From a virus, in the IMG/VR virus record IMGVR_UViG_3300025030_000327, positions 1-30,797 of that record: DNA of 30,797 bases. One strand, given 5' to 3'. Position 1 is the stretch's first letter, and every line of letters starts with the position of its first letter. A program made the position numbers and the translations under genes. Positions 1 to 30,797 of the stretch are shown here, piece by piece. Below the pieces are notes generated by a model. The model did not search any database and was not told the DNA's origin. It saw nothing but the letters and a program-made list of their open reading frames with translations.

Positions 1-240
1 GGCCCGTCAGTGCGGTGCAATTGGCCTTTCTGGCACCAATATTTTGTGCCATCGGCATGTTCAATTGCTGGCCCGTCAGTGCGGTGCAATTGGCCTTTTT
101 GATACCATTTTTTTGTGCCATCGGCATGTTCAATTGCTGGCCCGTCGAGACGGTGCAATTGGCCTTTCTGGTACCAATATTTTATGCCATTGGCACGTTC
201 AATTGCTGGCCCGTCAGTGCGATGACATTGGCCTTGCTTA
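1..240. repeat. 69-bp tandem repeat
   Basis: Units begin at 1, 70, 139 and 208, each starting GGCCCGTC on the plus strand, with a period of exactly 69 bp. The first three are nearly identical. The fourth diverges after about 30 bases. They encode the 23-residue repeats of the minus-strand gene, and the array probably continues to the left of the window. Confidence 0.95.
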
Positions 241-296
241 TTGCGCCAAACCTTGTGTCCGTTTTCAATTTTCACTGTGCTTTTGGTGGTTAGCAT
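1..296 (-). CDS. DGPA (MORN-like) repeat protein, 3' end beyond window
   Basis: Read on the minus strand from the ATG at 296, this frame stays open to the window edge, giving 98 codons without a stop. After a short N-terminus the protein is built of 23-residue repeats of the pattern KYWYxKGQLHRxDGPAIEHADGT, seen about three and a half times. This W-Y-x-x-G-x-x-H-R-x-D-G-P-A pattern is a MORN-like repeat I know from phage and giant-virus hypothetical proteins; its function is not established. The opposite strand is also open in two frames because the unit is 69 bp (a multiple of three), but only the minus strand gives the recognisable repeat and it agrees with all neighbours. The gene starts 9 bases after the nucleotidase stop. 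There is no strong Shine-Dalgarno sequence. Total length is unknown. Confidence 0.75.
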   Translation of the reverse strand, partial: MLTTKSTVKIENGHKVWRNKQGQCHRTDGPAIERANGIKYWYQKGQLHRLDGPAIEHADGTKKWYQKGQLHRTDGPAIEHADGTKYWCQKGQLHRTDG

Positions 297-305
297 ATAA
301 TTTAC

Positions 306-878
306 TTACTTTTTTACCAATTCCCACTGTTCATTTATAACTCTAACGCGAGGCCAAACGTCCGAAAAGCTATTTGATGGAGTTTCGTACAAAAACCCAT
401 GGCAATTAAATGTGTCATACGTACACCACCTATTTTGCCATTTCGTTACACTTTCTGGCTTGTCGTCAACAAACATGTCCCCATATACCAAATCTTTTCT
501 TGATGTAATAATCAAGTCTTCTCTACCATCAGCATTATAATGTTTTTTTAACCAATCTCTTCTGGTTGTTTCCCAACCAAAACAATAAGGCCATGGGGCA
601 GTACAAAATATGATTTCATGTCCTTCCGATCTTAATTGATCAACTGTTTTTTGTGATGTTTCTCTGGGGAGAAGATTTGCCCAAAAATCAACTTCACTCA
701 ATAATTTATGAACTTGTTTCATCTCTTCTTCGTTAAAAAGCAAAAATATATCCCAATTCTTTAATGATTCTATTTCTGCCGAAGTTATACCAGGACGAAT
801 TACATCAGCAAGTTGCTGTCCGAAAGAATTAAGCACTTCGTCAACATCTAAAATTATAATCGCTTTATCGGACATCAT
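306..878 (-). CDS. 5'(3')-deoxyribonucleotidase (NT5C-like, HAD superfamily)
   Basis: A 190-residue HAD-fold phosphatase, expected to remove the phosphate from deoxyribonucleoside monophosphates and so adjust nucleotide pools in the infected cell. The HAD motifs are present in order: the DVDEVL nucleophile/acid-base pair at residues 11-16, a TAPWP motif II at 93-97, the motif III lysine at about 128 and the DD of motif IV at 138-139. Length fits the NT5C family. The reading frame extends to a TTG at 881, but I prefer ATG 878 or 875: GGAAAG lies just upstream, and ATG 878 shares one base with the stop of the co-chaperonin gene, which suggests translational coupling. The exact substrate cannot be read from the sequence. 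Confidence 0.8.
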   Translation of the reverse strand: MMSDKAIIILDVDEVLNSFGQQLADVIRPGITSAEIESLKNWDIFLLFNEEEMKQVHKLLSEVDFWANLLPRETSQKTVDQLRSEGHEIIFCTAPWPYCFGWETTRRDWLKKHYNADGREDLIITSRKDLVYGDMFVDDKPESVTKWQNRWCTYDTFNCHGFLYETPSNSFSDVWPRVRVINEQWELVKK

Positions 879-1144
879 CAACTTTCCAAAACACCAACAA
901 CAAACTTTTCTGACACAATCAGAAAATCATCTTTCAATGTTTTAACTTTTTCCAATCCATTTGTTTGAACAACTACTGTTAAATCGTTATTTGAAATTTT
1001 TTCGCAGTCGTTCGACATTCGAACGACCGTAACAACAGTGTATGGACTGAGGTTTTCCATAAACTCCTCTGGTATTAAAGAAGATGCAAAATCATCCTTG
1101 CACTTTTGAACCAGAAGGTATTTGTTTATTGGTCTAAATTTCAT
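878..1144 (-). CDS. GroES-like co-chaperonin
   Basis: An 88-residue protein with the layout of a GroES subunit: an N-terminal strand (KFRPINKYLLVQK), a central stretch where the mobile loop would lie (roughly residues 17-35), a VVTVVRMS strand, and a C-terminal segment DDFLIVSEKFVVGVLE that resembles the end of GroES and of phage-encoded GroES-like proteins. GroES caps GroEL, and phage versions such as T4 gp31 adapt host GroEL for folding capsid or other phage proteins. The mobile-loop sequence is not a clear match, so the GroEL interaction is inferred from the family. It overlaps the start of the nucleotidase gene by one base and its own start overlaps the stop of the 84-residue gene by four bases (ATGA), so the three genes look co-translated. 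Confidence 0.7.
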   Translation of the reverse strand: MKFRPINKYLLVQKCKDDFASSLIPEEFMENLSPYTVVTVVRMSNDCEKISNNDLTVVVQTNGLEKVKTLKDDFLIVSEKFVVGVLES

Positions 1145-1395
1145 TCTGGTATTTCTTTCTTTGAAATATCAAAGATTGTCGACAGATCTTCCATATTTGT
1201 TTTTTGCTTAAGCAAATTAAATGATTTTTTCACCAAATTAAATTCTTCTTTATTCAGCCACCCTTGTTCGATGTAACTTGTTCGAAGTTCTTTTTTCTGT
1301 TCTTGATATGGTGCAATACAGGCGTCAAGCTCCTTCAAACTTCTTATTAGCTTCTCGATTCTTTCTCTTTTTTCTTCATTTATCATAATTGGCAT
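1141..1395 (-). CDS. Small coiled-coil protein, unknown function
   Basis: An 84-residue, charged and probably mostly helical protein. Residues about 7-45 (EKRERIEKLIRSLKELD and following) look like a coiled coil, followed by a second helix around WLNKEEFNLVKKSFNLLKQK. No catalytic motif is visible. The general layout, a coiled coil followed by a short helical segment, recalls small phage DNA-binding proteins of the GapR type, but that is only a topological resemblance. The start at 1395 is supported by AAAGGAAG about eight bases upstream. A second in-frame ATG lies three codons later. Its four-base overlap with the GroES-like gene places it in the same operon. Confidence 0.65.
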   Translation of the reverse strand: MPIMINEEKRERIEKLIRSLKELDACIAPYQEQKKELRTSYIEQGWLNKEEFNLVKKSFNLLKQKTNMEDLSTIFDISKKEIPE

Positions 1396-1427
1396 TTTGT
1401 TTTCTTCCTTTCGTTAATATTCAAAAA

Positions 1428-1721
1428 TTATCGCAACTCTATTTTAGCATTCACCGAAACTCGTTCTTCGCAATTACGAGGACCAGCAGATACAACTATC
1501 CACCAAGTTTTTTCATCTTGTTTGACGGTTTCTAATCTAACATCGTAATTGTTTTTATCAAAAGCCAACCTCGAAATTGATGTTTCTAACATCATACGAG
1601 CACGCGTCAGACTTCCAAATAAACGCATTTTGTCCATATCTTTTGAAATTGGATTTAAAATATTGTGTTGAATATAATCTCTTTCGCCACTTTCCATAAA
1701 AAGCTTTAATTGTGTTGTCAT
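1428..1721 (-). CDS. Unknown 97-residue protein
   Basis: I do not recognise this protein. It has a helical first half (residues 1-55, including MRLFGSLTRARMMLETSISRL) and a beta-rich second half with VRLETVKQDEKTWWIVVSAG, which looks like a small alpha/beta domain. There is no signal peptide, membrane segment or metal-binding motif. The start at 1721 is supported by AAGGGAAA about five bases upstream. A different frame (1558-1779) is also open across its 5' half, but lacks a ribosome binding site and a sensible second half. It sits between the LAGLIDADG-like gene and the small coiled-coil gene. Confidence 0.65.
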   Translation of the reverse strand: MTTQLKLFMESGERDYIQHNILNPISKDMDKMRLFGSLTRARMMLETSISRLAFDKNNYDVRLETVKQDEKTWWIVVSAGPRNCEERVSVNAKIELR

Positions 1722-1780
1722 TTATTTTCCCTTCGGGTCGCAAAGCAACTTTACTAATCATATCAGAATCTTCAACCAAG

Positions 1781-2323
1781 TCAACAAAAATCTTTGCTCG
1801 GTTTTATTCTTTTTGATGGTATCACATCAAGAAATTGATTAAACGAACATTTATCAACTACCAAAACATGTCTGGGGTATGCATTTTCAAATGGAATCAA
1901 CATCGTAGGATGTATTTCACATGTAATTCCAAGCTGTTGTATTACTTTCTGTAAACCCTTCATAAATGTCAAATAATTGTCAATAACAAACAATCTTTTA
2001 TCTAAAGCGCTTCCAATCATATCAAAATAACCAGCCACCAAAGAAGACTGCTGGTAATATTCTACTGAATGAAACTCTTCTGGGAACATCAGATGTGATG
2101 CCTTCCCTGTCGACGGGAATTCTGGAAGAGCATGATTAAATGTTATATGTCTGTTATATGAATCTCTTTCCTCAGAAATTATATTTTCTCTATCTATATT
2201 CTCAACGCAATCTAAAAAATCATAACCAGTTGATATCTTCAATATACTTAAGTTCAATTTTGGCGAAAAAATCGCATGCGCATACATGAGTCCATAAGTG
2301 TAATATTTTTTGTCTAAAATCAA
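1781..2323 (-). CDS. Degenerate LAGLIDADG-like protein
   Basis: About 180 residues if translation begins at the TTG at 2323, directly after the reductase stop. The frame is open up to 2452 but that part overlaps reductase coding sequence, and an ATG lies at 2287. Two segments look like LAGLIDADG helices: YTYGLMYAHAI at residues 8-18 and LVAGYFDMIGS at 95-105. The second is followed by a typical strand-helix segment (NYLTFMKGLQKVIQQLGI). In LAGLIDADG enzymes the penultimate acidic residue of each motif binds metal. Here those positions are His and Ile, so nuclease activity is doubtful. I infer a decayed or repurposed homing endonuclease, possibly from a free-standing or former intein element beside the reductase gene. 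The similarity is read by eye only, and no ribosome binding site clearly decides the start. Confidence 0.5.
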   Translation of the reverse strand: MILDKKYYTYGLMYAHAIFSPKLNLSILKISTGYDFLDCVENIDRENIISEERDSYNRHITFNHALPEFPSTGKASHLMFPEEFHSVEYYQQSSLVAGYFDMIGSALDKRLFVIDNYLTFMKGLQKVIQQLGITCEIHPTMLIPFENAYPRHVLVVDKCSFNQFLDVIPSKRIKPSKDFC

Positions 2324-2324
2324 C

Positions 2325-3980
2325 TCACGAGCCACAAGTTCCGCCTTTTGTAAGCTCACACACGTCACCATATTCGACGTATGTTTGACCAAGATGCTTT
2401 GAAGCCAAAGAATATTTAATTGGAGTGAGCGGTTGTCCTGTACGAGCACCATCGGGATAGCAAGTAATACCTCTGAGATTTGGGAGATATTTTATTAATA
2501 TATTCCCAAATTTTCTCACTGTTCCTTCGTTATTCAATTCAGAACCCCAGGGTGGAAGGTTTATTGTTGAACTGATTGCATGATCAACGTATTGTTGCAC
2601 CCACGCTTGAAACTCTATTCTGCGTTCAACATTTTTTGACAAATCATAAGCATCCTCTATTGAATCTGGATCTAGATTGTTTTTTTCTATTAGACGTTTT
2701 GCAGTTGGGTCTAAAATATATTGATATTCTGTTAGTTCTGGACCTTTTTTATAACGTCTTTTGTATGCCAAACAAAAAACTGGCTCGATGCCTGTTGTAG
2801 TTTCGGCAACGATACCAATTGTTCCAACAGGCGCTATGGCACGTGTTTTGACAGGATGTGACAACTCCCATTTGTCACTATATTGTTTAGCCATTTCAGT
2901 GCTTGTAGCATATATTTGCAAATATTTTTCTAATTCTTCGTCAGGTGCATATTTTTTACCATTATTAAGCAACCATTCATGAAGGCCCATTATACCAAGA
3001 CCCAAGCGCCTGTTTTTTGTTCTGATTTGATCAACTTTTGCATATGGTACATCAGAATATGTTGTTCCCGCCAACAAAAATGCAGTTCCAACTTCAACAA
3101 CTTCTTTCATCTCTTCCAATGAAGATATTCTAGCAAGATTAATGCTACCAAGGTTGCAAATATCTGAATCATCACGGGAGGTTATCTCGCAGCATGCGTT
3201 TCTTAGGGTTTCTCCTTTGTTTTTCCCAACGTCAACAGAAAATCCTGGTTCTCCGCTTTTTAGCATGCCCGAAACTGTTGCCCAATAAACAGATTGTGCA
3301 TGAGAATGCATTAAGTTATTTTCATCGCCAAATGCTTCAAAAAAATCATCATCAAGCTGAACAGATATATTGGTCATATCAAGTGTAGCAGGAAAATTGA
3401 AATCTTTCTTTTTCATTGCCTTGACGTCTTCGGACCAATTTTTAATACCAATATATTTGTGCACATCAGCATGCTTCCAGGAGAGACCAGACCAAATTGC
3501 CGATCGACGAGATCCGCCCTGAACCACACCTCTCCCGACCTCATTTATCATTTGCATCAAAGAAATTGGACCAGTTGCGGTGCCGCCTGTTTTTCTGATT
3601 ATTTTGCCATTTGCACGTACATCAGAATAATCAATTCCTATTCCAGCTCCAGTCATAAGAGCCATAGAGGCTTTTTGCAACAATTCTGACCAACCTTCGC
3701 GGGAATCTTCCGCACGCAGCAAAAGGCAGTTTTGAACTTGATGAAATGGTCTTCCAGAGGCATACAAATAACGTCCACCTGGAATAAACTTTCTATCCCT
3801 TATGAAGACATGAGTTCTCTCTATGAGACTTTTTGAAGCGTGCACAGATTTTAAAACATGTTTTGAAACGCGATATGCAATATTGTTCCAATCTTCTTTG
3901 GAACCGTCTTTCAATTCGTGCGCATAACGTTGCAACATTATCGTTCTAGCAAACTCGCTCATATTTTCATAATCTGACAT
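2325..3980 (-). CDS. nrdJ: Class II (adenosylcobalamin-dependent) ribonucleotide reductase
   Basis: A 551-residue reductase making deoxyribonucleotides for phage replication. Recognisable elements are Cys85 in the QNCLLL segment, the thiyl-radical loop NACCE at 261-265 (NPCGE in most relatives), Cys275 in the DICNLGSINL segment, the phosphate-binding stretch PVGTIGIVAETTTGIEP at 384-400, and a C-terminal pair Cys541/Cys549, as expected for the disulphide-shuttling tail. No class I small subunit is seen in the window, and the compact single chain fits class II (NrdJ). The frame is open to 4013, but I choose ATG 3980: it follows the helicase stop and has GGAGG 11 bases upstream, while the earlier starts lie inside the helicase gene. 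It is shorter than the 739-residue Lactobacillus enzyme. Cobalamin dependence is inferred from the family. Confidence 0.85.
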   Translation of the reverse strand: MSDYENMSEFARTIMLQRYAHELKDGSKEDWNNIAYRVSKHVLKSVHASKSLIERTHVFIRDRKFIPGGRYLYASGRPFHQVQNCLLLRAEDSREGWSELLQKASMALMTGAGIGIDYSDVRANGKIIRKTGGTATGPISLMQMINEVGRGVVQGGSRRSAIWSGLSWKHADVHKYIGIKNWSEDVKAMKKKDFNFPATLDMTNISVQLDDDFFEAFGDENNLMHSHAQSVYWATVSGMLKSGEPGFSVDVGKNKGETLRNACCEITSRDDSDICNLGSINLARISSLEEMKEVVEVGTAFLLAGTTYSDVPYAKVDQIRTKNRRLGLGIMGLHEWLLNNGKKYAPDEELEKYLQIYATSTEMAKQYSDKWELSHPVKTRAIAPVGTIGIVAETTTGIEPVFCLAYKRRYKKGPELTEYQYILDPTAKRLIEKNNLDPDSIEDAYDLSKNVERRIEFQAWVQQYVDHAISSTINLPPWGSELNNEGTVRKFGNILIKYLPNLRGITCYPDGARTGQPLTPIKYSLASKHLGQTYVEYGDVCELTKGGTCGS

Positions 3981-3981
3981 T

Positions 3982-5364
3982 TTACAAATTGCCTCCATTT
4001 TTAAATTTTTCATACTTAACTCTCATTCGTCTTTTGGTTTCTTCCTCGTTAACAAGAGAAACAACATTTTGCTTTGGATCAAATTCGTCCATAACTTTAA
4101 TATCTACCACCGACGTATCCATAAAAATATTGAACGTCATTCCGTCGGGGCCATTTCTATTTTTACAAATCGTAAGCCTCCCAGTATTTCTCGTTTTATC
4201 ATCTTGTGTTCGCGATAAACCAAGCGTTAAATATGCGCCGAAATTCTTATTGAGAGCTTCGGAAGTTTGTTCCATTGTGATAACAGAAGAGCCATAAGAC
4301 CCACGATTTGTTTGCGAAGCTGAAAATCCTGCAACATTTTCTTCTTGGCACATTGTCTCAAACTCGTCATAAGTTTCTCCAATTTCATGTCGCAACTCTT
4401 GACGAACTTTCGACGGCTTCAAAAGGTCTAGATAATCCAATACAATAAGGTCTGGAATAAGACCTTGATTTTTCATTCTAGAAATATGATTTCTAACCGT
4501 TACTATCGATGCAGACTTTTTTGCAAAATGCTTAATAATCAATTGTCCTTTTATATGTTGAATATCACTAATGACATCTTTTTTATTATCTCTTAATTCG
4601 TCAATTGGAATGCCAGTTAAACAAGCGTCAAACCTCAAACCAATTACCTCTGGTGAGAGTTCCAAAGTATAAAAAATAACGTTATAACCCAGCTTAAGCG
4701 CATTGGCGGCAACATGGGTTAAAATCATCGACTTGCCACCACCACTAGAAGCCAATACAATACCATATTCTTTTTTTCCTAAGCCGCCACCAATAAGCTC
4801 ATCGATTTTGTCCCAGCCAGTTGGAATTGGATTTCTTACATTTTCAACATATCGCTTTTCGAAATCTTTAATATAGTCATGGCCATTATCAATTTCTGCG
4901 CCAGCCTTCAAGGCATTGTTTATTACTTTGCTTATTTCATCAAATGAATTTGTTTTTATCAGCGAAGAAGACTTGATCATCGCTTCGGCTAATTTTTGTT
5001 TCCTACAAAAATCTAATGACTCAGTTTTGATAAACTCCGAGTCTCCGATGTTGGATTCGGAAACCATTTTTGCATAGAAATCTCTTATTTGTTTTTTTAG
5101 AATGTCATTTTCTTTTTCCAATGAAGTTCGCAACAAAATTTCAATTGCTTCGCGCGAAGGATGAGTTCTAAATTTGTTTTTATAATCAAAAATTCTATCG
5201 GCAAACACTTGAAGATATTTTAGTTCAAAAAATTCAATATTCAGCACTTCCAACATTCTGTCGGAAAAAACCCTATCCTCTAGAATTAAAAACGCAAGTC
5301 TCTCTTGAAAAGTTTTACCAAATGATGTAAACGACGGTGTTGCAACGACATTTTCTTCGTTCAT
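3982..5364 (-). CDS. DnaB-family replicative helicase (T4 gp41-like)
   Basis: A 460-residue hexameric-type helicase, expected to unwind the replication fork 5'-3' on the lagging strand. The N-terminal helical domain (about 1-160) is followed by a RecA-type ATPase core: PTGWDKIDELIGGGL at 181-195, Walker A ASSGGGKS at 205-212, the TLELSPE segment near 233-239, Walker B LIVLDYLDLL at 306-315, and a QTNR motif at 351-354 followed by a SEALNKNFGA segment. Length matches DnaB and gp41. ATG 5364 has GGAG six bases upstream. The reductase start lies two bases past its stop. I see no separate primase gene and no primase domain fused to it; a primase may lie outside the window. Confidence 0.9.
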   Translation of the reverse strand: MNEENVVATPSFTSFGKTFQERLAFLILEDRVFSDRMLEVLNIEFFELKYLQVFADRIFDYKNKFRTHPSREAIEILLRTSLEKENDILKKQIRDFYAKMVSESNIGDSEFIKTESLDFCRKQKLAEAMIKSSSLIKTNSFDEISKVINNALKAGAEIDNGHDYIKDFEKRYVENVRNPIPTGWDKIDELIGGGLGKKEYGIVLASSGGGKSMILTHVAANALKLGYNVIFYTLELSPEVIGLRFDACLTGIPIDELRDNKKDVISDIQHIKGQLIIKHFAKKSASIVTVRNHISRMKNQGLIPDLIVLDYLDLLKPSKVRQELRHEIGETYDEFETMCQEENVAGFSASQTNRGSYGSSVITMEQTSEALNKNFGAYLTLGLSRTQDDKTRNTGRLTICKNRNGPDGMTFNIFMDTSVVDIKVMDEFDPKQNVVSLVNEEETKRRMRVKYEKFKNGGNL

Positions 5365-5537
5365 GCATTCTCCAAGTTGTTTGTTGATGCTACATTGTTA
5401 ATGACTTTTGGTCAATCCAATTTAGCCAAAAAGGATAGTTTAACTAGTCTCTTTGATGCCGTGTTCTTTGACAATGAATACGAATTAATCTAATATCATT
5501 TATATAAATTAAGAACGACAATAACCGAGCCTGGCAC
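5365..5537. other. Intergenic region upstream of helicase
   Basis: This is the longest gap in the replication module. On the minus strand it holds an AT-rich stretch around 5491-5515 (TTTATATAAATGATATTAG) that could contain a promoter -10 element, with TTGTCG about 17 bases before it. It also holds a weak imperfect hairpin at 5405-5433 (CTTTTGG with CCAAAAAG). No ORF of useful size is present. The helicase Shine-Dalgarno (GGAG) is at its downstream edge. The promoter idea is weak and rests on base composition. Confidence 0.3.
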
Positions 5538-6440
5538 CTATGTGCTATCCAACGAACGATAATCTTTTTCCCAAATATAGACAACTTTAAATCCGTTATC
5601 TTCAAAAGTTTTAATTCTTTCTTTTGTTTCCACCAAAAGCTGTTTCATAGTTTTTTTGTTTATAGGGTTTTTATAATCTGGAGGAAAAGCGGAAGGATTG
5701 CCATGCCAAAAATCTCCCAAAAACTCAAAAATCGTATTAATTTTTTCATCAAAACCGTCAACGATATATAATTTATTATTAATTCTCATCCTCACTTGCC
5801 TTCGTATTATTCCAAGTCCATCTAACCATTTTTGTTCTGGTTTGGAATTATTCCACGTAGGGCATTTGGAGCACCCTCTCCCGCTTAAATGAGAGCGAGG
5901 AGACTGCATGAATTTGCCATGCTTCGGGCAAATTATTCCAACTTTAATTTTATCGCCATTATAAACAACATTAGAATAATTGTAATAAAAATTATGAATT
6001 TTGTTAGCGCCTTCAATAAATTCCGAAAGAGAACTTCTCTTATCTTCATAACTACAATTATTGCAATCGTGACCATTTAAATGGTTGTCTGGTTGTTGTA
6101 AAAAAACTCCGTGCAGTGGGCAAATAATACTAATTTTTGTTTTATTGTTTATATACACTACCAAACTATAATCATAATAAAAACCATGTACCTTGCTTGC
6201 TTCATTTATAAACTCTTGTAGTGTTTTTCTGCACTTGAGACTTCTCTTTTCTATGCCGCATTTTTTACAGCCATAGCCATTTGAATGATCATTGGGACGA
6301 GACTTAAACTCTCCATGAATAGGGCAAATAATACTAATTTTTGTTTTATTGTTTACATACATCTGACCAGGTATAAAATAAAAATTTCCATACAGTTCGA
6401 TAGATTTTTTTCTCAAATTTATTATTTTTTGTTCTATCAT
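5538..6440 (-). CDS. EDxHD (Vsr-like) homing endonuclease with three zinc repeats
   Basis: A 300-residue free-standing homing endonuclease. Three repeats of about 55-60 residues (approx. 10-62, 75-130 and 138-193) each carry an IICPxHGxF segment and a later GxxCxxC, which gives a CxxH/CxxC zinc site. These repeats, often written as YDYS...CPxHGxFxQxPxxH, are common in phage endonucleases and are thought to bind DNA. The C-terminal 100 residues form a Vsr-like nuclease: SKPEQKWLDGLGI, YIVDGFDEKINTIFEFLGDFWHGNP and KTFEDNGFKVVYIWEKDY, with the acidic residues and the His of the EDxHD family. It lies between exonuclease and helicase genes and probably cuts homologous DNA there in endonuclease-free relatives. 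Start ATG 6440 lies five bases after the exonuclease stop. Confidence 0.85.
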   Translation of the reverse strand: MIEQKIINLRKKSIELYGNFYFIPGQMYVNNKTKISIICPIHGEFKSRPNDHSNGYGCKKCGIEKRSLKCRKTLQEFINEASKVHGFYYDYSLVVYINNKTKISIICPLHGVFLQQPDNHLNGHDCNNCSYEDKRSSLSEFIEGANKIHNFYYNYSNVVYNGDKIKVGIICPKHGKFMQSPRSHLSGRGCSKCPTWNNSKPEQKWLDGLGIIRRQVRMRINNKLYIVDGFDEKINTIFEFLGDFWHGNPSAFPPDYKNPINKKTMKQLLVETKERIKTFEDNGFKVVYIWEKDYRSLDST

Positions 6441-6445
6441 TAATT

Positions 6446-7429
6446 TTACTTTTTTCCGTTTTCTGCAACAATGAATCTAAAAGTTTGAAAAATATTTTCC
6501 CAATTATAATCAGCAAATCCATCCAACATCATTTTTGAAATTATCAATGTTTGATTAAATGTTGGAACATAATTTTCAACAATATTTTTGACAGCAAAAT
6601 GTGCTTGCGGCGACATAGAAGGATGATAAAGTTGCATCATTTTATAGTTCAATAATATTTTTTCTTTTGATTCCAACACACGATCATAAACTGTGACTTT
6701 ACCTTTGTGCTCTTCAGCATATTGCATTATGTCGTTAATGTCGCATTCTTTTTTATCAGCCATAAAAGGGAATCTTTTCGCAACTGTTGGCAACCCAACT
6801 CCTTTGACTCCGTTGAGGTTGTCAGAATCGTCTCCAGACAATGCACGTGCAAAAGCAAAATTATTTGGATGTATACCAAATTTTTCAACTATTCTTTTCA
6901 CATTCATAATTTCACTTTGCATTGGCCGATATAATAATACTTCATCATTGCACAACTGAAAAAAATCTTTATCACTTGAAACAATTATTTTTAGCATCCC
7001 ACTAAATTGTGGTAATTTGCAAACATAAGCAATCAAGTCGTCAGCTTCAACATTGTCTTGGCGAAGCTGGACAACTGGCATTTCATTCAGATAAGAAATC
7101 AGCCTGCACATTTGATCCATTTTGTTTTGTTGCTCATCGTTTTCTGAAAGCAACCTAACAGAACGATTTAGCCTTGACGGAGTGCGACCGCTTTTGTAAT
7201 CTGCATTAAGACGTTTACGTCTTTTAGAGCCGCCTTCACCGTCCCAAACAAGAATAATTTCATGAACAGGGTGCATTTCTTTAGATATTTTTTGAAGGCT
7301 TTGTAATAGGCCTTTTACGGCTCCGCAAGGAAGGCCATCAGCACACAATGAAGGGTTTGCGATATAATTTCTCAAAAACAAATTTAAAGCATCAACAACT
7401 AGAACGCGTTTTTTAGGATTTGTGGTCAT
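6446..7429 (-). CDS. 5'-3' exonuclease / RNase H (FEN-like)
   Basis: A 327-residue structure-specific nuclease similar to T4 RNase H, expected to remove RNA primers and 5' flaps during lagging-strand maturation. Metal-binding acids are in place: Asp13 (VVDALNLFLR), Asp63 (LVWDGEGGSKRRKRLNADYKSG), the EADD cluster at 128-131, and Asp153/Asp155 in SSDKDFF. Next come GDDSDN at 199-204 and the helix-3-turn-helix GVKGVGLPTVAKRF at 207-220. T4 RNase H is 305 residues, so length fits. Two homing endonuclease genes flank it, the HNH gene upstream and the EDxHD gene downstream. The Shine-Dalgarno sequence is weak, but ATG 7429 is the only sensible start. Confidence 0.88.
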   Translation of the reverse strand: MTTNPKKRVLVVDALNLFLRNYIANPSLCADGLPCGAVKGLLQSLQKISKEMHPVHEIILVWDGEGGSKRRKRLNADYKSGRTPSRLNRSVRLLSENDEQQNKMDQMCRLISYLNEMPVVQLRQDNVEADDLIAYVCKLPQFSGMLKIIVSSDKDFFQLCNDEVLLYRPMQSEIMNVKRIVEKFGIHPNNFAFARALSGDDSDNLNGVKGVGLPTVAKRFPFMADKKECDINDIMQYAEEHKGKVTVYDRVLESKEKILLNYKMMQLYHPSMSPQAHFAVKNIVENYVPTFNQTLIISKMMLDGFADYNWENIFQTFRFIVAENGKK

Positions 7430-7447
7430 TTATGGTTACTTTTGTAG

Positions 7448-7996
7448 CTATTTGTTTTTATTGTAGTTTGCAATTAATTTGCTATAGTTGATGAAATCTT
7501 GTTGAGACATATCTTGTTTCATAAAATTAACGTCTTTATGAAGCCACTGAACATTGCCAATTGTATAGCCTTTGTGAGAGTTAATACGATCCAAACTAGC
7601 AGTGCCGTCGGAGTTGAAAGAGTGTGACTTAAATTTAAGCTCTACGCCAGTCAAAGCGCACTTTCCACCTTGTGCTAAAAACAAATCCCATAAATATTCT
7701 TTTGTTATGTTAAACAATAAATTCCTTTCATTAGCACTATTTTTACATTTTCTCCAATAACTTCCAGGCATATCTCCAACGCCAGTCCAATTAGGACTAT
7801 TGCTTCTATACTGTTTAATTCCAACGCAGCCACAAGATTTCGTCTTGTGTCTTTTAAGAGAGCCACTATCTATAATTTTTTCATTTCCACATTCACATAA
7901 ACATTTCCAATAAGCTCTGCAACTTAAAGTATGAGAGTATTCTATGACAGTTAAACGCCCAAATATTTGTCCTGTCAAATCAATTCTATTCGACAT
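7448..7996 (-). CDS. HNH homing endonuclease
   Basis: A 182-residue endonuclease. The N-terminal module GQIFGRLTVIEYS, then WKCLCECGN and KTKSCGC, is the four-cysteine DNA-recognition domain often found before phage HNH nucleases. The HNH nuclease follows: CALTGVEL near residue 112, then SLDRINSHKGYTIGNVQWLHKDVNFMKQDMS, where Asp-Arg-Ile-Asn-x-x-x-Gly-Tyr and Asn-x-Gln-Trp mark the family. It begins inside the 3' end of the UvsX-like gene (11-base overlap), using GAGAGTG in that gene as a likely ribosome binding site, and ends just before the exonuclease gene. That is the seamless insertion expected of a mobile homing gene. Confidence 0.88.
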   Translation of the reverse strand: MSNRIDLTGQIFGRLTVIEYSHTLSCRAYWKCLCECGNEKIIDSGSLKRHKTKSCGCVGIKQYRSNSPNWTGVGDMPGSYWRKCKNSANERNLLFNITKEYLWDLFLAQGGKCALTGVELKFKSHSFNSDGTASLDRINSHKGYTIGNVQWLHKDVNFMKQDMSQQDFINYSKLIANYNKNK

Positions 7997-9122
7997 TTAT
8001 TACACTCTCTTCTTCGTCATTTCCATAATGAAACTTCGCATCACCAGTTCTATCATTAAATTTCGTAATAACTTCCGTATCCATTATTTCCAACGCTCTT
8101 TCCTTAAACAAAGAATCCGCTTCCATCAATTCTTCCCAGTCTTTTCTTTGGAAAGATTTTAATGTCCCATCTTTTAGTTTAATTTTATACCACGCACCAG
8201 CTTGTTCTAAAAATGGGCTAATTGCATTAAAAATACTTTCCATATCTCTTATCCCAACTGGATCGTCGCCCCAAATAATTTTGAAATTACAAACCCTTCC
8301 TTCTGTGCCAAATCTAGACTTCTGTAGCCTGGCCTTTACTTCAGAACCAACTCGATATCCTTTATCATTCAGGACATAACTATCTTTTGCTTTTACCCCC
8401 GTTAACCATATACTTAAACTGTAGGAATAAGTAAGGGCTTTCCCGCCTGGCGTAAAATAAGGATTTATTTTCATTTGAGATGTATCACCCAAGTTTGTTC
8501 GAAGCTGATTTAATACAAGCAATGTTGAATTGGCATTCGCAATGGGAAGGGTAAGTTTTTGCATACCGATTGAAAGTACGCGGGGCTTCCGAGCCATAGC
8601 ACTTTGTGGGTTGAACTCATCGCTTTCGATATCTAATTTACACGGACAGTTCGCTACCGAATCAAAAACATATAGAATGTTTTCTTGTGACAACAGCGTT
8701 TCAATTGTTTCAAGCACGAATTCTACAGTTGTAGCCTGAATATACACAAAATTTTCTGGGTTCAAGTCTAATCCGATTTTTTGCAAAAATTCTGAATCAA
8801 TCGATGACTCAGAGTCAAAATATACAACTTTCATTCCCATTTTTTGGGCATTTGCCGCTATGCATGCCGCCATATAGGATTTTCCCGATGAAGGTAAACC
8901 TGCTAATTCCGCCACTTTTCCCACTGGAATTCCAGCATATTTGCCCTTACAAATTATACTATCCAGCCATCTGCAACCAGTCGGAATCCATCTTTTTACA
9001 TCTGATGGATTTTCATCTTTCAACGAAAATGCAACGTCATACCCGACCTTTTTATTGAGCAATTTCCTTATGTCTTCGCCGCTTAACGCACCAACTTTTT
9101 CTTTTTGTTTTTTAATAGCCAT
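7986..9122 (-). CDS. uvsX: UvsX-like RecA-family recombinase
   Basis: A 378-residue strand-exchange ATPase that would load on SSB-coated single-stranded DNA for recombination-dependent replication and repair. Walker A GLPSSGKS is at 75-82, a catalytic-region segment YFDSESSID at 101-109, Walker B ILYVFDS at 149-155, an LNQLRTN segment at 204-210 and PGGKAL at 225-230. T4 UvsX is 391 residues. The frame is open to 9155, but ATG 9122 is chosen because GAGGAG lies four bases upstream, while the earlier codons lie in the hairpin region after the SSB gene. The C-terminus is acidic (NDEEESVINVE). It is co-directional with SSB, from which a strong hairpin separates it. Confidence 0.9.
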   Translation of the reverse strand: MAIKKQKEKVGALSGEDIRKLLNKKVGYDVAFSLKDENPSDVKRWIPTGCRWLDSIICKGKYAGIPVGKVAELAGLPSSGKSYMAACIAANAQKMGMKVVYFDSESSIDSEFLQKIGLDLNPENFVYIQATTVEFVLETIETLLSQENILYVFDSVANCPCKLDIESDEFNPQSAMARKPRVLSIGMQKLTLPIANANSTLLVLNQLRTNLGDTSQMKINPYFTPGGKALTYSYSLSIWLTGVKAKDSYVLNDKGYRVGSEVKARLQKSRFGTEGRVCNFKIIWGDDPVGIRDMESIFNAISPFLEQAGAWYKIKLKDGTLKSFQRKDWEELMEADSLFKERALEIMDTEVITKFNDRTGDAKFHYGNDEEESVINVE

Positions 9123-9140
9123 TTTTCTCCTCAAAATACA

Positions 9141-9177
9141 AAGGCGAAGGAGCAACTTAACATCACTCCTTCGCCTT
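9141..9177 (-). terminator. 12-bp perfect hairpin between SSB and recombinase genes
   Basis: AAGGCGAAGGAG at 9141-9152 pairs perfectly with CTCCTTCGCCTT at 9166-9177 across a 13-base loop. It lies 19 bases after the SSB stop and just before the recombinase ribosome binding site. On the minus strand the stem is followed by TGTATTTTGAGG, a weak U tract, so it may be a partial terminator or a 3' mRNA-stabilising/processing hairpin, letting SSB be made in excess of the recombinase. Confidence 0.7.
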
Positions 9178-9196
9178 CATTTGTTATCTACAATTT

Positions 9197-9940
9197 TTAA
9201 TCGTCTGCCAATTCTTCAATTGCTTTATCTAAGTCAGTAATTTGCACTTCTGGTGATTTTACTGCGCCATACTTTTTTACTTCTTCGCCATCATAAGGAT
9301 TGCCCAAGAAGGTCTCCAGAGTTTTTTGAACTTCCGCCGAAGTCTTTCGCTCAAAGAAGATTTCTAATGGTTTGATCTTGTCTAGAATATCTTTAATCTC
9401 CTTTTTCGATTTTGCAATTGGCTTTGTCGCTGGCTTAACTGAAAAATCAATAATTGGAAATTGCGCACCCTTTTCATACGACAATTTGATATCTCTTCCG
9501 TTTTCAGGATCTGTGATATCTCCATAGTCTGGGTCTAGCGTATGTTCAACCAACTTCTTGAACATTTTTCTTCCATACCCATATGGTTTTGGCCCTTCTT
9601 CTTCTTTTCCGCGAACAAGAATATTGGAGAAGAATCGTTGTCTGGCGAACAATCCTTTTGCCATTTTTTGACTCTCTTCTCCGCCCTCCTTCCACAAACT
9701 GTGTGCGTATTCGCAAATTGCACAGTACTCGCCAAAGTTTCTCTTTGGACACATTACAGCCGTTCCTACGTTGTAATGGAAGTAGATTTCCTTATATGGT
9801 TCACCGTCTTCTGACGGCAAAATTCTAAGTTCATGTTCGCCAAAGTCTGGTCTGAAAAACTCATCATTTTTTTGATTTTTCCTTTTCTTGCCGTCCAAAT
9901 CGTCTAGCTTCTCTCGCATTTTATCTAAATTAATCGCCAT
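9197..9940 (-). CDS. Single-stranded DNA-binding protein (T4 gp32-like)
   Basis: A 247-residue SSB that coats single-stranded DNA at forks and recombination intermediates. The basic N-terminus (KKRKNQK, residues 18-24) resembles the cooperativity and DNA-contact region of gp32. The core begins FFRPDFGEHELRILPSEDGE. A zinc site of gp32 type is readable as His55, Cys64, Cys73 and Cys76 (FHYNVGTAVMCPK, then GEYCAIC). The C-terminus is acidic (DLDKAIEELADD), as needed for contacts with partner proteins. T4 gp32 is 301 residues, so this form is somewhat shorter. GGAG lies six bases before ATG 9940. It sits between the tubulin-like and recombinase genes and is followed by a strong hairpin. Confidence 0.88.
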   Translation of the reverse strand: MAINLDKMREKLDDLDGKKRKNQKNDEFFRPDFGEHELRILPSEDGEPYKEIYFHYNVGTAVMCPKRNFGEYCAICEYAHSLWKEGGEESQKMAKGLFARQRFFSNILVRGKEEEGPKPYGYGRKMFKKLVEHTLDPDYGDITDPENGRDIKLSYEKGAQFPIIDFSVKPATKPIAKSKKEIKDILDKIKPLEIFFERKTSAEVQKTLETFLGNPYDGEEVKKYGAVKSPEVQITDLDKAIEELADD

Positions 9941-9963
9941 TGGTATCTCCTATTGTTATTATA

Positions 9964-10818
9964 TTATTTTTGAATTATGCTTGTGTATTTTAAACAATAC
10001 ACAAAATTATGCTCATAGCTTGTCGCATAAACTCCATACGACACTCTACTACTTTGTTCTTCTTCGTTTCTTTCTTTTATGAAAGATCTAATTTCATTCA
10101 TTGTATTAGAATTGTTTTTCAAACTTTCTTCCGAATAGCCGAAATAATAAACCGAATCTGTTACGTTGTCAACATCAAAAAACACTCTTTCTTCTTTCAT
10201 TTCTTTATCAAAAAAACCAAAGGTTGCTATTCTTGCTCCTATGGGAATCTTATGAAACACATCAAACACTGGTCGACTATTCTGTAAATTAGAAATAATA
10301 TAATATGCCGAAGCAATTGTTTCATTTATTTTATCTTGATAAAGTAAAATTGGTATCCCACCATAATGAACGTCGATTGACTTGCTTGAAATTAAAAATA
10401 TTGCTTCAAACAATCCTGACCTGGCGTATTCTTGCAATACTCCATATACTAATCTTTCTTTTGCTTTGTCTTCATCTCGCAACAAATCAATTTCAGGCTT
10501 CACGTATAAAACACTTATTGAAAAATCGTTTTTCAGTTGTTCTAGAATGGCCAAAGACGAAAGAGAAATATCACTTCCTCCACTGACAACAAAAAGCAAT
10601 TCGCCTTTTAGCTTTTTTATATATTTTTTAATCGATGGAAAATTACTTTCATATTCTTCAGAAGTATTATATGACGGCACTTTAATAAAGTTTATTAATT
10701 TGTTATCAACATTATGCTCTTGATCATCAAAGCAAATAAAATTAGACTTCATGCCAATTTTCGCAAATTCTTTTACAACTCCAAATCCAATTGGTCCAAG
10801 TCCTACAATGGTCTTCAA
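9964..10818 (-). CDS. Divergent tubulin/FtsZ-superfamily-like protein
   Basis: A 284-residue protein whose first 180 residues follow the FtsZ/tubulin GTPase layout. An N-terminal glycine loop MKTIVGLGPIGFGV is followed by helix and strand. VVSGGSDISLSSLAILEQLK at 77-96 sits where the tubulin signature GGTGSG and helix H4 should be. SVLYVKPEIDLL follows, then a long helix (ERLVYGVLQEYARSGLFEAI) and YQDKINETIASAYYIISNL at 160-178, resembling the loop and helix H7. The signature is degenerate (GGSDIS), so GTP binding is uncertain. The rest (190-284) lacks a clear tubulin C-terminal match. The start is a TTG overlapping the polymerase stop, supported by GGAGAAA five bases upstream. A plain NAD(P)-type Rossmann protein is an alternative, since GLGPIG also fits GxGxxG. 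Confidence 0.55.
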   Translation of the reverse strand: MKTIVGLGPIGFGVVKEFAKIGMKSNFICFDDQEHNVDNKLINFIKVPSYNTSEEYESNFPSIKKYIKKLKGELLFVVSGGSDISLSSLAILEQLKNDFSISVLYVKPEIDLLRDEDKAKERLVYGVLQEYARSGLFEAIFLISSKSIDVHYGGIPILLYQDKINETIASAYYIISNLQNSRPVFDVFHKIPIGARIATFGFFDKEMKEERVFFDVDNVTDSVYYFGYSEESLKNNSNTMNEIRSFIKERNEEEQSSRVSYGVYATSYEHNFVYCLKYTSIIQK

Positions 10819-12005
10819 TTGACTTTCTCCATTGAACCGAAATTGCTTCCAACTCGCACATTTACTTTGAATTTGCCATAATCTGTTTCGGAAAGAATTT
10901 CTATCATATCTTTTGTATGTTTTGCATCTTCATCTCTTAAGTCTATCACAACGCTATCGTGAAGCAAAATAGTAATTTTAGACTTCATATTGTTTTTTTT
11001 CATAAAACCTTCTAGAGCGATAACTCTTCTGGAAAAGATATCCCATGACGTACTTTGTACCAAATAATTTAATGCAACTTCGTTATTACATTGGATTTTT
11101 CTCCCAAAAGGATTATTGACCTCTTGCCCGTTGTAAAACTTTTTCAATAGATTTATCTTGTTATATGCTCTGTCTATTTTTTCTATTCCGAACTTGGCTT
11201 CAATATCGTTTGCATAAAACCAAGCAAAAAACTTTCTTTTAATCTCCTCGCGCGGATATTCTTCTTCCATCAAAGACGCATGCCAGTCGTGTATGTCGTT
11301 TTCTGGTTGTTGTTCTCCATTCAACGCCAAAAACGTTCTAATGTCGGCTGCATTGTAGTCAAATTCCAAGAACCAATTATTGTTGGGTTTTATAAACTTA
11401 CGAAAGTTTTTATTTAGTGTCAAAATTGGAAATGAACCTTTTTTTGTCGTTAAACGACCCGTCACGGTTCCAAAATTTTGATATTGAATATTATACGAGT
11501 GAAAATGAACAATTTTATTCAATAAATTATTGACTTTTATATCATCTTTTTCTTTTTTCATAACTTCAATATCAATATTCAATTTGTTAATTGATATTTG
11601 TTTAATCAATTTTTCTATTCCAACCAAGTAATCGTAATTTTCAGGTTTTTGATAGTTTTTAAATACATGCTCACATATCTCATTTTTCATTCCAAAATAA
11701 TCTTCGACAAACGACGTCGGTAAAAGCTCATAAAACAAAGTTTTACTTACTGATACTTTTGCTTCTTTGAAAGACTTTTCATACGACTGGTGTAACGTAG
11801 ACAATTTATTCCATTGGATTCTTTTTTTATCCTCGCAGGCGTTTTCCAATGAAAGACCAAAACAATATAAATTGGCATATTGCATTAATTCGTTATGATA
11901 AAAAGGACTATAAGACCACGTGTGCGTTAAATTAACGCAGTCGCCAAGGCGTGAGACTTTATTTTGAGCTAAAACTTTATCTTTTCCAATAAGCTGAAAT
12001 AGCAT
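10815..12005 (-). CDS. Short family A DNA polymerase
   Basis: A 396-residue polymerase of the PolA/T7 type. TGRL at 182-185 begins the polymerase domain, motif A DYNAADIRTF (216-225) carries the first catalytic Asp, motif B IKRKFFAWFYAND (255-267) carries the conserved Lys and Tyr, and motif C LLHDSVVID (347-355) carries the second catalytic Asp. Typical enzymes have DYSxIELR and HDE, so both motifs are altered (Glu to Asp, and Glu to Ser). The 180 residues before TGRL show none of the DEDD exonuclease motifs, so proofreading is either lost or supplied elsewhere. At this size it is smaller than T7 polymerase (704) or a Klenow fragment. It leads the replication block directly after the last virion gene, and its stop overlaps the tubulin-like start. 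Confidence 0.85.
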   Translation of the reverse strand: MLFQLIGKDKVLAQNKVSRLGDCVNLTHTWSYSPFYHNELMQYANLYCFGLSLENACEDKKRIQWNKLSTLHQSYEKSFKEAKVSVSKTLFYELLPTSFVEDYFGMKNEICEHVFKNYQKPENYDYLVGIEKLIKQISINKLNIDIEVMKKEKDDIKVNNLLNKIVHFHSYNIQYQNFGTVTGRLTTKKGSFPILTLNKNFRKFIKPNNNWFLEFDYNAADIRTFLALNGEQQPENDIHDWHASLMEEEYPREEIKRKFFAWFYANDIEAKFGIEKIDRAYNKINLLKKFYNGQEVNNPFGRKIQCNNEVALNYLVQSTSWDIFSRRVIALEGFMKKNNMKSKITILLHDSVVIDLRDEDAKHTKDMIEILSETDYGKFKVNVRVGSNFGSMEKVN

Positions 12006-12019
12006 TATATTTCTTTCTG

Positions 12020-13228
12020 CTAAAAGAAAGAAAAATCATTACTTCCCACCGAAGGAGTTCTCAGGAGTTCCTTCATTGAAGATTTTTCTTCTATACTAAG
12101 AAGATGCTTATTATTCAACCTTCTGTCAATGTATTCTATTGCTTTTATTTTATCAATTTTTAATAAAATCATTTGCGCACTTACAATCATTCTATCAAAT
12201 ATATTTTTTGACATTTTTGTCATTGTTTCTTTCGCACGAATGTAAGCATATAATTTTAGCCACAAATTGTCATCAAAATCATTCATATCTATCATTTTTC
12301 GAGAAAATCTTTCCGTAACAAGACCATTGGTCAATGCTGAAGTTTTTGTTATTTTTAGAAATGGCTCAGCAGCAACAAAAGAATTGTAAAATTGTGTAAC
12401 ATACACTTTTAACACTTCTAGTTCTGTTTGATGCGATTTATAATAAAAAGCATCAAACAAATATTTTGGAGTAACGTTATATTTGTTCATGTAGGGTATT
12501 ATAGCAGGTGAACCTACATCCGCAACCAATCTCCATGGAGCATTTTTATCAACCATAAAACCATGTTGCTGTGCGGCTTTAACATAAAAAGCATAATTTC
12601 TATCTCGTATAAAATTTTCATATTTTTCTTGATCCATGGCATGATTTGCTTCACGCAATTGAATCGAAAGGCCGCTAATTTCAATTGGACAAAGTTTTGT
12701 CATCACGAACGATGTTCTTGTAAATGGATAAAAATGAGCGAGAGAATCAACATATTCAACAAACACTTTCAAAAATGAATTGAAATCTTTTATACGCTGT
12801 TCTCTCGAATGGTCTTTGATGAAAACATCTCTAAAAACTTCATAAACGGCATTCATGTGCGATTGATATAATTCATTTACATTATTCCATCCATTACGAG
12901 GATCTACGTCGGCAAATTCACTATCGCTTACATCTATTTTTATTTGTTTTATTGACCTTTTAATAAAAAGTCTAAAATCCTCGAACGCATCAGCAACAAA
13001 GTTCAATGTCATTATCATTTTGCCTTTGTCTGATTTTAATTGTTTTAAAAATAACTCCGATACAAAAATAGACTCGCTTAAGTTGTTTATTTTTCCATAA
13101 AGCGGTTTCTCGTACCATAAATCTATTGGTTTAGATATATCTTTTGGATATACTTCGTTCTTATAAACAGTTCTCTGGAAAAACGTTCCAAGAGAGTTCA
13201 AATTATTATTTGCTTTTGGCGTCGTCAT
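12020..13228 (-). CDS. Probable virion structural protein, unknown role
   Basis: A 402-residue soluble protein without signal peptide or membrane segments. A recognisable N-terminal piece, DISKPIDLWYEKPLYGKIN (about 30-48), resembles conserved hypothetical structural proteins of T4-like phages as I remember them. The rest is mainly helical and rich in aromatic residues. No enzyme motif is seen. It begins three bases after the 816-residue baseplate protein with no evident Shine-Dalgarno, which suggests coupling, and is the last gene before the DNA polymerase. A baseplate or tail accessory role is inferred from position only. Confidence 0.6.
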   Translation of the reverse strand: MTTPKANNNLNSLGTFFQRTVYKNEVYPKDISKPIDLWYEKPLYGKINNLSESIFVSELFLKQLKSDKGKMIMTLNFVADAFEDFRLFIKRSIKQIKIDVSDSEFADVDPRNGWNNVNELYQSHMNAVYEVFRDVFIKDHSREQRIKDFNSFLKVFVEYVDSLAHFYPFTRTSFVMTKLCPIEISGLSIQLREANHAMDQEKYENFIRDRNYAFYVKAAQQHGFMVDKNAPWRLVADVGSPAIIPYMNKYNVTPKYLFDAFYYKSHQTELEVLKVYVTQFYNSFVAAEPFLKITKTSALTNGLVTERFSRKMIDMNDFDDNLWLKLYAYIRAKETMTKMSKNIFDRMIVSAQMILLKIDKIKAIEYIDRRLNNKHLLSIEEKSSMKELLRTPSVGSNDFSFF

Positions 13229-13231
13229 GGT

Positions 13232-15682
13232 TTATTTTGGTGAATCAACATTTGGACTACTCGCATGAACATTGTTAGCACTAACTTCAGAACCATTATT
13301 CCTTACCACGGAAGCTTCTTCTGTGCCTTCTCCAAATGCTTCCCAATTTGTATCTATTGTTGTATTAAATCTTCCCGATTCTATTTTTGATAATACTTTT
13401 ATTATTGTGTGGTAACCACCAAGTGGTAATCTTTTTGCTTTCGGCACACTATCAGGAAACCCAATCGAAGAAGGTTCAATATATATCAACATTCCTGGTT
13501 TCAAATGTGGAGTTCCCATGAGTTCTATTTTTGCATTGTATGGTTCACTGAAAAACACATCTCCTTCTTTGATGGCTTCAGAATTCAGAATTCTACTTTC
13601 TTTAACATATGGCATATTAACTCGAGTAAATGAAAGTTTTTTCATTGGTCCACGATCAGAGCCGACAACAAAATGCGGAACTCCATTTGCCATATCTTTA
13701 CTCTGTTCTCCCCTCATTTCTCTCGTTGGAAGTCCAGTAACATAAATCATCAGATATTGAAGTGTATTTGATGGATCAGCGGAATATTTTACTCCATCGG
13801 TAGCGCTTCCGATATCATTGATGTGTATGCGCCTGGATCCTCTGGTATCTTTTGAAGAATGCAATGGATTTTTAGGGCCACCATTAAGACTGAAAACAGA
13901 GATACTAACTCTATTACGTAACGCTTTCGAAAAAGCCCCTAAGCCTGTAGGAGAAAGAGATTTTACTATCAACTCCGCACACACGTCTCTTAAAAAATCT
14001 CTTAAAAGATAGGAAGGCTTTCCTGGTTCTATTACTTTTTTGAGAAACCACACATTAAACAACGTTAATGAAATCGGAACATCACTCAAATCAATATTAT
14101 AAATTTTGTCTGTTTTTATATCATGAAACTGAAACGAGCCAAGAATAAATCTGAAATTTTCTATGCTAGACCTTTTAGCAGCAGCTATAATTGGATCAAC
14201 GTTGTCTTGTGGTTCGTCCAATTTGTTAAACATAATTTGTAAGGCAGCGTCAACTAAATCTCCAAAATAAATAAAATTAATTCTATGCTTATTTGATTCT
14301 TGTGGTTTTAGCGCACTAGAAAACATATTTGCTTTTTCATTAATTGCTTTTTGACGTTTTTCTTCGTCTGCCACAACCAATCCAGCCATATTTTCTTTAC
14401 TTGCCAGAGAATTGTTAAATGCTTCTGGTCCTGCACAATAAGGAGTTGGGGCAACCTTCTCAAACTCTTTTCGAAACTTATCCAATATCTTTATTTTTTC
14501 TTTTTCTAATTCGTCTTTTTTTAAGTCTGGGTCGAACTTTTCTTTACGTAGCCTTGCAAACAACTCAATCGAACTTACATCGACATCAATCGAAAACGCT
14601 CTTTTTCTGTTGTATATTTCTCTAAAAAGATTACTATAACTTTGCAAGCGATTTTCTTTTGCAAAAGCATCTTGAGAAAGGATGGCTTCGTTTAATAATC
14701 TCCTTGTTTCTTCCTCTTCCACCACAAGTTCGTGCGCATCGCTGTTGCCAGAAAAAAAACCATCGTCCTTTTTTGCTTTTGCATAATGTTCAGATTTTTT
14801 TTCCAATTGCTTGTTAAATCCTCTAATAGTTCTGTCTTTTTGCTTTAGAGCTTCTTCATTATTTCTACCAATATACAAAATATTAGTATCTGGCGATAGC
14901 ATTTTTCCTTCAATAGCGCCCATGTATTCAGCCGTAACCAGCACGCTACCATTTTCTTTTATATCGATTTGATGATTTGTTAACGTAAGAAATAACGTAA
15001 CAAAAGAATTTTCCAATGCTTCTTTGAGAGATTTTTTAATCACTTCAGTAGCAGTATTTGGGACTTGCCACCCTACTTGCGCTTTTATCCTAAATGATGA
15101 ATCGTTGTAGGTGTCTTTATTTGTCAAAGCGCGCGGGGCGAATCGAATCAAATCAGCATACGTTACTTCTTCTACTCCTGTTCCAAAACTAACAAATATA
15201 TCAGCAATAGATGCAAAAATCATCGTTAAAGTAGCTTTAAATGCCTTCCCAGTGTCCCCAGGGTTGGTGCCCAAGTCTTCCCAATCAAAACTTTTCAGTC
15301 CAACTCCGCTTCCCCTCTGCTCTCTATTGCGAGTTATGGTTTCTAGGCGTAAGTTATCTTGAGTTTCGTTAAATGGTATTTCAATGTCTGTTTCTTTGCC
15401 ATTGCTGCTAATAACTGTTTTATATAATCGTATTTTTGGAACCAACAACGCCATTTCAGCAGGAGTTATAGAAAAAAAAGCTCCAACACCAGAACCCAAT
15501 AATTTACTCAACAAGACAGACGGATTACCACTCAATTGTACAAAGTTTTTATATGTTTCATTGAAATTACCTTTGGCAATTTGTTCATAATTGAACAGCA
15601 AATAAGCTTGTTCGTTAAATTCCTCTTCCGTTACAGAGTCCTTATTACTGCTTTCTACCGCTGCTTCGTTTGGTTGCGCCAT
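13232..15682 (-). CDS. Large baseplate/tail structural protein (hub-like C-terminus)
   Basis: An 816-residue protein. The middle (about 280-425) is charged and likely coiled coil (KDRTIRGFNKQLEKKSEHY, then DELEKEKIKILDKFRKEFEK). The C-terminal part contains GTPHLKPGMLIYIEP, then GGYHTIIKVLSKIESGRFNTTI, an arrangement seen at the end of phage hub and late-control-D type baseplate proteins (beta-barrel interface plus a turn that returns to the tail axis). I infer a baseplate hub or spike-adaptor role from this and from its place after the LysM wedge protein. No catalytic motif is evident. ATG 15682 is fixed by an in-frame stop just upstream. A clear AAGGAG is present but lies about 17 bases away, farther than usual. 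Confidence 0.6.
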   Translation of the reverse strand: MAQPNEAAVESSNKDSVTEEEFNEQAYLLFNYEQIAKGNFNETYKNFVQLSGNPSVLLSKLLGSGVGAFFSITPAEMALLVPKIRLYKTVISSNGKETDIEIPFNETQDNLRLETITRNREQRGSGVGLKSFDWEDLGTNPGDTGKAFKATLTMIFASIADIFVSFGTGVEEVTYADLIRFAPRALTNKDTYNDSSFRIKAQVGWQVPNTATEVIKKSLKEALENSFVTLFLTLTNHQIDIKENGSVLVTAEYMGAIEGKMLSPDTNILYIGRNNEEALKQKDRTIRGFNKQLEKKSEHYAKAKKDDGFFSGNSDAHELVVEEEETRRLLNEAILSQDAFAKENRLQSYSNLFREIYNRKRAFSIDVDVSSIELFARLRKEKFDPDLKKDELEKEKIKILDKFRKEFEKVAPTPYCAGPEAFNNSLASKENMAGLVVADEEKRQKAINEKANMFSSALKPQESNKHRINFIYFGDLVDAALQIMFNKLDEPQDNVDPIIAAAKRSSIENFRFILGSFQFHDIKTDKIYNIDLSDVPISLTLFNVWFLKKVIEPGKPSYLLRDFLRDVCAELIVKSLSPTGLGAFSKALRNRVSISVFSLNGGPKNPLHSSKDTRGSRRIHINDIGSATDGVKYSADPSNTLQYLMIYVTGLPTREMRGEQSKDMANGVPHFVVGSDRGPMKKLSFTRVNMPYVKESRILNSEAIKEGDVFFSEPYNAKIELMGTPHLKPGMLIYIEPSSIGFPDSVPKAKRLPLGGYHTIIKVLSKIESGRFNTTIDTNWEAFGEGTEEASVVRNNGSEVSANNVHASSPNVDSPK

Positions 15683-15735
15683 GCGTTTTAATTATTTTGC
15701 TCCTTTTTTAAGGTTTGCAAAAGACTCCAATGGTC

Positions 15736-15891
15736 TTAAATTTTCTTCCGTTCATTTATGTCGTCTTTGTTATTTTTATAAAAATCATGAACACAATTCT
15801 TACACGTACAGTATAGACCGTCTTTCGTACGACTGCTTTTGGAAAACAGCGACTCGTCAAGATAAATTCTACACTTAGAACATTTTTTCAT
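15736..15891 (-). CDS. Tiny zinc-finger protein
   Basis: A 51-residue ORF on the minus strand beginning ATG one base after the LysM gene stop (TAAAATG) and ending TAA at 15736. The protein opens MKKCSKCRIYLDESLFSKSS and later has LYCTCKNCVHDFYKNN, so four or five cysteines (CxxC near 4-7, then C28, C30 and C33) can form one zinc finger. This CxxC...CxxC layout with KxGLxxxCKxC is typical of small phage zinc-ribbon proteins and of the N-terminal part of some recombination endonucleases. No nuclease domain follows. Its function in a baseplate operon is unknown. It may be a homing-endonuclease fragment or a regulator. The neighbouring gap 15683-15735 contains only a weak AAGAC/GTCTT hairpin and the AAGGAG before the next gene. 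Confidence 0.65.
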   Translation of the reverse strand: MKKCSKCRIYLDESLFSKSSRTKDGLYCTCKNCVHDFYKNNKDDINERKKI

Positions 15892-15892
15892 T

Positions 15893-16231
15893 TTAATACC
15901 CTAAAACCTTTAGCACAGCCTCGAGTGGCAAAGGAATGTCTATTACATTGCCAATTTGCAAATGTGCATCAGTTGGCTTTTGATTATACCAAGCAAGTAT
16001 CCACCAGAGACGTGGATCGCCGTAAAACTCACTAGCCAACTTGTAATATCTGTCGCCAAGTTTCCATTCGTGTCTAACAATTTGCAATTGTGACGTTTCT
16101 TCATTTGTCGGATGACGTAAAGAAGGTGAAAAATATTGTCTTATATGTTTGATTGCGCGGTCATCAAGCAGGTCTCGATATAAATCTGTAGAATTTATGC
16201 CAATTCGTCGATTATCATAACGTGAAGTCAA
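15893..16231 (-). CDS. Baseplate wedge protein, gp53/LysM-like
   Basis: A 112-residue protein whose second half is a LysM-type domain: WKLGDRYYKLASEFYGDPRLWWILAWYN (56-83), then LQIGNVIDIPLPLEAVL (91-107). T4 gp53 and its relatives in other T4-like phages carry this domain and join neighbouring wedges around the baseplate hub. The short chain has only about 50 residues before the domain, less than T4 gp53 (196). No ATG is available near the 5' end. The start is TTG 16231, supported by GAGGTGA (16238-16244) six bases upstream. It is followed at once by the zinc-finger ORF. Confidence 0.72.
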   Translation of the reverse strand: MTSRYDNRRIGINSTDLYRDLLDDRAIKHIRQYFSPSLRHPTNEETSQLQIVRHEWKLGDRYYKLASEFYGDPRLWWILAWYNQKPTDAHLQIGNVIDIPLPLEAVLKVLGY

Positions 16232-16245
16232 TTTATTTCACCTCT

Positions 16246-17109
16246 TCATTTTGGAACAAAATGCCGTTGACCAGGTATACCTGAAACATGTCCATTGCTG
16301 TCTAAAATGCTTTTTTGATTAGAAGAGTTATTTCTTTCTACTTTTATAGCCGAGTCGGCCTTACTATCGTTTGGTTGTAAAGAATCTTCACTTTGCTTAG
16401 AACCTGGCGCCTGGTGTCCATCAATTGTTACAACATTTGGTGGAGCAACAATATTTTCTTCTGCATCAGCCGAATAGGGAAAATATCTAAATTGTCCTCT
16501 TCGTTCGCCTTTTTTGTTCCATCCCAATTCTTGCTGGTGCAAAACTGTAAACTGACAACCCAACTTAACAAGTTTTGGAAAAATCATTTGCGGTATAGCA
16601 TTATTGTGAAAAACTCCCTGCTCCATGTCTGGTTCATAAGTGAAGCCATCAACATATCCCAACAGCCCAGCATCCTCAGCAAGTTTGCCAGATTTAGAAG
16701 AATTTTCTGAAAGATTCATAAATTTCATTTTCATTAATGGCGGAGATTTTATGACATTTGCAACGCCATTTGATTCATAAGATGGATAAAGCATGGAAAA
16801 CAAAATTGAACATCTTCTCAAGTTTTCCCTTGCTTCTTCCGAAGAAGCTGCTGGAATATCCCAGCCCATTGAAATTGTTCTTCTAGTTCTTTTGAATGTC
16901 GAAATTGGATCCATGCGCCCATAGGCGTCTTCTTCATTCCATTCTGATTTAAATTGGTCTGCAAACTTAGTTACAAATGCTTTAAACAAAACACTATTTC
17001 CAGAAACTAAATGATAGAATTCAATATAATAGCCACTATTAGCTTGGCCGTCGGTATAATCACCAGTGCCACCAAACTTGAAATCGTAATCGGGACGTTC
17101 TCTTGGCAT
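16246..17109 (-). CDS. Tail/baseplate structural protein, tube-like
   Basis: A 287-residue protein in the slot between tape measure and gp53-like gene. Residues 20-200 look beta-rich, with segments such as VLFKAFVTKFADQFKSEW, TRRTISMGWDIPAASSEEA and LLGYVDGFTYEPDMEQGVF, then LVKLGCQFTVLHQQELGW. This alternation of strand, D-P-A turn and long return strand is what I expect of the tube-fold proteins that start the tail tube (gp48/gp54 class), but I cannot name a family. The last 70 residues are low-complexity and polar (PNDSKADSAIKVERNNSSNQ). The start lies four bases after the tape-measure stop, so translation is likely coupled. Confidence 0.6.
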   Translation of the reverse strand: MPRERPDYDFKFGGTGDYTDGQANSGYYIEFYHLVSGNSVLFKAFVTKFADQFKSEWNEEDAYGRMDPISTFKRTRRTISMGWDIPAASSEEARENLRRCSILFSMLYPSYESNGVANVIKSPPLMKMKFMNLSENSSKSGKLAEDAGLLGYVDGFTYEPDMEQGVFHNNAIPQMIFPKLVKLGCQFTVLHQQELGWNKKGERRGQFRYFPYSADAEENIVAPPNVVTIDGHQAPGSKQSEDSLQPNDSKADSAIKVERNNSSNQKSILDSNGHVSGIPGQRHFVPK

Positions 17110-17113
17110 AAAT

Positions 17114-19807
17114 CTATGTCCCTACCATGTTCAATTTCATGCTTCTATCAAAAACGTTTATTACTGCTCTACCAAACTCTCTTCCATCGATTTGTAAAAT
17201 AACTGGAATTTCAGAAGTGTTATTTCCGCCGACGCCGCCCTTTTGAGACTGTAAGTTGACATTATTTGTTTCGATAGATTTTCGAGTCAATTCTTCTTTA
17301 CGTGTCATTTGCTCTATTCTAGAACTTTGAACACTTTCGGCAGCCGATGTCAATTTGCCGCTATTTTCGTTTGTTATAACATTCGAACCCTCCGACAACG
17401 ACACAAGTTCTGGCCCGTTTTCACCAACTAACGCCATCCCACCACTAAAATCAGTTGCGCCTCTAGCTAATTTCGGACTTATTGCCGCCAAGTCTGGCTC
17501 TATCCCAACTAGGTCTGGTTCGATTGGCACCAAGTCTGGCTCTATCCCAACTAGGTCTGGTTCGATTGGCACCAAGTCTGGCTCTATCCCAACTAGGTCT
17601 GGTTCCACTATCATCGATGGCGACTTCATTGTCTTGCGCGCGCCAGGTATTAATTCTATTATCGACGAAATCGAACTAGTAATTTTATTTATAATGTTTC
17701 CAACAAAATTAGCCAACCCAGAAAACAAACTCTTGAGACCATTGATGGCAACATCCCAATTATTATATAACAACATTCCTAATTCCGCCAGCGAATAGAC
17801 TGGACCCAATACAACATTAGCTGCGTCCCATAAACTATAAAATCCACCAGTTGCATTTTTTATGGCATCATTGACATAATTGAAAGCATTTACTGCTTTA
17901 GTTTTTACTTCATCCCAATAATTTATCAACACATAAACAAGTCCAATTACGCCTGCAATTGCAAGCGCAATCAATGTAACAGGCCAAATTGCCGCGTACA
18001 AAGATGAGCCAAACAACGCAATCGCAACAGCACCAACTTTAAAAGCAACTATCGCCATAAGAACCAATCCAGTTAAACCAATTAACGCAAACGTAATTTT
18101 ACCATAAATTGAGTCGACAAAATGTAAAACTGCAATTAAAATGCCATTAATTACATTTAATAATGGCAAAGCCGCAACAGTAAGTGATTCCATAATTTTT
18201 GCCATTTTTTCTTGTGCACTTGTTGCAGCAATTGCTCTTTTTTCCATTTCTTCGGTCGACATAGCGTTTGCATCTACTGCTTGTTTTGCTTTTTCAATTT
18301 CTTCCGAAGAGCGACCAAATAATTTATTAGCCTCTGCCATATCCTTTATTCCAGCAGCATTAGCTATTGCCATCTGTTCAAACTTATTCATTTCGCTCCA
18401 ATTTCTTCCCGAAAGAGAAATGCTTTCCCTCAACATATCAATTCTTTCAGCTTCTGTTGCAGTCAATAAATCAACCGAATTGAGAAGGTTGCCGCCAAGA
18501 ATTGCATTCAATTTGCCAGCGGCTTCCGCTGCACCTTCGAATGTGTCGAATTGTTGTGCAACACCAATCAAACTTCCAATTTCAATACCAGTTGCTTTTG
18601 ATTGGGCTGCAAGTTCTTTGAATATTTGCACTGATTGTTTGCCATATTGTGCCAATTTTGGAATTGATGCAGTAAATTGACTAGCTAACATTCCTGGTGA
18701 AAGTCCAAGTTTTGTCGCAACGGTTGCAATTTGTTTTTGCGCATTGACTGACTCCGTAATGTTCATGCCAAGTGCTTTTGTCGATAAATCTAAGTTCTTA
18801 GCTGTCGTTTCCGACGAAATACCCATTCTATCAAATAAAGCGGTTGTCCTTGTAAGTTCCGTTTGAGATTCTTTGCTCATTTGATTAAAGTTTGTCAAAT
18901 TTAAGAAAAGAGATTGAATAGCGTTGGCGGATTCTTCCATTCCAACGCCAGCAGCCAATGAACCAAAACGAACATCATCAATTATATCATTATACTCTGC
19001 GCCTGCGCCTGTTGCTTTTTGAAAGGATGCAAGTGTAGAATCCATTTTCAAACCCATGTGAAGCGTTGCAAGGGCAACTGTTTCAACTGCGTTAGCAAAA
19101 AGATTGGCAGGGTGCAACGCAGCTAGCAAAACTTCTTTGGAAGCTTTCATTGTATTCTTTATGTTGTCCATAGAACCAAACAACATTTTTGTTTTTCCAA
19201 GCCATTTTTCTGTATAATCTTTTGAACCAATTATCTTTTTGGCAATGTCTTCTAGAAAACCTTTTGTTTCTTTATACTGTTTATTATTTTTTTCGTCGAA
19301 TGCAATTTTTTCTTTTCTCTTTTTTACTTCCCCTTCTAGCGACTTCCTACTTTCCTCGGCCCTTTCTATATCAACTTTGAGAATTGCTTCCAGAACTTCT
19401 TTTTCCGACCCAGCAGAATCTATTTTTTCTTTTATAATCTCCAGCATATTAGTGGCCAGTTGTAATTGCTCTTTTTCTTTCTCTAAAATAGCTTTTTGAG
19501 CCAGAATTAGTTTTTCCGCGTCTGAGATTGCTTCTTTATCGTCCAAAGACAACTCGTCATCAATTTTCTTTATTTGTTTCTTTACGTCCCGTTCTTTTTC
19601 TAAAGTTTTTGTTATATTGTCAAATTTCTTTATTGTTGATCCAGCTAGATCAACCGTATCGGCAGTAATATTCTCAATTTCTTTTACTGTTTTTTTAACT
19701 TCTGCAAAAGGTTTATTAAGCTCTGACGCAAGATTCTTAAACTCCTTCAAAACAGAGTTTAATTCTTTAAGAACCTTGACTAACTCTTTTTGTTCTTCGT
19801 TTGCCAT
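17114..19807 (-). CDS. Tail tape measure protein
   Basis: An 897-residue protein that would set tail length and be released through the tube. The first 200 residues are coiled coil (KELVKVLKELNSVLKEFK and following). The middle has tape-measure style helices such as GAGAEYNDIIDDVRFGSLAAGVGMEE. Residues about 545-635 contain several hydrophobic segments (ILIAVLHFVDSIYG, ALIGLTGLVLMAIVAF, VTLIALAIAGVIGLVYVLI). A run of EPDLVGI/EPDLVPI heptads follows at 734-775, then GATDFSGGMALVGENGPELV, a segment common near the C-terminus of tape measures. With the usual 1.5 angstroms per residue the tail would be about 130 nm long (inference). ATG 19807 has AAAGAG upstream. A 103-residue gene separates it from the gp26-like locus. 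Confidence 0.88.
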   Translation of the reverse strand: MANEEQKELVKVLKELNSVLKEFKNLASELNKPFAEVKKTVKEIENITADTVDLAGSTIKKFDNITKTLEKERDVKKQIKKIDDELSLDDKEAISDAEKLILAQKAILEKEKEQLQLATNMLEIIKEKIDSAGSEKEVLEAILKVDIERAEESRKSLEGEVKKRKEKIAFDEKNNKQYKETKGFLEDIAKKIIGSKDYTEKWLGKTKMLFGSMDNIKNTMKASKEVLLAALHPANLFANAVETVALATLHMGLKMDSTLASFQKATGAGAEYNDIIDDVRFGSLAAGVGMEESANAIQSLFLNLTNFNQMSKESQTELTRTTALFDRMGISSETTAKNLDLSTKALGMNITESVNAQKQIATVATKLGLSPGMLASQFTASIPKLAQYGKQSVQIFKELAAQSKATGIEIGSLIGVAQQFDTFEGAAEAAGKLNAILGGNLLNSVDLLTATEAERIDMLRESISLSGRNWSEMNKFEQMAIANAAGIKDMAEANKLFGRSSEEIEKAKQAVDANAMSTEEMEKRAIAATSAQEKMAKIMESLTVAALPLLNVINGILIAVLHFVDSIYGKITFALIGLTGLVLMAIVAFKVGAVAIALFGSSLYAAIWPVTLIALAIAGVIGLVYVLINYWDEVKTKAVNAFNYVNDAIKNATGGFYSLWDAANVVLGPVYSLAELGMLLYNNWDVAINGLKSLFSGLANFVGNIINKITSSISSIIELIPGARKTMKSPSMIVEPDLVGIEPDLVPIEPDLVGIEPDLVPIEPDLVGIEPDLAAISPKLARGATDFSGGMALVGENGPELVSLSEGSNVITNENSGKLTSAAESVQSSRIEQMTRKEELTRKSIETNNVNLQSQKGGVGGNNTSEIPVILQIDGREFGRAVINVFDRSMKLNMVGT
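17481..17607 (-). repeat. 42-bp repeat encoding EPDLV heptads in the tape measure
   Basis: Units beginning CAAGTCTGGCTC at 17489, 17531 and 17573 recur every 42 bp. Each holds two 21-bp halves, encoding alternating EPDLVGI and EPDLVPI. Six heptads are readable, the last changed to EPDLAAI. Copies are almost identical, so slippage could alter their number. The antisense ORFs in this area are by-products of the repeat. Confidence 0.9.
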
Positions 19808-19833
19808 TTAATAAACTCTTTAACTTGCAATTT

Positions 19834-20145
19834 TTATTTAAAAGGCCAAGTTACGCCCGTTTCTCTTTCAAACTCTTTTGCAGCTTTTTCCAATTTATAT
19901 TTGTCTCTAAACGTAACTGGACTATCTAATCCATGATTCTTAATTGCCTGAATATAGCTTTTTTCTTTCCCCAAAACATTAGCAAATGATTGTATCTGCC
20001 CTGGTGAACCTTTTATCGTTACGGGAATAGATATATTCCCAAACATTGCCTTTAAAATGCTTTGAACAATCGAGCCGAACATTCCAATAAAAAATACTTC
20101 ACTCAATTGGTCTTTATTTGTGAAATCTATAACTTTTTTGTCCAT
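19834..20145 (-). CDS. Small virion/tail assembly protein, unknown
   Basis: A 103-residue protein between the gp26-like locus and the tape measure. Residues 15-40 include a mildly hydrophobic helix (SEVFFIGMFGSIVQSILKAMFG). The rest has the segment VTIKGSPGQIQSFANVLGKEKSY and ends with FERETGVTWPFK, which I associate with conserved hypothetical proteins next to tape measures in T4-like phages. No catalytic motif is present. ATG 20145 has GGGAG about 12 bases upstream. A TAAATAG element (20172-20178) lies 26 bases before the start. A chaperone-like role for the tape measure is possible by position, not shown. Confidence 0.6.
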   Translation of the reverse strand: MDKKVIDFTNKDQLSEVFFIGMFGSIVQSILKAMFGNISIPVTIKGSPGQIQSFANVLGKEKSYIQAIKNHGLDSPVTFRDKYKLEKAAKEFERETGVTWPFK

Positions 20146-20229
20146 TTTTAATAAACCACTCCCAACAAGAATAAATAGATTTGATTATTGTTCTAGAAGG
20201 AACCGCTCTAAAAAGAGCTGCTCCAAGAG
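20146..20229 (-). other. Hairpin-rich gap upstream of the 103-residue gene
   Basis: In the 84-base gap, the minus strand reads GCTCTTGGAGC and then GCTCTTTTTAGAGC, two short stems sharing sequence, followed by GGTTCC and the palindrome TTCTAGAA. These could fold as small competing hairpins after the preceding stop codon. A TAAATAG element sits nearer the next gene. No ORF is seen. Function is unknown; a weak terminator or mRNA-processing site is possible. Confidence 0.35.
20172..20178 (-). promoter_or_regulatory. CTATTTA element (related to the shared 11-mer)
   Basis: The minus strand reads CTATTTATTC here, 26 bases upstream of the 103-residue gene start. It shares the CTATTTA core of the sites before tail tube, tail sheath and neck genes but not the flanking AAA and A. 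It is listed as a weaker member of the group. Confidence 0.35.
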
Positions 20230-20490
20230 CTAACGGCTGCGCGAGTTCTTATTGTTGGCTTTTTCGTAAGATTCTTTTTCTTTTTCTAGTTTTTCTAAAA
20301 GCTTTTTATAGTAATAATTTCTCAACCCTATTGGAAGGTTGAAACTCTCAAAGAGAGAAAAGCCGCCATAACATTTGAGTTCGAACATTTGGTCGAAAAC
20401 AGATTTTATATATTTATCGTCCAGGCCAAAAAAAGTCTGTTGTAAATGGAATTCCGACTCTCGAAAAGGAGCCGCAAGTGGGACATTCAA
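20230..20490 (-). CDS. Downstream ORF overlapping gp26-like gene; possible frameshift extension
   Basis: This reading frame is +1 relative to the gp26-like gene and overlaps its last 77 bases. It has no ATG near its 5' end. The first usable codon is TTG 20490, with only AGGA close by, and the next Met is at residue 34. The encoded protein, read from GLDDKYIKSVFDQMFELKCYG, ends in a strongly charged helix (YYYKKLLEKLEKEKESYEKA). T4 has gene 51 next to gene 26, so it may be a gp51 equivalent, or it may be made by a ribosomal frameshift at the run of seven T (20428-20434), giving a fusion of 343 residues. Sequence alone cannot choose. Coding character is good throughout. Confidence 0.55.
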   Translation of the reverse strand: MNVPLAAPFRESEFHLQQTFFGLDDKYIKSVFDQMFELKCYGGFSLFESFNLPIGLRNYYYKKLLEKLEKEKESYEKANNKNSRSR

Positions 20491-21262
20491 AATCCTGTTT
20501 TAAGTCCAGGTTTGGCGCCAATCTTGCGTATTCCTCCCTTATAAAACTAGAATGCCTTGCAAGCATTTTGTTGACAAAATCTTCAACGTATTGTCTAGAA
20601 GAATTGCCATTAACAGAAACAATGATTGTCTTTAGTTGGTCCATCAATGGAGATTCTGGAAGATTGTGCTTCTTCTTTTTGTCTGCCATCATTTTCAATG
20701 CCTTTTCGTCATTGCCCGTCAAAAGCTTTAGTTCGACTTTTGTGTTTGTTTTTGGAAGTGTTATTTCGAACGTGCCAAGAGACGATAGACGTGCATTATC
20801 AACTTCTTCTTTTAATTTAATGTCCAAAAGATTAAATTCATGAACTGTTTTTGTGTCACAAACAGGGCACATTACATTTGTCCTATATTCTGGCCCATAA
20901 CCTGTAATTCTAGCCGCCAGAACAATTGCATTCTTGTCGCTAATAAGAAGGTCATCGATTTTTATATTTTTGTCGACAAGAACACCTTGAACCATTTTGT
21001 CAATAGCGATACCCTTTTGTAGAAGGCTTTTTGATGTTAACACCTCCTCATCTTTAGCCGTCATATGACGAATTTCTACAAAATCTTTATTATGCAAAGG
21101 ATGCCCGTCGGGGTAATAACGTCCCTTCGATGGCAATTCGACAGCTTCTGTTGGACAAACAAAAGAAATGTCAGTGCCTTGCTGCACAATTTGATCTGCC
21201 GAAGAAGAATCATTTGAAATCTCTTCTGGTGAAAGTCCAAGTCTTTCTTGATTATTTCTCAT
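20414..21262 (-). CDS. Baseplate hub assembly protein, T4 gp26 (T4_baseplate) family
   Basis: A 282-residue protein. The segment VELPSKGRYYPDGHPLHNKDFVEIRHMTAKDEEVLTS (read at 41-77) is the hallmark of the T4 gp26-type baseplate family, and related proteins sit before the tape measure in many T4-like phages. Two cysteine pairs, CPVC at 132-135 and CPTC at 260-263, probably form a zinc ribbon. The final residues end at the overlap with the next frame. ATG 21262 has AAAGG seven bases upstream and lies inside the 3' end of the preceding GIY-YIG gene (11-base overlap). In T4 gp26 acts in hub formation. A tail-assembly chaperone role is equally compatible with this position. Confidence 0.75.
   Translation of the reverse strand: MRNNQERLGLSPEEISNDSSSADQIVQQGTDISFVCPTEAVELPSKGRYYPDGHPLHNKDFVEIRHMTAKDEEVLTSKSLLQKGIAIDKMVQGVLVDKNIKIDDLLISDKNAIVLAARITGYGPEYRTNVMCPVCDTKTVHEFNLLDIKLKEEVDNARLSSLGTFEITLPKTNTKVELKLLTGNDEKALKMMADKKKKHNLPESPLMDQLKTIIVSVNGNSSRQYVEDFVNKMLARHSSFIREEYARLAPNLDLKQDFECPTCGSFSRVGIPFTTDFFWPGR
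20428..20434 (-). other. Run of seven T, candidate frameshift site
   Basis: On the minus strand the end of the gp26-like gene reads GAC TTT TTT TGG CCT GGA CGA TAA. A +1 (or -2) slip on the T run gives TTT TTT GGC CTG GAC GAT, which continues into the 86-residue ORF. The window of overlap between the two frames is from the stop at 20414 to about 20499. Confidence 0.4.
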
Positions 21263-22049
21263 TTTTTAACCTTTCTGTCATTTTCCAACTTTTACCATTC
21301 AAAATATGCTCTATCATACTACGACTAACATTGTATTCTTTAGCTAGCATACTTTGAGAGTAAATTTTAGGAATATATTTATTTTTTATTTCTATTACTT
21401 GTTTTTCTGTAAGTTTGACATTGGACCCGTTTTCACCAGACAATTTTAATATTGTTTCCTCGGAATGGTTTTTTCCAAACATTGGATGATTTTCACCAGC
21501 TTGAATGCCTTTGTGCGATTTAGACATTTCTTTCCTTGTCTCTTCAGAATGATTTTTTCCATAAAAATGATTTTTTTCGCCTTTTCTTGAGTCTGACATT
21601 CTTTGTCTAGTTTCTTTCGAAAGAAGCTTACCAAAATTATGATTTCGTTCACCTGACATTCTTTGCTTGGTTTCCTCAGAAAGAATTTTCCCTTTGTGTG
21701 CGTCAGATATTTTTCGCTTTGTCTCTTCCGAATGGAACGTGCGTCCATTTGTGTATTTTACAATATTGTAGCCGCTTTCATCGTTATATGACTTATGGAA
21801 ATTAATCCATTTTTGCTCCAAGGTGGAAAGATTTTCTATCTCACATTCTTCTACCGTTTCGAAAGAAAAATTATCTTTTCCATACTTATTCCACGCAGCC
21901 TGAAGATGGCCATTGACATGCTTGTTCTCATTTAATTGAGAAAAATGCGCATTCTTTCTAGTTTTTAAACTATTGGTACTGCCAATATAACACTTGCCAT
22001 TGACAAGGTTTGTTATTTTGTATATACCTGGAACTCTTTTAAATTCCAT
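21252..22049 (-). CDS. GIY-YIG homing endonuclease with NUMOD3 repeats
   Basis: A 265-residue free-standing homing endonuclease. The nuclease domain is at the N-terminus: GIYKITNLVNGKCYIGST, the GIY-YIG pair with a short loop between, then RKNAHFSQLN, NGHLQAAWNKYG and the catalytic Glu region LEQKWINFH. Repeated HSEETKxxMS/GENHPMFGK units (about 105-205), the NUMOD3 type, form an elongated DNA-binding arm. A C-terminal helix-turn-helix follows (QVIEIKNKYIPKIYSQSMLAKEYNVSRSMIEHILNGKSW). The start is ATG 22049; the frame has a TTG one codon earlier. It stands between tail tube and gp26-like genes and overlaps the latter. Confidence 0.9.
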   Translation of the reverse strand: MEFKRVPGIYKITNLVNGKCYIGSTNSLKTRKNAHFSQLNENKHVNGHLQAAWNKYGKDNFSFETVEECEIENLSTLEQKWINFHKSYNDESGYNIVKYTNGRTFHSEETKRKISDAHKGKILSEETKQRMSGERNHNFGKLLSKETRQRMSDSRKGEKNHFYGKNHSEETRKEMSKSHKGIQAGENHPMFGKNHSEETILKLSGENGSNVKLTEKQVIEIKNKYIPKIYSQSMLAKEYNVSRSMIEHILNGKSWKMTERLKNEK

Positions 22050-22064
22050 CAAAAACTCGTTTCA

Positions 22065-22652
22065 TTAATTAGAAGCTGGAAGGTTGCCAGTGTTAAACTC
22101 GTCAATGGCAAATTCACATTCAGCAAAATCATATGTAAGAGTAACATCGATTGACATTAAATCTTCAGCAGAATAATCCAATTCTCCAAATTCGCAATTT
22201 GAGACCCACGACCCATGCAATCGCCATGTTTCAACAATATTGCCTTCATGATTAATTTGATGAATCCTTGGAATTCCAAGAGCCTGAGCTGAATTAACCT
22301 TTGACATTGTCTGAGATTTGCTACCAATATCAACAACTTGCTTTGGCAAACGATAGCCGCTTTCGTTTAAGATTTTCAAAAATCGATTCGTGGTATTTGG
22401 AGAAATCGCATCAACAACAGAGAACGTCACTTCTTTCCATTTTACTCTTGATGGAAAATAAAAAGTATGATTTAAAAATTGATGTTCGGTTTTAGTAATC
22501 TCAAAACCAGGCTTTTTAACTTTTTTGATCAAATAATGTTCAATCGATGTCGGAAGACCACCTTCAATGCTTTCGCCACCAATAGAAAGCATAAAAGTAA
22601 ATTTTCGCTTAGGTTCTAATCCGTTATCAGTAAAATCACTCCAAAATGCCAT
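22065..22652 (-). CDS. Tail tube protein (gp19-like)
   Basis: A 195-residue protein forming the inner tube of the contractile tail. The segments WKEVTFSVVDAISPNTTNRF (near 72-91) and ETWRLHGSWVSNCEFGELDYSAEDLMSIDVTLTYDFAE (read at 141-178) fit the gp19 tube fold, in which a long helix is followed by the ring-forming strands, and length is close to the 163 residues of T4 gp19. It follows the sheath gene, as in T4. AGAGGTGA lies seven bases before ATG 22652, a strong site suited to high expression, and a TTAAATAGTTT element lies 42 bases upstream. Confidence 0.85.
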   Translation of the reverse strand: MAFWSDFTDNGLEPKRKFTFMLSIGGESIEGGLPTSIEHYLIKKVKKPGFEITKTEHQFLNHTFYFPSRVKWKEVTFSVVDAISPNTTNRFLKILNESGYRLPKQVVDIGSKSQTMSKVNSAQALGIPRIHQINHEGNIVETWRLHGSWVSNCEFGELDYSAEDLMSIDVTLTYDFAECEFAIDEFNTGNLPASN

Positions 22653-22694
22653 AACAATATCACCTCTTTTCTTGTTAAAATGTTGCTATCGATA

Positions 22695-22705
22695 TTAAAT
22701 AGTTT
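22695..22705 (-). promoter_or_regulatory. TTAAATAGTTT element upstream of tail tube
   Basis: The minus strand reads AAACTATTTAA, 42 bases before the tail-tube start codon, in the gap after the homing-endonuclease remnant. An identical 11-mer precedes the sheath and the neck gene. I infer a candidate late-promoter element. Its sequence is not the T4 late box TATAAATA. Confidence 0.45.
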
Positions 22706-22709
22706 GCAT

Positions 22710-22850
22710 TTAACGTTTAGTTAGCCACGACCAGCTATAACCATTTAGAATTTTCCATATGGTTCCTTGCGTAACATCAAACTTTCGTCCTAGTTCGTTT
22801 TGCGATATATTTTGCGACGACAATGAAATTAGCAACCAAATTAACTCAAC
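22710..22850 (-). pseudogene. Homing-endonuclease remnant (helix-turn-helix only)
   Basis: Between the sheath and tube genes an open minus-strand stretch from 22850 to the TAA at 22710-22712 encodes 46 residues without an ATG, including ISQNELGRKFDVTQGTIWKI and then LNGYSW. This is the C-terminal DNA-binding helix-turn-helix found at the end of phage GIY-YIG and HNH homing endonucleases, and the intact enzyme at 21252-22049 ends in the same kind of domain (ILNGKSW). No nuclease motif remains. I read it as the scar of a lost homing gene, a mobile element inserted after the sheath stop and then deleted. Confidence 0.7.
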
Positions 22851-22904
22851 TTAGCACATTTAAGTGCAATGTTTAAGTGTTTTTTGAAGCTAAAGTAAGG
22901 GTTT

Positions 22905-25751
22905 TCAGTCGATGAATTCAGCGCCGCTCCTGCTAATAGTAAAGTCCAGCGCTATGAATTCTATCGATCGAGCAGGGGTAAGAAAAATCTTGGCATACAA
23001 AATATTCCTATCAATCAAATCTGGCGTCGTAGTGGTTTCGTCTAAAATAACTTTATAATTCGTAAGCCCGTATCTGGCTTTCACGCTGTCCAAAAATGGC
23101 TCCACCCTGTTCAGAAATCTATCCCATGTCACTTGCACGTTTTGATCGAACAATAGCGTTGCTGCCATTTTTGAAATTTCAACTTTCAAATGGTTCATCA
23201 AACGTCGCACATTTATTCTATCGGTTGCCGAAGGAACGACCTGAAGAGTCTTTTGGCCGAACATTACAATTCCTTCCGCGGGAAAAGTTGCAATCGGATT
23301 AATATTTGCCTCGTACAACTTATCCCTTTCCTTCGAAGTTAGCCTTTGCTTAACACCCGTTACGGCAATTCCAGCCGCACCATTTGTCAAGCCACCCCTT
23401 GTAAAGCCCGCTGGTGCAATCCACAAATCAGCCGTTTTTTCTGTGCTTGCCATTACGCCAAGCGCAACAACTGACGGTGGAATCCACAAAGACGCACCAC
23501 TCTCAGTATCCCTGGTCTGAACCCATGGAAAATAAGTTGTGGCATAGCTACTGTTGATTGCTCTGTTTCTCAAATTAGAAACAGTCGTATCGACATCTCC
23601 ACGATTTGCCGAAGCAGCGTCTCCACTTGTATTTTCTGCTGGCGGTGTGTATCCGCCTTCGATATCAACAATTGCTAGCGTGTCTCTCCTGTTTTCGGCC
23701 ACATTAATCATGTGGTCAGTAATTCCTGTATTGGTAATGCCTGGAACTGCTAGCAAATTACATTCAATAACTTCAGGGTCGGCTATGCTATCAATTGCGC
23801 GCTTAACGCTATTGAACTCGTAGCTAGTCGTTTGTGTTTGTCCCGAAAGAACTCTATTGTTAAATGGTTCTTTTTCTGTTATGTCCGCGCCATCAAAACC
23901 AGCAACTAGCGGCATTGTGAAGCGGTCGAACCCTGCGTCTACAACTGCATTATACGTACCAGTTAAGGCCGTAAACGACGATCCATCAGCACGTGAACCA
24001 GAAACCCATTGGGAATCAGTGCTCCCTAGACGCTTTACGTCGTCCAGTGTAAACACGAACGAATATTGCAAGCTGCCATTTGTCGACGGGTCGTCAGAAA
24101 GGTCTTCTGGCAACTTACGAACAACGTCACCATAACTTGCATCAAATCTAATGCTGTTTTTCCGTCCAGCATCAACACCAAAGAATGCTTCTTTTGGTGA
24201 AGCAATCGTTCCTTGACGAGAAGTCGAACGCAATGGCAAAGCTGGAAAAACAAAGGACCCTGTAAACGCAACCGTCCCAACACTCATGAAAACAGACGCA
24301 TTTGCTTTTGAGTTGACAACGTCAGCATTACCAGCCGCAAACACACCTAAAAAGTCATTTCCAGAGGTTGTTGAACCGAAGTTTTGAGCTTCTGATGTAC
24401 CACTTACGATTGTAAAACCTTTAAAGCGAACTGGTCCAAGGAAGCCATATGGCAAGAACTCCTTGTTTGTTGCACCAGCATCGACATCTTGATTCATTTC
24501 AACATAAACATATCGAGATTGATTTGCGAAATTTCCAAACTCTCTATATCTCCGCTCGTTATCGTCCCAAGTTGAATATTTGTCACCAATTTTCTTTGCA
24601 ACATAATTTGGTGAGAATGGATTCAGCGAACAACCTGTAAACCTCTCAACAATTTGCGCAGCATTGTCACTATCTTTTGCCAATCGCACAGCAACTGTAA
24701 ATGTGCCATATGGGTCTTCTTGGTTTAGTGAAGGTTTAATATCCATTAGAGATATTTTGAGGTTTTTATGCTCCCACTCGCCTGAATCATGTGATTTGAA
24801 GCGGAACAATTTTGTCATATTTTCAGGATTAAATGTGCTGCTTGCAGCATTCAAATCTTGTGAAATGACCCAACCAGTTTTTGCAGCCGCCATCGACATC
24901 TCTTGGTCATTTTGATTAATTGTGCCACTTTGTAATGAAAGAATAACACCCCATTGACCGCCAGCAGAATTTGAGCTAACATTATCTTCAATAGAGCGAT
25001 CAAAGGTTTCTCCAAGAAAGTATTTCTTTACTTGGCTAGTTTGTGTAATACTTGTGTTCAAAAGTGTTGGATTTGTGTTAAAGACACTTCTAATATATTT
25101 CTTTGAATTGTTATTAAAATTGAAAGACACAGTGTCAGTTATTGTTCCTGCGGAGTTTTTAACCAACGCCTTAAACTCTTTATCCGTTCCTTGGCTACCA
25201 ATAAGAACTGCCGTTCCTGTAACAGACGAACCAACTCTGTTCGAGCCTGAGAGCTCGACAGATCCTTCTGAAAGGTAAAATATGGCAGCCAACGAACCAG
25301 TATTTGCAGACGAAACAGAACCCGAGTCAATGACGAAAAGGCCGAAAGCACCACCCGTTGCAAGCGTTGCGTCGTGCGACGAACCAACTTTCCAACCAGC
25401 CTTGCCAGCAGACGTTGCGTCTTGATGAGACGCGCCGAGCAAACGCACATAAGTCAAAGAGTTATTGTTTTTGAGCCATGCCTGTGCAGCAAATGCACCG
25501 TACGTAGGAGCAAGACGATTGCCATCGCGCCAAATATCGCCACCATTGCCACCAGCAATTGGATTACCAAACAATTCAACAAATTCAGAAAACGAACCTA
25601 CCGTAACTGGCCTTAAGGCTGGTCCTCTCTCTGCACGACCAACAACGACTGGTCCAACTCCTGTGCGAATTCCTGGGAGTTGACTTTGATCAATTTCACT
25701 AAATTGTATACCTGGTGATACGAACTTGTACTTAGATGCTCCGTTAGCCAT
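22905..25751 (-). CDS. Tail sheath protein (gp18-like)
   Basis: A 948-residue sheath subunit. The N-terminus SPGIQFSEIDQSQLPGIRTG, followed by VVVGRAERGPALRPVTVGSFSEFVELFG, is the typical sheath start. The C-terminal half contains LLAVPGITNTGI, RRDTLAIVDIEGGY, APAGFTRGG, INPIATFPAEGIVMFGQKTL, INVRRLMNHLKVEISKMAATLLFDQN and a terminal FIALDFTISRSGAEF, which together form the conserved sheath core and the handshake strands. At 948 residues it is much longer than T4 gp18 (659), so the extra sequence is probably surface domains in the middle (about 100-560). GAGGAG lies nine bases before ATG 25751. A hairpin and the shared 11-mer precede it. Confidence 0.92.
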   Translation of the reverse strand: MANGASKYKFVSPGIQFSEIDQSQLPGIRTGVGPVVVGRAERGPALRPVTVGSFSEFVELFGNPIAGGNGGDIWRDGNRLAPTYGAFAAQAWLKNNNSLTYVRLLGASHQDATSAGKAGWKVGSSHDATLATGGAFGLFVIDSGSVSSANTGSLAAIFYLSEGSVELSGSNRVGSSVTGTAVLIGSQGTDKEFKALVKNSAGTITDTVSFNFNNNSKKYIRSVFNTNPTLLNTSITQTSQVKKYFLGETFDRSIEDNVSSNSAGGQWGVILSLQSGTINQNDQEMSMAAAKTGWVISQDLNAASSTFNPENMTKLFRFKSHDSGEWEHKNLKISLMDIKPSLNQEDPYGTFTVAVRLAKDSDNAAQIVERFTGCSLNPFSPNYVAKKIGDKYSTWDDNERRYREFGNFANQSRYVYVEMNQDVDAGATNKEFLPYGFLGPVRFKGFTIVSGTSEAQNFGSTTSGNDFLGVFAAGNADVVNSKANASVFMSVGTVAFTGSFVFPALPLRSTSRQGTIASPKEAFFGVDAGRKNSIRFDASYGDVVRKLPEDLSDDPSTNGSLQYSFVFTLDDVKRLGSTDSQWVSGSRADGSSFTALTGTYNAVVDAGFDRFTMPLVAGFDGADITEKEPFNNRVLSGQTQTTSYEFNSVKRAIDSIADPEVIECNLLAVPGITNTGITDHMINVAENRRDTLAIVDIEGGYTPPAENTSGDAASANRGDVDTTVSNLRNRAINSSYATTYFPWVQTRDTESGASLWIPPSVVALGVMASTEKTADLWIAPAGFTRGGLTNGAAGIAVTGVKQRLTSKERDKLYEANINPIATFPAEGIVMFGQKTLQVVPSATDRINVRRLMNHLKVEISKMAATLLFDQNVQVTWDRFLNRVEPFLDSVKARYGLTNYKVILDETTTTPDLIDRNILYAKIFLTPARSIEFIALDFTISRSGAEFID

Positions 25752-25770
25752 TTCGATTTACTCCTCTTTT

Positions 25771-25796
25771 GGTTCTTTTGCTTTAAATAAAGAACC
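25771..25796 (-). promoter_or_regulatory. Leader hairpin of the tail sheath mRNA
   Basis: GGTTCTTT (25771-25778) pairs with AAAGAACC (25789-25796) around a 10-base loop, immediately upstream of the GAGGAG ribosome binding site. Such a leader stem may stabilise the mRNA or keep the binding site open for high expression of the sheath. Confidence 0.5.
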
Positions 25797-25813
25797 GCAA
25801 CATTATCTAATTG

Positions 25814-25824
25814 TTAAATAGTTT
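25814..25824 (-). promoter_or_regulatory. TTAAATAGTTT element upstream of tail sheath
   Basis: The minus strand reads AAACTATTTAA, 62 bases before the sheath start and 17 bases before the leader hairpin. It is the second of three identical copies, and its distance suits a promoter producing a leader that begins near the hairpin. Confidence 0.45.
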
Positions 25825-25862
25825 TTCAGAAATCAAAAAGAATTATAGATTTACCAAACGAA

Positions 25863-26678
25863 CTAGCGTGTTTTTGACGGCTTTAATGCGTCACTGGAAA
25901 GCATGGTTTGTTCTCTTGGAAGTTTTATCTCAACAAAGTTTTCTCTAACTGTAATATATGGATTTTCTTCGTTTTCGCCAGCAGAAATAAGATAGCCAAA
26001 TACTTTGATATTTATTTTTGTTTCAAATCTTCTAGAAACTTCCGTCATATCATCGACATTGTTATTTAAAACAAAATCCTGCTGGATGAATGCTTCATAT
26101 TTATGCCCGTCTCGCTCAAGCATTATTCTATGAATTGAACCAGGGCGAGTTAGAAATGGTTGAATGATTTCATTCATTTGTTGCTGATATTCTGTTACGA
26201 CAGCCATTTCGTACATCATTTCTTGATAAACTGGTTGTGGCATGCTATAGATTTCATAAACTATTTTTTCTTTTCTCGCGGAAGGAAAGTTGATTTTGCC
26301 AGTTATCCGCAAAGAGTCTGAATTGGCAAATTCAGACGTTTTATCATGCTTTATTCTCCTACCAATTTCTATAGAACCCCTCTTATAGTCATTAACGGAT
26401 GGAATATTTGCATAAAACTTGCCTTTGCTCAGTTCGTTTTTTACGATAGAACTTCTCTTCAAACTTATTATTGGATAAATTAACGTATTAGCCAAATCTC
26501 TTTCGTTAGGATTCGACTTCGCCTGAAAAGCTCGTTCTCCGCCTGCCCAAATAACAGGAACCTTTTCCCAACCTTTATTGGTGTTGGAAAATATATTCAT
26601 TTTTTCATTGACAAAATCAAATAAAGCAAAATCAATCGTTTCCAACGAAGATGGAAGAATTTGAATGCGCTTTTCCAT
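25863..26678 (-). CDS. Tail completion / sheath stabiliser protein (gp15-like)
   Basis: A 271-residue protein, close to the 272 of T4 gp15, the ring that caps the tail and ends the sheath. Similar elements in the same order are an N-terminal KVPVIWAGGERAFQAK segment, TLIYPIISLKRS, and the helix-strand run KIVYEIYSMPQPVYQEMMYEMAVVTEYQQQMNEIIQPF, followed by the strand FETKINIKVFGYLI. The run resembles IYELSIFTRYEDDMFQIVEQILPY in gp15. It follows the gp14-like gene and precedes the sheath, as in T4 (13-14-15-18-19, with 16-17 elsewhere or missing). There is no obvious Shine-Dalgarno; a CTATTTATA element lies a few bases upstream. Confidence 0.75.
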   Translation of the reverse strand: MEKRIQILPSSLETIDFALFDFVNEKMNIFSNTNKGWEKVPVIWAGGERAFQAKSNPNERDLANTLIYPIISLKRSSIVKNELSKGKFYANIPSVNDYKRGSIEIGRRIKHDKTSEFANSDSLRITGKINFPSARKEKIVYEIYSMPQPVYQEMMYEMAVVTEYQQQMNEIIQPFLTRPGSIHRIMLERDGHKYEAFIQQDFVLNNNVDDMTEVSRRFETKINIKVFGYLISAGENEENPYITVRENFVEIKLPREQTMLSSDALKPSKTR

Positions 26679-26687
26679 TATTGTTTA

Positions 26688-26694
26688 TAAATAG
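26688..26694 (-). promoter_or_regulatory. CTATTTA element next to gp15-like start
   Basis: The minus strand reads CTATTTATAAAC, ending nine bases before the ATG, in the 20-base gap between the gp14-like stop and this gene. The plus strand reads TATAAATAG, the T4 late-promoter core, but on the wrong strand for these genes. It is listed because it shares the CTATTTA core with the other sites. Confidence 0.3.
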
Positions 26695-26698
26695 AAAG

Positions 26699-27190
26699 CT
26701 ATAATGAGTCGAAAAGGTCTTTGCGCGCTCGGATGCATTTGGCTGATATCTGAACTTTATATTGCGTTTGCCCAAACATTTCTCTTGGTTCCCAAAGCTG
26801 GATTATCTCATAAAAATTGCATCCGTACGCAACCATATCTCCAACTTTTGGAACAAGATCCTGATCTTCGTTCATTCTTCGTTTGTGAAAATGAACAGTT
26901 ATTTCAGAAGTGTTGTCAACCCCGTAATTTGTTGTCGTAGAAGGATTATCTTGCCATTCTATCGTTGCGAAACAGTGTATTGGTGGAAGGAATGATTTCT
27001 TAATGCATTCATTATATAATTGATGAAAATTGCTATTATCAAGCGAAATCGGATATAAAATTACTTGTTGACCAATAATGCGATCCTGGTATTCCTCAGC
27101 CACTTGCTTGACAAGATCGCGCTCTTTCTGACCCGCGAATAGGGGGGGAGGCGGGGCGGAAAGTATGTCGAATTTATTGTCGTCGCTCAT
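26699..27190 (-). CDS. Head completion / neck protein (gp14-like)
   Basis: A 163-residue protein. The segment EITVHFHKRRMNEDQDLVPKVGDMVAYGCNFYEIIQLWEP (read at about 93-132), then FGQTQYKVQISAKCIRAR, has the pattern of T4 gp14 (a strand, then EGDL, then a strand ending in WVEPYDPFYQLGQ, then ITAGKFIYSG), although the chain is shorter than the 256 residues of gp14. Its place between the gp13-like and gp15-like genes supports this. The N-terminus holds a proline run (APPPPLFAG). ATG 27190 overlaps the stop of the upstream GIY-YIG endonuclease by four bases. In T4, gp14 acts with gp13 to finish the head before the tail joins. Confidence 0.65.
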   Translation of the reverse strand: MSDDNKFDILSAPPPPLFAGQKERDLVKQVAEEYQDRIIGQQVILYPISLDNSNFHQLYNECIKKSFLPPIHCFATIEWQDNPSTTTNYGVDNTSEITVHFHKRRMNEDQDLVPKVGDMVAYGCNFYEIIQLWEPREMFGQTQYKVQISAKCIRARKDLFDSL

Positions 27191-28158
27191 ATAAAAGTCT
27201 CATTGTTTATAATTTTTATAATAGTTTTTTGATTAACATTATAAAATTTTGCCAATTCAATTACTGAACGTTTTTTATCAAAAAACATTTTTTTTATTTC
27301 TTCGACTTGAAATCTGGACAAAAAACTTTTCCCCCTAGAATCATATTTTCCTGGGGTGTACAATTCATCTTTGAACGAAACATTGTTAACTATCCTTCCG
27401 ATAGTACAAGTTTTAACATTAAACCTATCGGCGAGCTCTTTCTGAGTAAGAAACTCATCGTTATAAATTTTTCTTATAGAAAAGGCCTCGTTTTGTGTAA
27501 TTTTTGCGCTTGTCGATTTTTCTCCGCAATACGTATTTTTTCTAATTTCACTCCAATGTTCCTTTGTTTCGCTGGAATGCCGACGACCAAACATTGGGTT
27601 ATTTTCTCCACTCGAATCCCATTTTAATTTCTTAGTCACAACTTCAACGCTTTCATCAATCCAAGACAAATTTCTTATAATTTTATTGATTGTAATATCA
27701 CAAGTTCTATATTCTTTTGCCAAAGAACTAATTGAAATACTTCCACTGCTATATTTTTGTCTAATCTCTTCAACTTTCTTCCAGGTCAATTTCGCATTCG
27801 AACTATTTTCGCCTCGCATTTTCTTTTTTGTTTCTTCCGAATGCTTAAATCCTAACGTACCATTAACCATTTCGCATAAATTATATCCAACGTTTCTATC
27901 ATATGGTTCCCACATATCTAAATAAAATTGCTCTCTTTGCAAAAGAAACTTTCTATCCTTTTGAAACGTTTCCAAAATTTCAAAAATGAAACTTTCTTTT
28001 CCATTTTTGTTCCATGCATATTGTAAATGTCTATTTACATGTTTGCCTCTTTTTAGTTCAGATTTGTGGCCACTCCAACGTTCTTCGACATTTTCAGAAC
28101 TCCCAATGTAAAATTTACCATTTTTAATATTGGTTATTTTATATATTCCACAAGTCAT
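27187..28158 (-). CDS. GIY-YIG homing endonuclease with three HTH segments
   Basis: A 323-residue free-standing endonuclease. The N-terminal catalytic domain reads GIYKITNIKNGKFYIGSS, then RWSGHKSELK, NRHLQYAWNKNGKESF and the catalytic-Glu segment LLQREQFYLD. The rest is DNA binding: NUMOD3-like HSEETKKKMRGENS and GENNPMFGRRHSSETK, and three helix-turn-helix units near 128-165 (SSLAKEYRTCDITINKI), 220-255 (KELADRFNVKTCTIGRIVNN) and 285-320 (IELAKFYNVNQKTIIKIINN). It lies between gp13-like and gp14-like genes, with its stop overlapping the gp14-like start (ATGA), an insertion without damage to either. The other GIY-YIG gene (21252-22049) has one HTH. Confidence 0.9.
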   Translation of the reverse strand: MTCGIYKITNIKNGKFYIGSSENVEERWSGHKSELKRGKHVNRHLQYAWNKNGKESFIFEILETFQKDRKFLLQREQFYLDMWEPYDRNVGYNLCEMVNGTLGFKHSEETKKKMRGENSSNAKLTWKKVEEIRQKYSSGSISISSLAKEYRTCDITINKIIRNLSWIDESVEVVTKKLKWDSSGENNPMFGRRHSSETKEHWSEIRKNTYCGEKSTSAKITQNEAFSIRKIYNDEFLTQKELADRFNVKTCTIGRIVNNVSFKDELYTPGKYDSRGKSFLSRFQVEEIKKMFFDKKRSVIELAKFYNVNQKTIIKIINNETFI

Positions 28159-28176
28159 TGCAATTTTTAACCTTTA

Positions 28177-29475
28177 CTATGCGAACCATATGGCACGCGG
28201 AATATATTGTTGCACCTTAGCCGCCATTTCCACCATCGAAGCTTCCCTCTCCGCTAGTTTATCATAAGTCGTAGCCTCAAGTTGAGTTTTAAGTTCTTCC
28301 CTCAATTTATCCATTTCTTCTTTTGCTTGCGAAGACAATTCAGCATGGTTCAACGTTACGCTCTCGCCTGGTATTGGCAAAGTCGTAAATTTTCCTCTAA
28401 TTTGCGCAAGCATTGATTTAGCAACCGCCAGAGCGAATCTTCTCGTCCATTGTTTGCCTAGCGAGTTTATACTTTCATAAGGTATATTCTCAAACGGCAA
28501 ATTGTTAATGTTATTAACACCATTTACACCGCTTACGCCACCCAATGAATTTCCATTTACATCTTCATATTCATCAAGCGGACTTGGATCAATAGAAAAC
28601 TCAAACCATATTTTCTTTGGCGCAATACTTGTTGGAACGGGAAAAAATCTTACTTTGTTATTTTTTAGTTCAAAGGTATAATGCGACGCCCGCGTGTATA
28701 AATTTGTTTCAAAAGCAGAAGCTTGAAGAATGTTCTGCCATGCTGGAACAACTTCATAAGTTGTGTCGTCGGCATATTGGCCATATGTGCTAAGGTTGCC
28801 TACAACTGACAAACCCCCATATGCGCCAAAGAATCGCCAGAAATTTAAGGGCGACTTGTACCACACTCGATTAACCCTTATCCTCGCCCCCGCACTGCCA
28901 TTTACCAAATTTGAATAAGCTTGCCCACCAGCCGCCGCACTTGCTGACACAATATTTTGCAAGTCATAATCGGCCGTATCAGGAATGATATCAATTGAAG
29001 CCGAAAAATATGGCACAGTTCCACCAATTCCAGCTTCATAAGCAATTTCGTCTGAAATTCTCCTTGAATAACCTATTGTAAACCTTGGATATTTTAAAGC
29101 AGCATTCGAACCACTCATTGCTGAACCAGAAACAATTTGACCGTCTGCATTAAACGAACTAGTCGTTGTGCCAAGAAAACTGGATAATGCATTTTTTGCC
29201 TGGTAAAGATTTACAATATATGAATACTCAAGTACGGCACTCTCGTACGCGGCGTAAACATTACAATCGGTTAACTCAATATCAACTACATCTCCACCAA
29301 GCATCTTAAATGTATATGAAACTTGGTCGACCGCACCCGTTATGAACTCTGCTGAAGCAGCATACACGCCAATCGGCAAAGAAGAAGCCACATTGGCATA
29401 ATTTCCCGTTCTCGGGAGAGTAACCCTACTAGTTTGTGAAAGTGGTATTAAATCTGGTGGAGTGTTGCAAGTCAT
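28177..29475 (-). CDS. Neck protein (gp13-like)
   Basis: A 432-residue protein, longer than T4 gp13 (309). Features shared with that family are the N-terminal segment VVDIELTDCNVYAAYESAVLEYS (about 78-100), a middle with VNRVWYKSPLNFWRFFG, then FFPVPTS and IWFEF strands, and a C-terminal block WTRRFALAVAKSMLAQIRGKFTTLPIPGESVTLNHAEL followed by a charged helix (SSQAKEEMDKLREELKTQLEA). That block is the signature I trust most: T4 gp13 has a similar W-R-x-Y-x-x-A ... VTLNG arrangement. The start codon at 29475 lies in the arm of a perfect hairpin and has no clear Shine-Dalgarno. The true start could be slightly different. Confidence 0.68.
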   Translation of the reverse strand: MTCNTPPDLIPLSQTSRVTLPRTGNYANVASSLPIGVYAASAEFITGAVDQVSYTFKMLGGDVVDIELTDCNVYAAYESAVLEYSYIVNLYQAKNALSSFLGTTTSSFNADGQIVSGSAMSGSNAALKYPRFTIGYSRRISDEIAYEAGIGGTVPYFSASIDIIPDTADYDLQNIVSASAAAGGQAYSNLVNGSAGARIRVNRVWYKSPLNFWRFFGAYGGLSVVGNLSTYGQYADDTTYEVVPAWQNILQASAFETNLYTRASHYTFELKNNKVRFFPVPTSIAPKKIWFEFSIDPSPLDEYEDVNGNSLGGVSGVNGVNNINNLPFENIPYESINSLGKQWTRRFALAVAKSMLAQIRGKFTTLPIPGESVTLNHAELSSQAKEEMDKLREELKTQLEATTYDKLAEREASMVEMAAKVQQYIPRAIWFA

Positions 29476-29498
29476 AAACTTAAATAGTTTTATGACTT
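29469..29498 (-). promoter_or_regulatory. Perfect 10-bp inverted repeat covering the neck gene start
   Basis: AAGTCATAAA (29469-29478) and TTTATGACTT (29489-29498) are perfect inverted arms around the 10 bases CTTAAATAGT. The start codon of the gp13-like gene (29473-29475) lies in one arm. It could be a protein-binding operator or, in mRNA, a stem that hides the start codon. Confidence 0.5.
29480..29490 (-). promoter_or_regulatory. TTAAATAGTTT element at the neck gene start
   Basis: The third exact copy of the 11-mer found before tube and sheath genes, here in the centre of an inverted repeat and only four bases from the start codon. As a promoter it would give a nearly leaderless message or require a start further downstream. 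Confidence 0.4.
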
Positions 29499-29512
29499 AT
29501 GTCAAATGTAAA

Positions 29513-29743
29513 TTAAACATTTGTTAATTGTCTGATAACTGTTTCGGTTGTATTCATTATCAAATTATTTTTTATTTTAGCTCGCGTGGATTTGCTCAAA
29601 GATTCGACATTACTTAAAGAATAGTCAATTTCAATATATGAATTATCGTTTTTGCTATATTCTCTTACGACAGCATGGCACTTAACGATTGTTCCACTGC
29701 CATCGTCAATGTCAAAATCATATTTCCACAATTGTTGTATCAT
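29513..29743 (-). CDS. Unknown 76-residue protein
   Basis: A small protein I do not recognise. The first half looks like a beta hairpin (WKYDFDIDDGSGTIVKCHAVVREYS), the second a helix (LSKSTRAKIKNNLIMNTTETVIRQL). No cysteine pair or membrane segment is present. Its start overlaps the stop of the 102-residue gene by four bases (ATGA), so the two are co-translated. It is the last gene before the neck protein and is followed by a 37-base gap with the inverted repeat. Confidence 0.6.
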   Translation of the reverse strand: MIQQLWKYDFDIDDGSGTIVKCHAVVREYSKNDNSYIEIDYSLSNVESLSKSTRAKIKNNLIMNTTETVIRQLTNV

Positions 29744-30048
29744 TTACCACACCAATAACATAATTCTCCAATATTTTTCATTCTTCTTTTGCAACCAGGA
29801 GATTTGCACTCTTCTTCAAGGGTCTTTTTGACAAAAAACTTTGCTGCGACATTGTAAAGACCTTGAATATGATAGGCGTCAACAAGCTCGTTCGTTTCTT
29901 CTACATTTTCCACATTAAATGGCAATGGGTCATCCTTCATTTTTTGATTTCCACGAAAAAGCCATACGTAACATTCCATTGGAAGAGTGTTGCTTGGGTC
30001 TAACTCTTCGTAGCAATTACCTTTGCTATCTTTATAGATTAATGACAT
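29740..30048 (-). CDS. Unknown small protein with C-terminal zinc ribbon
   Basis: A 102-residue protein. The last 23 residues hold four cysteines (CKSPGCKRRMKNIGELCYWCGK) spaced CxxxxC then CxxC, suitable for one zinc ion. The first part has LPMECYVWLFRGN and NELVDAYHIQGLYNVAAKFFVKK, probably a mixed alpha/beta domain. I cannot assign a function. Its start overlaps the VWA gene stop by ten bases and its stop overlaps the next start by four, so the three genes form one translational unit upstream of the neck module. Confidence 0.6.
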   Translation of the reverse strand: MSLIYKDSKGNCYEELDPSNTLPMECYVWLFRGNQKMKDDPLPFNVENVEETNELVDAYHIQGLYNVAAKFFVKKTLEEECKSPGCKRRMKNIGELCYWCGK

Positions 30049-30797
30049 GCGTAAACAACGTCTTCCTTGAATTGTTTATTCAAATCTACATTTTCTAATT
30101 GAAAAACTGAGCCAATGTCATCAAAATCCTCTCTTTGCTGCACAAAACCAATAAAATTGATTTCGGTATAAAGATTTGCAACTTCCAACTCCGTTAAGTC
30201 CGTCGCTGTTTGTCCAGGTTCGTCAGAAAATAATAACACATATTTTATTGCATTTTCTGTCCAATTGAATTGAATCCGATTCGTTGCAATATCATACAAA
30301 ATGTCATAACTCAATTCCACTGACCCGCGCGCCGCATCAATTTCTTGTGCCGCGAAAGATAAATCATTGGGCGTGCAAGGCAGCAAAGGGTAATTTGGAT
30401 TCAAACCATGACATTCAACATTTGGACCATAGTCTTCTTCGAACGTCAGAGGCAAATCGAGCAACCAAACTTTATAAAAATTATTATCTAAATTAGACGC
30501 AGTTCGTAACACTGATTTTATCTCTGACATATACACACTCATAGAACCAGATCTGTCAATTATCATCACAATGTCATAATATTTTCGTTCGACGCCCGAG
30601 TAGTCGTCTATAATTCCATTGCAATCGTTATCAATCTCATCGCCACAAATATCTTTTGCTGCTGGCAAAATTTGTCCTTCACATTTCCATTTTGCATTTT
30701 TACACATTTTTATACCTGCTCTACAAGGAGAGTGTATCACTGTGTTGGTTGGACCTTCGTAACAAAGTTCCAACGAGGAATCTATTATATTGTCCAT
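30039..30797 (-). CDS. VWA-domain protein with MopE-type metal-binding motif, possibly partial
   Basis: The frame reaches the window edge, which ends exactly on an ATG, so the gene may start there or continue further. Residues 1-70 contain a cysteine-rich repeat of the type known from bacterial secreted proteins (ELCYEGP, then CRAGIKMCKNAKWKCEGQ, then CGDEIDNDCNGIIDD), where the DxDNDCNGxxDD loop is the putative metal-binding MopE/thrombospondin-3-like motif. A von Willebrand A domain follows: YYDIVMIIDRSGSM, with DRSGS as the MIDAS metal site, and YVLLFSDEPG with a further MIDAS acid. Such domains mediate protein or surface adhesion. I infer a virion-surface or host-contact role. No signal peptide is visible. 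The family is more usual in cellular bacteria. Confidence 0.75.
   Translation of the reverse strand: MDNIIDSSLELCYEGPTNTVIHSPCRAGIKMCKNAKWKCEGQILPAAKDICGDEIDNDCNGIIDDYSGVERKYYDIVMIIDRSGSMSVYMSEIKSVLRTASNLDNNFYKVWLLDLPLTFEEDYGPNVECHGLNPNYPLLPCTPNDLSFAAQEIDAARGSVELSYDILYDIATNRIQFNWTENAIKYVLLFSDEPGQTATDLTELEVANLYTEINFIGFVQQREDFDDIGSVFQLENVDLNKQFKEDVVYACH

Follow-up and report, generated by a model that had tools for sequence, protein, structure and literature searches.

Tubulins are viewed as GTP-driven filament formers that serve in division, shape, DNA segregation and, in jumbo phages, the positioning of the phage nucleus. What, then, is the role of a tubulin-like gene that lies inside a viral replication operon, directly behind a DNA polymerase gene? 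The question arises from a gene, here termed X, in a virus record of 30,797 nucleotides (the window, meaning the whole stretch of DNA that was analysed). A preliminary description had seen in its product a divergent tubulin relative that had lost the GTPase signature and might be used in replication, and had named a plain Rossmann dinucleotide-binding protein as the alternative. Our analysis suggests that this ocean-virus tubulin relative, encoded in a polymerase operon, works in DNA replication and not as a normal dynamic filament.

The 284-residue protein of the preliminary description proved real and to lie where it had been placed, between DNA polymerase and SSB; to this we add that its strand is the minus strand. 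Read along that strand, the gene order is baseplate-like genes, orf402, PolA, X, SSB, UvsX, 5'-3' exonuclease, DnaB-like helicase and ribonucleotide reductase. The genes that matter here are the following.

10815 to 12005, minus strand: family-A DNA polymerase (PolA), about 396 residues, polymerase domain only (PF00476, E 8.5e-14; phrog_17).
9964 to 10818, minus strand: X, a predicted minimal tubulin-fold protein of 284 residues (reading frame from the window's ORF list, homologues, AlphaFold2 model, tubulin-fold matches).
9197 to 9940, minus strand: gp32-type SSB, downstream of X (PF08804, E 7e-17; phrog_1192).
7986 to 9155, minus strand: UvsX/RecA-like recombinase, sharing the replication operon with X (phrog_97, E 1e-52; PF00154).
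6446 to 7429, minus strand: 5'-3' exonuclease, within the conserved gene order of X loci (PF02739).
3982 to 5364, minus strand: DnaB-like replicative helicase, within the conserved gene order of X loci (phrog_19, E 4e-64).

No exonuclease domain was detected in the PolA of the window. X begins with a TTG codon, at the alignment position where most relatives have an ATG start, and its stop codon occupies 9964 to 9966 (minus strand). The TTG overlaps the stop codon of polA (TTGA, in the context AATTGA), so that the two genes are probably translationally coupled. The same operon encodes a 300-residue protein of repeated treble-clef-like (DUF4379/DUF723) units (5538 to 6440, minus strand). Elsewhere in the window, two GIY-YIG/NUMOD3 homing-endonuclease-like genes (21252 to 22052 and 27187 to 28158, minus strand) stand amid the structural genes, a 42-bp tandem repeat at 17481 to 17605 encodes repeats of EPDLVGIEPDLVPI within an 897-residue tape-measure-like reading frame, and the contig end (1 to 235) holds a tandem array with 3.4 copies of a 69-bp unit.

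To what family does such a protein belong? X had no meaningful match in Pfam, PHROGs, NCBIfam, PDB sequences or isolate phages, and a search of IMG/VR with the window protein alone returned no relatives. The family was reached via a related UvsX locus, in which a 40%-identical protein in the equivalent place seeded an alignment; this two-sequence alignment led to 50 viral loci, and 35 proteins then formed a larger alignment (A2), with which at least 594 viral contigs carrying X relatives were found. Profile searches with the family gave weak and scattered matches only (Pfam, PHROGs, NCBIfam, PDB sequences), the strongest being phrog_24038 (7e-5) and GvpG (7e-4), each in four of 35 members and neither informative as to function. 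Isolate phages of INPHARED yielded no X by tblastn with four different members, and the PolA of X loci had no isolate phage match either. X marks hundreds of uncultured marine viruses without an isolate relative, whose replication machinery is unstudied. Nor was any description of a polymerase-linked, signature-less tubulin found in the open-access literature, a scope that most subscription papers fall outside.

The sole match in genome contigs was a polA-X-SSB-UvsX phage fragment in the 'chromosome' of a WOR-3 MAG (CP070664.1, 2243228 to 2260046). Because this phage piece is flanked by N runs within the bacterial scaffold, it is probably a scaffolding chimera, and WOR-3 as a host was rejected. 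Within the phylum of that MAG, a second, divergent tubulin was noticed in a 674-residue frame (G041:C30:54012-54545; 31.9 bits, under the Pfam cut-off).

Structure prediction places X more firmly. AlphaFold2 with the single X sequence was uninformative (pLDDT 45.6); the model built on the 35 relatives of A2 reached a pLDDT of 94.1 and a pTM of 0.92. The best 50 Foldseek matches in the PDB were all TubZ, FtsZ or tubulin, headed by the TubZ 4ei8 (E 2.8e-12). VIA-align gave CetZ (3zid) as its best match (Z 24.9, 2.8 A over 260 residues), together with TubZ 4ei7 (Z 23.6), FtsZ 2r6r (23.1) and tubulins (about 22); these matches span residues 1-284 of the model, hence both domains, and the best 50 VIA rows were all of the tubulin superfamily, with no NAD(P)-binding Rossmann protein among them. 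Leading matches among viral structures include phage proteins named 'FtsZ Cell division GTPase', 'Cell division protein' and 'Tubulin'. The predicted model also follows the tubulin order of an N-terminal nucleotide-binding domain, a core helix H7 and a C-terminal domain. On this model, the fold of X is that of the tubulin superfamily in both domains.

A plain Rossmann NAD(P)- or dinucleotide-binding protein would have explained the GxGxxG at the N-terminus and the weak TrkA_N or saccharopine dehydrogenase matches (E 0.016 or worse) of a few members. A match of all 50 best PDB structures to the tubulin superfamily at full length, C-terminal domain included, makes this highly improbable, and the dehydrogenase reading was rejected on the structural search (Foldseek, VIA). 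The divergent tubulin relative of the preliminary description, with homologues in hundreds of viral contigs and a confident model that matches tubulins, is thus no chance resemblance and prevailed over its Rossmann alternative. Profile searches without a tubulin match, which it had named as a refuting outcome, did formally occur at the level of sequence-profile libraries, where X passed no FtsZ/tubulin family cut-off; the relation is seen in the fold, and at the sequence level in weak profile-profile alignments, collinear with FtsZ (X 3-167 to FtsZ 14-194, P 0.03) and, from T1 to H7, with a phage tubulin, Y, described below (X 4-184, P 0.007). Sequence-level evidence of tubulin ancestry is accordingly weak, and ancestry is drawn mainly from one predicted model.

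Which parts of a tubulin has X retained? With strands and helices named by tubulin order, the model comprises, in sequence, S1 (3-7), H1 (8-21), S2 (26-31), S3 (42-46), H2/H3 (53-67) and S4 (72-78); then H4 (83-95), S5 (99-107), H5 (115-133), S6 (139-144), H6 (145-152) and H7 (157-179); and finally S7 (197-204), a strand at 209-212, S8 (221-229), H10 (239-253), S9 (258-266) and S10 (272-279). H8 and H9 are missing from the model: no helix stands between H7 and S7, and the short strand 209-212 stands in for H9. The elements named in the preliminary description were all recovered: its glycine loop is GLGPIGFG (6-13), VSGGSDIS occupies 78-85, the long helix covers 115-133, and the H7-like segment is the helix at 157-179. 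Individual features lie as follows.

10780 to 10803, minus strand: T1 loop, GLGPIGFG at residues 6-13, with the family pattern GLGxAGCN; its FtsZ counterpart is GVGGGGGN (family conservation; hhalign of X 3-17 to FtsZ 14-28).
10558 to 10587, minus strand: T4 loop, VSGGSDISLS at residues 78-87, with the family pattern xGxGxISGA; compared with GGGTGTG of FtsZ, the loop is shorter by 2 residues.
10414 to 10434, minus strand: QEYARSG, residues 129-135, at the C-terminal end of H5 (conservation, secondary structure of the model).
10384 to 10386, minus strand: T6 position, residue 145 (the Asn of FtsZ IPN), Asn in 94 of 103 members and Ser in the window copy.
10282 to 10350, minus strand: helix H7 (157-179), in which Y160 and N165 occupy the guanine-contact positions F182 and D187 of FtsZ.
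10231 to 10281, minus strand: residues 180-196, the place of the FtsZ T7 loop and H8, with no NxDxxD and no helix.
9967 to 10230, minus strand: C-terminal domain, S7-S10 with H10, with conserved Y224, T266, Y268, Y274 and Q283.

Conservation of these motifs was scored in 103 non-redundant members. The tubulin signature GGGTG[ST]G occurs in none of the 103, which bears out the loss reported in the preliminary description and extends it to the family. The catalytic T7 motif NxDxxD is likewise absent from all 103, and no column between residues 174 and 200 is more than 61% acid. X belongs to the superfamily at the level of its predicted fold but, since neither of the two defining motifs tested is present, to no canonical GTPase family.

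The preliminary description's idea of a non-GTPase protein was sound in that the signature and the T7 acids are gone, but it goes too far if a lost signature is taken to entail a lost nucleotide pocket. G6, G8, G11, G80, N145 and N165 occur together in 89 of 103 members; in H7, Tyr160 is found in 94 and Asn165 in 97 (at FtsZ F182 and D187 by hhalign), the latter also at the position of tubulin N228. Across the family, the nucleotide contacts are in place, namely the glycines of T1 and T4, the Asn of T6 and that of H7, and most of the nucleotide pocket is, to judge from the alignment, kept. Because these residues are conserved, nucleotide binding is more likely than none, and because the T7 acids are missing, canonical trans-hydrolysis would not be expected; bound GTP or GDP without canonical hydrolysis is thus the more likely state.

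The window copy is itself divergent at family-conserved positions (C12F, D30F, N145S, H173Y, M174I and N176S), and with the T6 Asn among the residues it has lost, its own pocket may be degenerate. One could read this as a trend, with X a decayed tubulin that persists as a nucleotide-free structural subunit. S145, F30 and S176 of the window copy would suit such decay, as would a T4 loop that is shorter by two residues; retention of all six scored pocket residues in 89 of the 103 members speaks against it, and we consider it decidedly unlikely.

The strongest conservation lies elsewhere. Q129, Y131, R133 and S134 are invariant in all 103 members and form a family-specific motif, QxYxRS, which is the most conserved stretch of the protein; L89 and Y268 are the further invariant residues. 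By analogy with other tubulins, the ends of H5 and H7 would lie on the face opposite the nucleotide, at the would-be T7 site. It is tempting to ask whether X still forms filaments. A PhuZ/TubZ-like cytoskeletal protein with an unusual active site could position or segregate phage DNA, with the invariant R133 and the conserved H173, N176 and R196 on the T7 face replacing the catalytic acids or stabilising GTP filaments. The would-be protofilament surfaces (the nucleotide pocket, and the ends of H5 and H7) are indeed the most conserved parts, and tubulins do serve phages in the centring of DNA (PMC4244570). Yet the T7-H8 region, which provides longitudinal contact and catalysis in FtsZ and tubulins, is missing, and the gene sits with PolA and has no known centromere-binding partner beside it. 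A filament of this kind is, in our judgement, unlikely.

How tight, then, is the association with PolA? Of 115 loci retrieved through X, 71 have polA as the closest identified gene upstream; in the other 44 that place is taken by a small MazG-like gene, named by eye and without a Pfam match, which itself comes after polA wherever the contig extends far enough. X starts within 20 nt of the upstream gene in 106 of these 115 loci and overlaps it in 88; on the downstream side, SSB comes first among the identified genes in all 120 loci scored. A reciprocal test, less prone to bias, fetched loci with PolA only and left X aside: wherever such loci had room downstream, X was present (75 of 75), in a few of them at a distance of about 0.8-1.9 kb, and a 76th contig ends 460 nt past polA. 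X is an obligate neighbour of the exonuclease-less PolA, followed by SSB, UvsX and helicase, and co-occurs with replication genes in a shared operon. Linkage in related phages, about which the preliminary description had asked, is thus essentially absolute, and from it we infer a role in replication that the linkage supports well. Operon linkage denotes co-expression and co-inheritance and is no proof of physical contact.

X was also looked for in genomes whose sole PolA is a divergent one (E-values of 1e-10 to 1e-22 with A3) and was absent from them, other genes coming after that PolA. In the loci examined of sister lineages of this type (L338-L347), an unrelated ORF of about 160-195 residues, mostly starting MNEE, follows polA, and several divergent-PolA loci also have a DnaQ-like exonuclease (named by eye) downstream. 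At one X locus (L002:5340-6265), polA and X are separated by an inserted ClpP-like protease gene (PF00574, E 3.5e-24) and a MazG-like gene.

Pairwise distances across 24 loci correlate best between X and PolA (r 0.84), with the highest partial correlation among all pairs (0.52), a suggestive value given 24 genomes, non-independent pairs and the co-inheritance of neighbouring genes in any case. Inhibition of FtsZ is common among phages, and X might act on host FtsZ as a decoy or cap, with the retained nucleotide (top) face of X docking on the T7 face of FtsZ so as to block the filament end and division. Loss of T7 and H8 with retention of the top face is the expected look of a one-sided cap. 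We nevertheless hold this to be quite unlikely: a gene for host takeover should differ from host to host, whereas X is invariably linked to PolA and co-diverges with it across divergent phages, which fits replication better, and the strongest conservation falls on the opposite face.

Taken together, a nucleotide-binding, probably non-hydrolysing, tubulin-fold partner of PolA is the best explanation of the fold and the linkage that we observe; its biochemical side is what we infer, and we give the whole slightly better than even credence. Put differently, X is somewhat more probably than otherwise a minimal tubulin-superfamily protein dedicated to the replisome as a partner of the exonuclease-less PolA. 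Translational coupling would yield X together with PolA. X would hold a stably bound GTP or GDP, as a structural ligand or as a switch, with hydrolysis slow or nil, and could act as a fixed adaptor in the form of a monomer, dimer or short stack, which would set it apart from a dynamic PhuZ-like filament. The QxYxRS and H7-end surface, which contacts the next subunit in other tubulins, might hold PolA, SSB or another X, and the fork or a replication focus would be the site of action. X might even be a processivity or tethering factor of PolA, considered here because no recognisable gp45-type clamp was found, a weak piece of evidence: the gp45 sliding clamp (PF02916) was not detected in 16 X contigs with a positive T4 control, but gp45 diverges fast and the contigs may be incomplete. 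A stronger proposal, that a tubulin fold has been turned into a core replication factor, as a nucleotide-binding, non-hydrolysing and obligate accessory subunit of the family-A polymerase of marine T4-like phages that form an abundant lineage and are uncultured, is one that we advance tentatively and consider doubtful.

Some of these uncultured marine viruses encode two different tubulins. Y, a protein of about 360 residues (family L162), was found on an X contig (IMGVR_UViG_3300025131_009739, 103389 to 104480, minus strand; L162:1027-2121) and occurs in at least 107 viral contigs, with no isolate phage match. Its GVGGGGGK, GGGGGTGSA, DNE and T7 FDSKDLE motifs are intact, and its alignment with FtsZ takes in the whole protein (P 1.4e-11). 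The Y gene adjoins a weak late-sigma-factor match (phrog_234, E 0.018). Possession of both tubulins as a rule in X phages was rejected, Y being present in only five of 14 X contigs of 147-204 kb, which may be incomplete. Where it does occur, this second, canonical FtsZ-like tubulin could fill the filament role considered above for X.

A large polymerase-tied family that keeps the fold and the pocket while the catalytic parts and H8 are gone would represent a new job for the superfamily. Furthermore, the X family offers a natural test of which tubulin parts serve which task.

Set against known tubulins, X is close in fold and distant in motif and setting. CetZ, an archaeal tubulin/FtsZ paralogue (3zid, 4b45), has the top structural score over both domains at 16% identity; X, however, lacks the GGGTG[ST]G signature, the T7 acids, H8 and H9, and CetZ is a cellular cytoskeletal protein whereas X belongs to a phage replication operon. 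With FtsZ, X shares the fold (Z about 22-23), the T1 GLGxAGCN, the T6 Asn and an H7 Asn at the D187 position, but has no FtsZ profile match and neither the signature nor the catalytic NxDxxD. Y and X are both of the tubulin superfamily, with catalytic motifs intact in Y and none in X. A survey of FtsZ/tubulin evolution contains neither the word 'phage' nor the word 'virus' (PMC9871819), a survey of marine jumbo phages mentions only the phiKZ-type tubulin (PMC9123017), and in reviews phage tubulins are PhuZ/TubZ proteins with a task in phage-nucleus positioning or DNA segregation (PMC7824862, PMC13282480). PhuZ and TubZ, tubulins of phages and plasmids, share the fold of X, which is likewise encoded by a phage, and phage FtsZ/tubulins are among its viral structure matches, although a profile comparison of PhuZ with X was not significant (P 0.37). 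PhuZ of 201phi2-1 keeps GGGSGS, and about 10 kb separate its gene from that of the polymerase, whereas X in the window directly adjoins PolA.
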